A program made the position numbers and the translations under genes. 64,000 bases of DNA. It comes from Actinomycetes bacterium (GTDB taxonomy: Bacteria; Actinomycetota; Acidimicrobiia; Acidimicrobiales; Ilumatobacteraceae). Below the pieces are notes generated by a model. The model made no database searches. It was not told where the DNA came from and saw only the letters and a program-made list of their open reading frames with translations. Shown piece after piece: positions 1 through 64,000 of this stretch (its first letter is position 1; every line of letters starts with the position of its first letter). The DNA is taken from assembly GCA_029782355.1 (NCBI GenBank), contig JAKOUY010000016.1:372001-436000 (forward strand). Direction: 5' to 3'.

Positions 1-21
1 CCGGCCGGGACGGGGGGCTGA
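1..21 (+). CDS. 3' end of an upstream gene (6 residues visible)
   Basis: The first 18 bases read as six codons (PAGTGG) followed by TGA at 19-21, one base before the next ATG at 23. This spacing fits the last codons of a co-transcribed gene. Partners of thiolase-fold proteins of the following type are often small DUF35/OB-fold proteins, so that is a guess for the missing gene; nothing in six residues can confirm it. Confidence 0.35.
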   Translation, partial: PAGTGG

Positions 22-22
22 C

Positions 23-1162
23 ATGGGTGTGTCCATCGTGGGTGTCGGCCTGCACCCGTTCGGGCGGTTCCCCGTCAGCGGGCGGCAGATGGGCCTCACC
101 GCCGCCCGGGCGGCGCTGGCCGATGCGGGCGTGTCGTGGAGCGACGTCGACTTCGCCGCCGGCGGCAGCCGCGACGGCGGCCATGCGGACGCGCTGGTCA
201 GCGAGCTGGGCCTCACCGGCACCCCGTTCGTCAGCGTCTACAACGGGTGTGCCACCGGTGGCAGTGCCCTGCTGGCGGCGACCAACGCCATCGAGTCCGG
301 CCGGGCATCGCTCGCCCTGGCCGTCGGGTTCGACAAGCACGACCGCGGCGCGTTCGCCGCCTCGCCGGCCGAGTACGGGCTCGGCGACTGGTACGGCGAG
401 GACGGGCTGATGGTCACCACCCAGTTCTTCGCCCTGAAGATCCAGCGCTACCTGCATGACCACGGGCTGGACCCCTCGCTCCTGGCCGAGCTGACGGCGA
501 AGGCGCTGCGCAACGGGGCGCGCAATCCCAACGCCTGGCGGCGCACCCCGATGCCGGTCGAGGAGATCGCCGCCGCCACGATGGTCAACGACCCGCTGAC
601 CAAGTACATGTTCTGCAGCCCGAGCGAGGGTGGGGCCGCCGTCGTGCTGACCTCCACGGAGCGGGCCCGTGCCATGGGCGTCCCGGCCGTGGAGCTGCGT
701 GCCGTCGAGTTCCGCACCCGCAAGTTCGGCACGTTCGAGGTGTTCAGCCCGTGGCTGGCGGCGCAGATCACCGAGGGGGCCACGGTCCACGCGGCGCGCG
801 CCGCGTTCGAGACCGCCGGCCTCGGCCCGGACGACGTCGACGTCGCCCAGTTGCAGGACACCGAGGCGGGTGCCGAGCTGATGCACCTCGCCGAGTGCGG
901 GTTCTGCGAGCACGGCGGGCAGGCCGAGCTGATCGAGCGCGGCGATCTGGAGATCGGCGGACGCATCCCGGTGAACACCGACGGCGGGTGCATCGCCAAC
1001 GGCGAACCGATCGGTGCCAGCGGGCTGCGCCAGGTGATCGAGTGCGTGCTGCAACTGCAGGGCCGAGCCGGCGAGCGCCAGGTCCCCGGCGAGCCGCGCA
1101 CCGCCTTCACCCAGGTCTACGGCGCCCCCGGCCTCAGCACCTGCACGGTGCTCGTGCGATGA
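23..1162 (+). CDS. Thiolase-fold protein (SCP2/lipid-transfer-protein type), possibly a retro-aldolase
   Basis: 379 residues, the usual length of thiolase-like lipid-transfer proteins. The nucleophile-position cysteine is present (C76 in NGCATGG), but the thiolase GHP motif near the C terminus reads NGEPIGASG, with Glu328 where the catalytic His normally sits. In the known family such changes occur in thiolase-like enzymes that do not perform classical thiolysis, for example Ltp2-type aldolases of steroid side-chain breakdown, which need a DUF35 partner. The ATG at 23 follows an upstream stop by one base, and the next gene starts inside its stop codon (ATGA), so it is in an operon with the acyl-CoA synthetase. 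Function as CoA-ester lyase or thiolase is inferred; the fold is well supported. Confidence 0.8.
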   Translation: MGVSIVGVGLHPFGRFPVSGRQMGLTAARAALADAGVSWSDVDFAAGGSRDGGHADALVSELGLTGTPFVSVYNGCATGGSALLAATNAIESGRASLALAVGFDKHDRGAFAASPAEYGLGDWYGEDGLMVTTQFFALKIQRYLHDHGLDPSLLAELTAKALRNGARNPNAWRRTPMPVEEIAAATMVNDPLTKYMFCSPSEGGAAVVLTSTERARAMGVPAVELRAVEFRTRKFGTFEVFSPWLAAQITEGATVHAARAAFETAGLGPDDVDVAQLQDTEAGAELMHLAECGFCEHGGQAELIERGDLEIGGRIPVNTDGGCIANGEPIGASGLRQVIECVLQLQGRAGERQVPGEPRTAFTQVYGAPGLSTCTVLVR

Positions 1163-2685
1163 CCGGGTTCGTCCTGCCGCTGGCGGAGCGGGCGGCCGCA
1201 ACCCCCGACGAGCCGGCGATGCGCGCCGGCGGGGTGGCCGTCACCTGGTCCGAGGCCGCCGACCGGGTGCTGCGCCTGGCAGCCGCGCTGCGGTCGATGC
1301 CGCTCGGCGACGCCCGGCGGGTCATGGTCATGGCCCGCAACCGGGCCTCCACCGCGGTCGCCCATGCCGCGGCCCTGCTGGGTGAGGCGGCGTCGGTCCC
1401 GGTGAACTCGCGGCTCACGCCCGCCGAGGTCGCCTACCAGATCGACGAGTCCGCCGCCGGGCTGATCGTTGCCGACGAGGCCACCGCTGCCGTGGTCGCC
1501 GAGGCCGCTGCCGGCCGGCCGATCCGGGTCGTCGTGCTCCCGTCGGAGGGCGTGCGCGGCGAGTCGCTCGACGGGCTGATCGGCGACCACCCGGCCACCG
1601 TGCCGGGGCCCGACCAGCGGGTCATCCCGAGCCTGCTGTTCACGTCCGGGACCACCGGCAAGCCCAAGGCGGTCCAGCTCCCACCCACCACCATCGGGCG
1701 CACGCCGACGGTGGCCGGCCTGATCGAGCACGTGCGCGGTTCGCGCCTCGCCCGCGCCGGCACGCACCTCGTGGTCGGGCCGATGTCGCACAACGGGCCG
1801 CTCACCGCGGTGCGCCTGCTGCTCATTGGCGTCCCCCTGGTGATCCACGAGCAGTTCGACGCCGCCGGCACGCTGGCGGCCATCGAGTCGCAGGGCATCG
1901 AGTCGTCGGTCATGGTGCCCACCCACTTCGTCCGCCTGCTGGCTCTACCCGCCGAGCAGCGGGCCACGGCCGACGTGTCCTCGCTGCGCGTCGTCGTTCA
2001 CACCGGCGGGGCCTGCTCGGTGGACATCAAGCAGCGGATGCTCGACTGGTGGGGCCCGGTGCTGTACGAGTCCTACGGCGGGACGGAGTCGGGGACGACC
2101 TGCTCGATCGGTCCGGAGGAGTGGCTGGCCCACCCCGGCTCCGTCGGCCGCCCGGTGCCGCCGTTCGAGGCGCTGATCCTCGACGAGGACGGCACCGAGT
2201 TGCCCGTCGGCGCCGAGGGCCGCCTGTACTTCCGGGACACGACCGGGCGGGGCATCCAGTACGAGGGCGACCCGGCCAAGACGGCTGCGGCGCACGTCGC
2301 CCCCGGCGTGTTCACGCTGGGCGAGATCGGCAAGCTCGACGACGACGGGTACGTGTACATCACCGACCGGTTCTCCGACATGGTCGTGTCCGGCGGGGTG
2401 AACATCTACCCGGCCGAGGTCGAGCAGGTGCTGATCACCCAACCCGATGTGATGGACGTGGCCTGCATCGGCCTGCCCGATGCCGAGATGGGCGAGCGCC
2501 TCGTCGCCGTGGTCGAGATCCGCGCCGGTTCCACCGTGACCGACGACGACCTGCGCGCCTGGTGCAAGGCCTCCCTCGCCGGCTACAAGGTCCCCAAGGC
2601 CTTCCACCGCGCCGACCACGTCCCCCGCACCCTCATGGGCAAGATCGACAAACGCGCCCTGCGCGCCACCCACACCCCCTCCTAA
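1159..2685 (+). CDS. Acyl-CoA synthetase (AMP-forming, FadD-like)
   Basis: 508 residues. It should activate a carboxylic acid to its CoA thioester through an acyl-adenylate. The AMP-binding P-loop LLFTSGTTGKPKA lies around residues 159-171, the second core motif YGGTESG follows in the middle, YITDRFSDMV marks the hinge region, and the C-terminal catalytic lysine is in LMGKIDK (K495). The frame is open upstream to 751, but the ATG at 1159 overlaps the stop of the thiolase-like gene by four bases and is followed by a typical N terminus, so it is chosen. Substrate cannot be read from the sequence; context suggests an acid intermediate handled by the preceding CoA-ester lyase. Confidence 0.9.
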   Translation: MTGFVLPLAERAAATPDEPAMRAGGVAVTWSEAADRVLRLAAALRSMPLGDARRVMVMARNRASTAVAHAAALLGEAASVPVNSRLTPAEVAYQIDESAAGLIVADEATAAVVAEAAAGRPIRVVVLPSEGVRGESLDGLIGDHPATVPGPDQRVIPSLLFTSGTTGKPKAVQLPPTTIGRTPTVAGLIEHVRGSRLARAGTHLVVGPMSHNGPLTAVRLLLIGVPLVIHEQFDAAGTLAAIESQGIESSVMVPTHFVRLLALPAEQRATADVSSLRVVVHTGGACSVDIKQRMLDWWGPVLYESYGGTESGTTCSIGPEEWLAHPGSVGRPVPPFEALILDEDGTELPVGAEGRLYFRDTTGRGIQYEGDPAKTAAAHVAPGVFTLGEIGKLDDDGYVYITDRFSDMVVSGGVNIYPAEVEQVLITQPDVMDVACIGLPDAEMGERLVAVVEIRAGSTVTDDDLRAWCKASLAGYKVPKAFHRADHVPRTLMGKIDKRALRATHTPS

Positions 2686-2846
2686 CCCCGCCCACCCCCG
2701 CCCCGCACCCACCCGACCCCGCCCCCCCGGCAGTTCCCCGCCCCGGGGAAGTTCCCCGCCCCCCGCCCGGCCGGTCCCCGCCCCCGGCCCCGGCCCCCGC
2801 CCAACCCCCGCCCCGCACCCCACCCGACCCGCAGCGACCCACCCCT

Positions 2847-2939
2847 CGCGTGCGTAAACCGCCGCAAACGGAGGTCTGCGCACGCGTCACGTCGGCATGC
2901 GTGCGCAAACCGACTGATGCGGAGGTTTGCGCACGCATG
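2847..2939. repeat. Paired palindromic repeat, copy 1 (two hairpin units)
   Basis: Two imperfect palindromes of 40 bp (2847-2886) and 44 bp (2896-2939) lie 9 bp apart. Each has arms of the type TGCGTGCGCAAACC / GGTTTGCGCACGCA around a 10-16 bp loop. The outer stem ends differ (CGCG in one, CATG in the other) but stay self-complementary. Read on the minus strand, the CATG-type unit comes first and the CGCG-type unit second. The same two-unit arrangement recurs at 4573-4668 and 21473-21564. The rest of the gap after the acyl-CoA synthetase (2686-2846) is C-rich, low in complexity and shows no gene. Confidence 0.85.
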
Positions 2940-2953
2940 GAACACGGGCGGGG

Positions 2954-3919
2954 TCACGCGGTCAGGCTCGGACCGACGAGGGTGGGAGGGACGAATCCGC
3001 GGCGCACCAGGACGAGGGCGACGTCGTGCACGGCCTCGGCGAGTCCACCGTGCACGTCGAGATTGGTCACTCGCACCGTCTCCCAGCCGATGGTGGCCGC
3101 CTTGCGGTCGCGCAGCTTGTCGCGATGCGACTGTTCGGCGCCGTCGTGCCAGGCCGGATGGTCCACCTCGAGGGCAACCCGCTGCTCGGGCCAGGCGAAG
3201 TCGAAGCGGATCGTCCGGCCGGTCGGCAGGGTGATGCGGTGTTGGGTGACCGGTCTCGGCAGCCCTTGCGCGGCGATCTCCTCCATCACCGAGTGCTCGA
3301 GTCCGCTCTGCACGGCCTGCTGCCACGCCGGACGGCTGCGGATCACCGCCGTCATCGTCTTGGTGCCCGGTCGACGAGGGTGCCCGAGGCGGCGCAGCGT
3401 GTCGACGACCGTCTCGAACTGGCAGTACTGGTCGACGATCTGCTCGACGGCTGATGCACACGTCGACGGTCCCATCATGTCGGCGGCGTCGAACACCGCC
3501 CGGGGTGGGCTCGCCAGCCGGATGCCGTCGGGGCGCACCACGATGTCGACGGGGTCGATCCGCCGGCATCGGTGAACGATCAGACCCGGGAAATCCGGCG
3601 TGATCGGGTTGTCGACGAGCACGTGGATCCGAGGCTGCGGGCCGATGCCGCGGATCGACCACAGGCTGCACGCCGTCAGGAACCCGATGCACAGCTGGCG
3701 ATACCGCTGACAGACCGCCGACATCCGCTGGAGCGCCGTCTGCGGCGTCGCACGAGATCGGTACACACCGCTCGCCATGCGGATGAGCTCCCCGCGTTGG
3801 ACCATTCGCCGGATGGTGGCGTCCGAGCAACCGAACGCTTCGAGACGGGCGGCGGTGATGGCACCGTGATGGTCGGCGAACCAGCCGTCCACCAAGCATT
3901 GCCAGCGTTGTCGGGACAT
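2954..3919 (-). CDS. DUF559-type protein: AbiEi-like winged-helix N terminus plus nuclease-like C terminus
   Basis: 321 residues. The N terminus (about 15-60: ITAARLEAFGCSDATIRRMV, then GELIRMASGVYR) matches the helix-turn-helix domain shared by AbiEi-family antitoxins and actinobacterial DUF559 proteins. The C terminus (about 225-300) has FDFAWPEQRVALEVDH followed by a lysine/arginine-rich helix, the D-(E)xE pattern of Vsr/PD-(D/E)XK-like endonuclease folds. Such proteins are common in actinobacteria and mostly uncharacterised; defence or DNA-repair roles are suggested, not shown. No partner toxin gene lies beside it. It stands alone on the minus strand between two palindromic repeat pairs. 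Confidence 0.8.
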   Translation of the reverse strand: MSRQRWQCLVDGWFADHHGAITAARLEAFGCSDATIRRMVQRGELIRMASGVYRSRATPQTALQRMSAVCQRYRQLCIGFLTACSLWSIRGIGPQPRIHVLVDNPITPDFPGLIVHRCRRIDPVDIVVRPDGIRLASPPRAVFDAADMMGPSTCASAVEQIVDQYCQFETVVDTLRRLGHPRRPGTKTMTAVIRSRPAWQQAVQSGLEHSVMEEIAAQGLPRPVTQHRITLPTGRTIRFDFAWPEQRVALEVDHPAWHDGAEQSHRDKLRDRKAATIGWETVRVTNLDVHGGLAEAVHDVALVLVRRGFVPPTLVGPSLTA

Positions 3920-4063
3920 GAGGGCTCCTCGTCGGACGCGTTGCGTGAAGCGGGGGAGCCGTGGTCGGACCTTATCGAGCTGTCCGGCAGCTCACACCGC
4001 CCCGAATCCAATGGGGTGGCTCCCGACTGGAGGACCCAGGAGAGCCCTCGGTACCGTGAGGGC

Positions 4064-4474
4064 GTGACCGCACGCCTTCGATCGACTGTCGCTGCCGCGG
4101 TCGCCGTGGCCGGGCTCGCGGCGGTCGGGTGCAGCGACGACCACAAGTCCGCCTCCGCGAGCACCGCGACGGCGGCTTCGGTCGCCGGCTCGGCGGTGTC
4201 CGCCACATCGGCCGAGGTCGTGATCGTCGACGTGCGCACCCCGACCGAGTTCGCAGCCGGCTCGGTCAAGGGTGCCCGGAACATCGATGTCGAGGCCGCC
4301 AGCTTCGACCAGGCGATCGCCAGTCTCGACCGCAAGGCCACCTATCTCGTGTATTGCCGCAGTGGCAACCGCTCGGCGCAGGCCGCGGCGCGGATGCGTG
4401 CGATCGGTCTGACGGTCAAGGATGGAGGCGGCCTCGCCGACATGGCCGCCGCCGGCTACCCATTCACCAGCTGA
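4064..4474 (+). CDS. Rhodanese-domain lipoprotein
   Basis: 136 residues from the GTG at 4064. The start is chosen because it gives an N terminus with two arginines, a hydrophobic stretch (about 8-22) and a lipobox-like AVGC with Cys23, so the product is probably exported and lipid-anchored. The remainder is one rhodanese domain: VVIVDVRTPTEFAAGS (about 52-67) and the active-site loop CRSGNRSA with Cys98. Rhodaneses carry sulfur as a persulfide on this cysteine. An extracytoplasmic single-domain rhodanese has no defined substrate here. It is transcribed alone, divergently from the DUF559-type gene. Confidence 0.8.
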   Translation: MTARLRSTVAAAVAVAGLAAVGCSDDHKSASASTATAASVAGSAVSATSAEVVIVDVRTPTEFAAGSVKGARNIDVEAASFDQAIASLDRKATYLVYCRSGNRSAQAAARMRAIGLTVKDGGGLADMAAAGYPFTS

Positions 4475-4572
4475 CCGCCGGCACTCACGTCATCGCTGCC
4501 GACTCGGCCGCCTCCCGAGTCCCGCGGCCCGAGTCCCGCTGCCCGCCCGCCCGCCACCCCGCCCACCAGCCC

Positions 4573-4668
4573 GCATGCGTGCGCATTCCGCCGCTTGCGT
4601 CGGTTTGCGCACGCATGCTCGGGGCTCGCGTGCGGAAACCGGCGACTTCGTGGGTTTGCGCACGCGAG
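4573..4668. repeat. Paired palindromic repeat, copy 2
   Basis: Two hairpin units at 4573-4618 (GCATGC outer stem) and 4625-4668 (CTCGCG outer stem), 6 bp apart. Arms again read TGCGTGCGCA / TGCGCACGCA and GCGTGCGGAAACC / GGGTTTGCGCACGC. Here the CATG-type unit comes first on the plus strand, opposite to copy 1. The gap between the rhodanese (ends 4474) and the next gene (4788) otherwise holds only C-rich sequence and the promoter-like element at 4723-4747. Confidence 0.85.
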
Positions 4669-4722
4669 GGTGACACGGCGGGGGAGCGTGGCGAGAGATG
4701 ATGTGGGCCGGTTCGGAGTTAC

Positions 4723-4747
4723 TTGACAACTTCGCTAGTTTCTAGCG
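4723..4747 (+). promoter_or_regulatory. TTGACA box and a perfect 6-3-6 palindrome upstream of the SDR pair
   Basis: TTGACA at 4723-4728 is followed by the perfect inverted repeat CGCTAG-TTT-CTAGCG at 4733-4747, 40 bp before the ATG at 4788. A consensus -35 box with a palindrome immediately downstream suggests a repressor-controlled promoter for the two SDR genes. No convincing -10 hexamer at standard spacing was found, so the start of transcription is not assigned. Confidence 0.5.
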
Positions 4748-4787
4748 CAGCTGCCTGGGGAGCAGGCCGGAGCGTGGAGGAGCCCGC

Positions 4788-5567
4788 ATGGGAGAACTGG
4801 ATGGACGCGTCGCCCTGGTGACGGGCGGGACGCGGGGGATCGGCCGGGCGATCGCCGAGGCCTTCCTGGCCGAGGGTGCCAAGGTGGTGATGACCGGCAC
4901 CACGCCGGCCAAGGGCGAGCAGGCGCTGGCCGAGATCGGCCGGCCCAACGACACCCACTTCGTGCAGGCCGACGCCAAGGTGCGGGAGGACTGCGAGCGG
5001 GCGGTGGCCGAGGCCGTGGCGCACTTCGGCAAGGTCGACATCCTGGTGAACAACGCCGGTGGGGCGAACAACCACGCCCCCATCGCCGACCTCACCGACG
5101 AGGCGCTCGAGGACGCCCTGAAGTGGAACCTGTGGAGCACGTTCTGGCACTCCCGGGCAGCGGTGAAGCCGATGATCGAGCGTGGCTGGGGCCGGATCAT
5201 CAACATCTCCTCGGTCGAGGGCAAGGTCGGCAAGCCGGGCATCAGCATCTACGTGGTGGCCAAGCACGCGGTCAACGGGTTCACCAAGTCGTTCGCCATC
5301 GAGGTGGGCACCACGGGCGTGACGGTCAACGCACTGTGCCCGGGGGTGATCGAGACCGACATCACCCGGGAGGTCGGCCCCAACGCGGCGGCGCAGATGG
5401 GCATCACCTACGAGGAGCTGATCCAGATGTTCGCCCACGAGGCCGCCACCAAGCGGATCATGGAGCTCGACGACGTGGCCAACGTGGCCGTCCTGCTGGC
5501 CTCCGACGCCGGCGCCGGCATCACCGGCTCGCTGATTTCCATCGACGGCGGCACCTCGCCCTACTGA
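4788..5567 (+). CDS. SDR-family dehydrogenase/reductase
   Basis: 259 residues, classical SDR length. Cofactor loop TGGTRGIG (12-19), NNAG (88-91), catalytic Ser141/142, Tyr155 and Lys159 (YVVAK), and the C-terminal IDGG signature are all visible. It should oxidise a hydroxyl or reduce a keto group with NAD(P). The cofactor-specificity region (about 36-40, TGTTP) lacks the acidic residue that usually indicates NAD preference. The gene heads a two-gene unit; the next gene encodes a close paralogue with catalytic residues at identical positions, so the pair arose by duplication. The ATG has an upstream GGAGG-like sequence. Confidence 0.9.
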   Translation: MGELDGRVALVTGGTRGIGRAIAEAFLAEGAKVVMTGTTPAKGEQALAEIGRPNDTHFVQADAKVREDCERAVAEAVAHFGKVDILVNNAGGANNHAPIADLTDEALEDALKWNLWSTFWHSRAAVKPMIERGWGRIINISSVEGKVGKPGISIYVVAKHAVNGFTKSFAIEVGTTGVTVNALCPGVIETDITREVGPNAAAQMGITYEELIQMFAHEAATKRIMELDDVANVAVLLASDAGAGITGSLISIDGGTSPY

Positions 5568-5582
5568 TTGAGAGGAACGACC

Positions 5583-6365
5583 ATGGGAAAGTTGGACGGA
5601 AAGGTCGCCTGCATCACGGGCGGGACCCGCTCGATCGGGCGGGGGATGGCCGAGGCGTTCCTCCGCGAGGGTGCCAAGGTGGTGGTCAACGGGCGTGATC
5701 AGGCCAAGGGTGAGCGGGCGGTGGCCGAGATGGGTGGCGGCGACAACGTCACGTTCTTCGCCGGCGACGCCGTGAAGCAGGCTGACGTCGAGGGGCTGAT
5801 CGATTTCACCATCCAGCACTACGGCCAGTTGGACATCTGCTGCCTGAACTCGGGCGGGGTCAAGGCCACCGCTCCGGTGGCGCAGATGACCGACGAGGAG
5901 TGGAACCTGGAGATCGACTGGAACCTCAACCACGTGTTCTGGGGGATGCGCCGGGCGTTGCAGCACATGATCCCGAGGGAGTCCGGGCGGATCCTGGTGA
6001 CGTCGTCGGTGGAGGGCAAGCTGGGCAAGCCGGGCATCCCCGGCTACGCGGCCACCAAGCATGCGGTCAACGGGCTGGTGAAGTCGGCGGCTCGTGAGGT
6101 GGGCACGCTGGGGATCACGGTGAACTCGCTGCTGCCGGGCCTGATCGAGACGGACATCGTCAAGGAGACCGGCCCGGCGTCGGCGCAGATGATGGGCCTA
6201 CCGTCGTACGACGCCATGCTCGACCTGTTCGCCCAGGAGTCGGCGATCAAGCGTCTCAACAAGGTCGAAGAGGTCGCCGCCGTGGCAGTCCTGCTGGCCA
6301 GCGACGCCGGCAAGAACATCGCCGGCTGCATGTTCCCCATCGACGGCGGGACGATGCCGTACTAG
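5583..6365 (+). CDS. SDR-family dehydrogenase/reductase, paralogue of the preceding gene
   Basis: 260 residues. TGGTRSIG (12-19), Ser141, Tyr155 and Lys159 (YAATK) match the previous protein position for position. The usual NNAG motif is replaced by NSGG (89-92), a substitution near the active-site helix that may change substrate or activity. The ATG at 5583 is chosen over a TTG 15 bases upstream because GAGAGGA sits seven bases before it. It is 15 bp downstream of its paralogue and should be translated from the same transcript. The two may act as a heteromer or on different stereoisomers; that is inference. Confidence 0.9.
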   Translation: MGKLDGKVACITGGTRSIGRGMAEAFLREGAKVVVNGRDQAKGERAVAEMGGGDNVTFFAGDAVKQADVEGLIDFTIQHYGQLDICCLNSGGVKATAPVAQMTDEEWNLEIDWNLNHVFWGMRRALQHMIPRESGRILVTSSVEGKLGKPGIPGYAATKHAVNGLVKSAAREVGTLGITVNSLLPGLIETDIVKETGPASAQMMGLPSYDAMLDLFAQESAIKRLNKVEEVAAVAVLLASDAGKNIAGCMFPIDGGTMPY

Positions 6366-6452
6366 TTCTTGGTCAACGGGCGCACCCGCCCCCCGCTCGG
6401 GGAATCTCGGCTCGACGCCCGGCGAGGCGCGATCGCTCGGAACCTGAAGCCG

Positions 6453-7589
6453 TCAGCCCAGCAGCCGGCCGACCCAGTGGTGCAGCTTCTGGTTGCCCAT
6501 CTCGTTGCGGCCGAAGCGGATCACGTCATCCGCTAGAGCGGCGAACCGCCTGGTCACACCGATCACGGTCACGAAGTCCTCGTCGTAGGTGACGTCGCGG
6601 TACTTCACTCGCTTGGCTTCGGCGTCGGCTTTGGCGGCGTCGGTGTCCAGCGGGGCGCGGAAGTACTGGTACTGCACCACCGTCGACTCGGCCACGCCGG
6701 GGCCGGGGAGGATGCGGCTGACCATCAGCGGGTTGCCCGGCTGACCGGAGATGGAGATGTTCGGGAAGATGTAGTGCACCAGGCTGAACGCGGCGTACAT
6801 GTCCCACTCCTCGACCGGGATGTTGCGCTGCTCGAGGATCGGCTTGTTGGCGAAGCCGATGCGCACGTGAGGGCCGAACAGGTCGTAGGTGTTGCGGTTG
6901 GTGATCGACTTCGCACCAATGGTGTTCTTGTGCAGGTAGCCGAGGTGGTAGCCGTCGAGGTACCCGTCAGCCGTGGCCTTCCAGTTGCCGCTCGGCAGGC
7001 GGGTCTCCACGTCGTGGCGGTGCAGCTCGCCGAGCTTCAGCGCATCGAGCGCCGAGGCCATGTCGCCCAGCCAGTCGTCGATGTCCAGCGGCGCCCCGAC
7101 GGTGAGGATCGCCCACACCAGGCCGCTGCGCTCGGCGGTCGGGTACTCGATCAGGCCGGTGGCGTCGATGCCCTCGAAGGCCTCCCGGCCGGGGATGCCC
7201 ACCAGCTTGCCGGCCGTGTCGTACACCCACCCGTGGTACGGGCAGGTCAACCGGCGGCCGCGGCCGAAGCACTCGGTGGCCACCGCCGCCCCACGATGGC
7301 GGCAGGCGTTGAGAAACGTGCGGGCCACGCCATCCTCGCCGCGCACCACCACCACCGGGCGCTCGACCATGTCTAGCGTGGTCCAATCGCCCGGGTTGGG
7401 GATGTCGCAGGTCATCGCCACCACCACCGGGCTGCGGCGGAACACCATCTCCAGCTCCCGCGCGAAGCGCTCCGGGTCGGTGTACTCGCGCACCGGCACG
7501 TTCATCATCGACTCGGCGTAGTCGCCGTGGTCGGCATCGACGTTGGCCAGCACTCGCTTGCCGACCTCGGTCAGGGGCATCGCCGTCAT
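6453..7589 (-). CDS. Rieske non-heme iron oxygenase, alpha subunit (1)
   Basis: 378 residues. The Rieske cluster ligands are C96 and H98 (NACRHRG) and C116 and H119 (CPYHGW). Mononuclear iron ligands are H215 and H220 (DGYLDGYHLGYLH). The enzyme would hydroxylate or dihydroxylate an organic substrate with O2, using electrons delivered by a ferredoxin/reductase that is not encoded in the window. The ATG overlaps the stop of the upstream acyl-CoA dehydrogenase gene by four bases, so the two are co-translated. A second in-frame ATG three codons in is also possible. The convergent 87-bp gap to the plus-strand SDR shows only short GC-rich hairpins. Confidence 0.9.
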   Translation of the reverse strand: MTAMPLTEVGKRVLANVDADHGDYAESMMNVPVREYTDPERFARELEMVFRRSPVVVAMTCDIPNPGDWTTLDMVERPVVVVRGEDGVARTFLNACRHRGAAVATECFGRGRRLTCPYHGWVYDTAGKLVGIPGREAFEGIDATGLIEYPTAERSGLVWAILTVGAPLDIDDWLGDMASALDALKLGELHRHDVETRLPSGNWKATADGYLDGYHLGYLHKNTIGAKSITNRNTYDLFGPHVRIGFANKPILEQRNIPVEEWDMYAAFSLVHYIFPNISISGQPGNPLMVSRILPGPGVAESTVVQYQYFRAPLDTDAAKADAEAKRVKYRDVTYDEDFVTVIGVTRRFAALADDVIRFGRNEMGNQKLHHWVGRLLG

Positions 7590-8860
7590 CGCGTACCTCC
7601 TCGTACGTTCGAAAGGGATTGGGCGAAGGTCAGCGTGCGGTCCTCGCCCGGCTCACGGGGCAACCCGAGCACCCGCTCGCCGACGATGTTGCGCTGGATC
7701 TCGTCGGTGCCACCGGCGATCCGGTACCCGGGCGCGCCGAGGACGTGTTCGTTCCAGGCGAACGTTCCCCACTCGCCCGTGTCGGCCGTCAGCGCCGGGC
7801 CCAGCAGCTGGCCTGCCACGGCGCTGGTGTGGGCCATCTCTACCGTCCACATCAGCTTGGTGATCGACCCGCCCGGGCCAGACGACCCCGTCGCCCGAGC
7901 CCGGGCCGCGGCGCCGGCCCGCACCCACTCGCGCACCTTGCGCATCGAGTACGCCCGAGCCAGACCCTGGCGGATCAACGGATCGGACTGGCGCCCGAGG
8001 TGGCGGGCCAGCATGACCAGCTCGTCGTAGCCGCCGCCCCGCTTGCTGCCGCCGGTGCTGGCCCGCTCGTGGCCGAGCACGGTGAGCGCCACCTTCCACC
8101 CGTCGCCATCGCCACCGATGCGCATCTCGTCGCCCAGGCGCACGCCGCCGAGGAACACCTCGTTGAACGAGGCGCCGCCGCTCATCTGGCGGATCGGGCG
8201 GACCTCCACGCCCGGCGCGTCCAGCGGCACGATGAAGGCGGTCATCCCGGCGTGCTTGGGGACGTCCCAGTTGCTGCGGCAGATGGCGAAGCCGTACTGG
8301 GCGATGCGCGCCGTGCTGGTCCACACCTTCTGCCCGTCGAGCACCCAGCCGTCGCCGTCGCGCACGGCCCGGCAGGTCAGTCCGGCCAGGTCGCTGCCGG
8401 CGCCGGGCTCGCTGAACAACTGGCAGCAGTACTCCTCCAGCTGGAAGAAGCGCCGGCACCACCGCTCGCGCTGCTCGGGCGTGCCCCACTCGTCGATCGT
8501 CGGAGCGATCAGCTTGCTGGTCACGCTGATCAACTCGTGGTCGCGAGGCACGTCGAACTGGGCCTCGAGCTCCTTGAACGCCGCATCGTGGGCCTTGGTC
8601 AACCCACCACCGCCGTACGCCGCCGGCACGGCGATGGCCCCGAACCCGGCCGCCACCTTGTCCCGGTGCCAGTCGCGGTAGGCGTCCAGCACCGCCCGCT
8701 CCTCGTCGTCGGTGGCGTCGTGGAAGACCACCACGGAGAACTCGCCCTCGCCCCATCGCTGCGGCGCATCCGCCGTGCGCCGGTGGGCCCGGGCTTCCAG
8801 CCAGGTGCGCGCCCGGTCGCGGAACTCGGCGACTGCTTCGGTGGCGGAGCCGGTGCTCAA
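7586..8860 (-). CDS. Acyl-CoA dehydrogenase
   Basis: 424 residues from a TTG start. Flavin-domain signatures are clear: LFSEPGAGSDLAGL in the middle, VLDGQKVWTS, a beta-domain SGGASFNEVFLGGVR, and the C-terminal GGTDEIQRNIVGERVLGLP. It should introduce an alpha,beta double bond into an acyl-CoA. The open frame extends much further upstream without a plausible N terminus; the TTG at 8860 is selected because GAGGGG lies nine bases before it and MSTGSATEAVAEFRDRA fits the family start. It leads the Rieske gene in a two-gene leftward operon, divergent from the SDR at 8975. Confidence 0.88.
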   Translation of the reverse strand: MSTGSATEAVAEFRDRARTWLEARAHRRTADAPQRWGEGEFSVVVFHDATDDEERAVLDAYRDWHRDKVAAGFGAIAVPAAYGGGGLTKAHDAAFKELEAQFDVPRDHELISVTSKLIAPTIDEWGTPEQRERWCRRFFQLEEYCCQLFSEPGAGSDLAGLTCRAVRDGDGWVLDGQKVWTSTARIAQYGFAICRSNWDVPKHAGMTAFIVPLDAPGVEVRPIRQMSGGASFNEVFLGGVRLGDEMRIGGDGDGWKVALTVLGHERASTGGSKRGGGYDELVMLARHLGRQSDPLIRQGLARAYSMRKVREWVRAGAAARARATGSSGPGGSITKLMWTVEMAHTSAVAGQLLGPALTADTGEWGTFAWNEHVLGAPGYRIAGGTDEIQRNIVGERVLGLPREPGEDRTLTFAQSLSNVRGGTR

Positions 8861-8974
8861 GCGCGATACCCCTCGACATGGCCGCCACGGGCGGCTGTGG
8901 TTTCTATAGTCCAACACTAGTAACATCGAGCCGTCCGCCGGCAACGTGGTCGGCAGCGCTCGGGGAGGGACGCC

Positions 8975-9733
8975 ATGGATCTCGGACTTCGCGGCAAGCG
9001 GGCCATCGTGACCGGTTCGACCAAGGGCATCGGCCGGGCCATCGCCGAGACCTTGCTGGACGAGGGTGCCTCCGTGGCCATCTGTGCCCGCGACGCCGAC
9101 GGCGTGCAGGCTGCGGTGGACGAGCTGCGCGGCCGCGGCACCGTGTGGGGCCGGGCGGTCAACGCCGGCGACGAGGCTTCGCTGCGCAGCTACGTGGCCG
9201 ACGCCATCACCGAGCTCGGCGGTCTGGACATCTACGTGCACAACACGAGCGGCAAGCCGGCCAAGACCCTCGAGGCCTGGCAGAACAACTTCGACATCGA
9301 CCTGCGCGCCCTGGTCGTGGGCGCCGACGCGGCCGGCGAGGCCCTGGCGGCCAACCACGACGGCGTGCTGATCAGCATCGGCACGTCCGCCGTCGGCGAG
9401 CACTTCGCCAGCGGGGCCAACAGCTACAGCGCGTTCAAGGCCGCGGTCACCAACTGGACGCTCGGCCAGGCCCAGGTGCTGGGCGCCAAGGGGATCCGCT
9501 GCAACGTGGTGTCGCCCGGCCCGATCTGGGTCGAGGGCGGCGACTGGAACCGGGTGCGCGACGCCAAGCCCGAGTTCTTCGCCGCCACCGAGCAGGCCCA
9601 CCCGATGGGTCACATCGGCACCGTCTCCGACGTCGCCAACGCCGTCGCCTTCCTGGCGTCGCGCGCCGCCCGGCACATCAACGGCGCCAACCTCACCGTC
9701 GACGGTGGGTTCATGAAGCGCGTCAACTACTGA
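8975..9733 (+). CDS. SDR-family oxidoreductase
   Basis: 252 residues. TGSTKGIG (13-20) binds the cofactor; Tyr151 and Lys155 (YSAFK) are catalytic; the C-terminal VDGG is present. The NNAG motif is replaced by HNTSG (89-93). GGAGGGA precedes the ATG. It is followed after ten bases by the ThuA-like gene and then the acetoin-dehydrogenase-type genes, so it probably belongs to that transcript. The 114-bp divergent region to the acyl-CoA dehydrogenase contains AT-richer sequence around 8900-8920 (TATAGT, ACTAGT) that may hold both promoters. Confidence 0.88.
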   Translation: MDLGLRGKRAIVTGSTKGIGRAIAETLLDEGASVAICARDADGVQAAVDELRGRGTVWGRAVNAGDEASLRSYVADAITELGGLDIYVHNTSGKPAKTLEAWQNNFDIDLRALVVGADAAGEALAANHDGVLISIGTSAVGEHFASGANSYSAFKAAVTNWTLGQAQVLGAKGIRCNVVSPGPIWVEGGDWNRVRDAKPEFFAATEQAHPMGHIGTVSDVANAVAFLASRAARHINGANLTVDGGFMKRVNY

Positions 9734-9743
9734 CCCGCCATCG

Positions 9744-10517
9744 ATGACCGACCTGCCCGCTGCTCCCGGCCGACGCATCGACGTCGTCCTCGTGGCCGGT
9801 GGGAAGTACCACGACATCGACTTCGCCCGCCTGCAACTGCTCACCCTGCTGGCCGAGCACGACGAGTTCCGTGTCCGCGTCCAGCCGGACTACGAGGACA
9901 CGTCCACCCTCGACGCCACCCGCATCCTGGTCAGCTACACCTGCAACGTACCCATCAGCCAGCACGCCCAGCAACGGATCCACGACTGGGTCCGCGGCGG
10001 CGGCCGCTGGGTGGCCCTGCACGGGACCAGCACCGTGCTCCAGGCCTCGCCGCACGGGTGGGTGGCGCCACGGACCATCCCGCTGTGGGCTGCGACGCTG
10101 GGCTCGCAGTTCGTCGCCCATCCGCCGATCGCCCCGTACCCGGTGCGCAACGTCGCCCCCGACCACTGGCTGGTAGCCGGCATCGACGGCTTCGAGGCCA
10201 CCGACGAGCTGTACCTCAACGACTATCCCGACCGCAGCGCGCTGGTGCCGCTGCTGGCCACCACGTACCAGGGGGAGGCACGCGGCTTCGCCGAGCACGA
10301 CTGGACCACCACCGATCCCGAGCACCTGGTCATGTACCTGCGGCCGCTCGGCGACGGGGCGGTGCTGTACAACACGCTCGGGCACTGCCGCGGCCACTAC
10401 GACATGGTCCCGGTGACGGACTACTACCCCAGCGTCGACCGCTGCTCCTGGGACCTACCGGTGTTCCACGAGCTGCTGCGCCGCTCGCTGCGCTGGGCCC
10501 GCGGCGAGGAGAACTGA
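9744..10517 (+). CDS. ThuA-like domain protein (1)
   Basis: 257 residues. The protein resembles the ThuA / trehalose-utilisation family, a class-I-glutamine-amidotransferase-like fold: an N-terminal strand VVLVAGGKYHD, a central RGGGRWVALHG corresponding to the nucleophile-elbow region but lacking the cysteine, and a C-terminal segment ending in NTLGHCRGHYD. Family members are linked to sugar or glycoside catabolism, but their chemistry is poorly defined. It sits between an SDR and the E1 alpha gene with gaps of ten bases on both sides. A second family member lies at 44257-45090. Confidence 0.75.
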   Translation: MTDLPAAPGRRIDVVLVAGGKYHDIDFARLQLLTLLAEHDEFRVRVQPDYEDTSTLDATRILVSYTCNVPISQHAQQRIHDWVRGGGRWVALHGTSTVLQASPHGWVAPRTIPLWAATLGSQFVAHPPIAPYPVRNVAPDHWLVAGIDGFEATDELYLNDYPDRSALVPLLATTYQGEARGFAEHDWTTTDPEHLVMYLRPLGDGAVLYNTLGHCRGHYDMVPVTDYYPSVDRCSWDLPVFHELLRRSLRWARGEEN

Positions 10518-10527
10518 AAGGACTCGT

Positions 10528-11493
10528 ATGGAGTTGACCGACGAGCAGCTGCTGGCCATGCACCGCAGCATGATCCGCATCCGCCTGTTCGAGGAGACCG
10601 CCGGCAAGGTGATGGAGACCGGCAAGATGCCCGGCTTCCTGCACCTCTACGTCGGCCAGGAGGCCGTGGCCGTCGGGGTGTGCGAGGCGTTGCGCGTCGA
10701 CGACTACATCACCTCGACCCACCGTGGCCACGGCCACCTCGTGGCCAAGGGTGGCGACCTCCGGCGGATGATGGCCGAGCTGATGGGCAAGGCCACCGGG
10801 TACTGCGGCGGCAAGGGCGGGTCGATGCACATCAACGATCTGTCCCTCGGCATGCTCGGAGCCAACGGCATCGTCGGTGCCGGCGCGCCCATCGCCGTCG
10901 GTGCCGGCTTCCGCAACAAGTACCTCGGAACCGATCAGGTCAGCGTGGCCTTCTTCGGCGACGCCTCCACCAACATCGGTGCCTTCCATGAGGCCGCCAA
11001 CATGGCCTGCGCCCTGCACCTGCCCGTGGTGTTCGTCTGCGAGCACAACATGTACGGCGAGTACACGCCGACCAACAAGGCGATGGTCATCGCCGACATC
11101 GTCGACCGCGCCGCCGGCTACGGCATGCCCGGCGTCATCGTCGACGGCATGGACGTGGTCGCCGTGCACGAGGCAGCCACCGAAGCCGTCGCTCGGGCTC
11201 GCCGTGGCGAGGGCCCGTCGCTGGTCGAGTGCAAGACCTACCGCTACTTCAACCACCACGGCATCCAGAACCTCGGGCTGAAGTACCGGCCGGACGACGA
11301 GGTGCTGGCGTGGAAGGAACGCGACCCGATCTTCACCTTCGAGGCCAAGCTGATCGACACCGGCGTGGCCAGCCGTGAGCTGCTCGACGCCACCTGGGCC
11401 GAGATCCATGCGGCCATCGACGAAGCCCTGCAGTTCGCCGACGACAGCCCGTTCCCGGCCGAGGACCAGATGCTGGCCGGGGTGTACTCGTGA
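10528..11493 (+). CDS. acoA: 2-Oxo-acid/acetoin dehydrogenase E1, alpha subunit
   Basis: 321 residues, typical for AcoA/PdhA-type E1 alpha. Thiamine diphosphate-binding elements are visible: RGHGH (66-70), GGKGGSMH (94-101), and the GDG-N motif in the form GDASTN (144-149). It should decarboxylate a 2-oxo acid, or cleave acetoin, with E1 beta. AAAGGA precedes the ATG. The following order E1 beta, AcoX-like kinase, E2 is that of acetoin-dehydrogenase operons, which is why the aco name is offered; a branched-chain or other 2-oxo-acid substrate cannot be excluded. Confidence 0.85.
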   Translation: MELTDEQLLAMHRSMIRIRLFEETAGKVMETGKMPGFLHLYVGQEAVAVGVCEALRVDDYITSTHRGHGHLVAKGGDLRRMMAELMGKATGYCGGKGGSMHINDLSLGMLGANGIVGAGAPIAVGAGFRNKYLGTDQVSVAFFGDASTNIGAFHEAANMACALHLPVVFVCEHNMYGEYTPTNKAMVIADIVDRAAGYGMPGVIVDGMDVVAVHEAATEAVARARRGEGPSLVECKTYRYFNHHGIQNLGLKYRPDDEVLAWKERDPIFTFEAKLIDTGVASRELLDATWAEIHAAIDEALQFADDSPFPAEDQMLAGVYS

Positions 11494-12518
11494 GCGCCGC
11501 CGATGTGCCGTTGCCCGACCCGGGCGAGCGGGAGATCACCTACGTCGCCGCGTTCATCGAAGCGGTCAAGCTGGAGATGGCCGCCGACCCCGACGTGTTC
11601 ATCGCCGGCGAGGACGTCGGTGCCCACGGCGGCGTGTTCCACACCTTCGACGGCGTGCAGACCCAGTTCGGCGAGCGCCGCGCCGTGGACACGCCGATCA
11701 GCGAGCAGGCGATCATCGGCCTCGGGATCGGCGCGGCAGTCACCGGGCTGCGACCCATCGTCGACCTGATGTTCATGGACTTCGTCCTCGTCGCCGCCGA
11801 CCAGATCGCCAACCAGGCCGCCAAGTTGAAGTACATGTTCGGCGGCCAGGCCAAGCTCCCGCTGACCATCACCACCGTCGGCGGGGCCGGGCTCAGCGCT
11901 GCCGCCCAGCACAGCCAGAGCCTGGAGGCGTTGTTCTGCCACATCCCCGGGATCAAGGTGGTCTTCCCGTCGAACCCCTACGACGTGAAGGGGCTGATGG
12001 CCGCCAGCGTCCGGGAGGACAACCCGGTGCTGTTCGTGCTGCACAAGCGGATGCTCGGCCAGCGGGGGGCGGTGCCGGTGGAGCGCTACGAGATCCCTCT
12101 CGGCCAGGCGCGGATCAGCCGTCCGGGTTCGGACGTGACCCTGGTGTCGTGGGGCAAGACCGCCGCCGACAGCCTGGTGGCCGCCGAGCAGCTGGCCGGC
12201 GAGGGCATCGACGTCGAGGTCGTCGACCTGCGCACCCTGTCACCGCTGGACATCGGCACCGTCGTCGAGTCGGTGCGACGGACCAACCGGGTGGTGGTGG
12301 CCCACGAAGCGGTGCGCTTCGGCGGCTTCGGTGCCGAGGTCGCCGCCCAGATCCAGGAGGAAGCGTTCGACTACCTCGACGCGCCAGTCGGGCGGGTCGC
12401 CGCGCCGTTCAGCCCGGTGCCGTTCACGCCAGCCCTGGAGACCAGGTACGTGCCCGACCCGGCGCGCATCGCCGCCGGGGTGCGTGCCGCCGTGGCGCGC
12501 CCGCTGCTCGGCAGGTGA
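11490..12518 (+). CDS. acoB: 2-Oxo-acid/acetoin dehydrogenase E1, beta subunit
   Basis: 342 residues from a GTG that overlaps the E1 alpha stop by four bases. The N-terminal transketolase-type pyrimidine-binding domain (AFIEAVKLEM, EDVGAHGGVF, SEQAIIGLGIGAA) is followed by the C-terminal domain with VTLVSWGKTAADSL and VVVAHEAVRFGGFGAE. It forms the heterotetrameric E1 with the preceding product. Overlapping start and stop imply translational coupling and equal stoichiometry. Confidence 0.87.
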   Translation: MSAADVPLPDPGEREITYVAAFIEAVKLEMAADPDVFIAGEDVGAHGGVFHTFDGVQTQFGERRAVDTPISEQAIIGLGIGAAVTGLRPIVDLMFMDFVLVAADQIANQAAKLKYMFGGQAKLPLTITTVGGAGLSAAAQHSQSLEALFCHIPGIKVVFPSNPYDVKGLMAASVREDNPVLFVLHKRMLGQRGAVPVERYEIPLGQARISRPGSDVTLVSWGKTAADSLVAAEQLAGEGIDVEVVDLRTLSPLDIGTVVESVRRTNRVVVAHEAVRFGGFGAEVAAQIQEEAFDYLDAPVGRVAAPFSPVPFTPALETRYVPDPARIAAGVRAAVARPLLGR

Positions 12519-13543
12519 CCGACGTGGCGGCCGTGGGCGTGATCGTCAACCCGTGGGCGGGCAAGGACCTGCGCCGGTTGCACGCCCCCACCGGGCACAC
12601 CCCCGACGCGGCCAAGGTCGGCATCCTCCGCCGGGTGGTGATCGCCGCGCTCGACGCCGGGGCTTCGGCCGTGCTGGTGGCCGACGACGTTTCGCGCATC
12701 GCCGCCCGGGCCGTGCACGGCATCGACGGCGCCGCGCTGGTCGAGGGGCCCGGCACCGGTTCGGCACTGGACACCCGCCGGGCGGCGACGTCGCTGCACG
12801 ACGCCGGGTGCCGGCCGATCGTGGTGCTGGGCGGCGACGGCACGTGCCGGGACGCAGCCATGGGCGCGCCCGACGCCCTGCTGCTCGCCGTCTCCACCGG
12901 GACCAACAACGTCTTCCCCCGGTTCGTCGACGGCACGTCGGCGGGCACGGCGGCGGGCTTGGTGGCCGGCGGGCTCGTCCCGTGGGAAGCAGTATCGGCG
13001 CGCGCCAAGCAGATCCACGTCGAGGTGGTCGATGGCCATGCCTCCCACCACGACATCGCCCTGGTCGACGTCGGCCTGATCGACGCGGCGCGCACCGGCG
13101 CACGGGCCGTGCTGCGGGCCTCATCCGTTCGCGCCGTGGTCGCCGCGATGGCCACGCCGGCCAGCACCGGGCTGTCGGCGGTGGCCGGACGAGTGGCACC
13201 CGTGCGCCGCGGTGACGATGGCGGCGTGCTCGTCACGCTCGATGGATCCGACCGGCTCGTCCGGGTTCCGCTCGTGCCGGGGACCGTCGACGACCTGGCC
13301 GTGGCCGACGTGGTCCGCCTGGCCGACGGGCAGGCCGTCGTCTGGACCGGTCCCGGGGTGCTGGCGTACGACGGTGAGCGCGATCGGGTGCTGAGCAGAA
13401 CCGCCACGGTCACGGTGTCCGTGCGGCGTGACGGGCCGTGGGTCCTCGACGTCGAGCGCACCCTGGCCTGCGCGGTGCGCCGCCGCCTGTTCGATCGGCC
13501 CGCTGCCGTCGCTCCGCTCGCCAAGGAGGGCATTGATGATTGA
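12515..13543 (+). CDS. acoX: AcoX-like ATP-NAD kinase family protein
   Basis: 342 residues from the GTG at 12515, overlapping the E1 beta stop by four bases. The nucleotide-kinase motif VVLGGDGT is at 103-110, with NPWAGKD near the N terminus and TGTNN in the middle, as in NAD kinases and AcoX. AcoX is a conserved but unexplained member of acetoin catabolic operons; a kinase activity towards NAD or a related polyphosphate acceptor is inferred from the family. The ORF is open well upstream inside the E1 genes; context decides the start. Confidence 0.82.
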   Translation: MTDVAAVGVIVNPWAGKDLRRLHAPTGHTPDAAKVGILRRVVIAALDAGASAVLVADDVSRIAARAVHGIDGAALVEGPGTGSALDTRRAATSLHDAGCRPIVVLGGDGTCRDAAMGAPDALLLAVSTGTNNVFPRFVDGTSAGTAAGLVAGGLVPWEAVSARAKQIHVEVVDGHASHHDIALVDVGLIDAARTGARAVLRASSVRAVVAAMATPASTGLSAVAGRVAPVRRGDDGGVLVTLDGSDRLVRVPLVPGTVDDLAVADVVRLADGQAVVWTGPGVLAYDGERDRVLSRTATVTVSVRRDGPWVLDVERTLACAVRRRLFDRPAAVAPLAKEGIDD

Positions 13544-14945
13544 GGTCCCGATGCCGAAGCTTGGCCTGACGATGGAGGAGGCGATGATCATCGACTGGCT
13601 CGTCGCCGAGGGCGACCAGGTCGAGGCCGACGCCCCCATCGTGCACATCGAGACCGACAAGACCGAGACCGAGGCCGGCTCGCCCGGTGCCGGGCGGATC
13701 CACCTGATCGGCCGGCCGGGGCAGGTCTACCGCTGCGGCGAGCGGATCGCCGTCCTGCTGGGCGAGGGCGAGCAGCCACCCGCCGGCGACGCGCCGGCTG
13801 CACCGGTCGCGTCGGTCCCGCCGCCGACTCGGGTTCCCGACGCGCCCGCCGGCCCCGCTCCCGCGTCGGTGCCACCGGTGCAGGGTGGGCGGATCCTGTC
13901 GTCCCCGAATGCCCGGCGTGTCGCCGCCGAGCAGGGCGTCGCCCTGGCCTCGCTGCGCGGCACGGGTCCGGGCGGTCGGATCGTGGCTGCCGACGTGACC
14001 GACGCCGTTGCCCGCGGCGGCGCCGACTCGCCGGCGCCCACGCCGGTCAGCGCCGGCGCAGCGGTGGCCAGCGCCGCGGCCCGCCAGCTGGCCGACCTCC
14101 TCGGCATCGACCTGACCAGTGTTGCGGTCGACCCGGCCGAGCAGCGGATCACCCGCGACGGCGTGGCCCGCTTCGTCCGCCACCAGCTGCAGCGACTCAT
14201 CGCCGCCCCGCCTGCCACGCCCCCGGCTCCGGCGGCGCCGGTCCCGACGATGCCGCTGCTCCAAGAGCCGACGCGCACCGTCCGCCTGGGCGGCATGCGC
14301 GGCACGATCGCCAAGCGGATGCACGCCTCGCTGCAGGAGATGGCTCAGCTGACCCTGACCATGGACGCGTCCGTGGACGCCGTCGTGGCCGACCGCCTGC
14401 AGCGCAAGCAGGCCGGCCGCCTGCCGGTGCCGTCGTTCACCGACTACGTGGTCGCGGCAACTGCTCGAGCGCTGGTCCGCCATCCGATGATGAACAGCCA
14501 GGTCACCGCCGGCGGTATCGCCGTCCTGCCCGAGGTGCACGTCGGGCTCGCCGTCGCCGTTGACAACGGCCTGCTGGTCCCCGTGGTGCGGGACACCGTG
14601 CACCTCGATCTCGCCGATCTCGCCGCCGAGACAACCCGCCTGGCGGCCGCCGCTCGTGATGGTCAGCTCGGCCCCAGCGATCTGGAGGGCGGCACGTTCA
14701 GTGTCAGCGCCCTCGGCGCGTTCGGCGTCGACGTGTTCACGCCGGTGATCAACCCGCCCAACGCCGGCATCCTCGGCGTCGGCCGGCTGCGCGACGACCT
14801 CGTCCTGGTCGACGGGCAGGTGACGACCACCACGTGCCTGACCCTCAGCCTGACCTGGGACCATCGTGTCGTCGACGGCGTCCCGGCCGCCGAGTTCTGC
14901 CGCACCGTGGTCGAGCTGCTCGCCGACCCGGTTCGCCTGGACTGA
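13536..14945 (+). CDS. acoC: Dihydrolipoamide acyltransferase E2
   Basis: 469 residues. Order of domains: lipoyl domain (1-80) with modified-lysine motif ETDKTE (K42), a Pro/Ala-rich linker (about 83-120), the E3-binding peripheral domain (SSPNARRVAAEQGV to RIVAADVTDAV, about 126-160), a second linker, and the catalytic acyltransferase domain with DHRVVDG (His443) at the C terminus. The ATG at 13536 has AAGGAGGG upstream and overlaps the kinase gene by eight bases. No E3 (lipoamide dehydrogenase) is encoded in the window, so E3 must be supplied from elsewhere. Confidence 0.9.
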   Translation: MIEVPMPKLGLTMEEAMIIDWLVAEGDQVEADAPIVHIETDKTETEAGSPGAGRIHLIGRPGQVYRCGERIAVLLGEGEQPPAGDAPAAPVASVPPPTRVPDAPAGPAPASVPPVQGGRILSSPNARRVAAEQGVALASLRGTGPGGRIVAADVTDAVARGGADSPAPTPVSAGAAVASAAARQLADLLGIDLTSVAVDPAEQRITRDGVARFVRHQLQRLIAAPPATPPAPAAPVPTMPLLQEPTRTVRLGGMRGTIAKRMHASLQEMAQLTLTMDASVDAVVADRLQRKQAGRLPVPSFTDYVVAATARALVRHPMMNSQVTAGGIAVLPEVHVGLAVAVDNGLLVPVVRDTVHLDLADLAAETTRLAAAARDGQLGPSDLEGGTFSVSALGAFGVDVFTPVINPPNAGILGVGRLRDDLVLVDGQVTTTTCLTLSLTWDHRVVDGVPAAEFCRTVVELLADPVRLD

Positions 14946-14972
14946 CCGGCAGGCGGCGAGCGGCGGCGAGCG

Positions 14973-15488
14973 TCAGGCGAAGTCGCCCACCGCCTGGCGG
15001 ATGCCGCGCAGGGCGCGGAACGCCCGGCGCTGTTCGGCCAGGCTGATCGGCAGCAGCGAGAAGATCTGCGCGTTCAGCTCGTCCGTACAGCGCTCGACCG
15101 TGCGCCGCCCCTTGGGCGTCAGGGCGGCCAGCACGCTGCGGCCGTCGTCCGGGTTGGCCTCGCGGCGGACCAGCCCGGCGTCCTCCAGTCGCTGCACGGC
15201 GTTGGTCACGCTGGCCGGGTGGACCTGCAGGCGCTGGCCGATCTTGCCGACCGGCATCGACCCGCTGCGGCTGAACGCCAGCAACCGCAGCACCTCGTAC
15301 CGGGCGAAGGTCACCCCGTGCGGACGCAGCACCCCCTCGACCCGGCCGAGGAACACCTGCTGCAACCGCATGATCGAGGTCACCAGGGCCATGCCGTCGG
15401 CGGCATCGCTCCAGCCGTTGCCGATCCAGTTGGAGCGGGCCAGCTCGATGGGATCGCGACGCAGCGGGGTGCGCACCGTGCCGCTCAT
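14973..15488 (-). CDS. MarR-family transcriptional regulator
   Basis: 171 residues. A winged helix-turn-helix spans about 60-140 (ARYEVLRLLAF, MPVGKIGQRLQVHPASVTNAVQRLEDAGLV, RSVLAALTPKGRR). MarR proteins usually repress nearby catabolic genes and are released by a phenolic or CoA-thioester ligand. The ATG overlaps the stop of the LLM oxidoreductase gene by four bases, so both are made from one leftward transcript. The convergent position next to the E2 gene makes either this pair or the dehydrogenase operon a possible target. Confidence 0.9.
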   Translation of the reverse strand: MSGTVRTPLRRDPIELARSNWIGNGWSDAADGMALVTSIMRLQQVFLGRVEGVLRPHGVTFARYEVLRLLAFSRSGSMPVGKIGQRLQVHPASVTNAVQRLEDAGLVRREANPDDGRSVLAALTPKGRRTVERCTDELNAQIFSLLPISLAEQRRAFRALRGIRQAVGDFA

Positions 15489-16459
15489 GTGCCCGCCAAC
15501 CGGGCGACGATCGGGGCGAACGTGTCGAGGTACCGCTGCGCCACGGTGACGTAGCTGATCCCGTAGCGCTCGCGGCGCTCGACCAGCGTGTCGCAGATCT
15601 GCTCGACCGACCCGAACAACCCGTGCGGGTGCGTCGCCAACGCCGCCGGGTCGACACCAAAGCGTGCGGCCATCGCGTCGATCTGATCGGTGGCGCGCTC
15701 GCCGACGGCCACGAAGTAGGCGGCGATCTCCAGCTCGATCTCGTCGAATCGTTCACCGGCGCCCGCCCGGATCCACTCCAACTTCTGTTCGGTCTCCGCC
15801 GCCCCGGAGCTGGCGATGCTGCTCGCCCCGAGCTTGCCGGAGGCGTTGTTGAAGTTCAGGCTGACGATGTCGGCGTAGCGCCCGGCGACGCCGAGGATCT
15901 TCGGTGCCCCGCCACCGATCATCAGCTTGGGCCCGCCGACCCTCGCCGGCAATGGCCGACCGGCGAACCCGGTGACGCGGACGTACTCGCCGTGCTGGTC
16001 GATCTGCTCGCCGCTCCAGTGGGCGCGGAGCAGCTCGGCGTACTCGGCCACCTTGGCGACGCGCGTCCCCGCACCGGCCATCGGTACGCCCATGGCGTCG
16101 TACTCCTCGCGCACCCACCCGGCTCCGAGACCCACCTCGAGGCGGCCGCCCGAGAGGAAGTCGAGGGTGGCCGTCTCCTTGGCCAGGACGACGGGGTGGT
16201 GGTAGTCGACGGCGAACACCCGGCAGCCGACGCGCAACTGCTGGCTGCGTGCCGCGGCGTACACGATCGAGGTCAGCGGGGCGACGTCGAGGGGACGGTG
16301 GCCGGTTGCGTCCGAGACGGCGCCGGGACCGAAGTAGTGGTCGGAGCTGAACAGGGTCGAGTAGCCGAGATCCTCGGTCCGCCGGACCACGTCGAACCAG
16401 TCCTGGGCGGTCGCCGCTTCGAAGGCCTGCAGCCCGAAGCGGAACGGATGCGATGGCAT
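15485..16459 (-). CDS. LLM-class (luciferase-like, probably F420-dependent) oxidoreductase (1)
   Basis: 324 residues. The TIM-barrel family is recognisable from FGLQAFEAAT at the N terminus, FSSDHYF, GCRVFAVDYHHPVVLAKETATLDFLSGGR split around the conserved core, and GLGAGWVREEYDAMG. Actinobacterial members mostly use F420, less often FMN. The ATG at 16457-16459 is selected over upstream in-frame codons because it gives the usual FRFGLQ start. Substrate unknown. It is the first gene of a leftward pair with the MarR regulator and diverges from the swivel-His gene at 16576. Confidence 0.87.
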   Translation of the reverse strand: MPSHPFRFGLQAFEAATAQDWFDVVRRTEDLGYSTLFSSDHYFGPGAVSDATGHRPLDVAPLTSIVYAAARSQQLRVGCRVFAVDYHHPVVLAKETATLDFLSGGRLEVGLGAGWVREEYDAMGVPMAGAGTRVAKVAEYAELLRAHWSGEQIDQHGEYVRVTGFAGRPLPARVGGPKLMIGGGAPKILGVAGRYADIVSLNFNNASGKLGASSIASSGAAETEQKLEWIRAGAGERFDEIELEIAAYFVAVGERATDQIDAMAARFGVDPAALATHPHGLFGSVEQICDTLVERRERYGISYVTVAQRYLDTFAPIVARLAGT

Positions 16460-16545
16460 CGGCCGAGTATGCCCGTTCGCAGCGGTCCGGCGCCAGGGTT
16501 GTCGTTGCGGCTGGCTCGCTCCGTCCGTTAGGTTCGCGCCGTTCA

Positions 16546-16559
16546 CTTTGACGTCAAAG
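16546..16559. promoter_or_regulatory. Perfect 14-bp palindrome CTTTGACGTCAAAG
   Basis: This palindrome lies 16 bases before the ATG of the swivel-His protein, in the 116-bp region divergent from the LLM/MarR pair. Symmetry and position suggest an operator. The half-site GACGTCAAAG reappears with one change (GACATCAAAG) at 18351-18360 just before the mutase gene. A GGGGG ribosome-binding stretch at 16566-16570 serves the ATG at 16576. Confidence 0.55.
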
Positions 16560-16575
16560 CAACTTGGGGGACGCA

Positions 16576-18312
16576 ATGCTGGGGGATCGCTGGATCACCG
16601 ACCGCACGCCGACGAAGCGATTCCCGGACTACACGCGCGGCAACGCCGGTGAGGTCATGGCCGATCCGGTCAGCCCACTCGGTTGGACCTTCCTGCACGA
16701 GCCGGGAATCGTGCGTGGCTGCGTCGACGGGTTCGAGCAGATGGGTGTCTTCGACGCCCTCGAGTACGACGCCGAGTTCCCCGAGACCTTCGGCCTGTTC
16801 GGCGGCTACTTCTACAACTCGCTCACCCAATCCCGCCTGTTCGGCGTGCGCTCCGGGGCCGGGTGGGACGCCATCGACAAGACCTTCTTCGACTCCGGGA
16901 GCCAGGAGATCCCCCCGTACGTCGAGGCCGACTGGCACAACTCGCCGCGACACACCGAGAAGCTCGGCGTCACCGTGGGGTGGTGCCTGTCGACGCCGAA
17001 CGTGCCGGAGGTCGACCTGCACAAGCAGGAGGTCAAGGCCCTGCGCGACAGCCGGCCAGACCTGTCGACCCTGACCGACGTGCAGCTGCTGGCCAGGGCC
17101 AAGACCATGCAGCGCTTCCTGCGGGCGACGTTCTCCCAGGTGGTGTGGTGCTCGCTCGGTGGATCGGTGGCCAGCGGGATCATCCCGACGATGGTCGGTG
17201 ACAGCGACCCCGGCGCGGCGACCAAGCTGATGACCGGGATCGGCGACGTCGACTCGGCCGACATCGCCCATCGCATCTTCGTGATGTCCCGCCAGGTCAC
17301 GGCCTCGCCGGCACTGACCGCCGAGTTCGCCGCGGGTCTGGACGGCCTGCTCGACCGGGTTCGGGCCATCGGTGGCGACGAGGCGGCCGCCTTCCTGGCC
17401 AACGTCGACGAGTTCCTGTACGAGCACGGCAGCCGCGGTCCCAACGAGTACGACCCGTACTCGTGGAGCTACGAGTCCCGACCGCTGATGCTGGTGCAGG
17501 CCATCGACCACGCTCGGGGCGCCGCCGACGACGCCGACCCGGCCAGCAACCTGGCCGCCGGCGCAGCCGAGCGCCAACGGTTGCTCGACCACTACGCCGA
17601 GCAGTTCGCCGGCAACCCGGAGGCCCTGGGCACCTTCCAGGCCGCCACCAAGGCCACCGCCGTGTGGATGTCAGCCCGCGAACGGTGCAAGTGCAACCAC
17701 ATCCGCGTCGTCGGCGAGGTGCGCCAGTGCTTCCTCGAGCTCGGCCGGCGCGCTGTTGCGGCCGGCAACCTCGACCACGTCCGCCAGATCTTCATGCTGC
17801 TGGCCGACGAGATCGAGCCGTGGCTGGCCGACCCGGCCTCGTTCCGCCAGAAGCTGGCCGAGCGTGAACAGGACTATCTGGCCCTCTACGAGTTGGATCC
17901 GCCGTACATCGTCAACGGCGAGGCCCCGCCGCTCAGTCAGTGGAAGCGCAAGAACGAGGGCGACGTGGAGACGGTCAAGGTCGGCGACGTGCTGACCGGC
18001 GTGGCCGGCTCGCCGGGCGTGGTGACCGGCACGGCGCGCATCCTCCTCGACCTGTCCGATCCCTCGAAGCTGGAGCCCGGCGACATCCTCATCGCTCCGT
18101 CCACCGACCCGTCGTGGACCCCGCTGTTCCTCGCAGCCGGCGGGGTGATCACCAACATCGGCGCCGTCGGCACCCATGCGGTGATCGTCAGTCGCGAGCT
18201 CGGCATCCCGTGCGTCCCGTCGATCGCCGATGCCACCCGGCGGATCCCCGACGGGGCGACCATCACCCTCGACGGCGCTCTCGGCAAGGTCACCATCGAC
18301 GCTCTGCCCTAG
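16576..18312 (+). CDS. PEP-utilising swivel-His domain protein without ATP-grasp domain (1)
   Basis: 578 residues. The C-terminal 100 residues form a phosphohistidine swivel domain (DILIAPSTDPSWTPLF, then GAVGTHAVIVSRELGIPCV), as in PEP synthase, rifampin phosphotransferase and phenylphosphate synthase; the His in GTHAV is the expected phosphoacceptor. The first about 470 residues (FPDYTRGNAGEVMADPVSPL onward) resemble the substrate-binding middle domain of rifampin phosphotransferase. The N-terminal ATP-binding domain of such enzymes is absent, and none is encoded nearby, so phosphate would have to come from a partner protein. The ATG is chosen over a TTG 12 bases upstream because of the ribosome-binding site. 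Paralogue at 48418-50160. Confidence 0.78.
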   Translation: MLGDRWITDRTPTKRFPDYTRGNAGEVMADPVSPLGWTFLHEPGIVRGCVDGFEQMGVFDALEYDAEFPETFGLFGGYFYNSLTQSRLFGVRSGAGWDAIDKTFFDSGSQEIPPYVEADWHNSPRHTEKLGVTVGWCLSTPNVPEVDLHKQEVKALRDSRPDLSTLTDVQLLARAKTMQRFLRATFSQVVWCSLGGSVASGIIPTMVGDSDPGAATKLMTGIGDVDSADIAHRIFVMSRQVTASPALTAEFAAGLDGLLDRVRAIGGDEAAAFLANVDEFLYEHGSRGPNEYDPYSWSYESRPLMLVQAIDHARGAADDADPASNLAAGAAERQRLLDHYAEQFAGNPEALGTFQAATKATAVWMSARERCKCNHIRVVGEVRQCFLELGRRAVAAGNLDHVRQIFMLLADEIEPWLADPASFRQKLAEREQDYLALYELDPPYIVNGEAPPLSQWKRKNEGDVETVKVGDVLTGVAGSPGVVTGTARILLDLSDPSKLEPGDILIAPSTDPSWTPLFLAAGGVITNIGAVGTHAVIVSRELGIPCVPSIADATRRIPDGATITLDGALGKVTIDALP

Positions 18313-18328
18313 GGTCACCGGCTCCTGC

Positions 18329-18366
18329 GATGTCCCCTGGCATGTAGTTGGACATCAAAGTATCCT
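18329..18366 (+). promoter_or_regulatory. Inverted repeat and -10 box before the mutase operon
   Basis: GATGTCC (18329-18335) and GGACATC (18350-18356) form a perfect 7-bp inverted repeat with a 14-bp loop. TATCCT at 18361-18366 is six bases before the GTG at 18373, the geometry of a leaderless promoter. The segment GACATCAAAG overlaps the right arm and matches nine of ten bases of the palindrome half-site at 16550-16559. The inverted repeat could also act as a terminator for the gene ending at 18312; no T-tract follows. Confidence 0.45.
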
Positions 18367-18372
18367 CTGATC

Positions 18373-20007
18373 GTGGCGACGAACCGAGAGATCTGGCAGC
18401 GGGCATACGACGGCTCGCCGAAGCGCGACGTGGACCACCAGACCATGTCGGGAATCCCCCTCGATGCGGTGTACGGCACCGACGGCAGCGAATACCCGGG
18501 CGTGTACCCGTACACCCGCGGACCCTATGCCTCGATGTACCAGTCGAAGCTGTGGACGATGCGGATGTTCGCCGGCTTCGGCACCGCCGAGGACACCAAC
18601 TGGCGGTTCAAGGAGATCATCAAAGCCGGTGGCACCGGGCTGTCCACGGCCTTCGACATGCCCACCCTGCTCGGCATCGACAGCGACGACCCGATGGCCC
18701 TCGGCGAGGTCGGTCGTTGTGGCGTGGCCATCGACACCCTCGCCGACATGGCCGACCTCTACGCCGGCATCGACCTTGGCGAGATCACCACGTCGATGAC
18801 CATCAACTCGCCGGCGGCGGTGATCTTCGCCATGTTCGTCGCCCAGGCCGAGCAGGCCGGCACACCCCGGGCGCGGCTGGGCGGCACCCTGCAGAACGAC
18901 ATCCTCAAGGAGTACCAGGCGCAGAAGGAGTTCGTCTTCCCACCCCGCCAGTCGATGCGCCTGGTGCGCGACACCATCGCCTTCACCGCCGCCGAGATGC
19001 CCCGCTGGCACAGCATCTCGATCTCCGGCTACCACATCCGCGAGGCCGGATCGACGGCGGTCGAGGAGCTGGCATTCACGCTGGCCAACGGATTCGCCTA
19101 CGTCGAGCTGGCCCTCCAGGCCGGCCTCGACGTCGACGCCTTCGCCCCCCGGCTGAGCTTCTTCTTCAACGCCCACATCGACTTCTTCGAGGAGATCGCC
19201 AAGTACCGCGCCGCCCGGCGGATCTGGGCCCGGTGGATGAAGGAGCGCTACGGCGCCACCGATGCCAAGTCCATGCAACTGCGCTTCCACTGCCAGACGG
19301 CCGGGGTGTCCCTCACCGCCCAGCAGCCGGAGGTCAACATCGTCCGCACCGCCATCGAGGCGCTGGCCGGTGTGTTGGGCGGCGCCCAGTCGTTGCACAC
19401 TAACTCGATGGACGAGGCTCTCGCCCTGCCCACGGAGAAGTCGGCGCGCATCGCCTTGCGCACCCAGCAGGTGATCGGCTTCGAGACCAACGTGGCCCAC
19501 GTGGCCGACCCGCTGGGCGGCTCGTACTACGTCGAGGCGCTCACCGAGGAGATGGAGCGCCAGGCCGAGGCCCTCTTCGCCGAGCTCGACGAGATGGGCG
19601 GCGGGTCGATGCTGGAGGGCGCCATCAGGGGCATCGAGGAGAACTGGTTCCAGGGCAAGATCGCCGACTCGGCCTTCGAGCTGGAGAAGCGGCTGAACAG
19701 CGGGCGGCGGATCACCGTCGGGGTCAACGCCTTCACCGAGGGCAACGACGAGGACCAGATGGAGCTGTTGGCCATTACCGACGAGGACGAGTTGCGCCAG
19801 CGCAAGCGGCTCGACCAGGTCCGCCACGACCGCGACCAGCAGGCCGTCGACGCCGCCTTGGCACGGGTGGCCGCCGACGCCCGAGATCCGCAGGTCAACC
19901 TGATGCCGGCACTGATCGACGCCGTCAAGGCGTACGCCACGCTGGGCGAGATCATGGGCACGATGGAGCACGAGTTCGGGCGGCACGTCGAAGTCCCGGT
20001 GATCTGA
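18373..20007 (+). CDS. Coenzyme B12-dependent acyl-CoA mutase, large subunit (isobutyryl-CoA-mutase-like)
   Basis: 544 residues, only the substrate-binding TIM barrel of the methylmalonyl-CoA mutase family; the B12 domain is the next gene. Family landmarks: [22 protein letters not shown] (split here at F66), [32 protein letters not shown]. Residues aligned by me to known specificity positions are Phe66 (Tyr89 in methylmalonyl-CoA mutase, Phe80 in isobutyryl-CoA mutase), Ala93, and Gln184 (Arg207 in methylmalonyl-CoA mutase, Gln198 in isobutyryl-CoA mutase). Phe/Gln without the Asp found in 2-hydroxyisobutyryl-CoA mutase fits isobutyryl/butyryl-CoA interconversion. The GTG start is probably leaderless. 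No MeaB-type GTPase chaperone is nearby. Confidence 0.85.
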
Positions 20008-20008
20008 C

Positions 20009-20413
20009 GTGGCCGGCGAGCGCATCCTCATCGCCAAGGTCGGCCTCGACGGCCACGACCGGGGCATCAAGGTCGTCGCCCGGATCCTGCGAGATGCCGG
20101 GTACGAGGTCATCTACACCGGTCTTTTCCAGACTCCCGCCACCGTGGCGGCCGCCGCCGTGGACGAGGACGTCGACGCCATCGGCCTGTCGATGCTGTCC
20201 GGCGCGCACATGACCCTCGCCCCGCTCGTGGTCCAGGAGACTCGTGCTCGTGGCAGCGAGATCCCGGTCATCCTCGGCGGCATCGTTCCCGCCGCCGACC
20301 TCGAGCCGCTGCGCACCGCCGGCATCGCCGCCGTGCTGACGCCGGGTGCCACGGCCGAGCAGATCGTCAACGAGGTGCGTGGCGTGCTCGACCGGGCCGC
20401 TGCCGGGCGGTGA
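20009..20413 (+). CDS. Acyl-CoA mutase B12-binding small subunit
   Basis: 134 residues, the stand-alone cobalamin-binding domain. DGHDRG (14-19) supplies the lower axial ligand His16; SMLSGAH and GGIVP complete the B12 pocket. It pairs with the large subunit one base upstream to make the functional mutase, the split arrangement known from isobutyryl-CoA mutase and 2-hydroxyisobutyryl-CoA mutase. The GTG start follows the large-subunit stop directly, and the stop overlaps the next gene by four bases. Confidence 0.92.
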
Positions 20414-21381
20414 CCGGCTCCGGGTTCGGCGGGGGAGTCGCCGGTGAGTCCGGCGGCGTGTTCGGCAGCGTGTTCGGCATCGGGCTGACCGTTCCGCAGC
20501 TCGGCCCCCACGTCACCCGGGACGCACTGCGCCAGTTCTGTCAGTCCGCCGAACGGCTCGGCTTCTCCAGCCTGTGGGTCCAGGAGCACCTGTTCTTCGC
20601 CCTCGAACCGTCGGCGCCCTATGCCGCCCGCCCGGGAACGTCGGTGCCCGAGGCCTACCGCGCGACGATGTCCCCCCTGGAGGTGCTGTCGTTCGCCGCG
20701 GCGTGGACGGAGCGGGTGCGCATTGGCACCGGGGTGCTGGTCGGCGGCTATCACCGGCCGGTCGAGCTCGCCCAGCGACTGGCCACCATGGACATCCTGT
20801 CCGGCGGGCGCCTGGTGGCCGGGCTCAGCGTCGGGTGGTCGAAGGACGAGCACGACCAGATGGACGTCGACTTCCGCACCCGCGGCCGGCGGATGGGTGA
20901 GCTGGTCGAGGCGGTGCTGGCCTGCTGGGGCCCGGATCCGGTGAGCTTCGACGGCGAGTTCTTCCACATCCCCCCGTCGGTCGTCAGCCCCAAGCCGCTG
21001 CAGCGGCCCCACCCGCCACTGCTGTCGGGCATGCGCTCTGAGGCCGGCCTGGCGCGCACGGCGGCACTGTTCGACGTGTGGAACCCCGCCAGCGGGACGA
21101 TCGAGCAGATCCAGGCGGCGCGAGCCACCATCGACGCGGCCCGCCCTGCCGGCCGTCCCCCGATCAGCGTCGTCCAGCGGGTGTTCACCGAGCCGCCGTT
21201 CGTGGTTCCCGGCCTGGCTCCGCTCGGCGTGGACGCGCTGCGCGCCAGCGTGGTGGCCGCCCGCCAGGCCGGCTTCGCCGAGGTGATCATCGACACCGGC
21301 TTCAGCACCGAGGTCCATGGCCCGCACGACTGGGCCACGTTCCCCGAACGCCTCGCCCCCGTGCTCACCGCCCTGGCCTGA
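20410..21381 (+). CDS. LLM-class (probably F420-dependent) oxidoreductase (2)
   Basis: 323 residues. Core motifs: [47 protein letters not shown] (split family core), [17 protein letters not shown]. The N-terminal 20 residues are glycine/serine-rich and unusual; an internal start nearer FGIGLTVPQ is possible, but the GTG at 20410 overlaps the mutase stop by four bases and is kept. Third gene of the mutase operon. The substrate is unknown; oxidation of an acyl or alcohol intermediate feeding the mutase is only a guess. Confidence 0.83.
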
Positions 21382-21472
21382 CCATCCCGTAGACGCCCCC
21401 CGACCCGCCCCTCACTGTCCCGCCGCCCGCCCCCATCACCGCCTGACGACCCCGCCCGCCTTCCCCGGTCGC

Positions 21473-21564
21473 ATGCGTGCGCAAACCGGCGCTTCCGACG
21501 GTTTGCGCACGCATTCACCCGGGTCGTGTGCGCAAGCCTCCGCATGCGTCGGTTTGCGCACGCG
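21473..21564. repeat. Paired palindromic repeat, copy 3
   Basis: Two hairpin units, 21473-21514 and 21525-21564, separated by 10 bp. The first is an almost perfect palindrome with arms ATGCGTGCGCAAACCG and CGGTTTGCGCACGCAT. The second has CGTGTGCGCAAGCC against GGTTTGCGCACGCG. Orientation is the same as copy 2. It occupies the 255-bp convergent gap between the LLM gene and the HAD gene; the rest of that gap is C-rich (21382-21470) or G-rich (21565-21636) low-complexity sequence. Confidence 0.85.
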
Positions 21565-21636
21565 AGGGGACCGGGGCCCGGGGGTGACCGGGGCGTGGTG
21601 AGGGGGCGCGCTGGGCGGGGTCAGGGGGTCAGGGGG

Positions 21637-22290
21637 TCAGTGGGGGTGGCGGGTGTGGTGGAGAAGGGCGTCGAGGTCGTCGAGGGCGGTGTGCACGGCG
21701 GTGACGTGGATCGCCGCCCAGCCGTGGGCGCGGGCGCCCTCGACGTTGGCGAGGAAGTCGTCGAGGTAGACGATCTCGCCGGGTCGGCACCGGAGCCGCT
21801 CGGTGACCAGTTGGTAGATGTCCGGCTCCGGCTTGCGCATGCCGACCTCGGACGAATCGATCACCTCGTCGAAGATGGAGAAGTCGACGGCCGCCTCCAG
21901 CACGGCGCGGAACTCCCTGAAGCTGTTGGTCAGCAGGGCGGTGCGGTACCCGTCCGTGCGCAGGTCGCCGATCCGCTCGACCACTTCGTGGTGCACGTCG
22001 AACACACCGTCGAGCAGGAAGTCGAGGTCGTGGTCGGCCAGGTGGATGCCGCGACGACCGGCGTGCTCGATGATCCCGTGGACCATGGCGGCGAGGTCGA
22101 TCTCGCCGCGCTCGGCACGGTGCCAGGGATGGTCGTGGGTGGAGACGTCGCGCGGCCCGATCATCACGTCGAGCAGCTCGCCCATGGTGACGCCGTGGCG
22201 CTCGGCCAGCTCGTCGACCTTGGTCGTGATGGGTGTGATCAGGACTCCGCCGAAGTCGAACACGACGGCGGCGAAGCGTTGGGCAGACAT
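21637..22290 (-). CDS. HAD-superfamily hydrolase (subfamily IA-like)
   Basis: 217 residues. Motif I is VVFDFGGVL (nucleophile Asp12, with Gly in place of the second Asp), motif II LLTNS, motif III Lys in GMRKPEPDIY and motif IV VYLDDF. The DFGGV form is common in haloacid-dehalogenase-like and epoxide-hydrolase N-terminal-type HADs. Substrate unknown; probably a small phosphorylated metabolite or a haloacid. The ATG lies 23 bp from the divergent flavoenzyme start, so the two promoters overlap. Confidence 0.85.
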   Translation of the reverse strand: MSAQRFAAVVFDFGGVLITPITTKVDELAERHGVTMGELLDVMIGPRDVSTHDHPWHRAERGEIDLAAMVHGIIEHAGRRGIHLADHDLDFLLDGVFDVHHEVVERIGDLRTDGYRTALLTNSFREFRAVLEAAVDFSIFDEVIDSSEVGMRKPEPDIYQLVTERLRCRPGEIVYLDDFLANVEGARAHGWAAIHVTAVHTALDDLDALLHHTRHPH

Positions 22291-22299
22291 GGGTTTCTT

Positions 22300-22305
22300 T
22301 ATACT
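22300..22305 (+). promoter_or_regulatory. -10 box TATACT of the flavoenzyme gene
   Basis: TATACT ends eight bases before the ATG at 22314, so the transcript would start at or within two bases of the start codon. A weak TTGGGC at 22279-22284 may be the -35 box (15-bp spacing). No ribosome-binding sequence fits between, which supports leaderless translation. Confidence 0.5.
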
Positions 22306-22313
22306 GCCTACAG

Positions 22314-24404
22314 ATGACCGATGCGCCCTTCCCACTGACGTTCCGGCCGATCGAGGTGGGCACGTTGCGCCTCGACCATCGAATCGTCGTTCCCCCACAC
22401 GGCGGCGGCAACGGCAACCTGCTGGGCTCCGCGGCCGAGTTCGAGCAGCACTGCGCGCTGTGGCTGGCCAAGGTTCGTGGTGGCGTGCAGTGGGTCGGTG
22501 GCGGGCCGAACTTCGTCGCCAACCCGCTGCCGCCCGGCTTCGAGCCCACCGGCGTCGGCGCGCACGGTCCCGGCTTCTTCCGCGACCCGCAGTATCCGCA
22601 GCGCATCGGCGAGTTCGCCCGCCGGGTGCACGATGCCGGCGGGGTCCTGAGCGTGCAGATGGTGCTGCAGGGCGGGATGCCGATCGGTCCGTCGGCCACC
22701 TTCAGCGGGTACGCCGACCATCGCATCGCCCATGCCCTGGATACCGACGAGATCGCCTGGCTGGTCCGCGAGTACGCCGAGAGCGCAGCCATCGCCGTGG
22801 CCGCCGGCGTCGACGCCATCGAGATCCATGCCAACCACGACGACGTCGTCCAGTGGTTCCTGTCCCCGGCCACCAACCGCCGGACCGACGCCTACGGCGG
22901 CAACTTCGCCAACCGCCGCCGGTTCCTGAGCGAGATCGTCGAGGCCATCCGCTCCACGGTCGCCACCCCCTTCACGTTCGGCCTGCGGCTGAACCTGGAC
23001 GAGATGATCGAGGGCGGGTACGCCATCGACGGCTGCCAGCAGCTGGTCGAGGCGTTCACCGCCGACGGGCTGGTCGACTACTTCAGCTTCGATGTCGGCG
23101 GCAACTGGGATGCCCCGAGCTACATCCCGATCCCGTGGTACGACGACGCCCAGTGGGCCGCGCTGTGCGGGCAGGCCAAGCAGGCCACCCATCTGCCCGT
23201 GGTCTACGCCGGCCGGGTGCGCACCGTCGCCCAGGCGGAAGCCGTGCTGGCGGCCGGGCACGCCGATCTGGTGGCCATGGCCCGGGCGACGATGGCCGAC
23301 CCCGACCTGGTCAACAAGGCCCGGGGCCTCGACCCGCTCCCGCAGCGGCCGTGCATCGGGCTCAACGAGTGCATCCACCGCAAGCAGGTCGAGGGACTGC
23401 GTTACGCCTGCGGGGTCAGCACCTCGTTCGCCCGCGAGGCCGAGCTGGCCGGCCGACCACCACGGACTCGGACCCCGCTCGATGTGCTGGTCGTGGGCGG
23501 AGGCCCGGCGGGAAGTGAGCTGGCCGCGCAGTGCGCCGAGCAGGGCCACCGGGTCCGCCTCTGGGAGCGCAGCGGCACCATCGGTGGGGCGATCAACATC
23601 GCCCGCCTGGCTCGCGGCAACCGCACCTACGGCGACTGGGTCGCCTGGCAGGCCGATCGGCTGGCCCGCCTCGGGGTGGACGTGCGCCTCGGCCGGGCCG
23701 CCGCCGCCGACGACGTGGCGGCCGCCGGCGCCGACCTCGTGGCGATCTGCACGGGTGCCAGCCCACGGATCCCGCCGATCCCCGGGGTCGACCAGCCCCA
23801 CGTGTTCACCGCCGCCGCGGCCCTGCGCCTCACCGCAGCCCTCACCGTCGCCAACTTGTCGGGACAAGAATCGAACAGTGCCGAACATGTCACGACAAGT
23901 TCGGGGAGCGGGTCGGGGAGTGGGACGGGGGGCGGGGGTGGGCCGGGGGGCGGGGGTGGGCTGGGGCTGGGGAGGCATGTGGTGGTGATCGCCGAGGACG
24001 ACGGACCGGCGCCGCTGTCGGTGTCCGACCACCTCGCCGGCCTCGGTCACCGGGTGACGCTGATCCATCAGTCCGCCGCACCGTCGCCGCTGGTCGGCAA
24101 GTACTCCAACGGCGGCATGTTCGCCCGGCTGATCGACGGTGGGGTCGAGCTCCTGGCGATGACCCGGGTGGTGGGCATCGATGGGCCGAAGCTGGAGTTG
24201 GCGTCGAGTTACGGCACGCGCCGGTCGACGCTGGAGGGGGTCGACAGCGTGGTGCTGTGCGCCGGCAGCATCCCCGACGACACGCTCTACCGCCAGCTCA
24301 AGGGCCGCGTCCCGCGCCTGCACGTGCTGGGCGACGCCTTCGCCCCGCGGCGGATGGTGTTCGCCACCCGCCAGGCCTCCGCCCTGGCCGAGACGCTGCG
24401 CTGA
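22314..24404 (+). CDS. FMN/FAD enoate-reductase-like oxidoreductase (2,4-dienoyl-CoA reductase/TMADH family) with an in-frame insertion
   Basis: 696 residues. An Old-Yellow-Enzyme TIM barrel (1-345: FRPIEVGTLRLDHRIVVPP, AIEIHANHDDVVQWF, TDAYGGNFANR) is followed by a cluster region C347-IGL-NE-C353...C366, then a dinucleotide-binding domain starting VLVVGGGPAGSE (391-402). Family members carry a 4Fe-4S cluster bound by four cysteines; here the second cysteine position is Leu350. Residues about 514-553 are a Ser/Gly-rich stretch encoded by an inserted palindromic, G-rich DNA segment, between VANL and RHVVVIAEDD. The reaction is probably reduction of an enone or demethylation-type chemistry with NAD(P)H; substrate unknown. 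Confidence 0.82.
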   Translation: MTDAPFPLTFRPIEVGTLRLDHRIVVPPHGGGNGNLLGSAAEFEQHCALWLAKVRGGVQWVGGGPNFVANPLPPGFEPTGVGAHGPGFFRDPQYPQRIGEFARRVHDAGGVLSVQMVLQGGMPIGPSATFSGYADHRIAHALDTDEIAWLVREYAESAAIAVAAGVDAIEIHANHDDVVQWFLSPATNRRTDAYGGNFANRRRFLSEIVEAIRSTVATPFTFGLRLNLDEMIEGGYAIDGCQQLVEAFTADGLVDYFSFDVGGNWDAPSYIPIPWYDDAQWAALCGQAKQATHLPVVYAGRVRTVAQAEAVLAAGHADLVAMARATMADPDLVNKARGLDPLPQRPCIGLNECIHRKQVEGLRYACGVSTSFAREAELAGRPPRTRTPLDVLVVGGGPAGSELAAQCAEQGHRVRLWERSGTIGGAINIARLARGNRTYGDWVAWQADRLARLGVDVRLGRAAAADDVAAAGADLVAICTGASPRIPPIPGVDQPHVFTAAAALRLTAALTVANLSGQESNSAEHVTTSSGSGSGSGTGGGGGPGGGGGLGLGRHVVVIAEDDGPAPLSVSDHLAGLGHRVTLIHQSAAPSPLVGKYSNGGMFARLIDGGVELLAMTRVVGIDGPKLELASSYGTRRSTLEGVDSVVLCAGSIPDDTLYRQLKGRVPRLHVLGDAFAPRRMVFATRQASALAETLR
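23853..23973. repeat. Palindromic, G-rich insertion inside the flavoenzyme gene
   Basis: Arms AACTTGTCGGGACA (23853-23866) and TGTCACGACAAGTT (23888-23901) are complementary at 13 of 14 positions around a 21-bp loop. They are followed by about 70 bp of almost pure G-runs (23902-23973). The whole segment keeps the reading frame and encodes Ser/Gly repeats that do not look like part of a Rossmann domain. It resembles a REP-like or slipped-strand insertion rather than coding sequence under protein selection. Confidence 0.65.
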
Positions 24405-24434
24405 GCGAGCGCCCCGACCGAACCCCGGACGCGA

Positions 24435-24480
24435 CGGAGGCCGGCCGCCGGCACCGCGAGGTGCCGCCAGCCGGCCTCCG
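24435..24480. terminator. Strong bidirectional hairpin between convergent genes
   Basis: CGGAGGCCGGC (24435-24445) pairs perfectly with GCCGGCCTCCG (24470-24480), and an inner CGGCACC-gcga-GGTGCCG stem stacks within it. It lies between the stop of the flavoenzyme (24404) and the stop of the importer binding protein (24493). There is no T-tract, as is usual in high-GC actinobacteria, so it may act as an I-shaped terminator for both genes. Confidence 0.7.
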
Positions 24481-24492
24481 ATCAGGGGAGGA

Positions 24493-25647
24493 TCACACGC
24501 CCCAGAGCTTCTTGAAGTCCTGCTCCATGGTCGGCGGAGCCCAGTCGCCACCAGCGTCGCTGATCTTCTTGGCGGTGTCGGCGTCGGTGACCAGGAACGT
24601 CGGCAGGTTGGCAGCAGCGCGCTCCTCGTCGAGCGGCATGCCCAGGCTGAGCCGGGCGGCGGCATCGACCAGCAGCCAGCCGACGTAGCCCTTCGGGTCG
24701 GCCGACCAGGCGCCGTTGGTGCCGGCGACGATCTCGTCCAGGTTGGCCTTGGAGAAGTCCTGGCCGTACACCTTGACCTGCTTGTCCAGACCGGCCGACT
24801 TCAGCGCGTCGGTCAGGCCGATGGGCAGCGAGCCGAAGGAGTTGAACACGTAGTTGATGCTCTTGTCCTCCTGCAGCTTGGCGGCCACCAGGGCCGGCAC
24901 CTGACCACCGACGAGATCGGCGATCTTGACGTTCAGCTCGGTGATCTTGCAGTCCGGGCAGTTCTTGGCCATCTCCGCCTTGTAGGCGTCGGTCTCGGCC
25001 ACCAGGACCGGGAAGTCCGGGATGCTGACGATCAGCGGGTTGGCCTTGCCGTTGGAGTCGACGATCGCCCAGTTGGCCATCAGCGGGCCGGTCTTCTCGA
25101 CGAACTGCTTGTCACCGAACTGGGTGTAGACGTTGGTGTCGTCCGGATGCGGCACCTCGGTGTCGTAGGCGCTGAGGATCTTGATCCCCTTGGCCTTGGC
25201 CGCATCGGCCTGGTCCTTGTACAGGGCGAGGGCCTCGCCCGAGCTGGCGATGAAGTCAGCGCCGGCATCGATCGCCTGCTGGAACGCTGCGGCCGGCTCG
25301 CCGCTCTTCGAGCTGATGATGATGGCGTCCCAGCCCAACGCGGCCGTGGCCGCCTTGACGCCCACCGTCTCGTAGGGGCACGACTCGAGCTCGCACTCCA
25401 GCCAGGCGAACTTCTTCTTGTCCGGCTTGCGGGTCAACGGCGTGGTGACGCCGATGGGCTGGTTCGGGTCGGTGTACTTCGCCACCATCGCCTTGGCGGC
25501 GTCCATGCCGGACATGGCCGCGGTGCCGGCAGTCGTGCCGCTCGAACCGGCCCCCGTGCCGGGCGTGGTCGCACTGGCCGTGCCGTACGCGCCCGAGACT
25601 GCGGCACCGCACACGAGCACGGCTGCCAACTTGCTGAACTTCCTCAT
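24493..25647 (-). CDS. Sugar-type ABC transporter substrate-binding protein
   Basis: 384 residues. A signal peptide is visible (MRKFSK, hydrophobic core to about residue 20, then ASA before TTPG). The mature part is a periplasmic-binding-protein type 1 fold (Peripla_BP_4-like): ALGWDAIIISSKSGEPAAAFQQAI split around the first lobe, and VKVYGQDFSKANLDEIVAG in the second. CPYE and CPDC cysteine pairs are present. It should capture a sugar or small polar ligand outside the cell for the importer encoded divergently at 25740-28345. The frame is open upstream, but the ATG at 25645-25647 with GGGG before it starts the signal peptide. Confidence 0.87.
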   Translation of the reverse strand: MRKFSKLAAVLVCGAAVSGAYGTASATTPGTGAGSSGTTAGTAAMSGMDAAKAMVAKYTDPNQPIGVTTPLTRKPDKKKFAWLECELESCPYETVGVKAATAALGWDAIIISSKSGEPAAAFQQAIDAGADFIASSGEALALYKDQADAAKAKGIKILSAYDTEVPHPDDTNVYTQFGDKQFVEKTGPLMANWAIVDSNGKANPLIVSIPDFPVLVAETDAYKAEMAKNCPDCKITELNVKIADLVGGQVPALVAAKLQEDKSINYVFNSFGSLPIGLTDALKSAGLDKQVKVYGQDFSKANLDEIVAGTNGAWSADPKGYVGWLLVDAAARLSLGMPLDEERAAANLPTFLVTDADTAKKISDAGGDWAPPTMEQDFKKLWGV

Positions 25648-25705
25648 GGATCCCCCTTGGAATCCTCGCGGCGCTTCTCGCCCCGAGGTGGTCCCCCGTA
25701 GATTA

Positions 25706-25735
25706 TTGACAACGACCACAGTTTGCTAGTGTCAA
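25706..25735 (+). promoter_or_regulatory. Promoter of the ABC ATPase/permease genes, within an inverted TTGACA repeat
   Basis: TTGACA at 25706-25711, a 15-bp spacer and TAGTGT at 25727-25732 precede the ATG at 25740 by seven bases, so the mRNA is probably leaderless. TGTCAA at 25730-25735 is the inverse of TTGACA and overlaps the -10 box, so this 93-bp divergent region also offers a -35-like box towards the binding-protein gene and a possible operator. Confidence 0.55.
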
Positions 25736-25739
25736 CTTG

Positions 25740-27275
25740 ATGGGGATTGGGGGATCCGTGTCAGACAGCACGCTGCGCATCGATCACCTGTCGAAGACCT
25801 TCCCCGGGCAGCGGGCGTTGCACGACGTCAGCATCGAGGTTGGCAAGGGCGAGGTCCACGCCCTGGTCGGGCAGAACGGCTCCGGCAAGTCGACGCTGAT
25901 CAAGATCCTCGCCGGCTACCACCAGCCCGACGACGGCGGGGAGGCGTGGGTCGACGGTGCCCCACTGGCCCTGGGCGACGGCCAGGCCGCGGCGTCCGCC
26001 GGGATCCGCTTCGTCCACCAGGACCTCGGTCTGGTCGGCAGCATCAGCGCGGTGGAGAACATCGCCCTCGGCGCCGGCTATCGCACCGGGCCGATGCGCA
26101 AGATCCGCTGGCGCGACGAGGTCCGCCGGACCAAGGCGGCGCTGGAGCGGCTCGGCCTCGCGGCCGTCGACGTCAGGGCCCCGGTGTCCACGCTGGCCCC
26201 GTCGCAGCGCACGGGCGTCGCCATCGCCCGGGCCCTCGTCGGGTGGGAGGACGGCGCCAGCCTGCTGGTGCTGGACGAACCGACGGCCACCCTGCCCGGT
26301 GACGACGTCCACCGGCTGTTCGAGGTGATCCACCGGTTGAAGGACAACGGGGTGTCGATCCTCTACGTGTCCCACCACCTCGACGAGGTCTTCGAGCTGG
26401 CCGACAAGGTCACCGTGCTGCGCGACGGCAAGCTGGTGGCCACCGTGCCGGTGCGCTCGCTCGACCACCTCGGGTTGGTGGAGATGATCATCGGCCATCG
26501 CTTGGAGACGACGACGGCCACCGAGGCCATCGAGGGCGCCGAAGCGATCCTCGACATCCGCGGCATGCACGGTGGCACGGTCCGCCACCTCGATCTCACC
26601 GTCGGCCGCGGCGAGATCGTCGGGATCGCCGGGATCACCGGATCGGGCCGGGAGCACGTGCTCGCCCTGATCGCCGGGCAGATCCCACGCGCCGCCGGCT
26701 CGGTCGTCCTCGACGGGGTGGAGCTGGCCAACTACCAGCCGCGCCAGGCCATCGACCGGGGTGTGGCGTTCGTGCCGGCCGAGCGGGCGGTGCGCGGGGC
26801 CATCGGCCCGATGAGCGTGCGCGAGAACCTCACCATCACCGGGCTGCGACGCCACTTCCACCGCGGTGTGCTGTCGCGGCGCAGGGAGTTGGACGAGACC
26901 CATGGCTGGATCGACCGCCTGTCGATCAAGACGTCCTCGTCGGAGGCTGCCATCGGCTCGCTGAGCGGCGGCAACCAGCAGAAGGTCATGTTCGGCAAGG
27001 CGCTGCGACTGCAGCCGAAGCTGCTGCTCCTCGACGAGCCCACCCAGGGCATCGACGTCGGCGCCAAGGAGCAGATCCATCGCCTGGTCGACGAGGCCGC
27101 CGCCGACGGCGTGGCCACCATCGTCGCCTCGACGGACACCGACGAGCTGGTCCGGTTGTGTCACCGGGTGGTGATCATGTCCAACGGGCACGTGTCGGCC
27201 ACGCTGCTCGGCGACCACATCGCCACGGATCGCATCGAACACATCCAACTGCAGGGCTCGCGGAGGGCGTCATGA
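25740..27275 (+). CDS. Sugar-type ABC transporter ATPase (RbsA/MglA-like, two domains)
   Basis: 511 residues, tandem ATPase domains. Domain 1: Walker A GQNGSGKS (K50), Walker B LLVLDEPTA, and a degenerate signature (LAPSQRTGVAIARAL). Domain 2: altered Walker A GITGSGREH, canonical LSGGNQQKV signature and LLLLDEPTQGID. This asymmetry is typical of ribose/galactoside importers. It should energise uptake with the following permease. Start candidates are TTG 25737, ATG 25740 and GTG 25758; ATG 25740 fits the -10 box spacing. It overlaps the permease gene by four bases. Confidence 0.9.
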   Translation: MGIGGSVSDSTLRIDHLSKTFPGQRALHDVSIEVGKGEVHALVGQNGSGKSTLIKILAGYHQPDDGGEAWVDGAPLALGDGQAAASAGIRFVHQDLGLVGSISAVENIALGAGYRTGPMRKIRWRDEVRRTKAALERLGLAAVDVRAPVSTLAPSQRTGVAIARALVGWEDGASLLVLDEPTATLPGDDVHRLFEVIHRLKDNGVSILYVSHHLDEVFELADKVTVLRDGKLVATVPVRSLDHLGLVEMIIGHRLETTTATEAIEGAEAILDIRGMHGGTVRHLDLTVGRGEIVGIAGITGSGREHVLALIAGQIPRAAGSVVLDGVELANYQPRQAIDRGVAFVPAERAVRGAIGPMSVRENLTITGLRRHFHRGVLSRRRELDETHGWIDRLSIKTSSSEAAIGSLSGGNQQKVMFGKALRLQPKLLLLDEPTQGIDVGAKEQIHRLVDEAAADGVATIVASTDTDELVRLCHRVVIMSNGHVSATLLGDHIATDRIEHIQLQGSRRAS

Positions 27276-28345
27276 TCAAACGGCTCGGCCTCGACCGCTT
27301 CAGCGCGCTGTACCTGTGGGCCCTGTTCATGATCGTGTTCGGCATCACCAAGCACGACTCGTTCCTGTCGAAGGCCACCTTCAACCTCGTCACCCAGGAG
27401 AACGTGGTCATCGGCGTGCTGGCGCTGGCGTTCCTGGTGCCGCTGTCGACGGGCACCTACGACCTGTCGATCGGTTCGATGATGTCGATGTCGCTGGTGA
27501 TCTCGGCATACCTGTCCAAGCACCACGTGATGCACCCGTTGCTGGCCGCCCTGGTGGCCCTGGCGGCCTGCGCGGTCGCCGGGTTCATCGCCGGGTTCTT
27601 CGTCATCAAGCTGCGGATCAACAGCTTCATCGCCACGTTGGGCATGAGCCAACTGGTGACCGCGGTCATCAACCACACCTCCAGCCAGTCGATCACCTCG
27701 GCGTTCCCGGAGTCGTACCGCAAGCTGGGCAAGGACACGTTCCTGTTCGGACTGAGCCGCTACGTGTTCTTCTTCCTGATCCTCGCCGTGGTCATCTGGT
27801 ACGTGTTCGAGCACACGCCGCTGGGCCGCTACATGTTCGCCACGGGCGGCAACCCGGAGGCCGCCCGCCTGGCCGGGGTGCGCACCGACCGGCTGGTGTG
27901 GGGCTCGCTGGTGGCCTCCGCGGTCATCGCCGGCTTCGCCGGCATCATCCACACCTGGAAGATCGGCAACTACAGCGACTCGATCGGTCCTGGCTACCTG
28001 TTCCCGGCGATCGCCGCGGTGTTCTTCGGGGCGTCGCAGCTGAAGGGCCGACCGAACGTCTGGGGCACGTTGATCGCCCTGTACGCCCTGGCCTGGGGCA
28101 TCTACGGGCTGAACCTGGCGATCACCAACACGACGTGGATCCAGCCGGCCTTCTACGGCGCCTCGTTGCTGGCCGCGGTGGCCCTGGCCAGCCGCAGCGA
28201 GGTGGTCAAGGTGCCCAAGCGCAAGAAGGTCTCCTCGCTGTCCCCGGCTCCGCCGCCGGCCACCGGGCTGACCAACCCGGTGGTGGCCGACGACCAGGTG
28301 GTGCTGGTCGAGGACGAGACCGGCGGATCGCCAGCCGGGGCGTAG
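27272..28345 (+). CDS. Sugar-type ABC transporter permease
   Basis: 357 residues of the BPD_transp_2 family. About nine hydrophobic segments occur between residues 12 and 300 (for example YLWALFMIVFGI, VIGVLALAFLVPLS, YVFFFLILAVVIWYV), with the family motif GTYDLSIGSMMS (compare the DLSVG motif of RbsC) and GGNPEAARLAGV in a cytoplasmic loop. The C-terminal about 50 residues are hydrophilic and Pro/Val-rich, longer than usual. CGGAGGG precedes the ATG, which overlaps the ATPase stop by four bases. Confidence 0.88.
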   Translation: MIKRLGLDRFSALYLWALFMIVFGITKHDSFLSKATFNLVTQENVVIGVLALAFLVPLSTGTYDLSIGSMMSMSLVISAYLSKHHVMHPLLAALVALAACAVAGFIAGFFVIKLRINSFIATLGMSQLVTAVINHTSSQSITSAFPESYRKLGKDTFLFGLSRYVFFFLILAVVIWYVFEHTPLGRYMFATGGNPEAARLAGVRTDRLVWGSLVASAVIAGFAGIIHTWKIGNYSDSIGPGYLFPAIAAVFFGASQLKGRPNVWGTLIALYALAWGIYGLNLAITNTTWIQPAFYGASLLAAVALASRSEVVKVPKRKKVSSLSPAPPPATGLTNPVVADDQVVLVEDETGGSPAGA

Positions 28346-28352
28346 CGCCTGC

Positions 28353-29141
28353 TCAGCGCGACAGGTAGCCGGCGTCGACGGCCAGCGCGTGGCCGACCGT
28401 GAAGCTCGACGCCTCGCTGCACAGCCACAGGGTGGCCGCGGCGATCTCCTCCGGCGTGCCGAAGCGGTTCAGCAGGCTGAGCCGCTGGGCGGCCTCCTGC
28501 GGGTCGCGGCCGCGGCGAGTCAGGGCAGCGCGCAGCATCGGGGTGTCGATGCTGCCCGGGCAGATGGCGTTGATGCGGATGCCCCGCGCGGCGTAGTCGA
28601 GCGCGGCCGAGCGGGTGAGACCGAGCACGCCGTGCTTGGACGCGGTGTACGCCGGCTGGTGGTGCTGGGGGCGGAACGAGTTGGTCGAGGCGATGTTGAC
28701 GATCGCCCCACGGTGCTCGCCGCGTGGCTCCTGGGCCAGCATCACGGCGATCTCCTCCTTCATCGACAGGAAGCAACCGCGCAGGTTCACGGCCTGCATC
28801 CGCTCGAAGTTCTCCAGCGTGCACTCGTGCAGGGGCACCTGTTCGTTCTCGATCGCTGCGGCGTTGACCGCGCAGTCCAACCGACCGAAGCGACGGGTTG
28901 CCGTGGTCACCGCGACCTGGACGGCGTCGGGGTCGGCGACATCGGTGACGACGAACTCGGCGGTGGCCCCGGTACGGCGCACCTGGGCCAGGGTCTCGGC
29001 ACCACCGGCGTCGTCGACGTCGGCCAGCACCAGCCGAGCGCCGCAGCGGGCGAAGGCCAGGGCGATGGCCCGTCCCATGCCACCCGAGGCCCCGGTGACC
29101 AGGGCGACATCGTCGGCGAATGACGTGCTGAACGTGCCCAC
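28353..29141 (-). CDS. SDR-family dehydrogenase
   Basis: 262 residues. TGASGGMG (16-23), Asp41 after the second strand (LVLADVDD, indicating NAD preference), NAAA in place of NNAG, catalytic Ser152, Tyr165 and Lys169 (YTASK), and ICPGSIDTPM are visible. It stops seven bases from the convergent permease stop and diverges from the unknown gene at 29212. It is monocistronic as far as can be seen. Substrate unknown. Confidence 0.88.
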   Translation of the reverse strand: MGTFSTSFADDVALVTGASGGMGRAIALAFARCGARLVLADVDDAGGAETLAQVRRTGATAEFVVTDVADPDAVQVAVTTATRRFGRLDCAVNAAAIENEQVPLHECTLENFERMQAVNLRGCFLSMKEEIAVMLAQEPRGEHRGAIVNIASTNSFRPQHHQPAYTASKHGVLGLTRSAALDYAARGIRINAICPGSIDTPMLRAALTRRGRDPQEAAQRLSLLNRFGTPEEIAAATLWLCSEASSFTVGHALAVDAGYLSR

Positions 29142-29168
29142 GGGCGCCTCTCCTTCCGCTGAGTTACT

Positions 29169-29204
29169 TGAACACGAGTTCAGATACTAGCTCGGGAGTA
29201 GTGT
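29169..29204 (+). promoter_or_regulatory. Palindrome TGAAC-ACGA-GTTCA and -10 box TAGTGT
   Basis: A perfect 5-4-5 inverted repeat at 29169-29182 lies in the 70-bp region between the divergent SDR and the unknown gene. TAGTGT at 29199-29204 ends seven bases before the GTG at 29212, the same hexamer and spacing as at 25727-25732. The palindrome would sit at the -35 region, so it may be an operator. Confidence 0.45.
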
Positions 29205-29211
29205 CCGGCGA

Positions 29212-30288
29212 GTGCTGCTCGGCGCCGACGAGTTCCCCTTCCACCAGATCGCCCAGACCTTCGCCGGGGTGGCCACCGGCGACCCGAGCTGGAACGACGG
29301 GCACTACGTGTGCGCCGCCGACCGCCACGGCCGGGTGGCGCTGACGTCCAACCTCCGCCTGTACCCGAACAACGACGTGATGGACGGGTTCGTCTGCCTG
29401 CGTCACGCCGGCCGGCAGCACAACGTACGCGTCTCCCGCCGGCTGCGGCCGGACGTCGAGGACCTGCACGTCGGCCCGCTGCGCCTGGAGATCCTTCAAC
29501 CGCTCGGTGCCGTTCGCCTGGTGCTCGAGGACAATCCGATCGGCATCCGCCTCGATCTGACGTGCACGACGGCCAACGTGCCGTACATGGGGCCGATCGA
29601 GGTCCGCCGGCACGAGGGCCGCCTGCTCAGCGAGCGGGCCACCTACGAGATCACCGGGACATGCCACGGATGGGTCGAGGTGGACGGGGTCCGCCTCGAC
29701 CTCGACGCCCGGGAGGCGTCCTGCTTCCGCAACCACTCGTGGGGGTTCGGCCCCGGTCGGGGCGGCCCACGGCCGTACGGTGCCCCGGCCCCGCCCAAGC
29801 GGGCGCCCGGTGTGCGCCACTGGGTCCTGCTGCACGCCGCCGACCACGGTGCCTTCTGCTTCGTCGATCCCAGCGGGCGGGCCGCCGCCGGGCGGGGAGC
29901 GATCCTCGAGCCGCAGCGCATCGTGCCCGTCGTCGACATCGACCACGACGTCGAGTTCTACGACGGCGGGCGGCGGTTGCGCCGCGCCAGCCTGGCGCTG
30001 ACCGACGTCGAGGGCCGTCGGCGGCAGTACGCCGTGCGGGACCTCGGGTGGGTGTACTGCCAGGGCGGCGGATACTTCGGTGGTTTCGACGACGGCCTCG
30101 GGCAGGGCGTGTTCCGCGGCGACGAGCACGTCGAGGGTGAGGTCTGGGACGTCAGCCACCCGACCACCATCGTCCGGTCCGACGGCAGCTCGTTCGAGGT
30201 CGAGCACGACTGGGCGGAGAGCTTCGTCGCCGTCGATCACGACGGTGGCGGCGGCCTGGCGCACTACGAGTGCGTCGTGATCCGCTGA
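29212..30288 (+). CDS. Conserved-looking protein of unknown function
   Basis: 358 residues from a probably leaderless GTG. I do not recognise a characterised family with confidence. It has no signal peptide or membrane segment and is rich in aromatic and charged beta-strand-like stretches (YVCAADRHGRVALTS, RNHSWGFGPGRGG, DLGWVYCQGGGYFGG), which gives a weak impression of the large beta-sandwich/lipocalin-like proteins compared with CrtC and AttH. It begins DEFPFHQIAQTFAG. It lies directly before the ABM-fold, P450 and SDR genes but has its own promoter signals. A role in terpenoid or steroid hydration is conceivable but unsupported. Confidence 0.65.
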   Translation: MLLGADEFPFHQIAQTFAGVATGDPSWNDGHYVCAADRHGRVALTSNLRLYPNNDVMDGFVCLRHAGRQHNVRVSRRLRPDVEDLHVGPLRLEILQPLGAVRLVLEDNPIGIRLDLTCTTANVPYMGPIEVRRHEGRLLSERATYEITGTCHGWVEVDGVRLDLDAREASCFRNHSWGFGPGRGGPRPYGAPAPPKRAPGVRHWVLLHAADHGAFCFVDPSGRAAAGRGAILEPQRIVPVVDIDHDVEFYDGGRRLRRASLALTDVEGRRRQYAVRDLGWVYCQGGGYFGGFDDGLGQGVFRGDEHVEGEVWDVSHPTTIVRSDGSSFEVEHDWAESFVAVDHDGGGGLAHYECVVIR

Positions 30289-30302
30289 CGCCACTGACTT
30301 AC

Positions 30303-30330
30303 TTGACAGTGAGTCCTGTTGCGGCAAGAT
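30303..30330 (+). promoter_or_regulatory. Promoter of the P450 operon
   Basis: TTGACA (30303-30308), 16-bp spacer, CAAGAT (30325-30330), then six bases to the ATG at 30337. The predicted transcription start coincides with the A of the start codon, and no ribosome-binding site is present, so translation should be leaderless. Confidence 0.6.
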
Positions 30331-30336
30331 AGGTGG

Positions 30337-30690
30337 ATGATCGCGATCATCGGCCACCTCGACGTCGACCCCGCCGACCGGGACCGCCTGGTGTCGTCCT
30401 CGATCGAGCTGCAGCGGGCCACCCGGCGCGACGAGCCCGGCTGCCTGGTGTACACCATCGCCGCCGACCCGGCCGATCCCGGGCGGATCCGCATCGTCGA
30501 GCTGTGGGAGGACGCCGCATCGCTGGACGCCCACTTCGCCCACCCCAACTTCCGGGCCACCGGCGAGGCCCTGCGTGGGGCAACCCGCCTCGGTGGGTCG
30601 GCCGTGAAGTACCGGATCGACGCCGTCGACGACGTGCGCGGGCCCGACGGTCACGTGACCAGCGAGTTCCGGTCCGCCGACGGAGACTGA
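30337..30690 (+). CDS. Antibiotic-biosynthesis-monooxygenase (ABM) fold protein
   Basis: 117 residues. The ferredoxin-like ABM fold is indicated by MIAIIGHLDVDPADRDR, EPGCLVYTIAADP, IRIVELWEDAASLDAHFAHPNF. Members act as cofactor-free monooxygenases on quinol-like substrates or as heme-degrading or reactive-species-handling proteins. First gene of an operon with P450, SDR and a flavin-binding protein; a four-base gap separates it from the P450 start. The ATG is chosen over a TTG 18 bases upstream on promoter geometry. Confidence 0.82.
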   Translation: MIAIIGHLDVDPADRDRLVSSSIELQRATRRDEPGCLVYTIAADPADPGRIRIVELWEDAASLDAHFAHPNFRATGEALRGATRLGGSAVKYRIDAVDDVRGPDGHVTSEFRSADGD

Positions 30691-30694
30691 CCAG

Positions 30695-31921
30695 GTGACT
30701 GGCGGGCCGATCCAGGCGGCGCCCGACGCGCCGGCCGTCCGGCACACCGACGCGGCGCGGGCCTTCGAGCCCACCGCGCACTACGCCGCGCTGCGCGACG
30801 CCTGCCCGGTGCACCGGGTCACCGAGTACGACCCGCCCTTCTACGTGCTCACCCGGTTTGCCGATGTCGTCGACACGCTGAAGGATCACGATCACTGGCA
30901 GAACCGCCACGGTCCCGGGGTGTTCTACCAGGAGCGCGGCGTGCTGGGGACCACCGACGAGCCCGATCACGGCCGCCACCGCCGGGTGTTGCGGGCCGCG
31001 TTCCTGCCCACCGTGATCGACGGCATGGAGCCGCGCATCGCGGCGATCGCCGACCAGTTGATCGACGGGTGGATCCAGCGCGGTGAGGGCGACTTCATCA
31101 GCCTCTACGCCGGTCCGTTCCCGGCGCTGGTGATCGCCGAGGTCCTGGGCATCGGCGCGGCGCACCGCGACGAGTTCCGTCACCTCAGCGACGTCGCCGT
31201 GGCCGCCTTGACCGGTGGCGACGTGCAGCGCTACGCCGAGGCCAAGGCAGCTCTGGAGGACCAGGTGGCCGCCGGGGTGGCTGCCCGTCGGGCACGGCTG
31301 GACGCCGGCGACGCGGCCGGCGACCTCCCCGACGACGTGCTCGGCCGGTTGGCCGTCGCCGAGGCCGAGGGGACCATCGACCACACCGAGATGCGTCACC
31401 TCGGGTACCAGCTGCTGGTGGCCGGGCACGAGACGACCACCAGCCTGCTGGGCCTGATGCTGTACCGCCTGCTGGAGCGACCCGAGCTGCTCGCCCGGCT
31501 GCGCACCGACCCCGGCCTGATCCCGGCGACCATCGAGGAGACGCTGCGCTTCGACTCGCCGGTGCACGGCCTGTTCCGGACGAACGCCGAGGGGTGTGTG
31601 CTCCATGGTGTCGAGCTGCCGGCATCGACCAAGGTGCAGGTGGCCTTCGCCGCGGCGAACCGCGACCCGGCGCAGTTCGCCGATCCGGATCGCTTCGACA
31701 TCGACCGGCCGCGTCCCGAGATCGGCCGGCACGTGGCCTTCGGATGGGGGATCCATCACTGCATCGGCGCTCCGCTGGCCCGGCTCTCCGCCCGGGTCAC
31801 CTTCGAACGCCTGCTGGCGCGGTTGGCGTCGATCGAGCTGGCCGGCCCACCCGTGCGCAACGACTCCTTCGTGCTCCACGGCCTGACCTCGCTCCCGCTG
31901 CGATGGAGCGTCGCCGGGTGA
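30695..31921 (+). CDS. Cytochrome P450
   Basis: 408 residues, standard bacterial soluble P450 length. I-helix oxygen-activation motif AGHETT (243-248), K-helix ExxR in EETLR (282-285), and the heme-binding loop FGWGIHHCIG with Cys356. It would hydroxylate a hydrophobic substrate with electrons from a ferredoxin; no ferredoxin gene is adjacent. The HH before the cysteine is a common variant. The GTG start follows the ABM gene by four bases and the stop overlaps the SDR start by four bases. Confidence 0.93.
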   Translation: MTGGPIQAAPDAPAVRHTDAARAFEPTAHYAALRDACPVHRVTEYDPPFYVLTRFADVVDTLKDHDHWQNRHGPGVFYQERGVLGTTDEPDHGRHRRVLRAAFLPTVIDGMEPRIAAIADQLIDGWIQRGEGDFISLYAGPFPALVIAEVLGIGAAHRDEFRHLSDVAVAALTGGDVQRYAEAKAALEDQVAAGVAARRARLDAGDAAGDLPDDVLGRLAVAEAEGTIDHTEMRHLGYQLLVAGHETTTSLLGLMLYRLLERPELLARLRTDPGLIPATIEETLRFDSPVHGLFRTNAEGCVLHGVELPASTKVQVAFAAANRDPAQFADPDRFDIDRPRPEIGRHVAFGWGIHHCIGAPLARLSARVTFERLLARLASIELAGPPVRNDSFVLHGLTSLPLRWSVAG

Positions 31922-32709
31922 GCCTGCTCGAGCAGTTCCGCCTCGACGGCCGGGTGGCCGTGGTCACCGGGTCGGGCCAGGGCATCGGCCGGGCGATCGC
32001 CTGGGGGCTGGCCGATGCCGGGTGCGACGTGGTGCTCAACGCCCGCCGGGTGGCCGATCTGCAGGTCACCGCGGCCGGCGTGCACGAGCGAGGTCGCCGC
32101 GCCCTGGTGGTCGACGGCGACATCCGCTCCCTCGCCGACACCCTGGCCGCCCGCACGGTGGAGACCTTCGGTCGGCTCGACGTGTGGGTCAACAACGTCG
32201 GTGGATCGGACGACAAGACCGTCCGCCAGTTGGTCGACACCCCGGACGACGTCTTCCGCGCCCAGTTGGAGCTCAACCTGGTGTCGGCGTTCCAGGGCTG
32301 CCGGGCCGCGGCCGCCCACCTGCCCGATGGCGGGTCGATCGTCAACATCACCTCCGGTGCCGGGACTCGCGGCTCACCGTGGACCGGGCCCTACGCCGCC
32401 GCCAAGGCCGGACTGATCAACCTGACCCAGACCCTGGCGCTGGAGCTGGCCGAGCGGGGCATCCGGGTCAACGCGGTGTCGCCTGGGCCGGTGGCCACCG
32501 AAGCGTTCGTCGAGATCCTCGGCGTCGAGGAACGCCTCGACGAACTGACCCGGACCATCCCGCTCGGGCGAATGGGCCACCCTGACGACATCGCTGCTGC
32601 CGTGGTCTACCTGGCCTCGCCCGCCGCGGCCTGGGTGACCGGCGAACACCTGCTGGTGGCCGGCGGGCGAACGACGCGCAGCTACCAGTACCGACCGAGA
32701 GGAACGTGA
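31918..32709 (+). CDS. SDR-family dehydrogenase
   Basis: 263 residues. TGSGQGIG (17-24), VNNVGG variant (91-96), Ser146, Tyr159 and Lys163 (YAAAK). The residue after the second strand region (LNARR) suggests NADP preference. It probably oxidises the alcohol made by the P450. The GTG at 31918 overlaps the P450 stop by four bases; an ATG 15 bases upstream is the alternative start. Confidence 0.88.
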   Translation: MSLLEQFRLDGRVAVVTGSGQGIGRAIAWGLADAGCDVVLNARRVADLQVTAAGVHERGRRALVVDGDIRSLADTLAARTVETFGRLDVWVNNVGGSDDKTVRQLVDTPDDVFRAQLELNLVSAFQGCRAAAAHLPDGGSIVNITSGAGTRGSPWTGPYAAAKAGLINLTQTLALELAERGIRVNAVSPGPVATEAFVEILGVEERLDELTRTIPLGRMGHPDDIAAAVVYLASPAAAWVTGEHLLVAGGRTTRSYQYRPRGT

Positions 32710-32710
32710 G

Positions 32711-33268
32711 ATGAGCACACCCGATGAGCGGGCTGCCGGGCAGGCGGGCAGGAACGGCGACGAGTACGTCGACTCGTACGAGGACGTTTCGGTGTTCGCC
32801 CTCGGCGGCGATCGCGAGCAGACCCTCCACGACCGCCAGACCGAGTGCACGTTCATGTGGTCCACCGCCACCGGCGACCCGGTGGGCGTGATCATGAACT
32901 ACCTGCTGCACGACGGCCGGTTCTGGGTGACCTGCACCCGGCGGCGCAAGCGGGTGGCGGCCGTCGAAGCCCGGCCGCGGGTGGCCATCGCCGTGACCAG
33001 CCGGGGGACGAACATCGGGGTCAGTCAGTCGGTGACCTACAAGGGCGACGCCGTGGTCCACGACGACCCGGCGGTGAAGGCCTGGTTCTACCCGGCGCTG
33101 GCGGCGCGGGTGCGCCCGGAGAGCGCCGAGCAGCAGGCTGCCTTCGTCCACCACCTGGACACCCCGGGACGGGTGGTCATCGAGATCGTGCCCACCGATC
33201 GGATCGGCTTCGACGCCGAGCAGATGTTCGCCAACAGCCCGGCTGGGCCCAGCCGCACCGAGGTCTGA
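32711..33268 (+). CDS. Pyridoxamine-5'-phosphate-oxidase-fold (FMN/F420-binding) protein
   Basis: 185 residues. The split-barrel fold is suggested by ECTFMWSTATGDPVGVIMNY, GRFWVTCTRRRKR, PRVAIAVTSRG and VVIEIVPTDRIGFD. Actinobacterial relatives bind F420 or FMN and reduce or sequester small molecules. The basic TRRRKR stretch may contact a phosphate-bearing cofactor. GAGAGGAACGTGAG precedes the ATG. Last gene of the P450 operon; the gap to the convergent SnoaL gene is 33 bp. Confidence 0.78.
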   Translation: MSTPDERAAGQAGRNGDEYVDSYEDVSVFALGGDREQTLHDRQTECTFMWSTATGDPVGVIMNYLLHDGRFWVTCTRRRKRVAAVEARPRVAIAVTSRGTNIGVSQSVTYKGDAVVHDDPAVKAWFYPALAARVRPESAEQQAAFVHHLDTPGRVVIEIVPTDRIGFDAEQMFANSPAGPSRTEV

Positions 33269-33301
33269 GCGGCGGCGAGGTGGCCTGCCGGTGGGGGAGG
33301 A

Positions 33302-33721
33302 TCAGCGGAACTCGCCGGTGAGGTCCGCCGGCCCGGCGTAGTAGGTCGTCAGCTCGCGGCTGGCGAAGCGCCACCCGTCTGCGGTGCGCCGATAGGTGTC
33401 GTCGTAGTGACCGGCCAGGACCTTGCGCGACCCGTCGACCAGCTCGTTCAGCTCGAGGAACTGGCATCGGCCGGTGGCGTCGTCGCCGTCGATGTCGTAG
33501 GTGCTCGACAGGTACAGCTGCACGACGCGGGCGTACTTGGCCAGCGAGCTGCGCCACATCGTCACCAGCGCGTCGACGCCCTGGACGTCGCGACCCGGGC
33601 CGAGCACCCAGCGGGCGTCGGGTAGCCAGGTGGCCGCCCAGGCCTCGGCATCGGCGGCGCGCACCGCATCGGCGTACGTCAGGGACAGGGCTCGCAAGCA
33701 CGACTCGTCGGTGGCGGGCAC
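33302..33721 (-). CDS. SnoaL/NTF2-like protein (1)
   Basis: 139 residues from a GTG with AAGGAG eight bases upstream. SnoaL_4-type fold: LTYADAVRAADAEAWAATW at the N-terminal helix and DTYRRTADGWRFASRELT at the C-terminal strands. The fold occurs in ketosteroid isomerases, polyketide cyclases and the beta subunits of ring-hydroxylating oxygenases; this one is shorter than a typical oxygenase beta subunit. Last gene of the leftward nine-gene operon that contains a Rieske alpha subunit. Confidence 0.82.
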   Translation of the reverse strand: MPATDESCLRALSLTYADAVRAADAEAWAATWLPDARWVLGPGRDVQGVDALVTMWRSSLAKYARVVQLYLSSTYDIDGDDATGRCQFLELNELVDGSRKVLAGHYDDTYRRTADGWRFASRELTTYYAGPADLTGEFR

Positions 33722-33744
33722 GGGTGCTCCTTGGTCGGTTCGGG

Positions 33745-34683
33745 TCAGTTCGGCCGGCCGGTGATCTCGGCCAACTGACGGAGGTAGTGCAGGTGCAGGG
33801 CGGTCCCGATGATGCCGAGGTTCGGCGACGGCGTGGAGGCGAACACCCGCCGGCAGGTCAGGTTGGCGCACGCTCCCTTGAAGTAGTTGAACGCGCTCCA
33901 GTAGCGCAGATCGGCAGCCGTGAGGCGCACGCCGGCCAGTCGCTCGAACAGCTCGGTCCACTGCGCGGCGGTGCGGGTGCGCACGCCGCGCATGGTGATC
34001 AGGTACACCCAGTCCTCGGTGGGGTCCCCGAGATGGGCGAACTCCCAGTCGGTGAAGGCCAGAACCCGATGCCCGTCGTGGACCAGGTTCCCCGGGCCGG
34101 GGTCGCCGTGGACGATGCCCACCCGTGATGGGGTGGGGGCGTAGCGGTGCAGCCAGGCGGCGCCTTCCTCGACGAGCGCGATCGGCGAGGCGACCTCCGC
34201 CCGGGCGACGGTGTGCCAGTGCTCGATCTGGCGGTGCACGGCGTCGTCGACCCCGACCGCGTGGGCCGGGTCGGCACCCAGCTCGGCGGCCCACGGTGTG
34301 CGGTGCAGGTGGTCGAGCTGGGTGACGAAGTCCTCGACCAGCTCGTCGGACATCGACCGGTCGTCGCGCCCGGACGGCACGCCACTGACGAAGTCCATGA
34401 CGAAGAACGGTTGGCCGATCACCGCACCGGTGGGTTCGGCCCAGCGGACCTCGGCGACCGGGCAGCCCAGCCGGTGGGCGGCGCGCATCAACGTGAACTC
34501 CTCGGCACCGGACGTGCCGAACACGCCGTGCTGCTCGACCCGGGTCACGTAGGCGCTGCCGTCGGCCATCCGCACCGCCCAGTTGGCACGCGAGTTGCCG
34601 GTGGCCAGGCGGGTCAGCTCGGTGATCGCCACGGCGTCGCCCCGCCGGGCCGACAGCCAGGCCTGCAGCGCCTCACGATTCAT
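33745..34683 (-). CDS. Aminoglycoside-phosphotransferase-like kinase (APH family)
   Basis: 312 residues. Kinase-like fold with LATGNSRANWAVRM at the nucleotide loop, catalytic HGDPGPGNL (Asp194 within 192-200) and metal-binding FTDWE (Asp212). Members of this branch (as in ACAD10/11-like systems) phosphorylate hydroxyacyl-CoA or other small alcohols, not necessarily antibiotics. It overlaps the preceding small gene by 11 bases. The lipid, sugar or hydroxy-acid acceptor cannot be told from the sequence. Confidence 0.85.
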   Translation of the reverse strand: MNREALQAWLSARRGDAVAITELTRLATGNSRANWAVRMADGSAYVTRVEQHGVFGTSGAEEFTLMRAAHRLGCPVAEVRWAEPTGAVIGQPFFVMDFVSGVPSGRDDRSMSDELVEDFVTQLDHLHRTPWAAELGADPAHAVGVDDAVHRQIEHWHTVARAEVASPIALVEEGAAWLHRYAPTPSRVGIVHGDPGPGNLVHDGHRVLAFTDWEFAHLGDPTEDWVYLITMRGVRTRTAAQWTELFERLAGVRLTAADLRYWSAFNYFKGACANLTCRRVFASTPSPNLGIIGTALHLHYLRQLAEITGRPN

Positions 34684-35092
34684 CGAGGCGTCCCCGGAAG
34701 GCGTCGACCAGTGGGCCGGTGACCGCCACCTCCTCGTCGAGATGGGCGACGACCACCGGGCGCAGGACGGCGCGGATCTGCTGCGCGTCCTCGCCGGTGT
34801 CGCCCACCGCGGCCACCAGGGCTGCGGCGACGCGATCGGCGGGCTCGCCGCCGGCCGGCACCAGCGGATTGCCCTCCACGGCACCCAGCGCCTCGACCAG
34901 CTCGGCGCGGCGGCGCTCGGCCACATCGCCGCCGGGCGGGCGGGTGGCGGCGTAGCGGACCAGGCCGACCAGTTGCACCGTGGCGGCCCGCGCCCACTCC
35001 TGGTCCGCGGGGAGCGCCGGCAGGATGACCTGCCGGAGGGTGTGCTCGACGCAGGCCCACACCTCGGCATCGGTCAGTGGACCGTCAACCAC
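34673..35092 (-). CDS. Small conserved protein of unknown function beside the APH-like kinase
   Basis: 139 residues from the GTG at 35092, overlapping the epimerase stop by eight bases; an ATG at 35110 would add six residues. Mostly helical and acidic (AEVWACVEHTLRQVILPAL, ERRRAELVEAL, AHLDEEVAVTGPLVDAF), with no known catalytic motif. Small proteins of this size and look are frequent partners of APH-like kinases in acyl-CoA catabolic clusters (DUF6285-like), which is my best guess. Encoded inside the nine-gene operon, so it is likely expressed. Confidence 0.6.
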   Translation of the reverse strand: MVDGPLTDAEVWACVEHTLRQVILPALPADQEWARAATVQLVGLVRYAATRPPGGDVAERRRAELVEALGAVEGNPLVPAGGEPADRVAAALVAAVGDTGEDAQQIRAVLRPVVVAHLDEEVAVTGPLVDAFRGRLDES

Positions 35093-36155
35093 GGCGGATC
35101 CGCTCGGCAACGGCCGCTTCGGCGGCGAAGTCCCAGGTCGACTTCCACACCGGATCGGCCAGGGGCTGGTCGAGGCGGTCCCATCCCTGCTCGCGGAACC
35201 AGTGGTAGGTGTGCTCGTGGCCGGCGCGCAGGTCGTAGCGCGGCCGGACGCCCAGCAACTGCTCGGCCTTGGTCGTGCTCAACGCAGCGTGGTGGCGGAC
35301 CTTGAACAGATGCCCGTACACGGGTGCGCTCCCCGGGAGGTCGAGCTCGGCGACGATGTCGTGCGGGACCCGCACGACATCGGCCGCGGCGCCGACCACC
35401 TCGGCCAGGGTGGCCACATAGCGGTTGACGTCGCACGCATCGGTGGTGGCGTTGATGATCTGCCCGGCGGCGCCCGGATGGCGGGCGGCCCGGATCATGG
35501 TCTCGCACAGGTCGTCGACATGACCGTACGACCCCACCACCAGGCCGTCGTGGGGAACCAGGACGGGCAACCCCCGGAGCAGCCGCAGGAACATCGGCGT
35601 CTCCATGTCGTAGATGTTGTTGTGCGGCCCGTAGATGGCGGCCGGCCGCACCGAGCAACCGGGGAACCCCGTGTCGGCGTGGCGTTGCAGGATCGACCGC
35701 TCGGCCAGGGCCTTGAACCCGCCGTAGCTGGCCGCCCCATCGGGGTTCAGCGGTTGATCCTCGGTCCACGGGAAGACACCGGCCCAGGACTGGTCGTAGG
35801 CCATGATCGAGCTGACGAACACGTAGCCACCGGCGTGCCCGTCGAGCAGGCCGAGCAGCAGGTCGATGTCCGATCCGCCGGCGGCCATCACGAAGCCGGA
35901 CACGTCGAGGACCAGATCCCAGTCCCGGCCGGCCAGGGCGGCGCGCAGCTGAGCGGCCTCGGTGCGATCGGCGGTGATCCGCCGGACGCCGGCGGGCAGG
36001 TCGGCGACCGTCCGGCCCCGGTTCAGCACGGACACCTCGGCGCCCCGCTGGTGGAGCACCTCGACCACCCGCCGGCCGACGAACACGCTGCCACCGAGCA
36101 CCAACGCACGCCGGCCGGCCAGATCGTGCGCCGCCGCCGGCTCCACCGGGTTCAC
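35085..36155 (-). CDS. NAD-dependent epimerase/dehydratase
   Basis: 356 residues from a GTG that overlaps the upstream stop by four bases. Extended-SDR features: ALVLGGSVFVGRRVV (cofactor loop GGxxFxG), VFVSSIMAYD, SVRPAAIYGPHN, and a C-terminal substrate domain. The catalytic YxxxK appears as SYGGFKA. The family converts nucleotide-sugars or reduces keto groups on sugar-like or terpenoid substrates. Neighbouring TIM-barrel isomerase and kinase suggest a polyol or sugar-like substrate. Confidence 0.83.
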   Translation of the reverse strand: MNPVEPAAAHDLAGRRALVLGGSVFVGRRVVEVLHQRGAEVSVLNRGRTVADLPAGVRRITADRTEAAQLRAALAGRDWDLVLDVSGFVMAAGGSDIDLLLGLLDGHAGGYVFVSSIMAYDQSWAGVFPWTEDQPLNPDGAASYGGFKALAERSILQRHADTGFPGCSVRPAAIYGPHNNIYDMETPMFLRLLRGLPVLVPHDGLVVGSYGHVDDLCETMIRAARHPGAAGQIINATTDACDVNRYVATLAEVVGAAADVVRVPHDIVAELDLPGSAPVYGHLFKVRHHAALSTTKAEQLLGVRPRYDLRAGHEHTYHWFREQGWDRLDQPLADPVWKSTWDFAAEAAVAERIRRG

Positions 36156-37033
36156 GATGTGGCAGCCGCCAGCACGGCGCGCATGCCGTCCGCCGAGCGC
36201 TGCGCGGCCTGGTCGATCGGTCCGGCCCACAGCGCTGGGTTGCACACCTCGATCGAGATGGGAGCCGTCACCCCCATCTCCATCAGCAGGCGGACGAAGC
36301 CGACGCAGTCGAACTGGCCCTCGCCCGGCGGAACGCGGCCGGCCAGGCAGTCGGCCTTGTAGTCCAGTCCGGGGTCCGGGTCTCGCGGTCCGTCGTTCAT
36401 CTGCACGCTGAAGACCCGCTCGGGTTCGAGGGCGCGGATCTGGTCGAGGTCGTTGGCGCCGCGGGTGTGGTGCCAGATGTCGGCGCAGTACCCGAGGTTG
36501 GGACGGTCAACTGCCTGCACCACCCGTTGGGCGGTCGCCGCATCGGGGATGTTCGTGTAGGGCAACCACTCGATGCCCACCAGCAGACCGTGCGCCGCGC
36601 AGCGGTCGGCTACCCCGCCGAGCTGGTCGTAGGCCGATGCCAGGTCGAACCCCGTGCCACCGATCAGCTGGAGGTAGCGCGACCCGAAGTGGTCGGCCAT
36701 CTCGAAGATCCAGTCCTCCTGGCGGGCGTAGGCCGCACGGCCGTCGTCGTCGGTGGCCCACCAGCCGCGGGCCACCTCGATCTCGGCGATCGTGGTGCCG
36801 TGGCGGTCGAGGACCTCGGCGATCTGCGCTGCGCTGCGTCCCTCCTCCTGGCGCAGCCGGGCGTACTCCTCGTGGAACAGTCCGATGCCGGCGTATCCGG
36901 CGGCAGCCGCCGCGGCGACGCGCTCGTCGAACAGGCCGTAGCGCGGCCGGCTGAAGTGGGCCCAGACCAGGTCGGGCCAGGCCATGGCGTGGGCGTCGGT
37001 CGCCGTCAGCCGGCTGATGGGCGGATCGGTCAT
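36152..37033 (-). CDS. Sugar-phosphate isomerase/epimerase-like TIM-barrel protein
   Basis: 293 residues. Xylose-isomerase-like fold: YGLFDERVAAAAAAGYAGIG, YLQLIGGTGF, LVGIEWLPYTN (metal Glu), LGYCADIWHHTRG (metal Asp/His), and ISIEVCNP (metal Glu). These Glu/Asp/His positions fit the divalent-metal site of the family. Reactions include epimerisation and dehydratase-like chemistry on sugars or 3-dehydro-acids. Start and stop overlap the genes on both sides by four bases, so it is translated with them. Confidence 0.83.
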   Translation of the reverse strand: MTDPPISRLTATDAHAMAWPDLVWAHFSRPRYGLFDERVAAAAAAGYAGIGLFHEEYARLRQEEGRSAAQIAEVLDRHGTTIAEIEVARGWWATDDDGRAAYARQEDWIFEMADHFGSRYLQLIGGTGFDLASAYDQLGGVADRCAAHGLLVGIEWLPYTNIPDAATAQRVVQAVDRPNLGYCADIWHHTRGANDLDQIRALEPERVFSVQMNDGPRDPDPGLDYKADCLAGRVPPGEGQFDCVGFVRLLMEMGVTAPISIEVCNPALWAGPIDQAAQRSADGMRAVLAAATS

Positions 37034-37239
37034 GGGTGGTTGACGACGATCCGGTGATGGGCGACCTTCGGTCCGCCGACCCAGTTGCACAGCTGCGGGT
37101 CGGCCTCGAACAGCTCGCCGTCGACCCATTCCCCACCGGGGGTAAACGTCCCGACGCGGTCGCCGGCCGTGACCCGGACGTTGCCGTGCCCGTCCTGCTC
37201 GTACAGCGCCCGGCTGAACGGGTGGCGGATGCCGAGCAT
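37030..37239 (-). CDS. Tiny Rieske-associated protein (69 aa), unnamed family
   Basis: 69 residues from the ATG at 37239, which shares one base with the stop of the Rieske gene; its own stop overlaps the next ATG by four bases. It has no signal peptide, membrane segment or metal motif. Its sequence aligns along nearly its whole length with the 77-residue product at 43930-44163: HPFSRALYE/HPLSGAVYD, RVGTFTPGGEWVDGEL/RVGRFDSQGRWLSGEL and DPQLCNWVGGP/DPQLCGWLAGP. Both are embedded next to Rieske oxygenase genes, so it is a real gene and probably an accessory factor or substrate-loop regulator of the oxygenase. No known family was recognised. Confidence 0.75.
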   Translation of the reverse strand: MLGIRHPFSRALYEQDGHGNVRVTAGDRVGTFTPGGEWVDGELFEADPQLCNWVGGPKVAHHRIVVNHP

Positions 37240-38588
37240 CAGCCCTCCACCCACCGGCCGAGCAGGTCGTGCAACCAGCGGACCTTGGACTCCTGGTAGT
37301 TGGCCAGCGTCACGCCGGGCTTGGTCATCGTCTCCAGGCCGCGCTGGACGCGGGGCATGTTGAAGGCATCCTGCTGGAACACCTTGGCCAGCATGCCCAG
37401 CTCGGGCGCATCGGTCCAGTCGTCGTCCGGGCCGAGGTAGGTGGTGGCCGCCGGGGCCGGCCGCGGGCCGCTGAACGGGGCCAGCAGGAAGACCTCCATG
37501 ATGCAGGTGCGGTGGTCGTCTCCGTTGGGGCGGAAGCGGTAGCAGATCCGGTTGTACGCCCCCCACGGATGCAGGTTGGGGAACAGCGTGTAGTCGATGT
37601 TGTCGATGAACTCGGCGTCGCTCCACTGGTCGACCCGGTCGCCCACCACCGGCCGCCAGCGCTCGCGAGCCGCCGCCGCGGACACCGCCCGGGCCGACTG
37701 GTCGCCGGCTGTGAAGAAGTTCTCCTCGTCGACGCGGATGTCCAGCATGTAGCGGAGGATCTCGTCCTCGCTCGGGGTCCAGCCGAGCAGCGGGCTGGCC
37801 GTCCCGCCAGGGGTGATCACCCGGGCGACCGTGTCCCAGATGTCGACCTGGCTGTTGACGTCGCCGAGGTACGGGAGTGCCTGGGGGTGCGTGCCGCCGA
37901 CGTGGTACGACTCGCAGAAGGCCTCCTGGGCGACCTTCCAGTTGCAGCGGATCACCTTGTGCACGTGGGCCTGGATGTAGCGGTCCTCCAGGGCCCAGCG
38001 CTCGAAGTGCCGGGGCAGCTCGCCGAGATGCTGCTCGAGCGGTTCGGCGTCGGGGTCCATGTTGACGAACACCCAGCCACCCCACGTGCCCACACGGACC
38101 TCGGGCAGGGCGAAGGCGGCATCGTCGACGTGGGGGAAGTCCCACCGAGCGGGTACGTCCTGGAGCTCGCCCTGCAGCGACCAGGCGAAGCCGTGGTACG
38201 GGCAGCGGATGATCGAGCACCGTCCGCCGTGGTCCTTCAGTGCCCGGCCGCGATGCAGGCAGGCGTTGTAGAAGGCCCGGATCCGGCCGTCGTCGCCGCG
38301 CATGATCACCAGCGAGACGTTGGCGATCTCGTACAGCACGTGACATCCCGGGTCGGGGATCTGCTCCTCGCGGCACGCGGCCTGCCAGACCCGCTTCCAC
38401 AACCGCTCGACCTCGCGCTCGTGCCACTGCCGGGAGATGTACCGCTCGATCGGCACATCGGCGCTACCGAGGTACTTCGGGGCCACCTCGCGCAGCGACT
38501 CGGGCACCGGGAACGGGTCGGTGTCGAGGAGCTGTTGGTAGGTCACGCCGGCTGAGCGCGCCGCGCCAGGTTCCTGGCGATCGTTCAT
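37239..38588 (-). CDS. Rieske non-heme iron oxygenase, alpha subunit (2)
   Basis: 449 residues. Rieske ligands C110/H112 (NACLHRG) and C129/H132 (CPYHGFAW); mononuclear iron ligands H229 and H234 (CESYHVGGTH). Longer than enzyme 1, and close in layout to enzyme 3 at 42509-43933, with which it shares KRVWQ-ACREE, HPWG-YNRI-YRFRP and a C-terminal NYQESKVRWLH/RYQESKIRCLH. ATG at 38588 is preferred to a GTG six bases upstream because GGGGG lies about seven bases before it. Third gene of the leftward operon starting at 39620; no reductase is encoded in it. Confidence 0.9.
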   Translation of the reverse strand: MNDRQEPGAARSAGVTYQQLLDTDPFPVPESLREVAPKYLGSADVPIERYISRQWHEREVERLWKRVWQAACREEQIPDPGCHVLYEIANVSLVIMRGDDGRIRAFYNACLHRGRALKDHGGRCSIIRCPYHGFAWSLQGELQDVPARWDFPHVDDAAFALPEVRVGTWGGWVFVNMDPDAEPLEQHLGELPRHFERWALEDRYIQAHVHKVIRCNWKVAQEAFCESYHVGGTHPQALPYLGDVNSQVDIWDTVARVITPGGTASPLLGWTPSEDEILRYMLDIRVDEENFFTAGDQSARAVSAAAARERWRPVVGDRVDQWSDAEFIDNIDYTLFPNLHPWGAYNRICYRFRPNGDDHRTCIMEVFLLAPFSGPRPAPAATTYLGPDDDWTDAPELGMLAKVFQQDAFNMPRVQRGLETMTKPGVTLANYQESKVRWLHDLLGRWVEG

Positions 38589-38652
38589 GTCCACCCCCGT
38601 TTCTTGACAGCGACTCTAGCTGGCAGGTCCTGGGGTGTCAGTTGGTCGGGCC

Positions 38653-39201
38653 TCAACCGAGGAGTCGGACCGGATTGCTCCCGTCCCAGCCGACGGCGGC
38701 ATCGGCCACCTGGCGATAGAAGGCGACCAGGCGCGGCGCAGCCGGATAGAGCTCGACGAAGTGGCCGAGCCGGTCGACCGCGTCGACGAAGCGGAACGGC
38801 AGCCCGCCGCTGGTCTCCGCCGACATCGCCTCGGTCATGCCCTGGGCGGCCAGCGACTCGACCGTGGCTGCCAGCCCGCCTGGGCCGTCGCCCTCGTCGA
38901 CGAGCCATGCCAGATGGTGGAGGCGGCTGGCGCCCGGCGGCACGAGCTCACTGATCACGTTCGGGTCGGGGCCGTGATCCTCCACCAGCTCGACCATGAT
39001 CGCTCCCCACTGACCGTAGGCCGACGTGTGGTCGAAGCTCGACGGTCGGCCGCGGTAGACCACGGTGCGCAGTTCGATGTGCGCCCGAACGAAGAACGGA
39101 CCGGCGCCGAACCGTTGCGCCCAGTGCTTCGCGGCGTCGACGGCGTCGGGCACGGCATAGGCGATCTGCACCGGCGCCCCGAGCACCGCCTCGCCGATCA
39201 T
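38653..39201 (-). CDS. VOC-superfamily (glyoxalase/dioxygenase-like) protein
   Basis: 182 residues. A bleomycin-resistance/glyoxalase-type fold is indicated by VQIAYAVPDAVDAAKHWAQRFGAGP, LHHLAWLVDEGDGPGGL and RFVDAVDRLGHFVELYP; the His residues and the C-terminal Glu are candidate metal ligands. The paired beta-alpha-beta modules fit one VOC unit. Members isomerise, cleave or dioxygenate small substrates, including methylmalonyl-CoA epimerases. Start overlaps the SnoaL stop by four bases; 64 bp separate it from the Rieske gene. Confidence 0.8.
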   Translation of the reverse strand: MIGEAVLGAPVQIAYAVPDAVDAAKHWAQRFGAGPFFVRAHIELRTVVYRGRPSSFDHTSAYGQWGAIMVELVEDHGPDPNVISELVPPGASRLHHLAWLVDEGDGPGGLAATVESLAAQGMTEAMSAETSGGLPFRFVDAVDRLGHFVELYPAAPRLVAFYRQVADAAVGWDGSNPVRLLG

Positions 39202-39620
39202 CCGATGCCGAGGGACTTGGCCCGGGCGCTCTTGTCGTGGAAGTCGGCCTCGAAGCACACCAGTGGGCCGGCGAAGCGCAGGTACGACATGCACGGGACC
39301 GACCATCGCCGCCCGACGTACTCGGCGCCGTAGGTCTCGGGCAGGAGGACCTCGCCGCTCATCACGTAGTGCACGGCCAGTCCGCCGTCGTTGGCCCAGA
39401 ACTCGGTGGGGTCGAGACGCAGGTTGGCGGTACGGCTCATGCCGCGGGCGAAGAAGGCCCGGATGGCCGGCCACCCCTCGAAGCGGCCACTGGCCACGTC
39501 GTCCAGGACCGCGTCGGGGGTGAAGAGGCACTGCGGAGCATCGGCGTCGCCGCTGCTCCACGCGGCGAAGACCTGCCGGGCGACCTCGATTCGCGGGTCA
39601 TCATTGGACGCGTTGAACAT
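39198..39620 (-). CDS. SnoaL/NTF2-like protein (2), first gene of the leftward operon
   Basis: 140 residues. SnoaL pattern: ARQVFAAWSSGDADAPQCLFTPDAVLDDV, GWPAIRAFFARG, LAVHYVMSGEVLLPE split over the sheet. TATAAT ends six bases before the ATG, with no ribosome-binding site, so the transcript should be leaderless. The product may be a cyclase/isomerase-like enzyme or a beta-type partner of the Rieske alpha subunit two genes downstream. Confidence 0.83.
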   Translation of the reverse strand: MFNASNDDPRIEVARQVFAAWSSGDADAPQCLFTPDAVLDDVASGRFEGWPAIRAFFARGMSRTANLRLDPTEFWANDGGLAVHYVMSGEVLLPETYGAEYVGRRWSVPCMSYLRFAGPLVCFEADFHDKSARAKSLGIG

Positions 39621-39626
39621 GTAGTC

Positions 39627-39632
39627 ATTATA
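39627..39632 (-). promoter_or_regulatory. Consensus -10 box TATAAT of the nine-gene leftward operon
   Basis: On the minus strand TATAAT is followed by GACTAC and then ATG at 39620, placing the expected transcription start on the A of the start codon. No good -35 hexamer is visible 16-18 bp upstream, so an activator or an extended -10 may be needed. The divergent SnoaL gene begins 58 bp away. Confidence 0.65.
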
Positions 39633-39677
39633 GAGAAAGTGTTTGCACCGGTCGGCCGGCATGGCACGCTGGTGAGC

Positions 39678-40112
39678 ATGTCCGACCGCGACGACATCAT
39701 CGACGTGGCGATCGCCTACACCTGGGCGCTCGACACCAAACGACTCGACGATCTGGCGCAGGTGTTCACCGCCGACGCCACCGGCATGCTGCACGGCGTG
39801 GCCTGCGACGGCCTGCCGGCCATCGTCGAGCGCATCGGCGGGGCGATCCTGCGCCTCGACGCCACCCAGCACCTGGTGGGCAACCACCAGGTGCGCGTCG
39901 ATGGTGACACGGCGACCCACCGGTGCCAGCTGGCCAGCCAGCACGTCAAGGCCGGGACGCCGGGCGGCGACACCTACGTGGTCGGCGGCTACTACGACGA
40001 CCGCCTGGTGCGGACCGCCGACGGGTGGCGGATCACCCACCGGACGATGCAGCAGACGTGGGCCGATGGCAACCGCGAGGTCGTCAAGCGTCCCGCCGGC
40101 GGTGCGTCGTGA
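39678..40112 (+). CDS. SnoaL/NTF2-like protein (3)
   Basis: 144 residues. IIDVAIAYTWALDTKRLDDLAQVFTADATGM (helix plus first strand, here split), HLVGNHQVRVDGDTATHRCQ, and YYDDRLVRTADGWRITHRTMQQTW give a SnoaL_4 protein. The ATG at 39678 is chosen; a GTG six bases upstream is possible. It overlaps the reductase gene by four bases and diverges from SnoaL (2), so two paralogous folds flank one small intergenic region. Confidence 0.83.
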   Translation: MSDRDDIIDVAIAYTWALDTKRLDDLAQVFTADATGMLHGVACDGLPAIVERIGGAILRLDATQHLVGNHQVRVDGDTATHRCQLASQHVKAGTPGGDTYVVGGYYDDRLVRTADGWRITHRTMQQTWADGNREVVKRPAGGAS

Positions 40113-41140
40113 ACCCGACCAGCACGCGCATGGTGGTGCTGCTGGCCCGCCCCGGCGCAGGCGGTCCGCAGCCCGAGGACTTCGCCATCGAGGAGCGCCC
40201 GCTGCCGGCCCTCGGCCCCGGCCAGCTGCTCGTCCACAACACCCTGATGAGCGTGGACCCGTCGATGCGTGGCCGGCTGGAGACCGGCGAGAAGCACTAC
40301 ACGACCAACTTCGAGATCGGTGCACCGCTCGACGGCTCGGCCATCGGGCGCGTCCTGGCCAGCACCGCCGACGGCATCGCCGAGGGCAGCTACGTCCGCC
40401 ACCGGATGGGTTGGCGGGAGCACGCCGTGGTCGACGCCGCCGGCGTCTCGGTGGTCGACCAGCAGGCCGCTCCGCTGGGTGCCTGGCTGGGCATCCTCGG
40501 CCAGACCGGCTTCACCGCCTGGGTGGGCGTCAAGCGGATCGGCGCGCTGCAGCCCGGCGAGCAGGTCTTCGTGTCCGGGGCGGCGGGCGCCGTGGGCTCG
40601 GCGGCCGGTCGGTTCGCCAAGCTGCTCGGTGCCTCGCGGGTCGTGGGCAGCGCCGGCGGTCCGGCGAAGACGGCTGCGCTGGTCGACTCGCTGGGGTTCG
40701 ACGACGCCTTCGACTACCGCACCGCCGAGCCCCGCCGGGTGCTGCGCGAGCTGTTCCCCGACGGCATCGACGTCTACTTCGACAACGTCGGCGGCCCGCA
40801 GTTGGTCGGCGCGCTGAAGAACATGGCCATCAACGGGCGGATCGCCCTGTGCGGGATGATCAGCCAGTTCAGCGACGACGGCCGCGGCCAGGACATCAAC
40901 AACCTGATCGAGGCCGTGCTGCGACGGGTCACGGTGCGCGGCTTCATCGTCCGCGATCACGAGGACATGCGCCCCGAGTTCGAGCAGACCGTGTCGGCCT
41001 GGCTGCGTGACGGCGAGGTCACTGCCCTGCAGACGGTGGTCGACGGCCTCAACCATGCCGTCGACGGGTTCCTCAGCATGCTGCAAGGTGGCAACACCGG
41101 CAAGGCGTTGATCCGCCTGGACACCACCGTGCCCGTCTGA
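40109..41140 (+). CDS. Zinc-independent MDR NADP-dependent oxidoreductase (PTGR/leukotriene-B4-dehydrogenase type)
   Basis: 343 residues from a GTG overlapping the SnoaL stop. Features: N-terminal LVHNTLMSVDPSMRGRL, nucleotide-binding VFVSGAAGAVGSAAGRFAKLLG (AxxGxxG), DVYFDNVGG, and ALCGMISQFSDDG. No structural or catalytic zinc cysteines are present. The family reduces enone double bonds with NADPH. Its neighbours suggest a role in reducing an unsaturated ketone derived from the oxygenase pathway. Confidence 0.88.
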   Translation: MNPTSTRMVVLLARPGAGGPQPEDFAIEERPLPALGPGQLLVHNTLMSVDPSMRGRLETGEKHYTTNFEIGAPLDGSAIGRVLASTADGIAEGSYVRHRMGWREHAVVDAAGVSVVDQQAAPLGAWLGILGQTGFTAWVGVKRIGALQPGEQVFVSGAAGAVGSAAGRFAKLLGASRVVGSAGGPAKTAALVDSLGFDDAFDYRTAEPRRVLRELFPDGIDVYFDNVGGPQLVGALKNMAINGRIALCGMISQFSDDGRGQDINNLIEAVLRRVTVRGFIVRDHEDMRPEFEQTVSAWLRDGEVTALQTVVDGLNHAVDGFLSMLQGGNTGKALIRLDTTVPV

Positions 41141-41175
41141 CGTCGGGGACGGAGCGGACGACTGAATCGGCGGCG

Positions 41176-41805
41176 TTACGAGCCGACGATGCGCTCGGCG
41201 ATACCGCCGACCTCGTCGGTGTAGCGCCGGGCGCCGAGGCTGCGGTACGTGGCGTCCTGGTTCAGCATGGTGGCCAGCGCCGTCTCCAGGAGCGACGTCA
41301 ACGCCACCGCGGCCACCCCGGCCTCGGCACTCGTGTACGCCGGCCGGGCGCTGCGCACGGCGGTGCGCAGTGCCTCGACCAGCCCGACGCGGGTCTCCCG
41401 GCGCAGGGCCTCGACCACCAGGTTCAGCCCGAGGCTGTTGACGAAGTACACGGTCGCCGGGACGCGCTGCTTGGTGGTCCACGACATCAGGTTGGCCACC
41501 AGGGTGTGGATCGTGCCGCCGTCGGCGACGGCGGCGAGCTGCTCGCGCAGGTAGCCGAGCAGGCCATCACGGAACTGCTCGAGGCCCTCCAACAGGATCT
41601 GCTCCTTGGAGGCGAAGTGGTAGTAGACCGCGGCCGAGGTCATCTCCACCGCCGAGGCGATGTCCTGGACGGTGACCTCCTCCACCGGCATGGTGGCGAA
41701 CAGGCCCATCGCCCCGTCGATGACCGCCTGGCGCCGCGACGGGCGATGCGCCGGGCGCCGAGATACCGCGGCTCCGTTGATGGCATCTACAGTAGGACAC
41801 GGCAC
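41176..41805 (-). CDS. TetR-family transcriptional regulator (1)
   Basis: 209 residues from the GTG at 41805; the start is uncertain because the next upstream and downstream in-frame start codons are poor. The helix-turn-helix lies about 30-75 (VTVQDIASAVEMTSAAVYYHFASKEQIL). The C-terminal ligand domain is helical. The open frame runs much further upstream antisense to the second regulator, which is not believed. It diverges from TetR (2) with about 40 bp between starts, so the two promoters and operators share the same DNA. Confidence 0.82.
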   Translation of the reverse strand: MPCPTVDAINGAAVSRRPAHRPSRRQAVIDGAMGLFATMPVEEVTVQDIASAVEMTSAAVYYHFASKEQILLEGLEQFRDGLLGYLREQLAAVADGGTIHTLVANLMSWTTKQRVPATVYFVNSLGLNLVVEALRRETRVGLVEALRTAVRSARPAYTSAEAGVAAVALTSLLETALATMLNQDATYRSLGARRYTDEVGGIAERIVGS

Positions 41806-41844
41806 GGGCCGCCCCCCGCAGCCGCTCGACGAACGAACCGCTCG

Positions 41845-42465
41845 ATGGCCTCGACCACCACGACTCCCGCGCACCGACCCTCGCGCCGGTCCGACATCAT
41901 CGAGGCGGCCGTGCGCCAGTTCGCCCGCAAGGGCTTCGTCGATGCCGGCATCGCCGACGTGGCCAACGACGCCGACGTCGTCGCCACCGCCGTCTACTAC
42001 CACTTCTCCGGCAAGGAGGAGTTGTTCACCGCCGCAGTGCAGTACGTGTTCGAGTCGATCACCGCCGTGGTCTCGGCCGTTCGCGACGTGGGCACGGCGA
42101 GCGACATCGACACCCTCGACCGGGCCATCGACGCGGTCTGGCAGTGGATCGACGATCACCCCGACGAGGCCACGCTGATTCACCTGCAACTGCCCGGCGC
42201 AACCCCCCAGATCACCACGCTGCGCCAGGAGTTCGAGGCCCTCCACGTCCAGCGGGCCTTCGGGTACCTCAGTCCGACCACCACGCGGGCCCGGCCGTCG
42301 GCGGCGCGCCGCGCCGTGGAGACCCTGTCGGTGCGCACGCTGGTCGACCTGCTCATCGCCGTGCACACCATGCGCCTGGCGGACGGGCCGCTCAGCCGGG
42401 AGAAGAGCGGCAAGCTGCGCGCCGCGGTGCACGACCTGTCCCGCCGGCTGGTGGCGATCGACTGA
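41845..42465 (+). CDS. TetR-family transcriptional regulator (2)
   Basis: 206 residues. N-terminal helix-turn-helix RSDIIEAAVRQFARKGFVDAG through VVATAVYYHFSGKEELF (about 14-60). The C-terminal domain contains WQWIDDHPDEATLIHLQ and LSVRTLVDLLIAVHTM. Divergent with TetR (1) and convergent with the Rieske gene at 42509. Likely controls itself, its divergent neighbour, or the oxygenase operons on either side; no operator palindrome was recognised with confidence. Confidence 0.86.
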   Translation: MASTTTTPAHRPSRRSDIIEAAVRQFARKGFVDAGIADVANDADVVATAVYYHFSGKEELFTAAVQYVFESITAVVSAVRDVGTASDIDTLDRAIDAVWQWIDDHPDEATLIHLQLPGATPQITTLRQEFEALHVQRAFGYLSPTTTRARPSAARRAVETLSVRTLVDLLIAVHTMRLADGPLSREKSGKLRAAVHDLSRRLVAID

Positions 42466-42508
42466 ACGACGCGCCGGCCAGCCACGTCCGGCCGCGCCCG
42501 CCGCTCGC

Positions 42509-43933
42509 TCAGTCGCGGGTGATCCAGCGCTCCAGTTCGGCGTGCAGGCAGCGGATCTTACTCTCCTGGTAGCGGGCGAAGACGACCTCGTCGATGGCGC
42601 CGGACTCCAAGCCCTCCTGGACGCGCGGCAGGTTGTAGACGTCCTGGTTGAACACCCGGGTCAGCAGGCCCAGCTCCCAAGCCTCGGTCCAATCGTCGTC
42701 GACCCCGAGCATCTTCAGCGGTGCCGCCGGTGGGCGCGGGCCGCGGAACGGGCTGAGGATCATGCACTCCATCACGCACCGGTCGTGACGGTTGCCGTCC
42801 GGGCGGAAGCGGTAGACGATGCGGTTGTAGCTGCCCCACGGATGGAAGTTGGGGAACACCGCGTAGACCATGCTGTCGTTGACCTCGGCGTCCGACAGGC
42901 TGTTGGCCCGGTCCTCACCGAGGACGTGGACCAGGCCGGCGCGTCGGTGGTCGGCCAGTGCCTGGCGACCGGACACCCCCTCGGGCACCACGAACGTCGG
43001 ATCCTGGTCGAGCGCCCGGTCGAAGTGCACGTCGACCATCTGCTGGTCGGTCGGCTCCCAGCGCAGGTGGGTGCTCGGCAGCCCGTTCGGCGTGATCGCC
43101 CGGGCGAAGTGGCCGAAGGCGTCGTACTGGGTGATCGTGTCGCCCATGCCCGGGAGCAGCTGCGGGTGGGTGGCGACGACGTGGTACGACTCCATGAAGG
43201 CTTCCTGAGCCAGCTTCCAGTTGCAGCGCAGGACCTTGCCGACGTGGACCTGCTTGAAGCGCTCCTCCAGCGGCCATTCGGTGAAGTGCGCCGGCAGGTC
43301 GCCGAGGAACTCGGCCAGCGGTCCAGCGGCGGGGTCGAGGTTGATGAAGACGAACCCACCCCAGGTGTCCGCCTGGACGGGCGGGAGGTCGAAGTCGTCC
43401 TCGTCGACCTGCGGGAAGTCCCAGCTGCACGGGATCTGCTTCAGGCCACCGTCGAGGTTCCAGGCGATGCCATGGAACGGGCAACGCAGCTCCTCGGCCC
43501 GGCCCGGATACTCCTTCAACATCCGGCCACGGTGGCGGCAGATGTTGCGGAAGGCGCGCACGGTGTCGGGCGCGGTGCGCACCACCAGCACCGAGATCCC
43601 GGCGATGTCGTAGGGCAGGTGGTCGCCGACTTCGGGAATGTCTTCCTCCCGGCAGGCCATCTGCCACACCCGCTTCCACACCTTGTCGACCTCCACGCGG
43701 TGGAACTCGGGCGAGGTGTACCGCTCCACCGGCACGCGCAGCTGGCCGTCACCCATCGGTGACTGCCAGCGGTAGACGTCCGGGGTCGGGCGAGAGTCCT
43801 GGTCCAGCAGGGCCTGGTACAGGGCGCCCTCGGTGGCGGCGCCGAGCGAGGTGCAGTCGAGCGAGGCGGAGCGGACGCGGACAGGCGCCTCGGGCGCCAC
43901 CGGCGAACCGGATGCGTCAGGGATGGCGTTCAC
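42509..43933 (-). CDS. Rieske non-heme iron oxygenase, alpha subunit (3)
   Basis: 474 residues from a GTG overlapping the stop of the tiny upstream gene by four bases. Rieske ligands C132/H134 (NICRHRG) and C151/H154 (CPFHGIAW); mononuclear iron ligands H251 and H256 (MESYHVVATH). It is a paralogue of enzyme 2 across its full length. As with enzyme 2, a tiny conserved protein is co-encoded, but upstream instead of downstream. No reductase or ferredoxin neighbour. Confidence 0.9.
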   Translation of the reverse strand: MNAIPDASGSPVAPEAPVRVRSASLDCTSLGAATEGALYQALLDQDSRPTPDVYRWQSPMGDGQLRVPVERYTSPEFHRVEVDKVWKRVWQMACREEDIPEVGDHLPYDIAGISVLVVRTAPDTVRAFRNICRHRGRMLKEYPGRAEELRCPFHGIAWNLDGGLKQIPCSWDFPQVDEDDFDLPPVQADTWGGFVFINLDPAAGPLAEFLGDLPAHFTEWPLEERFKQVHVGKVLRCNWKLAQEAFMESYHVVATHPQLLPGMGDTITQYDAFGHFARAITPNGLPSTHLRWEPTDQQMVDVHFDRALDQDPTFVVPEGVSGRQALADHRRAGLVHVLGEDRANSLSDAEVNDSMVYAVFPNFHPWGSYNRIVYRFRPDGNRHDRCVMECMILSPFRGPRPPAAPLKMLGVDDDWTEAWELGLLTRVFNQDVYNLPRVQEGLESGAIDEVVFARYQESKIRCLHAELERWITRD

Positions 43934-44163
43934 TGCGGCACCGGCCCGGGTTGGAAGTCCTTCGGGTTGCCGGGCACGCCGGCGGGCAGTTGCGGGCCGG
44001 CCAGCCAGCCGCACAACTGCGGGTCGCAGCTGCGCAGCTCGCCGGACAGCCACCGTCCCTGCGAGTCGAACCGCCCGACCCGACCGTGGAGGTTGACCTC
44101 GATCAGGTTGTCGGCGAGCACGTCGTAGACGGCCCCGCTCAGTGGATGCACACGCGCTCGCAT
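43930..44163 (-). CDS. Tiny Rieske-associated protein (77 aa), paralogue of the one at 37030
   Basis: 77 residues. GGGAGGA sits six bases before the ATG at 44163, so this is a well-initiated gene. It aligns with the 69-residue product at 37030-37239 over HPxSxAxY, GRVGxFxxxGxWxxGEL and DPQLCxWxxGP; the C-terminal about 20 residues (proline-rich, LPAGVPGNPKDFQPGP) differ. The stop overlaps the Rieske start, so the two are coupled in translation. Conservation of the DPQLC motif and of the Rieske neighbourhood in two separate operons argues for a physical or functional link to the oxygenase. Confidence 0.78.
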   Translation of the reverse strand: MRARVHPLSGAVYDVLADNLIEVNLHGRVGRFDSQGRWLSGELRSCDPQLCGWLAGPQLPAGVPGNPKDFQPGPVPQ

Positions 44164-44256
44164 CGATTCCTCCCAGCGGTTCGAGTTTCAGGAGTCAGTG
44201 TTGAGTAACTCGATGCCGCCAGGCTAGGGCCGAACGTCCCGAAGGCCGGCGCCGAG

Positions 44257-45090
44257 TCAGCTGGGAACCGGCCGAGCCCGCTGTGTCGCCCAGGCGCGGG
44301 CCTGCTCGCCGGACACCCACAAGCAGGCATTGGTGAGCAGTCGGCGGAACACCGGGTGGCCCAGGGTCGACGGCCCGTGACCTGGCAGCAGGTAGACGAT
44401 CGGGCTCGCCCCGGCAGCGCTGGCCCAACCGACCAGCGAGGACCCTGGCCCGGCACCGGCCGGGCCGACCCGCCCGTGGCGGACCTCGCCGTAGGTGTCG
44501 ATCATCTCGTGCGCATCGATCGAGGCATCGGTGCCCAACAGGGCCAGCACGTCGTCGTCGAAGACCGCGCAGCGGTACAGCTCGTCCTCGACGGTGAACG
44601 CCTCGATCCCGGCGCACACCGGATGGTCGGACGCCAACACCTCCACCCGGTACGTGGCCATGCGGTATCCGGATGCCGACGTCGGCACGCCGCGGACCGT
44701 GCCGGGGGCGTAGAGGAACCGGCCGCCGAGTGCCTCGGCCCACCCATCCCACGCCGGCCACCCGGCCAGGGCGTGATGCAGGGCGACGATGCCGCGCCCG
44801 GCGCGCAGGAGTGCGCCGAGCACCCGGCGGGCTTCGGCGTCCGGCCCAACCGGCGTCGGCTCTGCGCCGCGTCGGAGGTCGAGGCCGGGAAGGTCGTACA
44901 GCAGCACCGCCCCCTGCCACGCAGGCCGTTCGGTCCGGGCGGCCAGTGCGCCGATGGCGTCCGGGTGGGCCATCCGGACCACCGACCACCCGAGGCGGCC
45001 GGCGATGTCGTCGGTCATCGCCGCCACGGCCTCGTGGTCGACCCGGTGCCCGCCCGTGATCACCACCAGCTCACCCGGCCCCGAACTCAC
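44257..45090 (-). CDS. ThuA-like domain protein (2)
   Basis: 277 residues from a GTG. The class-I-amidotransferase-like fold is suggested by LVVITGGHRVDHEAV at the N terminus, LLRAGRGIVALHHALAGWPAWDGW at the elbow (split), and ASPIVYLLPGHGPSTLGHPVFRRLLTNACLWVSG (split) at the C terminus, the LGH and late W being family features. It has HHALAGW where the first ThuA-like protein has LHGTST. It is transcribed towards the small-protein/Rieske pair with a 93-bp gap. Role unknown; glycoside or sugar-like substrate handling is the family association. Confidence 0.75.
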   Translation of the reverse strand: MSSGPGELVVITGGHRVDHEAVAAMTDDIAGRLGWSVVRMAHPDAIGALAARTERPAWQGAVLLYDLPGLDLRRGAEPTPVGPDAEARRVLGALLRAGRGIVALHHALAGWPAWDGWAEALGGRFLYAPGTVRGVPTSASGYRMATYRVEVLASDHPVCAGIEAFTVEDELYRCAVFDDDVLALLGTDASIDAHEMIDTYGEVRHGRVGPAGAGPGSSLVGWASAAGASPIVYLLPGHGPSTLGHPVFRRLLTNACLWVSGEQARAWATQRARPVPS

Positions 45091-45136
45091 CGCGCCCCCC
45101 GGATCACCACGTCACCCGACCACCCTCGACCGCCGA

Positions 45137-45403
45137 GTTCCGAGCCCATGGGCGCGGGATCGTGCGTCAGCGGGAGTTTCCGCGCCCATGGGTCTGGGGG
45201 TGATCAGGTGGTGGGGTGTCGTGCGGGGGTGGGTGGTTCCGCGCCCATGGGAGTGGGGTGGAGCGTCAGCGGGAGTTTCCGCGCCCATGGGTCTGGGGGT
45301 GGTCAGGTGGTGGGGTGTCGTGCCGGGGTGGGTGGTTCCGAGCCCATGGGTGTGGGGTGGTGCGTCAGCGGGAGTTTCCGCGCCCATGGGTCTGGGGGTG
45401 GTC
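45137..45403. repeat. Tandem repeat, 99-bp period, 2.7 copies
   Basis: Copies start at 45137, 45236 and 45335; the last stops matching near 45403. Each copy contains two related sub-units that begin TTCCGCGCCCATGGG or TTCCGAGCCCATGGG, at alternating distances of 40 and 59 bp (starts 45138, 45178, 45237, 45277, 45336, 45376). CCCATGGG is itself palindromic. Copies differ by only a few bases, so the expansion is recent. The repeat fills the 336-bp gap between the ThuA-like gene and the next Rieske gene. Because the period is divisible by three, long false reading frames cross it on both strands. Confidence 0.9.
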
Positions 45404-45426
45404 GCGTGGGTGGAGATCATGGGTCG

Positions 45427-46683
45427 TCAGGGCGTGTCGGGGGAGGGAGGGGCCATGAACTCGGTGGGGTCCTCGACCCAGGCGGCGAGGAGGTCGGGGA
45501 CGCGGAGGGGTTCGGGGATTCGCTCGGGGCCGATGACTCGGTCGATCCAGGCGTGGACGTGCCAGATCCGCCGCTCCTGGTAGTTGAGCACCTGTCCGCC
45601 GTGGGCGGCGTGCTCCATCGAGCGCTGGATGGGACCCAGGTTGCGGTAATCCTCCTCCATCAGCACGGCGAAGCGGTCCAGCCGACGTCGCCAGACGTCG
45701 GCTCCGGGAAGGTCGCCATCGCCCCAGTCGGCGGCGAACCAGATGATGTCCAGCCGGGTGCGATCGATCCCCACCGGCCACCACACCAGGAACGGGAAGC
45801 CACGGGCGTCGAGCGGGGTGATGATGTTCGGGAAGACGCCGTGCGCCGGTTGGATGGGCTCGGCCATCAACGCCGGCAGGTGGGCGAGCGTCGCCAGCGA
45901 CTCCCGCCCGTCGCCGCGCGTTCCCGGCTTCACCGGGGACAGCATGTTCTGATGGCCGTGATCGAACAGCGAGATCACCGTGCCCCGGGTGTCGAGCGTC
46001 GGCGCCACCGTGGTGGGGTGGATCGTCCGGGCGTGGTACACCTCCAAGAACCCCTCGGCCAGGATCTTCCAGTTGCACGGCAGCTCGACCGACGTCCGGT
46101 CCAGCACCCGCAGCGGCGACCGGGCGACGTCGGCCAACAGCGCCGGCAACGGCGCCAGCCAGTCCAGCAGCGGCATGGCCTGCGGGTCGAGGTTGACGAA
46201 CCACCAGCCTCCCCAACGCTCGCAGCGCACGGCGGGCAGGGCGCGAGCGTCCGGGCGCAACCCGACGAAGTCGCGCTGATCGGGCACCCGCTGCAGTCGG
46301 CCGCACAGGTCGTAGGTCCACGAGTGGTACTGGCACACCAGGGCGCGGGCCTGCCCGCAGGGCTCACGCACCACCGGTGCGCCCCGATGGCGGCAGGCGT
46401 TGAGCATGGCACGGACCTCGCCGTCGTCGCCCCGGACCATCAGGACCGGGGCTCCGGCGATGTCGCACAGGCGGTAGGCGCCGGCGCCGACCAGCTCCGA
46501 GTCGTGACAGGCGTACAGCCACGAGCGGCCGAACAACCGGGTGCGCTCGAGCTCGAAGAACTCGGGATCGGTGTACCGGCCGAGCGGCAGATCGGGCAGG
46601 TCCGGAAACCCCTCCGGTGGTCCGGTGCGCGCCGACTCCCAGGCCGAGCGCTCACGGAACCGGGCGAGATACTTGAGATCCAT
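45427..46683 (-). CDS. Rieske non-heme iron oxygenase, alpha subunit (4)
   Basis: 418 residues. Rieske ligands C97/H99 (NACRHRG) and C117/H120 in the variant CQYHSWTYD; mononuclear iron ligands H217 and H222 (LEVYHARTIH). The sequence around the second Rieske loop differs from the CPYHGW consensus of the other enzymes, resembling carnitine/choline-type monooxygenases and phenylpropionate-like groups. ATG at 46683 selected for the MDLKYLARF start. Divergent from the KstD-like flavoprotein, 38 bp apart, suggesting a shared control region. Confidence 0.88.
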   Translation of the reverse strand: MDLKYLARFRERSAWESARTGPPEGFPDLPDLPLGRYTDPEFFELERTRLFGRSWLYACHDSELVGAGAYRLCDIAGAPVLMVRGDDGEVRAMLNACRHRGAPVVREPCGQARALVCQYHSWTYDLCGRLQRVPDQRDFVGLRPDARALPAVRCERWGGWWFVNLDPQAMPLLDWLAPLPALLADVARSPLRVLDRTSVELPCNWKILAEGFLEVYHARTIHPTTVAPTLDTRGTVISLFDHGHQNMLSPVKPGTRGDGRESLATLAHLPALMAEPIQPAHGVFPNIITPLDARGFPFLVWWPVGIDRTRLDIIWFAADWGDGDLPGADVWRRRLDRFAVLMEEDYRNLGPIQRSMEHAAHGGQVLNYQERRIWHVHAWIDRVIGPERIPEPLRVPDLLAAWVEDPTEFMAPPSPDTP

Positions 46684-46721
46684 TGCACCTCCGGCTGCCA
46701 CGGTACTGGCACACTCTGACC

Positions 46722-48371
46722 ATGGGGGCCAACGTCATCGCCGGTCTGGATCCGGCCGGTTGGGACGACGTCTTCGACGATGTCGCCGACATCGTCGTGG
46801 TGGGCAGCGGTGCGGCCGGCGGATCGGCGGCCGCCGTGGCCGCCGGGCGGGGTGCCCGCGTCCTGGTGCTGGAGAAGGCGGCGTTCACCGGGGGCACGAC
46901 CGCCAAGTCGGGCGGGGTGATGTGGGTGCCGAACAACCCGGTGATGCGCGCCGCCGGCCTGGTCGACGAGCGCGCCGCAGCCCTGCGGTACATGGCCCGC
47001 ACCGCTCACCCGATGCAGTACCGGGCGAACGAACCCCATCTCGGTCTCGACGAGCGCACTGCTCGCCAGCTCGGCGCGCTGTACGACCACGGGGCCGAGG
47101 TGCTCGACGAGCTGACCGCGCTGGGAACCTGGACGTTGGAGGGGGTGGCGTACCCCGACTACTACGCCGATCTGCCCGAGGACGAGGCCCCCGTCGGCCG
47201 GGTCATCCAGCCGGCCTTCCCTCCGGGATGGCGCCGAGGCGTCGACCCCACCGGCGGCCAGCTGCTGGCCGACGCGCTGCTGCGGGTGGCGGTCGACCAC
47301 GGCGCCACGGTGCGCACCGGGACCGAGGTGGTCCACCTGGTGCACGACGAGCACGGCGCGGTCATCGGCGTCGAGGCCCGCGCCGGCGTCCGGAGCGTGC
47401 TGTACGGCGCCCGCCGGGCGGTGATCTTCGGCAGCGGCGGCTTCGTCCACGATCGCCAGCTGACCCGCACCTACCTCCGCGGCCCGGTGCTGGGGGCTGC
47501 CGCGGCCGAGTCGGCGACGGGTGACTTCGTGCGCATCGGCATCGAAGCCGGGGCCCAGCTGGGCAACATGACCCAGGCGTGGTGGGATCAGGTCGCCGTG
47601 GAGCACGCCGTCACCGTGCCGGCGACGATCAAGGACGTGTACATCCCCTTCGGGGCATCGATGCTGATGGTCGACAAGCGCGGGCGGCGGGCGGTGAACG
47701 AGAAGGCCGTGTACAACGAGCGCGGCCAGGCCCACTTCACCTGGGACCCGAGCCGGCTGGAGTACCCCAACCTGGTCCTGTTCATGATCTTCGATCAGGC
47801 CGTCGCCGACGACCCGGAACCCTCGCGGTTCCGGTGGCCGGTTCCGCTGCCGGGTGAACCGTTCCCCGACTTCGTGATCCGCGCCGACACGCTGGCGTCG
47901 CTGGCCGGGGAGCTGTCCGCCCGTCTCGAACGGCTCGCCCCGCACACTGGCGGGGCGCGGCTCGACCCCGACTTCGCCGGCACCCTCGCTGCCTCGATCC
48001 AGCGGTTCAACGCCGCGGCTCGCGACGGTCACGACCGCGACTTCCGCCGTGGCGAGACGCCGATCGAACGGGCCTGGGCCGGGGCGGCCCGGCCCGGGCT
48101 GCCCAACCCGACCATGGCGCCGCTGGCCGAGCACGGCCCGTACTACGCGGTGATCGTCGGCCCCGGGGCCCTGGACACCAAGGGTGGTCCGGTGACCGAC
48201 GAGCACGGCCGGGTGCTGGCCGTCGACGGATCGCCCATCGTCGGGCTGTACGGTGCCGGCAACTGCGTGGCGTCACCGGCCGGGCAGGCCTATTGGGGGC
48301 CGGGCGGGACCATCGGGCCTGCGGTGGTGTTCGGGGGGATCGCCGCCCGCCATGCACTGCGTTCTGCCTAA
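46722..48371 (+). CDS. KstD-like FAD-dependent dehydrogenase
   Basis: 549 residues. N-terminal FAD-binding VVVGSGAAGGSAAAVAA (about 27-43) and LEKAAFTGGTTAKSGGVMW (split motif), a middle substrate domain, and the C-terminal signature GLYGAGNCVASPAGQAYWGP then GGTIGPAVVFGG, as in 3-ketosteroid-delta-1-dehydrogenases. PYYAV, where KstD has a catalytic tyrosine, is present. It would desaturate a cyclic ketone. Steroid is the classic substrate, but the family also acts on other cyclic 3-ketones. A CACACT box six bases before the ATG suggests leaderless expression. Confidence 0.85.
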   Translation: MGANVIAGLDPAGWDDVFDDVADIVVVGSGAAGGSAAAVAAGRGARVLVLEKAAFTGGTTAKSGGVMWVPNNPVMRAAGLVDERAAALRYMARTAHPMQYRANEPHLGLDERTARQLGALYDHGAEVLDELTALGTWTLEGVAYPDYYADLPEDEAPVGRVIQPAFPPGWRRGVDPTGGQLLADALLRVAVDHGATVRTGTEVVHLVHDEHGAVIGVEARAGVRSVLYGARRAVIFGSGGFVHDRQLTRTYLRGPVLGAAAAESATGDFVRIGIEAGAQLGNMTQAWWDQVAVEHAVTVPATIKDVYIPFGASMLMVDKRGRRAVNEKAVYNERGQAHFTWDPSRLEYPNLVLFMIFDQAVADDPEPSRFRWPVPLPGEPFPDFVIRADTLASLAGELSARLERLAPHTGGARLDPDFAGTLAASIQRFNAAARDGHDRDFRRGETPIERAWAGAARPGLPNPTMAPLAEHGPYYAVIVGPGALDTKGGPVTDEHGRVLAVDGSPIVGLYGAGNCVASPAGQAYWGPGGTIGPAVVFGGIAARHALRSA

Positions 48372-48417
48372 GTGGATACAGTCTCCAGAAAGCCGAACGA
48401 GGGGGATTCGTACGAGC

Positions 48418-50160
48418 ATGTCCGATGCAGTCAACGACGATCGCTGGTTCCTGGACGCCGAGATCGGCGAACGGTTCCCGGCGTGGACGCGGGGAAACGC
48501 GGCCGACGTGTTTCCGGAACCGTTCAGCCCGCTCGGACAGACACTGGTCATCCGTCAGGGCATGTGCACCGGGCTGCGCGATGCCTACATCCGCCTCGGT
48601 GCGATGACCTGGAACGAGTTCGAGGACCCGGTACGTCCCGATCTGTTCAAGGTCTTCGGGGGCTATCCGTACAACCCACTGTCGATGACCCGCGTCCTGG
48701 GGGCGCGAATGCCCGGCGGGTCCCCGGAGATGATCGACAAGGCGTTCTTCGACGACGACGCCGACATCCCGCCGTACGAGCACCAGCCATGGCATGACTC
48801 GCCGGACGCCGAGGCTCGACTGGGGGCGACGATGGGCTGGGTGCTCACGGTGGAGTCGCTGCCGGACCTCGATGCCGACAAGGAGATGGCCAAGGTGCTG
48901 CGTGACACCCGGCCCGACCTGTCGACCGCCACGGATGCCGCGCTGGTCGCCAGGGCCCGGTCGGTGATCCCGATGGTCCAACAGTCCTTCGACAACGGCA
49001 TGTACGTGTCCAGCATGGCGTCCGTGGGTCCGGGCGTGCTGGGTGGGATCTGCGAGGCCCTCGGCGACGCCACCATGGCCGTTCGGTTGCTGGCCGGTAT
49101 CGAGGTGGATTCCGGCCTGCCGCCACACGCCATGTGGGAGCTCGGTCGGCTGGCGCACCACGACGCCGATCTGTCAGCCGCATTCGACCTCGGCCCCGAT
49201 CACGTGCTCGAGGCGTTGCGGGCCTCGGACAAGCAGGCGGCGCGGGACTTCCTGTCGCGCTTCGATCACTTCCTCGACGAGTACGGCTCTCGCGGGCCGA
49301 GCGAGTACGACCCGATCTCCAGCTCGTGGGAGGCCAAGCCGCGCATCGCCCTGGCGGCCATCGACCTGATGCGCAAGTCGGACGACGCTCAGGCGCCGAC
49401 GGTGCGCGGTCAGGCCAGCGTGGCCGAGCGTGACGCCATCGCCACGCGCATCCGCCAGCAGCTGCAGGGTGACGCCGAGACCGCTGGGATGTTCGAGGCC
49501 GCGCTGCGCTCGGCGGCGCTGTTCCTGGCCGGACGGGAGCGGGCCAAGACCACCACGGTGCGGGTGATCAACGAGGTCCGCATGGCCGTTCGCGAACTCG
49601 GCCGGCGCTACGTGGAGCGCGGGCTGATCACCGAGGTCGAGCAGATCTTCATGCTGACCGACGACGAGCTCGATCACGTCCGCCACGACCCCGAGCACTT
49701 CCGCCAGACGATCGCCGAGCGGTGGGCGCAGTACCGCCGGCTGGCCGACCACGAGCCGGTGTTCAACGTCAACCACGTGGCCCCGCACCTGTCGGACATG
49801 ACCCGCCGCGCCGACAAGGGGGTCAGCAAGGCGGTCAGCGGGACCGTGCTGAAGGGGACGGCCGGGTCGGGCGGCGTCGCCACCGGGCGGGCCCGGGTGG
49901 TCAACGACGCCGCCGATCCGGTTGGCCTGGAGCCCGGCGACGTCCTGGTGGCCCCGCAGACCGACCCGTCGTGGGTGCCGCTGTTCGTGCCGGCGGCGGC
50001 CGTCGTGGTCAACGTGGGCGCGCTCGGCAGCCACGCGATGATCGTGTCGCGCGAGCTCGGCATCCCCTGCGTGGTGGCGGTCAGCGACGCCACCTACCTG
50101 ATCCCCGACGGCGCCACGGTGACCGTGGACGGGACGGCCGGAACCGTGACCGTCCACTGA
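48418..50160 (+). CDS. PEP-utilising swivel-His domain protein without ATP-grasp domain (2)
   Basis: 580 residues, paralogue of 16576-18312 over its full length: FPAWTRGNAADVFPEPFSPLG, then KVFGGYPYNPLSMTR, HGSRGP/YGSRGP-type core and the C-terminal swivel domain LVAPQTDPSWVPLF with GALGSHAMIVSRELGIPCV, whose His is the presumed phosphoacceptor. As in the paralogue, the N-terminal ATP-binding domain of PEP synthase or rifampin phosphotransferase is missing. A GAGGGGG stretch lies about 12 bases before the ATG. It follows the KstD-like gene by 46 bp. A two-protein kinase of the phenylphosphate-synthase type is one possibility. Confidence 0.78.
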   Translation: MSDAVNDDRWFLDAEIGERFPAWTRGNAADVFPEPFSPLGQTLVIRQGMCTGLRDAYIRLGAMTWNEFEDPVRPDLFKVFGGYPYNPLSMTRVLGARMPGGSPEMIDKAFFDDDADIPPYEHQPWHDSPDAEARLGATMGWVLTVESLPDLDADKEMAKVLRDTRPDLSTATDAALVARARSVIPMVQQSFDNGMYVSSMASVGPGVLGGICEALGDATMAVRLLAGIEVDSGLPPHAMWELGRLAHHDADLSAAFDLGPDHVLEALRASDKQAARDFLSRFDHFLDEYGSRGPSEYDPISSSWEAKPRIALAAIDLMRKSDDAQAPTVRGQASVAERDAIATRIRQQLQGDAETAGMFEAALRSAALFLAGRERAKTTTVRVINEVRMAVRELGRRYVERGLITEVEQIFMLTDDELDHVRHDPEHFRQTIAERWAQYRRLADHEPVFNVNHVAPHLSDMTRRADKGVSKAVSGTVLKGTAGSGGVATGRARVVNDAADPVGLEPGDVLVAPQTDPSWVPLFVPAAAVVVNVGALGSHAMIVSRELGIPCVVAVSDATYLIPDGATVTVDGTAGTVTVH

Positions 50161-50191
50161 GACCGGTCGGTGCCAGCAGCGGCGCCTCGCC

Positions 50192-51046
50192 CTACCCGCG
50201 TGACCCGCTCGGCTCGCCCGACTCGACGGTGGCGACGCCCATCATGTCGGCGGCCTTGGCCGAGAACCGGCCGGAGCCGCCGTTGATGCTGCGCCCGGCG
50301 TCGACCACCAGGGTGTGGCCGTTGACGAAGCGGGACTCGTCGGAGGCCAGGTAGAGCGCGGCGTTGGCGATGTCCATGGCGTCGGGCGTGACGCCGAAGC
50401 GGGCCGTCTGGTCCTTCGCCACCGCGGCGAGGTTGGTGGGGTCGCCGCTGACCAGCTTGGCGGTGAGCGCGGTGGGGATCGACCCGGGGGCGATGGCGTT
50501 GACCCGCAGGCCTTGGCTGCCTACCTCGGACGCCACCGACTTGGTGAGACCGACCACGGCGGTCTTGGCCGCGGTGTAGGCGTGCGGGCCGAGACCGCCG
50601 ATCACCCCGGCGATGCTCGTCGTGTTGATGATCGACCCGCTGCCCTGGGTCAGCATGACCTCGACGGCGTGCTTGCAGCCGTAGAACACCGAGTGCAGCA
50701 GGACGTCGATGGTCCGCAGCCAGGCGTCGGTCGACATCTCGTGGATCTTGCCGACGGCGCCGATCACCCCGGCGTTGTTGAACATCACGTCGAGCCGTCC
50801 CCAGCGCCCGGTTGCCGCGGCGATGGCCGCCACGACCTGTTCCTCGTCGGTGACGTCGCAATGGACGAACGTCGCCGCATCGCCGTACCGCCCGGCCACC
50901 ACCCGGCCGGGCCCGTCCTGGATGTCGGCCACCACGACCTTGGCGCCCTCCTCGACGAAGCGCTGGACCGTGGCCTCGCCGAGGCCACTGGCCCCGCCGG
51001 TGACGACGGCGATCTTGCCGTCCAGCCGTCCTGCTGGTGTGCTCAT
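50192..51046 (-). CDS. SDR-family dehydrogenase
   Basis: 284 residues, slightly longer than a classical SDR because of a C-terminal extension (about 25 residues after the VVDAG motif). TGGASGLG (16-23), NNAG (90-93), Ser144, Tyr157 and Lys161 (YTAAK), Asp41 indicating NAD preference. Convergent with the swivel-His gene and divergent from the SDR at 51115, only 68 bp away. Probably acts on a hydroxylated ring made by the nearby oxygenases. Confidence 0.88.
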   Translation of the reverse strand: MSTPAGRLDGKIAVVTGGASGLGEATVQRFVEEGAKVVVADIQDGPGRVVAGRYGDAATFVHCDVTDEEQVVAAIAAATGRWGRLDVMFNNAGVIGAVGKIHEMSTDAWLRTIDVLLHSVFYGCKHAVEVMLTQGSGSIINTTSIAGVIGGLGPHAYTAAKTAVVGLTKSVASEVGSQGLRVNAIAPGSIPTALTAKLVSGDPTNLAAVAKDQTARFGVTPDAMDIANAALYLASDESRFVNGHTLVVDAGRSINGGSGRFSAKAADMMGVATVESGEPSGSRG

Positions 51047-51082
51047 GGTCGTACTCCCGTGGTGAGGTGGATGACGTGACGT

Positions 51083-51116
51083 GTCAGTCCGAGGCGATTT
51101 GTCAGACTGAGGCGAT
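51083..51116 (+). promoter_or_regulatory. 16-bp direct repeat overlapping a leaderless start
   Basis: GTCAGTCCGAGGCGAT (51083-51098) and GTCAGACTGAGGCGAT (51101-51116) match at 14 of 16 positions, 18 bp apart, about two helical turns. The second copy contains CAGACT (51103-51108), a -10-like box six bases before the ATG at 51115. A regulator bound to such phased direct repeats would cover the promoter. The region lies between two divergent SDR genes. Confidence 0.5.
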
Positions 51117-51888
51117 GCCTGAGCGCCCGGTGACCATCGTGACCGGAGCGGCGTCCGGGATCGGAGCGGCGACCACGCACCTGCTGGCTCGGCGCGGCGT
51201 CGCCGTGGTGGCCGTCGACCTGCGGTTCCCGTCCGAGCCGGCCGGTTCCCCGCCAGAGTCGGTCCGCTGTCTCGAGGGCGACGTCACCAGCGAGGAGACC
51301 AACGCCGCGGCGGTCGACCTGGCCGAGTCGAGCTTCGGGCGGCTCGACGCCGTCGTACTCAATGCCGGGGTGCGCGGATCGGGATCGGTGGAGACCGTCG
51401 ACTGGTCGATCGTCGAGCGCTCGCTGGACGTCAACCTGCGAGCACCGATGCGCGGGATGCGCGCGGCCATCCCGGCGCTGCGCCGCGCCGGTGGCGGCTC
51501 GATCGTGGTGACCTCGTCGATCACCGGGATGCGCGGCGAGGTCAATCGCTTCCCGTACGGCGTGGCCAAGGCGGCGGTGATCAACCTGGTGCAGAGCGTG
51601 GCCCTCGACGTGGCCGCCGAGGGCATCCGGGTCAACGCCGTCTGCCCCGGCCCGACTCGATCGGGGATGACGGTGGAGCTCGAAGCCACCGATCCGGACC
51701 GCTTCGAGCGGTTGCGCCGACGGGTCCCGATGCAGCGATGGGGTGACCCACGGGAGGTGGCCGAGGTGATCGCCTTCCTGTGCTCGCCGGCCGCGTCGTT
51801 CGTCACGGGCGTGGTCCTGCCGGTGGACGGCGGGGTGATGGCCGATACCGGTCAGGGTGTGCTGCCGGAGCGGCTGGACGCCGGGTGA
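51115..51888 (+). CDS. SDR-family dehydrogenase
   Basis: 257 residues. TGAASGIG (10-17), Asp35 (VAVDLR, NAD-type), LNAG (82-85), catalytic Ser134/135, Tyr148 and Lys152 (YGVAK), and PVDGG near the end. The ATG at 51115 is picked over an upstream open frame because of the -10 spacing and the standard SDR N terminus. Convergent with Rieske enzyme 5, 17 bp between stops. Substrate unknown. Confidence 0.88.
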   Translation: MPERPVTIVTGAASGIGAATTHLLARRGVAVVAVDLRFPSEPAGSPPESVRCLEGDVTSEETNAAAVDLAESSFGRLDAVVLNAGVRGSGSVETVDWSIVERSLDVNLRAPMRGMRAAIPALRRAGGGSIVVTSSITGMRGEVNRFPYGVAKAAVINLVQSVALDVAAEGIRVNAVCPGPTRSGMTVELEATDPDRFERLRRRVPMQRWGDPREVAEVIAFLCSPAASFVTGVVLPVDGGVMADTGQGVLPERLDAG

Positions 51889-51905
51889 CCGCCTGATCGC
51901 CGGGT

Positions 51906-53051
51906 TCACCCCTGGATCATCTTTGCCATCGTCTCGTGGTAGTGGCCGATCTTGCACTCCCGCTCGCTCAAGATGTTGTTGACGTAGCCGCTCGACCGCT
52001 TGGTCCGCTTGAGCTGCTCGTAGATGGCGATGTCCTCGCCGACCACGACCTTCAGATGGTCCCAATGGGCCTGCATGCGCTGGCGGTAGGCCTGGTAGTC
52101 CGGGTCGCTGTCGTCGCCGGGGTAGATGATCTCCCAGCACAGGAAGCGAGTCCGATCGACCTCGATCGGCAGCGGGTTGAACACCTGGATGTGCTCGGGG
52201 TTGCAGTTGAACACCGTGTTGGGGAACACCACGTAGTGGCAGATGGCGTACTTGTGGTGGTCCCAGCCGTCCGCCAACCGATCGCGGTGCTGGTAACGGG
52301 GGACGAAGCACATGTAGTTGTGGTCGTTGACGAAGTGGAACGTGCTGTCCCGCGCCGACTTCGTCCAGTCCGGGCCGACGTGGTGCAGTTCGGTGGTGTG
52401 GTAGATCTCGTTGAACCCGTCGACCACGGCCTTGTAGCTGACCGGGACGTCCCACTCCAGCACGTCGAGCAGGACCATGTCCTCCATGCGGTACTGGCCG
52501 AGGTCGGTCATGATCTCCGAACCGATCCAGCTCTGCAGCGAGGGAGCCCGGTCCGGGCCGGCGAGGTTGACCCATACCCAACCACCCCACTCGTCGACGG
52601 CCACCTGCGGGGCGCGCAGATCGCGCAGGTGCTCGGGGTCGAAGTCCTGGCGCTCGGGTACGCCGACGACCTTGCCGGTGGTGTCGAAGACCCAACCGTG
52701 ATACGGGCAGGTGAAGCGCCGGGCGCCGCAGCCCTGCCACTCGGTGACGAACGACGGGCCGCGGTGCATGCACACGTTGTGGAACCCGGCCATCGACCCG
52801 TCCGGTTGGCGGGTGACGACCACGGTCTCGCCGTGGCTCTCGAAGCTCAGCCAGTCGCCGGTGTTGCGCACCTGCTCGGACCGTCCGGCCAGCAGCCAGC
52901 TCGTGTTCAGCACCTTCTCCCGCTCCAGCTCGAACTGGATCGGATCGGTGTACGGCGAGCGACTCATGACGCGGGCGCCGAAGTCGGGCACGTTCTGGAC
53001 GGTGGGTCCGAGCCGGACCGGTACGTCACCGCGGGTCGGGATGTGGACCAT
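51906..53051 (-). CDS. Rieske non-heme iron oxygenase, alpha subunit (5)
   Basis: 381 residues. Rieske ligands C94/H96 (NVCMHRG) and C115/H118 (CPYHGW); mononuclear iron ligands H218 and H223 (NEIYHTTELHH). Conserved DEWGGWVWVNL follows the Rieske domain. It is closer in size to enzyme 1 than to enzymes 2 and 3. ATG at 53051 with GGAGG upstream is preferred to later methionines. Divergent from the TetR gene at 53170, which is the obvious candidate regulator. Confidence 0.9.
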   Translation of the reverse strand: MVHIPTRGDVPVRLGPTVQNVPDFGARVMSRSPYTDPIQFELEREKVLNTSWLLAGRSEQVRNTGDWLSFESHGETVVVTRQPDGSMAGFHNVCMHRGPSFVTEWQGCGARRFTCPYHGWVFDTTGKVVGVPERQDFDPEHLRDLRAPQVAVDEWGGWVWVNLAGPDRAPSLQSWIGSEIMTDLGQYRMEDMVLLDVLEWDVPVSYKAVVDGFNEIYHTTELHHVGPDWTKSARDSTFHFVNDHNYMCFVPRYQHRDRLADGWDHHKYAICHYVVFPNTVFNCNPEHIQVFNPLPIEVDRTRFLCWEIIYPGDDSDPDYQAYRQRMQAHWDHLKVVVGEDIAIYEQLKRTKRSSGYVNNILSERECKIGHYHETMAKMIQG

Positions 53052-53122
53052 GAGGCCTCCGAGATGGGCTGGTGGGCGCCGAGTGCCGGGAGGAGACGAT
53101 CCCCTGGCGTCGTTCCCCAATC

Positions 53123-53160
53123 TTGACAGAACAAACGTTACATAACAGCAGTGCTAGGTT
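53123..53160. promoter_or_regulatory. AT-richer control region between Rieske (5) and TetR (3)
   Basis: TTGACA at 53123-53128, the palindrome GTTA-CA-TAAC at 53137-53146 and a TAGGTT at 53155-53160 ten bases before the TetR ATG lie in a 118-bp divergent region. The TTGACA is not at a normal distance from TAGGTT, so the exact promoters are not assigned. The small palindrome is a possible TetR operator core. Confidence 0.35.
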
Positions 53161-53169
53161 CAAGCGCGG

Positions 53170-53805
53170 ATGCCGAAGATCGTCGACCCGGAAGCCCGTC
53201 GGGAGGAGATCGCCGAGGCCGCTGCTCGGCTGATCGCCCGGCACGGCGTGGAGGCCGCCACCATGCGCCAGGTCGCTGCCGAGGCCGGTTGCACGACGGG
53301 GGCGGTGACCCACTACTTCACCGACAAGAACGAGTTGCTGCACGTCACCTTCCAGCACTCACTGGCCCAGCGCCGGGCGTTGCGTCCGCCGAGGCGAACG
53401 ACGGCTCCCGCCGGCCAGCTGCGCGCCGCCTTGGAAGGCGCCTTGCCGCTGGACGAGAGCCGCCGCCGGCACTGGCTGGTGACCCTGGCCTGCTGCGTCC
53501 AGGCGGCCGGCGATCCGGCGCTGGCCGCTGTCCAGCGGGAGGCCTACCGCGAGTTCCGCGACCACGTCGCCACGCTGGCGATCGAGGCCGGTCTGACGGG
53601 CCAGGACGCTCGGGACGGCTCGCGCGAGGATGCGCGTGAGGACGCCCGATCCGTGGCCGAGGCGTTAATCGCCGCGGCCGACGGCATCGCCGTGCAGGCC
53701 CTGATGGACCCACCCTCCTGGCCGGCGAGCCGCCAGCGTGAGGCGCTCGCCGCCGCGATGAGTCGGTCGATGACAACCCTGATCGGCGCCCCGACCGACC
53801 GGTGA
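53170..53805 (+). CDS. TetR-family transcriptional regulator (3)
   Basis: 211 residues. Helix-turn-helix at about 8-55: RREEIAEAAARLIARHGVEAATMRQVAAEAGCTTGAVTHYF (split), then TDKNELLH. The C-terminal domain has LVTLACCVQAAGDPALAAVQREAYREF, a pattern seen in BetI-like TetR proteins. It likely represses the divergent Rieske gene. The 105-bp convergent gap to the next gene contains no recognisable feature. Confidence 0.87.
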   Translation: MPKIVDPEARREEIAEAAARLIARHGVEAATMRQVAAEAGCTTGAVTHYFTDKNELLHVTFQHSLAQRRALRPPRRTTAPAGQLRAALEGALPLDESRRRHWLVTLACCVQAAGDPALAAVQREAYREFRDHVATLAIEAGLTGQDARDGSREDAREDARSVAEALIAAADGIAVQALMDPPSWPASRQREALAAAMSRSMTTLIGAPTDR

Positions 53806-53910
53806 TCCCGCCGGCGCTGTCGACCAGCGGGTGACCGACACGGCTCCCTGTCCGCCCGGCGATGGGCATGGCGCTGCGGCTGGGACGAACGCGCCTCGTT
53901 CGAGTCGCGC

Positions 53911-54270
53911 TCAGGCTGCCGGCAGCGGCACCTCGCTCGTCTCCCATTCGTCGACGAACTCGACCAACTCGTCCCAGTCGACGAGGGCCGGCTCGTACCC
54001 GGCCCACCACGCCTCGAAGGCCGACCCGTGCATCGCCTGGTCGCGCTGCTCCCGGGTCACCCAGCGTTGGACGGCCAGCACGGTGGCCCCGTCGAGATCC
54101 GCCTGCAGTCCCAGCGTCACCGCCCCGCTGAGCGCCCGATAGGCGGGCACGATCCGTGTGCCGACGAAGCCGGCGACCTGATCCACGGAGACCCCAGCCC
54201 GCAGCCGCCACCGCTTGTAGGCCACGAGTGGCAACGCCCCCGCGGCAGCCGCGGATCCCGTCGTGCTCAT
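53911..54270 (-). CDS. Small protein, ABM-like dimeric barrel suspected
   Basis: 119 residues from the ATG at 54270. Segments LAVQRWVTREQRDQAM and FEAWWAGYEPALVDWDELVEFVDEWETSEV suggest an alpha/beta dimeric barrel as in ABM or DUF1330-like proteins, but no catalytic residues are diagnostic. Alone on its transcript, divergent from the SDR operon at 54405. It may be a detoxification or isomerase-like factor; that is a guess. Confidence 0.6.
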   Translation of the reverse strand: MSTTGSAAAAGALPLVAYKRWRLRAGVSVDQVAGFVGTRIVPAYRALSGAVTLGLQADLDGATVLAVQRWVTREQRDQAMHGSAFEAWWAGYEPALVDWDELVEFVDEWETSEVPLPAA

Positions 54271-54368
54271 GGGACCCACGGTACGTCACCTCACGGTCCG
54301 CTGGCCGGGTTACCGGTGGCACGTTCGGCCGGAGCTCGGGAGCGATGCGGTCCCAGCCACGGCCGGGC

Positions 54369-54397
54369 TTGACTCCAGTGCAACTCTCTTGCATGAT
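54369..54397 (+). promoter_or_regulatory. Promoter with TGCAA-N5-TTGCA operator between -35 and -10
   Basis: TTGACT (54369-54374), a 17-bp spacer and CATGAT (54392-54397) form a standard promoter seven bases before the GTG at 54405. The spacer and the first bases of the -10 box contain the perfect inverted repeat TGCAA-CTCTC-TTGCA (54379-54393). The same layout, TTGACT, 17 bp and TGCAA-GACTC-TTGCA, occurs on the minus strand at 61612-61640. Binding there would block RNA polymerase. Confidence 0.72.
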
Positions 54398-54404
54398 GGT
54401 TCAG

Positions 54405-55184
54405 GTGTCAGGGCGGTTCGAGGGGCGGGTCGCCATGGTCACGGGCGGCGGATCCGGCATCGGACGGGCGACGGTCCTGCGCCTGGCCGCCGAGGGCGCT
54501 CGCGTGTGGGTGCTGGATGTCGATGCCGGTCGCGCCGCCTCCGTGTGCGATGCCGTGGCCGCGGCGGTCGGGGTGCCCGGCCGGCGTGCCGAGCCAGCGG
54601 GCTTGGATGTCCGCGATGCGGACGCGTTCCGTGCCATGGCCGCGACGGTCGTCGAGCGCGACGGGGCGATCGACGTGCTCGTCAACAACGCCGGCCTGGC
54701 ACTCGATGCGGGGGTGATCGACACGGACCCGGCCGACTGGCGGACGATCCTGGACGTCAACCTCACGGGCGTGTTCAACGGACTGCGCGCCGTCCTCCCC
54801 CGGATGCAGGCGATGGGTCGGGGCGCCGTCGTCAACACGGCGTCGGACGCCGGCCTGGTTGGCTGGCCGGGCCAGGCGGCCTACTGCGCCAGCAAGGCGG
54901 GAGTGCTGGGCCTGACCCGGGCGGCGGCGATGGATGTCGCCCCGTTCGGCGTACGGGTCAATGCCGTCTGCCCGGGGTTCACCGACACACCGCTGGCCGG
55001 GCGGTGGTTCGACGAGCAACCCGATCCGCAGGCGGCACGGCGGGAGGCGGCGGCGCTGTCGCCACTCGGGCGTCTGGCCAGCCCGGACGAGGTGGCCGCG
55101 GTCATCGCCTTCCTGGCCTCCGACGAGGCTGGCTTCGTGACCGGCGTGGCCCTGCCCGTCGACGGGGGGGTGACGGCCAGGTGA
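54405..55184 (+). CDS. SDR-family dehydrogenase, first gene of the TGCAA-controlled operon
   Basis: 259 residues from a GTG predicted to be leaderless; ATGs at 54393 and 54396 overlap the operator and -10 box and are therefore less likely. TGGGSGIG (13-20), Asp38/40 (VLDVD, NAD-type), NNAG (94-97), Ser147, Tyr160 and Lys164 (YCASK). The stop overlaps the next SDR start by four bases. Likely oxidises a hydroxy intermediate of the substrate imported by the ABC system downstream. Confidence 0.88.
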   Translation: MSGRFEGRVAMVTGGGSGIGRATVLRLAAEGARVWVLDVDAGRAASVCDAVAAAVGVPGRRAEPAGLDVRDADAFRAMAATVVERDGAIDVLVNNAGLALDAGVIDTDPADWRTILDVNLTGVFNGLRAVLPRMQAMGRGAVVNTASDAGLVGWPGQAAYCASKAGVLGLTRAAAMDVAPFGVRVNAVCPGFTDTPLAGRWFDEQPDPQAARREAAALSPLGRLASPDEVAAVIAFLASDEAGFVTGVALPVDGGVTAR

Positions 55185-55963
55185 GCATCTCGTTCCGACA
55201 GCCGGGGACGCGACTCGTCGGCAAGGTGGTCGTCGTGACCGGAGCGGCCCAAGGGATCGGGGAGGCGACGGCTCGCGCCGTCGCCGCCGAAGGAGCCGTG
55301 GTGGCGTGCCTCGACCTGCAGGCCGACGCGGCGCGCCAGGTCGCCGAGTCACTGCCCAGCTCCGGTTGCCTCGGGATCGGCCTGGACGTGGCGGACGAGG
55401 ACGACGTCGTCCGGGCGATCGCCGAGGTTCGCGACCGGCTGGGTGGAATCGACGTGCTGATCAACGTGGCGGGGATCGCCGGACCGCAACACCGCGCCGG
55501 TGAGACCCCGGTCGACGAGTGGGATCGCACGCAGGCCGTCAACCTGCGCGGCACGTTCCTGATGGCCAAGCACTGCCTGCCGGACCTGGTCGCCCGGCGG
55601 GGCAACATCGTCAACGTCGCGTCCGCCCTGGCCTTGGTCGGCTGGCCTCAGGAGTCGGCCTACGGTCCGTCGAAGGCGGGCGTGGTGCAATTCACCAAGG
55701 CCGTCGCCCTCGACTACGCACCGGACGTCCGATCCAACTGCGTCTGCCCGGGCGCGGTCCGAACGCCGATGATCACCAGCGTGCTGCGAGATCATCCGGA
55801 CCCGGACGCCGCCCTGGCCGATTACGGCTCGATCCACCCGCTCACCGGTCGACTGGCCGAACCGGTGGAGATCGCGCAGGCCATCGTGTTCCTGGCCTCC
55901 GACGACGCATCGTTCGTCACCGGCGTGGCCCTGCCGGTGGACGGCGGCTTCACGGCAACCTGA
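55181..55963 (+). CDS. SDR-family dehydrogenase
   Basis: 260 residues from a GTG overlapping the preceding stop. TGAAQGIG (20-27), Asp45 (CLDLQ), NVAG in place of NNAG (95-98), Ser148, Tyr161 and Lys165 (YGPSK), PVDGG at the C terminus. It is only moderately similar to the previous SDR, so the two probably act on different positions or steps. 26 bp separate it from the hydrolase gene. Confidence 0.88.
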   Translation: MSISFRQPGTRLVGKVVVVTGAAQGIGEATARAVAAEGAVVACLDLQADAARQVAESLPSSGCLGIGLDVADEDDVVRAIAEVRDRLGGIDVLINVAGIAGPQHRAGETPVDEWDRTQAVNLRGTFLMAKHCLPDLVARRGNIVNVASALALVGWPQESAYGPSKAGVVQFTKAVALDYAPDVRSNCVCPGAVRTPMITSVLRDHPDPDAALADYGSIHPLTGRLAEPVEIAQAIVFLASDDASFVTGVALPVDGGFTAT

Positions 55964-55989
55964 GATGATGCCGACGACCGAGGAGCGAG

Positions 55990-56832
55990 ATGACGACACC
56001 TGACCTGACCACCGACATTCGCTCCCACCGCCTCGCCGACGGTGCCGAGCTGGCCTACATCGAGCGGGGCAGCGGTCGGCCAGTCGTCCTGCTGCACGGC
56101 GTGCTGGCCTCGAAACGGTTCTTCGAGCGCAACCTCGACGCCCTCGCCGAGCACTTCCACGTGTTCGCCCTCGACCTTCGCGGACACGGCGACTCGACCG
56201 ACAGTCAAGGCGGGAACACCGTCCCGCAGTACGCCCGGGACCTCGAGCACTTCCTGGCTGCGCGCCAGCTCACCGGCGTGGTCGCCGTCGGCTGGTCGAT
56301 GGGCAACTTCGTGATCTGGGACTACGCCCAGCAGTTCGGCCAGGACAGTCGACTCGCGGCGCAGGTGTGCGTCTCCCAAGGGCCGAGCGACCTGATCGCC
56401 AACGGGTGGGAGCACGGGTTCACCGATCCGACTGGGTTGCGCGATCTGCTGCGCTCGACGCAGGAGGACTACCGCTCCGTCTGCGCGTACGTCGCCACGA
56501 TCCTCACCAAGCACCTGCCGTCCGAGCTCGACCAGGCGTGGATGGTCGACGAGCAGCTGAAGACGGCAGTGAACACGGCCAGTTGCGTGCTCGCCGACCA
56601 GACCCAGCGCGACTACCGCGAGTTCCTCTCCGGGTACCCGGTCCCGACCTTGGGGATCTGGGGCCGCGACGAGCAGTGCTTGCCGGTCGCGGCGGGCGAG
56701 TGGTTGGCGCAGCACGCCGCCGACTTCGAGCTGGTGGTTCTCGAGGAGAGCGGCCACATGCCCATGTGGGAGCAACCCGACGAGTTCCACGCCGCGGTGA
56801 TCCCGTGGATCGCCGCACTGCCGGGAGGCTGA
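55990..56832 (+). CDS. Alpha/beta-hydrolase
   Basis: 280 residues. Oxyanion segment VVLLHGVLASKRFF (HG motif), nucleophile elbow GWSMGN with Ser103, acid in the PVPTLGIWGRDEQ segment, and His256 in EESGHMPMWEQPDEF. The arrangement is that of C-C-bond hydrolases, lactonases and esterases of ring-cleavage pathways. GAGGAGCGAG precedes the ATG. Last gene of the TGCAA-controlled operon; it faces the ABC importer genes with six bases between stops. Confidence 0.88.
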   Translation: MTTPDLTTDIRSHRLADGAELAYIERGSGRPVVLLHGVLASKRFFERNLDALAEHFHVFALDLRGHGDSTDSQGGNTVPQYARDLEHFLAARQLTGVVAVGWSMGNFVIWDYAQQFGQDSRLAAQVCVSQGPSDLIANGWEHGFTDPTGLRDLLRSTQEDYRSVCAYVATILTKHLPSELDQAWMVDEQLKTAVNTASCVLADQTQRDYREFLSGYPVPTLGIWGRDEQCLPVAAGEWLAQHAADFELVVLEESGHMPMWEQPDEFHAAVIPWIAALPGG

Positions 56833-56838
56833 CCTCGA

Positions 56839-57924
56839 TCAGCGGGTCCGGCGGGTCCCCACCAGTTCCGGATCGGATCCGCCCATCACGCCCGCCGGAC
56901 GGAGGCGCAGCACCAAGATCAGGATCACGCCGAAGGCGATGTCGGCGATGCCGGTCACGGACGGGACGTGGAGGCCGAACACGTTGCCCGCCTCGACGCG
57001 GCGCAGGAGCTCCTGCACCGCAGTGAGGATCACCGCGCCCATCACGGCGCCGGTGACGCTGTTGGTCCCACCGAGCACCACCATGATCACGATCGGGACC
57101 GAGGCGGCGATGAAGAACACCTTGGGGGAGAAGGCGGTGAGCTCTTGGGCGAGCAAGGCCCCAGACGCCCCGGTGATCGCCGCGCTGAGCACCCACGGTG
57201 CCAGGCGGGAGCGGACGAGGCCCAGCCCGGACGTCTCCGCGGCCAGGGCGTCGTCGCGCACGGCACGGGCACGCAGCGCCACACGGGAGGTCTTGAAGGC
57301 GACGGCGATCACCACGGTGACGGTGAGCATGGCGAACACGCCGATGGCGTGCGCTCGGGCCGGGACGCCGTAGAACGTCTGCGTCCCCCGAGTGAAGCGG
57401 GTCGCGTTGCGCAAGATCTCGTTGGCGATCACCAGCAGCGCCAGGGTGGAGATGCTGGCCGCCGTCCCGCTGAGCCGGAGCAGCACCACGCCGGCCACGG
57501 CCGCCACCACGGCTGCTGCGACCGCGGCGACCAACACCGAGACCAGCAATCCCACTTCACGGTGGGCCAGCCAGGCCGGGAGATCTGGCAGCACGACCCG
57601 CTTCAGCACGACGGGGACCGTCAAGATGCCGGCGACGTAGGCGCCGATCGCGCTGAAGGTGACGTGCCCGAACGACACGATCCCGGTGGCTCCGACGAAC
57701 ACCTGGTACCCCACCGCGGCAATGGCGGAGATTCCGAAGCCCAGCACGATGTTCGACTGGGCCGGTGCCGCCGAGATCCACAGGTAGGCGATCACCCCGA
57801 CGGCGATCGGGAGCAGCGCGGCGCCGGCCATCGCCCGGATCCGCCCGCCCGGCGAGAGGGCCCGGTCCTCGACGAGACGGAGCACGCCGCCACGTCGAGC
57901 GGGTCGTCGTGGATGGTCGGTCAC
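56839..57924 (-). CDS. Branched-chain-amino-acid-type ABC permease, LivM-like
   Basis: 361 residues from a GTG overlapping the LivH-like stop by four bases. About ten hydrophobic segments; conserved GYQVFVGATGIVSFGHVTFSAIGAYVAG (split) is the LivM GxxSLGHxAFxGxGAY-type motif, and VVLGGTNSVTGAVMGA the EAA-like loop. Together with LivH it forms the membrane channel of a HAAT-family importer, whose substrates include amino acids, aromatic acids and short amides. Last gene of the leftward importer operon. Confidence 0.88.
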   Translation of the reverse strand: MTDHPRRPARRGGVLRLVEDRALSPGGRIRAMAGAALLPIAVGVIAYLWISAAPAQSNIVLGFGISAIAAVGYQVFVGATGIVSFGHVTFSAIGAYVAGILTVPVVLKRVVLPDLPAWLAHREVGLLVSVLVAAVAAAVVAAVAGVVLLRLSGTAASISTLALLVIANEILRNATRFTRGTQTFYGVPARAHAIGVFAMLTVTVVIAVAFKTSRVALRARAVRDDALAAETSGLGLVRSRLAPWVLSAAITGASGALLAQELTAFSPKVFFIAASVPIVIMVVLGGTNSVTGAVMGAVILTAVQELLRRVEAGNVFGLHVPSVTGIADIAFGVILILVLRLRPAGVMGGSDPELVGTRRTR

Positions 57925-58808
57925 TTCGACAGCTCCACGGTCTTGCCGACGATCCCCTGAGGGCGCACCAGCAGCAGCACCATCAGGATGACGAAGACCA
58001 TGCTGGTCTGGTAGTTGGTCCACGAGCTGGGCAGGTAGGCGGTGAGGAAGCTCTCGAAGGCGCCCAACAGCAGCCCCCCGATCACGGCACCACGGATGGT
58101 TCCGAGGCCTCCGATGACCACCACGATGAACGCCTTCAACGTCGGCGACAGATCGGTGCGCGGCCCGACCGTGCCGGTCTTGGCCAACCAGAGCAGCGCC
58201 ACCACCGCGGTGACGGCACCGCTGATCACGAAGACGGTCGCCAGGACGCGTTCGGACCGGATCCCGAGCAGCCGGGCGGTGACCGGATCCTCCGCCGAGG
58301 CACGGATGTGCAGGCCGAGCGTGGTTCGGTGGAGCAGCACGTGGAGCGCGCTGAGGACGAGACCGCCGGCGACGACCGTGACGATCTGCAGCACGTTGAC
58401 CACCACGCCACCGACCCGGAACGTCCGACCGAGCACGCTCGGCGCGAGGACCAGCCGCGGGGTGTCGCCGAAGGTTGCGCTGGCGAGCGCCTGGAGGATC
58501 AGGCCGACACCGAAGGACGTGAGCAGCAGGGTGGCCGGTGGGGCGTGGCGGAACGGACGGAAGGCGACGACGCCCATGAGCCACGACAGGGCAACGACCG
58601 CGGCGAACAGCGTCAGAGCCCCCACCCAATAGGGAGCACCGGCGTCGGTCACGGTGCTCAGGGCGTAGCCGCCCCACACGATGAGCATCCCGTAGGCGAA
58701 GTTGACCAGGTTCATGACGCTGAACACCAAGGTCAACCCGAGCCCGAGCAGCGCATACGTCGACCCGGTGCTCACCGCGTCGACCAGATGTTGGACGATG
58801 GCCGTCAC
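57921..58808 (-). CDS. Branched-chain-amino-acid-type ABC permease, LivH-like
   Basis: 295 residues from a GTG overlapping the LivF-like stop. Eight or so hydrophobic segments; LVDAVSTGSTYALLGLGLTLVF (split) and VNFAYGMLIVWGGY match the LivH NxAHG-type N-terminal motif, and VVVIGGLGTIRGAVIGGLLLG the conserved cytoplasmic loop. Forms the translocation pore with the LivM-like protein. Confidence 0.89.
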   Translation of the reverse strand: MTAIVQHLVDAVSTGSTYALLGLGLTLVFSVMNLVNFAYGMLIVWGGYALSTVTDAGAPYWVGALTLFAAVVALSWLMGVVAFRPFRHAPPATLLLTSFGVGLILQALASATFGDTPRLVLAPSVLGRTFRVGGVVVNVLQIVTVVAGGLVLSALHVLLHRTTLGLHIRASAEDPVTARLLGIRSERVLATVFVISGAVTAVVALLWLAKTGTVGPRTDLSPTLKAFIVVVIGGLGTIRGAVIGGLLLGAFESFLTAYLPSSWTNYQTSMVFVILMVLLLVRPQGIVGKTVELSK

Positions 58809-59542
58809 GATTCCTCCCGGACGCCGAGATACGTCGATGCCAGCTCCTCGTCCGCGGCGAGCACGTGGGCCGGCCCGTCGAGGACGACGGCGCCGTTCTT
58901 CATGACCACGCCGCGGTCGGCGAAGGCAAGTGCTCGCGTGGCACCCTCCTCGATCAGCAGTACCCCGAGCCCGGCGACGCGCAGGTCGGCGAGGGTTCGG
59001 TAGACGTCCTGGATGATGGTGGGTGCAAGCCCGAGCGACGGCTCGTCGAGCAACAGGTAGGACGGACGAGCCATCAACGCCCGGGCGATGGCCAACATCT
59101 GCTGCTGGCCGCCGGACAGGGCACCGCCGCGGTGCAGCCTCCGCTCCTTCAGGATCGGGAAGCGCTCGTAGGACTCCGCCAACCCCTCCCGAGTGGCGAC
59201 GCGGGCCGCCGCTGCGCCGAGCCGGCGGCGCAGCGGTGTGGCCCCCAGGCGCAGGTTCTCCTCCACGGTCACCGTCGAGAGGATTCGCCGTCCTTCCGGG
59301 CACATCACCACGCCGGCGGCACCGCGCAGCTCCGGGTGGGTGTTGGTCAGGTCGCGATCGTCCACCCGGAGCGTGCCGCGCCACAGCGCGACGCCTCCGG
59401 CGATGGTGCGGGCGAGCGTCGTCTTCCCGGCGCCGTTGCCACCGACCACCGCCACGACCTCGCCGGGCGCCACCGAGACGGAGACCTCGCGCAGCACCTG
59501 GGCCTTGCCGTAGCCGCTCACCGCCGAGTCCAGTCGGAGCAC
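58805..59542 (-). CDS. Branched-chain-amino-acid-type ABC ATPase, LivF-like
   Basis: 245 residues from a GTG at 59542. Walker A GGNGAGKT (K40), CPEGRRI typical of LivF, signature LSGGQQQMLAIARAL, Walker B LLLDEPSLGL, and the switch Glu/His region ending LLIEEGA, where the canonical H-loop His is not obvious. It energises uptake with the LivG-like subunit. Two bases separate it from the LivG-like stop. Confidence 0.9.
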   Translation of the reverse strand: MLRLDSAVSGYGKAQVLREVSVSVAPGEVVAVVGGNGAGKTTLARTIAGGVALWRGTLRVDDRDLTNTHPELRGAAGVVMCPEGRRILSTVTVEENLRLGATPLRRRLGAAAARVATREGLAESYERFPILKERRLHRGGALSGGQQQMLAIARALMARPSYLLLDEPSLGLAPTIIQDVYRTLADLRVAGLGVLLIEEGATRALAFADRGVVMKNGAVVLDGPAHVLAADEELASTYLGVREES

Positions 59543-59544
59543 GC

Positions 59545-60315
59545 CTACGCTCCCGCCGGGGTGTCAGCGCCGGCCGCCGAGGCCACCGGATCGGAGCTGC
59601 CCAGATAGATCTCGGACACGAACGGGTCCTGGCGGATCTCCGCCGGGCTGCCCTGGCGGACCACTCGGCCTTCGTGGAGCACGGCGACGCGATCGCTGGT
59701 CGAGGTGACGAACTCCACGTCGTGGTCGATCAGCACGACGATGGAGCGGTGCTGGCGGCGGACGTTGGCCAGGGAGGCGGCCAGATCGGCCGTGTCCGCC
59801 TCGCCGAGGCCGGCAGCTGGCTCATCGAGCAGCAGCACCAGTGGTGGAGCGACGAGGGCTCGGGCGATCTCCACCCGCCGCTGCTGCCCGTAGGCCAGGC
59901 CACGAACCCGGGTACGGCTGATGTCTGCCAGGCCGTGCGCCTCGATGGCCTCGATGACGGCACGATCACGCTGACGGGCGGTTCGCTTCCCGGCACGCAT
60001 CAGCCCGACGGCGATGTTCTCGGCGACGGTCATGTCCGGGAACAGCCGAAGATTCTGGTAGGTCCGGACCACGCCGAAGCGGGCTCGCCGCGGCCGCGAC
60101 CAGCCGGTGATGTCCTGACCGTCGACGCGCACCGATCCCTCGTCCGGGCGGATGACGCCGGACAGGCAGTTGATCAATGTGGTCTTGCCCGAACCGTTCG
60201 GACCGATCAGGCCGAGCGTCTCGCCGGACGCGATGGCGAGGTCCACGCCCTGGAGGGCGCGGACCCCGCCGAATCGCTTCGACAGATTGGAGATCTCGAG
60301 CGAGGTCAACGTCAC
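59545..60315 (-). CDS. Branched-chain-amino-acid-type ABC ATPase, LivG-like
   Basis: 256 residues from a GTG at 60315. Walker A GPNGSGKT (K44), RTYQNLRLFPDMTVAENI typical of LivG, signature LAYGQQRRVEIARAL, Walker B LLLDEPAAGL and H-loop LIDHDVEFV. The open frame runs upstream antisense to other frames; the GTG 11 bases from the binding-protein stop gives the standard N terminus (LEISNLSKRFGGV). Confidence 0.9.
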   Translation of the reverse strand: MTLTSLEISNLSKRFGGVRALQGVDLAIASGETLGLIGPNGSGKTTLINCLSGVIRPDEGSVRVDGQDITGWSRPRRARFGVVRTYQNLRLFPDMTVAENIAVGLMRAGKRTARQRDRAVIEAIEAHGLADISRTRVRGLAYGQQRRVEIARALVAPPLVLLLDEPAAGLGEADTADLAASLANVRRQHRSIVVLIDHDVEFVTSTSDRVAVLHEGRVVRQGSPAEIRQDPFVSEIYLGSSDPVASAAGADTPAGA

Positions 60316-60326
60316 CGAGCCGCTCG

Positions 60327-61541
60327 TCAGGCGGACGGCTCGATCTGCTCGACCAGCTTGGGATGGCCGGCCTCGTCGTAGCCGATGATCGCGCTCGATC
60401 GGACCGTGTAGCCGTCGACGAACTTGACGACCTTCGAGCCGGGAAGGGCGACGTCCGTCAGCTCGCTGAACGCCTTCGCCAACGCCGCCGCATCGGTGGT
60501 CCCGGCAGCCTCCAGCGCCTTGGCCAGGAGCATGACGCCCTCGAATCCGGCGATGCTGTTGGCGTTGGGCGGGAAGGTGCCGAACTGCTGCTGGTACGTG
60601 TCGTTGAAGGCCTGGACTGCCGGGGCGACGCCGGCACCTTCGTAGTAGCTCTGCGAGGCGTAGTACACCTGACTCATCCGCGTCTCCCCGACGGCTTTCG
60701 GCAGATCGGGTGAGGCGTAGGTGGCGTTGCCGAGGACCGGAGTGTCCAGGCCGGCGTCGCGCAGTTGCTTGATGAACGTGCCCACATGGGGGAAGTAGTC
60801 CGCCAGGTAGATGAAGTCGGGTGCCGGCGAGATACCACGGATGCGCGAGATCACGGCCGAGTAGTCGGTGGCGTCCTCGGCCACGACCGACCGGTCGGCG
60901 ATCTTCCCGCTGTACACGGACTTGAACGCGTCCTCCGTCGCCGTGAAGAAGTTGTAGGTCTCGTTGACCACGCTGTAGCCGTTGACCCAGCCCTTCTCGT
61001 TGGCGAACTTGCCTTGGGCTTCGCCGAGGTCCTTGACGGTGATCGCCGTCACGACCATGTTCGGTCCTGCGGCCTTCGGCCAATCGGTCGACGACGCCTC
61101 CGGACTGATGGCGAAGACGTTGGCTTCCTTGGCTGCCAGCGACGAACCCACGCCGATGTCGAAGTCCGACGGGGCGATGATCACCTTGGCCCCGTCGGTG
61201 ATCAGCTTGGTGGTGACCTCCTTGCCGACCGCCGGATCCGACTTGGTGTCGGCCCAGTCCGCCACCAGCTTGCAGCCGGCCACCCCACCTCCGGCGTTGA
61301 GCTGGTCGATGGCGATCATGCTGCCGTTGCCGCCCGGCTGGTCGAAGAGGGCGAAGCCACCCGTCTTGGCCTTGGCGATGCCGATCTTGATCGTGCCGTC
61401 GGGGCACAGCTTCGAGTTCGCCGGAGCACCGGTGGGCGGCGTCGAGCCGGCCTGCGCCGGAACCCACGCTGCGGTGACCGACCACACGCTGGCGCAGAGC
61501 GCCACCACGGCTGTGCTGTTCCGTGCTGATCTGCTGAACAT
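60327..61541 (-). CDS. ABC importer substrate-binding protein (Peripla_BP_6/LivJ-like)
   Basis: 404 residues with a signal peptide (MFSRSARNS, hydrophobic core to about 27, WVPAQA). The mature part has IKIGIAKAKTGGFALFDQPG, the usual N-terminal signature of LivJ-type receptors, ATDYSAVISRIRGISPAPDFIYLA (split) and VYYASQSYYEGAG. First gene of the leftward importer operon, under the TGCAA-controlled promoter at 61612-61640. The ligand might be an aromatic or branched amino acid, given the kynureninase encoded on the other side of the promoter; this is inference. Confidence 0.88.
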   Translation of the reverse strand: MFSRSARNSTAVVALCASVWSVTAAWVPAQAGSTPPTGAPANSKLCPDGTIKIGIAKAKTGGFALFDQPGGNGSMIAIDQLNAGGGVAGCKLVADWADTKSDPAVGKEVTTKLITDGAKVIIAPSDFDIGVGSSLAAKEANVFAISPEASSTDWPKAAGPNMVVTAITVKDLGEAQGKFANEKGWVNGYSVVNETYNFFTATEDAFKSVYSGKIADRSVVAEDATDYSAVISRIRGISPAPDFIYLADYFPHVGTFIKQLRDAGLDTPVLGNATYASPDLPKAVGETRMSQVYYASQSYYEGAGVAPAVQAFNDTYQQQFGTFPPNANSIAGFEGVMLLAKALEAAGTTDAAALAKAFSELTDVALPGSKVVKFVDGYTVRSSAIIGYDEAGHPKLVEQIEPSA

Positions 61542-61605
61542 GCTCGACTCCTGTCGCTCGGGCGACCCGGCCGGTGGCCGCGGTCGCTGGGTTCCCCCGG
61601 TTCCC

Positions 61606-61654
61606 TTGCACATAGTGCAAGACTCTTGCATGAGAGTCAAGTCGTTACCATAAT
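61606..61654. promoter_or_regulatory. Divergent control region with TGCAA-N5-TTGCA operator and overlapping palindromes
   Basis: Leftward promoter: TTGACT (complement of 61635-61640), 17 bp, CACTAT (complement of 61612-61617). The operator TGCAA-GACTC-TTGCA (61616-61630) lies in the spacer, as at 54379-54393. A second perfect palindrome TTGCAC-ATA-GTGCAA (61606-61620) covers the leftward -10. Rightward promoter: TTGCAT (61626-61631), 17 bp, CATAAT (61649-61654), six bases before the ATG at 61661, so the regulator mRNA is leaderless and its -35 box overlaps the operator. One protein bound here could control both directions. Confidence 0.75.
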
Positions 61655-61660
61655 GACGGC

Positions 61661-62224
61661 ATGCCCGATCAGGACGCCGTGGAACTCGGCCAACGGATCC
61701 GCAAGCTGCGCACGGCGCACGGCCAGTCATTGGCCGACGTGGCCCGCGGGACCGAGTTGACCGAGTCGTTCCTGAGCCGTCTGGAGCGAGGCATGACCGG
61801 GGTCACGGTCGACACGCTGCGGCGCATCGCCGCGTTCTGGAACGCAGAGATCGTCGACCTGTTGGAGCGTGATGCCGGACCAGCGCCGATCGTGATCCGT
61901 GGCGGCAGCGGACCGGCGCTGCAGGCCGAGTCCCACGGCCGCCTGCGAGCGACGGCCGAGACGCTGATCCCCCGGTCGGGCACGTCGTTGCAAGCCACCC
62001 TCTACCGCACAGCCAAGCGCGGCGGTCGTTTCGACGACTTCAGCCATCCGGGCGAGGAGCTGGTCTTCGTGGTCTCGGGACGGATTCGCTACATCGTGGG
62101 CAACGACACCTTCGAGCTCAGCGCTGGCGACTCCATCTGGCATCGCAGCGACACGGCTCATCGTTGGGAGTCCATCGACGGAGAGTCCGTCTCCTTGCAC
62201 GTCAACAACCCCCCCGTCTGGTGA
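61661..62224 (+). CDS. XRE-family regulator with C-terminal cupin sensor domain
   Basis: 187 residues. Helix-turn-helix (about 9-65: LGQRIRKLRTAHGQSLADVA, ELTESFLSRLERGMTGV, TVDTLRRIAAFW) followed by a cupin_2 barrel (about 115-187: FSHPGEELVFVVSGRIRYIVG split, GDSIWHRSDTAHRWES). The layout is that of PuuR/ClgR-like small-molecule-sensing repressors. Its promoter overlaps the TGCAA-N5-TTGCA site, so it is the best candidate to bind that site here and at 54379. It overlaps the kynureninase start by four bases and is co-expressed with it. Confidence 0.9.
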   Translation: MPDQDAVELGQRIRKLRTAHGQSLADVARGTELTESFLSRLERGMTGVTVDTLRRIAAFWNAEIVDLLERDAGPAPIVIRGGSGPALQAESHGRLRATAETLIPRSGTSLQATLYRTAKRGGRFDDFSHPGEELVFVVSGRIRYIVGNDTFELSAGDSIWHRSDTAHRWESIDGESVSLHVNNPPVW

Positions 62225-63477
62225 TCGCCGATCGCGCTGCGGCGCAGGCACTCGATCGAGCCGATCCGCTGGCCGAGTTCCGAGATCGGTTCCTCATCGA
62301 TCCGGCGGTCACCTACCTGGACGGCAATTCGCTCGGAGCGCTGACGGCCGCGACATCCGCGCGCCTCGGCGAGGTGGTCCGCGGCGAATGGGGCGATCGG
62401 CTGATCCGCTCGTGGAACGAGGGGTGGACGGACTTGCCGACGGCGGTCGGTGATCTGATCGGGGCCCACCTGCTCGGCGCTGCCGCCGGCCAGGTCGTGG
62501 TATCCGACTCGACGACGGTGAACTTCTACAAGCTGCTGGTCGCGGCCCTCGATGCTCGGCCGGGCCGCCGCACCGTGCTCGGCGACCGTCGCAACTTCCC
62601 CACCGACCGCTACGTCGTCGATGGGGTCGCCGAGTCCCGTGGGTTGAGGGTGGGCGACGTCGGTGCGGATCCGCTCGGCGGACCGACGCCTGACTCGGTT
62701 GCCGCGTCCCTGGACTCCGACACCGCCGTGGTCACGCTCTCCCACGTCGACTACCGGTCTGCGGCGCTCGCCGACATGGCATCGATCACCGCCCTGGCCC
62801 ACGAGGCCGGCGCACTCGTCCTGTGGGACCTGTCCCACAGCGCCGGCGTCGTGCCGGTCGAACTCGATCGCAGTGGCGTCGACCTGGCGGTGGGTTGCAC
62901 GTACAAGTACTTGAACGGCGGTCCCGGCGCGCCCGCATTCCTGTACGTCCGCCGGGAGTTGCAGCTCGACCTGCGCCAACCCATCTGGGGGTGGTTCGGC
63001 CAGCGCGACCAGTTCGAGATGGGACCGGCGTACCGGCCAGCCGACGGCATCGAACGGTTCCTCACCGGCACGCCCAGCGTGCTCGGACTGCGCGCCGTCG
63101 AGGCCAGCGCGGCCCTCGTGGTGGAGGCCGGGATCGAACGCATCCGAGCCAAGAGCGTGGCGCTCTCGAGCTTCCTCATCGACCTGTTCGATCATCGCGT
63201 GGCAGGGCTCGGATTCTCGCTCGGGACGCAGCGCGATCCCGAGCGCCGCGGTGGCCACGTCACCGTCCATCACCCTGACGCCTACCGGATCTGCCGGGTG
63301 CTGGTCGACCAGGAGCAGATCATCCCGGACTTCCGCGAGCCGGACGGGATCCGACTCGGCCTGTCACCACTGACGACGCGATTCGTGGACGTGTGGGACG
63401 CCATCGACGCGCTCGCCCGGGTGGTGGCCGATGGTCGCCACACCACGCTCGGCACCACCCGCCTGGCGGTCACCTGA
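62221..63477 (+). CDS. kynU: Kynureninase-family hydrolase
   Basis: 418 residues, PLP-dependent fold type I. Family motifs: YLDGNSLGAL (33-42), NFPTDRYV (125-132), LSHVDYRSA, LWDLSHSAGVVP and the PLP lysine in CTYKYLNGG (K229), then WFGQRDQFEMGPAYRPADGI. Kynureninase cleaves kynurenine or 3-hydroxykynurenine to alanine plus an anthranilate. The GTG at 62221 overlaps the regulator stop; longer starts give a nonsense N terminus. No other kynurenine-pathway gene is in the window, so the substrate may be a related beta-keto amino acid. Confidence 0.9.
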   Translation: MIADRAAAQALDRADPLAEFRDRFLIDPAVTYLDGNSLGALTAATSARLGEVVRGEWGDRLIRSWNEGWTDLPTAVGDLIGAHLLGAAAGQVVVSDSTTVNFYKLLVAALDARPGRRTVLGDRRNFPTDRYVVDGVAESRGLRVGDVGADPLGGPTPDSVAASLDSDTAVVTLSHVDYRSAALADMASITALAHEAGALVLWDLSHSAGVVPVELDRSGVDLAVGCTYKYLNGGPGAPAFLYVRRELQLDLRQPIWGWFGQRDQFEMGPAYRPADGIERFLTGTPSVLGLRAVEASAALVVEAGIERIRAKSVALSSFLIDLFDHRVAGLGFSLGTQRDPERRGGHVTVHHPDAYRICRVLVDQEQIIPDFREPDGIRLGLSPLTTRFVDVWDAIDALARVVADGRHTTLGTTRLAVT

Positions 63478-63493
63478 GAGCTGGGAGGCAGAC

Positions 63494-64000
63494 ATGACCG
63501 ACGCGCACGCCATCACCGTGACCGGCCCGATCGCACCGGCGGACCTGGGGATCACCCTCCCCCACGAACACCTGCTGCTGGAGATGATGTGCCGGTACAT
63601 GGCCGCCCCCGACGAGGCCGAGCTGGCGGCGCAGCAGCCAGCGCTCGGGGACCGATGGCGGCTGCTCCGTTCGCCGGCGGGCTACCGGATCAACCTGGAC
63701 GGGACGGATCTCGACGAGGCCGTCACCGAGGCCACGCACTTCCAGCGCGCCGGCGGCAGGACCGTCGTGGACCTGACGCCGCGCGGTCTCGGCGCCGATC
63801 CCGACGGACTGCGCACGATCGCCACCCGCACCAGCCTGAACGTCATCGCCTCCACCGGGCTGTACATCGACGCCTCCCTCCCGGACTGGGTGCGCACCGC
63901 GACGGTCGACGAGATCGCCGACCAGCTGGTCGACGACATCGAGCGCGGTGGCGCCGAGGGGATCCGGCGGGGGGCGATCGGGGAGATCGCCGTCGAGACC
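63494..64000 (+). CDS. Phosphotriesterase-like amidohydrolase/lactonase (5' part, cut by the window end)
   Basis: 169 codons are open to the last base with no stop. GGGAGG sits about seven bases before the ATG. TLPHEHLLLEM (His24, His26) is the N-terminal metal-binding HxH of the phosphotriesterase family; GRTVVDLTPRGLGADPDGL and NVIASTGLYID match the second and third barrel strands. Family members are lactonases and amidases as well as phosphotriesterases. It is 16 bp after the kynureninase stop and is probably the third gene of the regulator operon. Confidence 0.85.
   Translation, partial: MTDAHAITVTGPIAPADLGITLPHEHLLLEMMCRYMAAPDEAELAAQQPALGDRWRLLRSPAGYRINLDGTDLDEAVTEATHFQRAGGRTVVDLTPRGLGADPDGLRTIATRTSLNVIASTGLYIDASLPDWVRTATVDEIADQLVDDIERGGAEGIRRGAIGEIAVET

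Follow-up and report, generated by a model that had tools for sequence, protein, structure and literature searches.

The window, a 64,000-nucleotide stretch of a 3.8-Mb actinobacterial genome from the family Ilumatobacteraceae, encodes two tiny proteins alongside Rieske oxygenases, a class of iron enzymes acting on molecules that are hard to degrade (Table 1). A first-pass annotation of the DNA had described two small open reading frames that share three motifs, each overlapping one of two paralogous Rieske genes, once downstream and once upstream. Both open reading frames are real, and both lie on the minus strand: the 69-aa product reads MLGIRHPFSRALYEQDG...DRVGTFTPGGEWVDGELFEADPQLCNWVGGPK... 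and the 77-aa product MRARVHPLSGAVYDV...GRVGRFDSQGRWLSGELRSCDPQLCGWLAGPQ..., while the plus strand at the same coordinates holds unrelated letters. The two proteins do share the three motifs, and BLASTP aligns them over 54 aa at 43% identity (E = 1e-15, single comparison). The described overlaps are likewise present and measure 1 and 4 bp. The start of the 69-aa gene sits inside the stop codon of its Rieske gene (TGATG), and at its end it overlaps the following gene as ATGA; the 77-aa gene in turn overlaps, as GTGA at its end, the start of its own Rieske gene.

Table 1 Features of the window discussed in the text.
Feature	Position	Strand	Remarks
AP_endonuc_2-type sugar-phosphate isomerase	36152..37033	-	ATGA overlap with end of 69-aa gene
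Small partner, D type (downstream)	37030..37239	-	69 aa; overlaps with both adjoining genes
Rieske oxygenase α subunit, D clade	37239..38594	-	Partner of 69-aa protein; Pfam PF00355 + PF00848
Rieske oxygenase α subunit, U clade	42509..43933	-	Partner of 77-aa protein; PF00355 + PF00848
Small partner, U type (upstream)	43930..44163	-	77 aa; GTGA overlap with Rieske start
ThuA-domain gene	44257..45090	-
Tandem repeat of a 99-bp unit	45137..45403		2.7 copies, 93% matches
Third Rieske α subunit, other subfamily	45427..46701	-	Without small partner; context and outgroup

The large partners are Rieske non-heme iron oxygenase α subunits by their domains and motifs, with the fold taken from a fused homolog (L037). 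Both proteins score above the Pfam cut-off for the two domains, and the Rieske CxH/CxxH and HxxxxH...D motifs are intact in the partner of the 69-aa protein. The two are paralogs, 50% identical over 441 aa. Among the other genes of the region, the isomerase is found near 5 of 42 loci that have the small gene downstream of the Rieske gene, and the stretch that separates the ThuA gene from the third Rieske gene contains the tandem repeat.

Identity and distribution of the small proteins

Pfam and NCBIfam contain no family for either small protein up to E = 1. The best match in PHROGs is a PHROG of unknown function (E = 0.06), which does not reach the curated cut-off, and a profile of 23 members searched against all PDB sequences finds no relative, with only enolase-like chance matches (E 0.2). 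The open literature, which includes few subscription journals, yielded no paper on a small accessory protein, an inserted domain, or a ThuA neighbor of Rieske oxygenases. The first-pass annotation knew of no named family with these motifs, and that statement is borne out by the lack of a usable match in Pfam, NCBIfam, PHROGs, and the PDB sequences. On sequence grounds, the small proteins are members of an unnamed, undescribed family of domains of about 60–85 aa. A phage or mobile origin of the small genes was considered and rejected, there being no relative on a viral contig.

The classical Rieske β subunit is a SnoaL/NTF2-like protein of about 160–190 aa. The β subunits of α3β3 Rieske oxygenases resemble the present family in being small, non-catalytic, and co-encoded with α, but the family members measure 60–85 aa and lack a sequence match to solved structures. 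Similarity to SnoaL/NTF2-like β subunits is absent from both Pfam and the PDB sequences for the 69- and 77-aa proteins, and by its sequence the small protein is not a β subunit.

Profile searches for homologs elsewhere, as the first-pass annotation had proposed, find them to be numerous in Acidimicrobiia and sporadic in other groups. Matches at E ≤ 0.01 occur in 30 of 100 relative genomes, a few of them chance matches near the limit. A small-domain match is present in 57 of 397 genomes of the order and in 5 of 396 genomes spread over the phylum, all five of which belong to the window's own family. Used as the query against 84,980 species genomes, the small domain gives 196 confirmed places, 80 of which were kept. 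These loci are mostly from Acidimicrobiia (Ilumatobacteraceae, Microthrix, Acidimicrobiales), together with single metagenome-assembled genomes labeled Binatia, Pseudomonadales, Proteobacteria, Acidobacteria, and Spirochaeta, although faulty binning may account for some of these labels. Five Rhodococcus plasmids also carry the small gene, which directly follows the Rieske gene in all three that were inspected and is labeled “hypothetical protein” where annotated. A divergent 94-aa member from Rhodococcus sp. USK13 (L208:5374-5658) matches the profile only from position 12 and keeps GRFTPNG and DPELCIW.

H6, G36, G41, D47, and W53 are at or near 100% in distinct homologs. C51 is kept in 81–100% of members depending on class and is replaced in about one fifth of those encoded upstream of their Rieske gene. 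The median dN/dS over 126 close pairs of small genes is 0.15, and the small genes are under purifying selection; together with the conserved residues, this sets the family apart from a chance resemblance.

Reciprocal linkage to one group of Rieske oxygenases

All linkage searches used the small domain alone, so the neighboring gene was not selected for. In each of the 80 kept loci of the species-genome scan, a same-strand Rieske gene lies within about 150 bp or the domain lies inside a Rieske reading frame. Over all loci, 143 distinct domains comprise 70 downstream of the Rieske gene (D), 48 upstream (U), 23 inside (INS), and two without a Rieske gene; six loci first scored as U were reassigned to D, five of them having a visible high-scoring Rieske partner upstream and the sixth, L199, which is cut by a contig end, being placed by its D-type sequence. 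The first-pass annotation had named homologs lying mostly away from Rieske genes as an outcome that would refute its proposal; instead, 141 of the 143 distinct members adjoin or lie inside a Rieske gene. Of the two exceptions, one (L187) has its start 114 bp from the point where the contig ends. The other (L044:4231-4545, minus strand) is an in-frame scar in which the start of an enoyl-CoA hydratase gene runs directly into the small gene's second half; because the related loci L186 and L188 have the order hydratase, Rieske, small gene, the Rieske gene at L044 has been lost by deletion. The overlap seen for the 77-aa gene is common in its class, with 36 of 48 U genes overlapping the Rieske start as NTGA. 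At one locus (L123:188-3103), two D-like Rieske genes stand in tandem with one small gene between them, which is possibly common to both enzymes.

The association also holds in the reverse direction. We searched 61 relative genomes with a profile of the partner's catalytic half. Every Rieske match above 390 bits (28/28) is paired with a small gene, either one from the search of the relatives or the window's own, and all three fused forms in the same genomes contain the domain. The small domain is absent from the surroundings (about 2 kb) of all 18 of the next-closest Rieske homologs examined (167–287 bits).

Eleven neighboring genes of the window were tested against 99 loci, and the Rieske genes alone are universal, other neighbors being rare. 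The next-best conserved neighbor, ThuA, accompanies 14 of 42 D loci, none of 34 U loci, and none of 23 INS loci. Hitch-hiking of the small gene in an operon was rejected, as no other neighbor is conserved enough at these loci. Since none is comparably conserved, the small gene tracks the enzyme and not the pathway. The linkage is obligatory and its specificity reciprocal; the evidence for a dedicated partner is strong, and very probably the small protein is an additional component that belongs specifically to the Rieske oxygenase. ThuA genes recur beside these Rieske genes (L052, L210, L211, L214), and in Novosphingobium a ThuA gene directly follows the Rieske gene with a 4-bp overlap at a place where the small gene is absent.

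Natural insertions and predicted structure

In 23 distinct enzymes, about 530–550 aa long where complete, the domain lies inside the catalytic domain of the Rieske α subunit, between the HxxxxH motif and a long helix. Between HxxxxH and the FPN strand, U and D enzymes have a spacing of about 101 residues, compared with 167 for INS enzymes and 99–115 for those homologs without a small gene that are cleanly measurable. A scenario in which the small protein is a lid replacing a missing loop was rejected, because the loop is equally long with and without the partner. No N- or C-terminal fusions were seen, the long open frames being either overlapping frames, as for the 69-aa gene, or internal insertions.

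In the fused enzyme L037, the iron-coordinating histidines are by motif His231 and His236, and the insert (residues 287–347) begins 51 residues after the second. Loop 2 of cumene dioxygenase (F278–G290) lies 38–50 residues after the iron-coordinating H240, and changes in this loop alter activity and selectivity (PMC7889853). Loops at the active-site entrance, including Asp229–Val238 of CARDO, act as dynamic gates (PMC12445004). By residue count, the insert would occupy the loop which in cumene and carbazole dioxygenases serves as the active-site gate, a placement made by counting rather than superposition among enzymes whose loop lengths vary. Sequence alignment of the catalytic domain to solved structures reaches only the HxxxxH motif.

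AlphaFold predictions were made for the small protein P0004 alone (67 sequences; mean pLDDT 76.5, a moderate value) and for the fused L037 enzyme (50 sequences; pLDDT 89.6, with 10-residue means of about 81–96 over the inserted domain). The lone and inserted models have the same order of elements, five strands in a β-meander and one helix (β5-α). Foldseek returns no significant match for the lone model (E 0.4 or worse), although the absence of a match does not establish that the fold is new. The model bears a weak geometric likeness to the β-meander folds of Polo-box and TCP10 proteins (VIA Z up to about 3.8), but with Z below 5 and an arrangement as common as the β-meander, kinship with the small protein is unsupported.

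The best structural match of fused L037 is the α3-type carnitine monooxygenase CntA (6ZGP, 6Y9C), with a Z of 33.8 and 2.8 Å over 329 residues. CntA has the same Rieske and His-His-Asp motifs as the partner enzymes, which also carry a glutamate three residues before the first iron-coordinating histidine (ESYH), as does CntA with its bridging Glu205 and His208 (PMC7948474). It differs in sequence, at about 21% identity, and its described composition is α3, with neither an extra domain nor a small partner. Phthalate dioxygenase (α3α3) likewise has extra structure within the catalytic domain, but this extension is part of α and stacks trimers, and the review that covers it describes no separately encoded homolog (PMC12445004).

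The INS enzymes form one clade in the Rieske tree (support 0.97), while next to the U enzymes the D enzymes make up what is essentially a single group. Homologs without the domain from sphingomonads, Nostoc, and Diaphorobacter branch outside. The number of gains is uncertain because a few divergent U members (L196–L200) fall outside the main clade. The history likely began with a separate gene, and insertion came afterwards. In the Rieske tree and the small-domain tree alike, the U and D arrangements form lineages that are old and distinct, in agreement with the earlier argument that the differing gene order speaks against a simple duplication of the whole block.

Possible roles of the small protein

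We consider it probable that the small protein is a constitutive extra subunit of one α3-type Rieske clade, docked at the gating loop and most likely serving as a lid or tunnel wall. We infer that it physically binds its enzyme with 1:1 stoichiometry and functions as a lid. Made in coupled translation with its α subunit, it would dock externally on the catalytic domain, where the loop that follows HxxxxH guards the active-site tunnel, and there its most likely job would be to shape substrate access, working as the lid loops of Rieske oxygenases do but in trans. A sister lineage has this domain built into the enzyme itself, inserted, by residue count, in that loop. Because the domain resides permanently inside the catalytic domain in the fusions, a subunit is likely and a transient maturation factor unlikely. 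The first-pass annotation had offered a maturation factor, a gate, or a small subunit as possible functions; the natural fusions favor the last two and disfavor the first.

A lid or tunnel wall is the most likely job given the position of the insert, with oligomer stacking as the main rival. A structural subunit that sets the oligomer, by stacking trimers to α6 or by contacts between neighboring α subunits and with no direct role at the active-site mouth, would fit the linkage and fusion data equally well. The loop region is exposed on the outside of the oligomer (PMC7889853), and in phthalate dioxygenase the trimers stack through an extended part of the catalytic domain (PMC12445004). We nevertheless regard such a role as rather unlikely, as residue counting places the insertion in a loop with a known role in gating substrate access, and close enzymes without the domain would need another solution. 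Tight translational coupling, together with the near-invariance of H6 and D47 and the retention of C51 noted above, would suit a chaperone or maturation factor that folds α or loads iron or [2Fe-2S] and then leaves, with H6, D47, and C51 as transient metal ligands. Such a factor would not require permanent residence in 23 distinct enzymes, however, and the pairing is confined to one clade, the domain being absent from close Rieske oxygenases of the same genomes; with C51 also replaced in part of the U class, we judge this explanation improbable. Least probable of all, and by our estimate only a slight chance, is an electron-transfer or docking subunit that recruits ferredoxin or reductase. These oxygenases do need a redox partner, and some Rieske β subunits aid partner contact (PMC12445004), but the small protein has no recognizable cofactor motif and the insertion is in the mononuclear-iron catalytic domain rather than in the Rieske domain.

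A 2025 review describes Rieske oxygenases only as α3, α3β3, α3α′3, or α3α3 (PMC12445004), and a partner of 70 aa would add a new architecture to them. There is perhaps an even chance that the small protein is a third kind of Rieske subunit (α3-γ3), a very small lid that acts in trans, makes up the active-site entrance, and has moved in evolution between upstream, downstream, and spliced-in arrangements. An enzyme of this clade expressed alone may be incomplete and poorly active, and the natural insertions would be ready single-chain versions. “Hypothetical protein” labels beside these genes, such as those on the Rhodococcus plasmids, could receive a name. The separate, downstream, and inserted forms would constitute a natural experiment on the control of selectivity by a lid acting in trans, which is now studied mainly through loop engineering.
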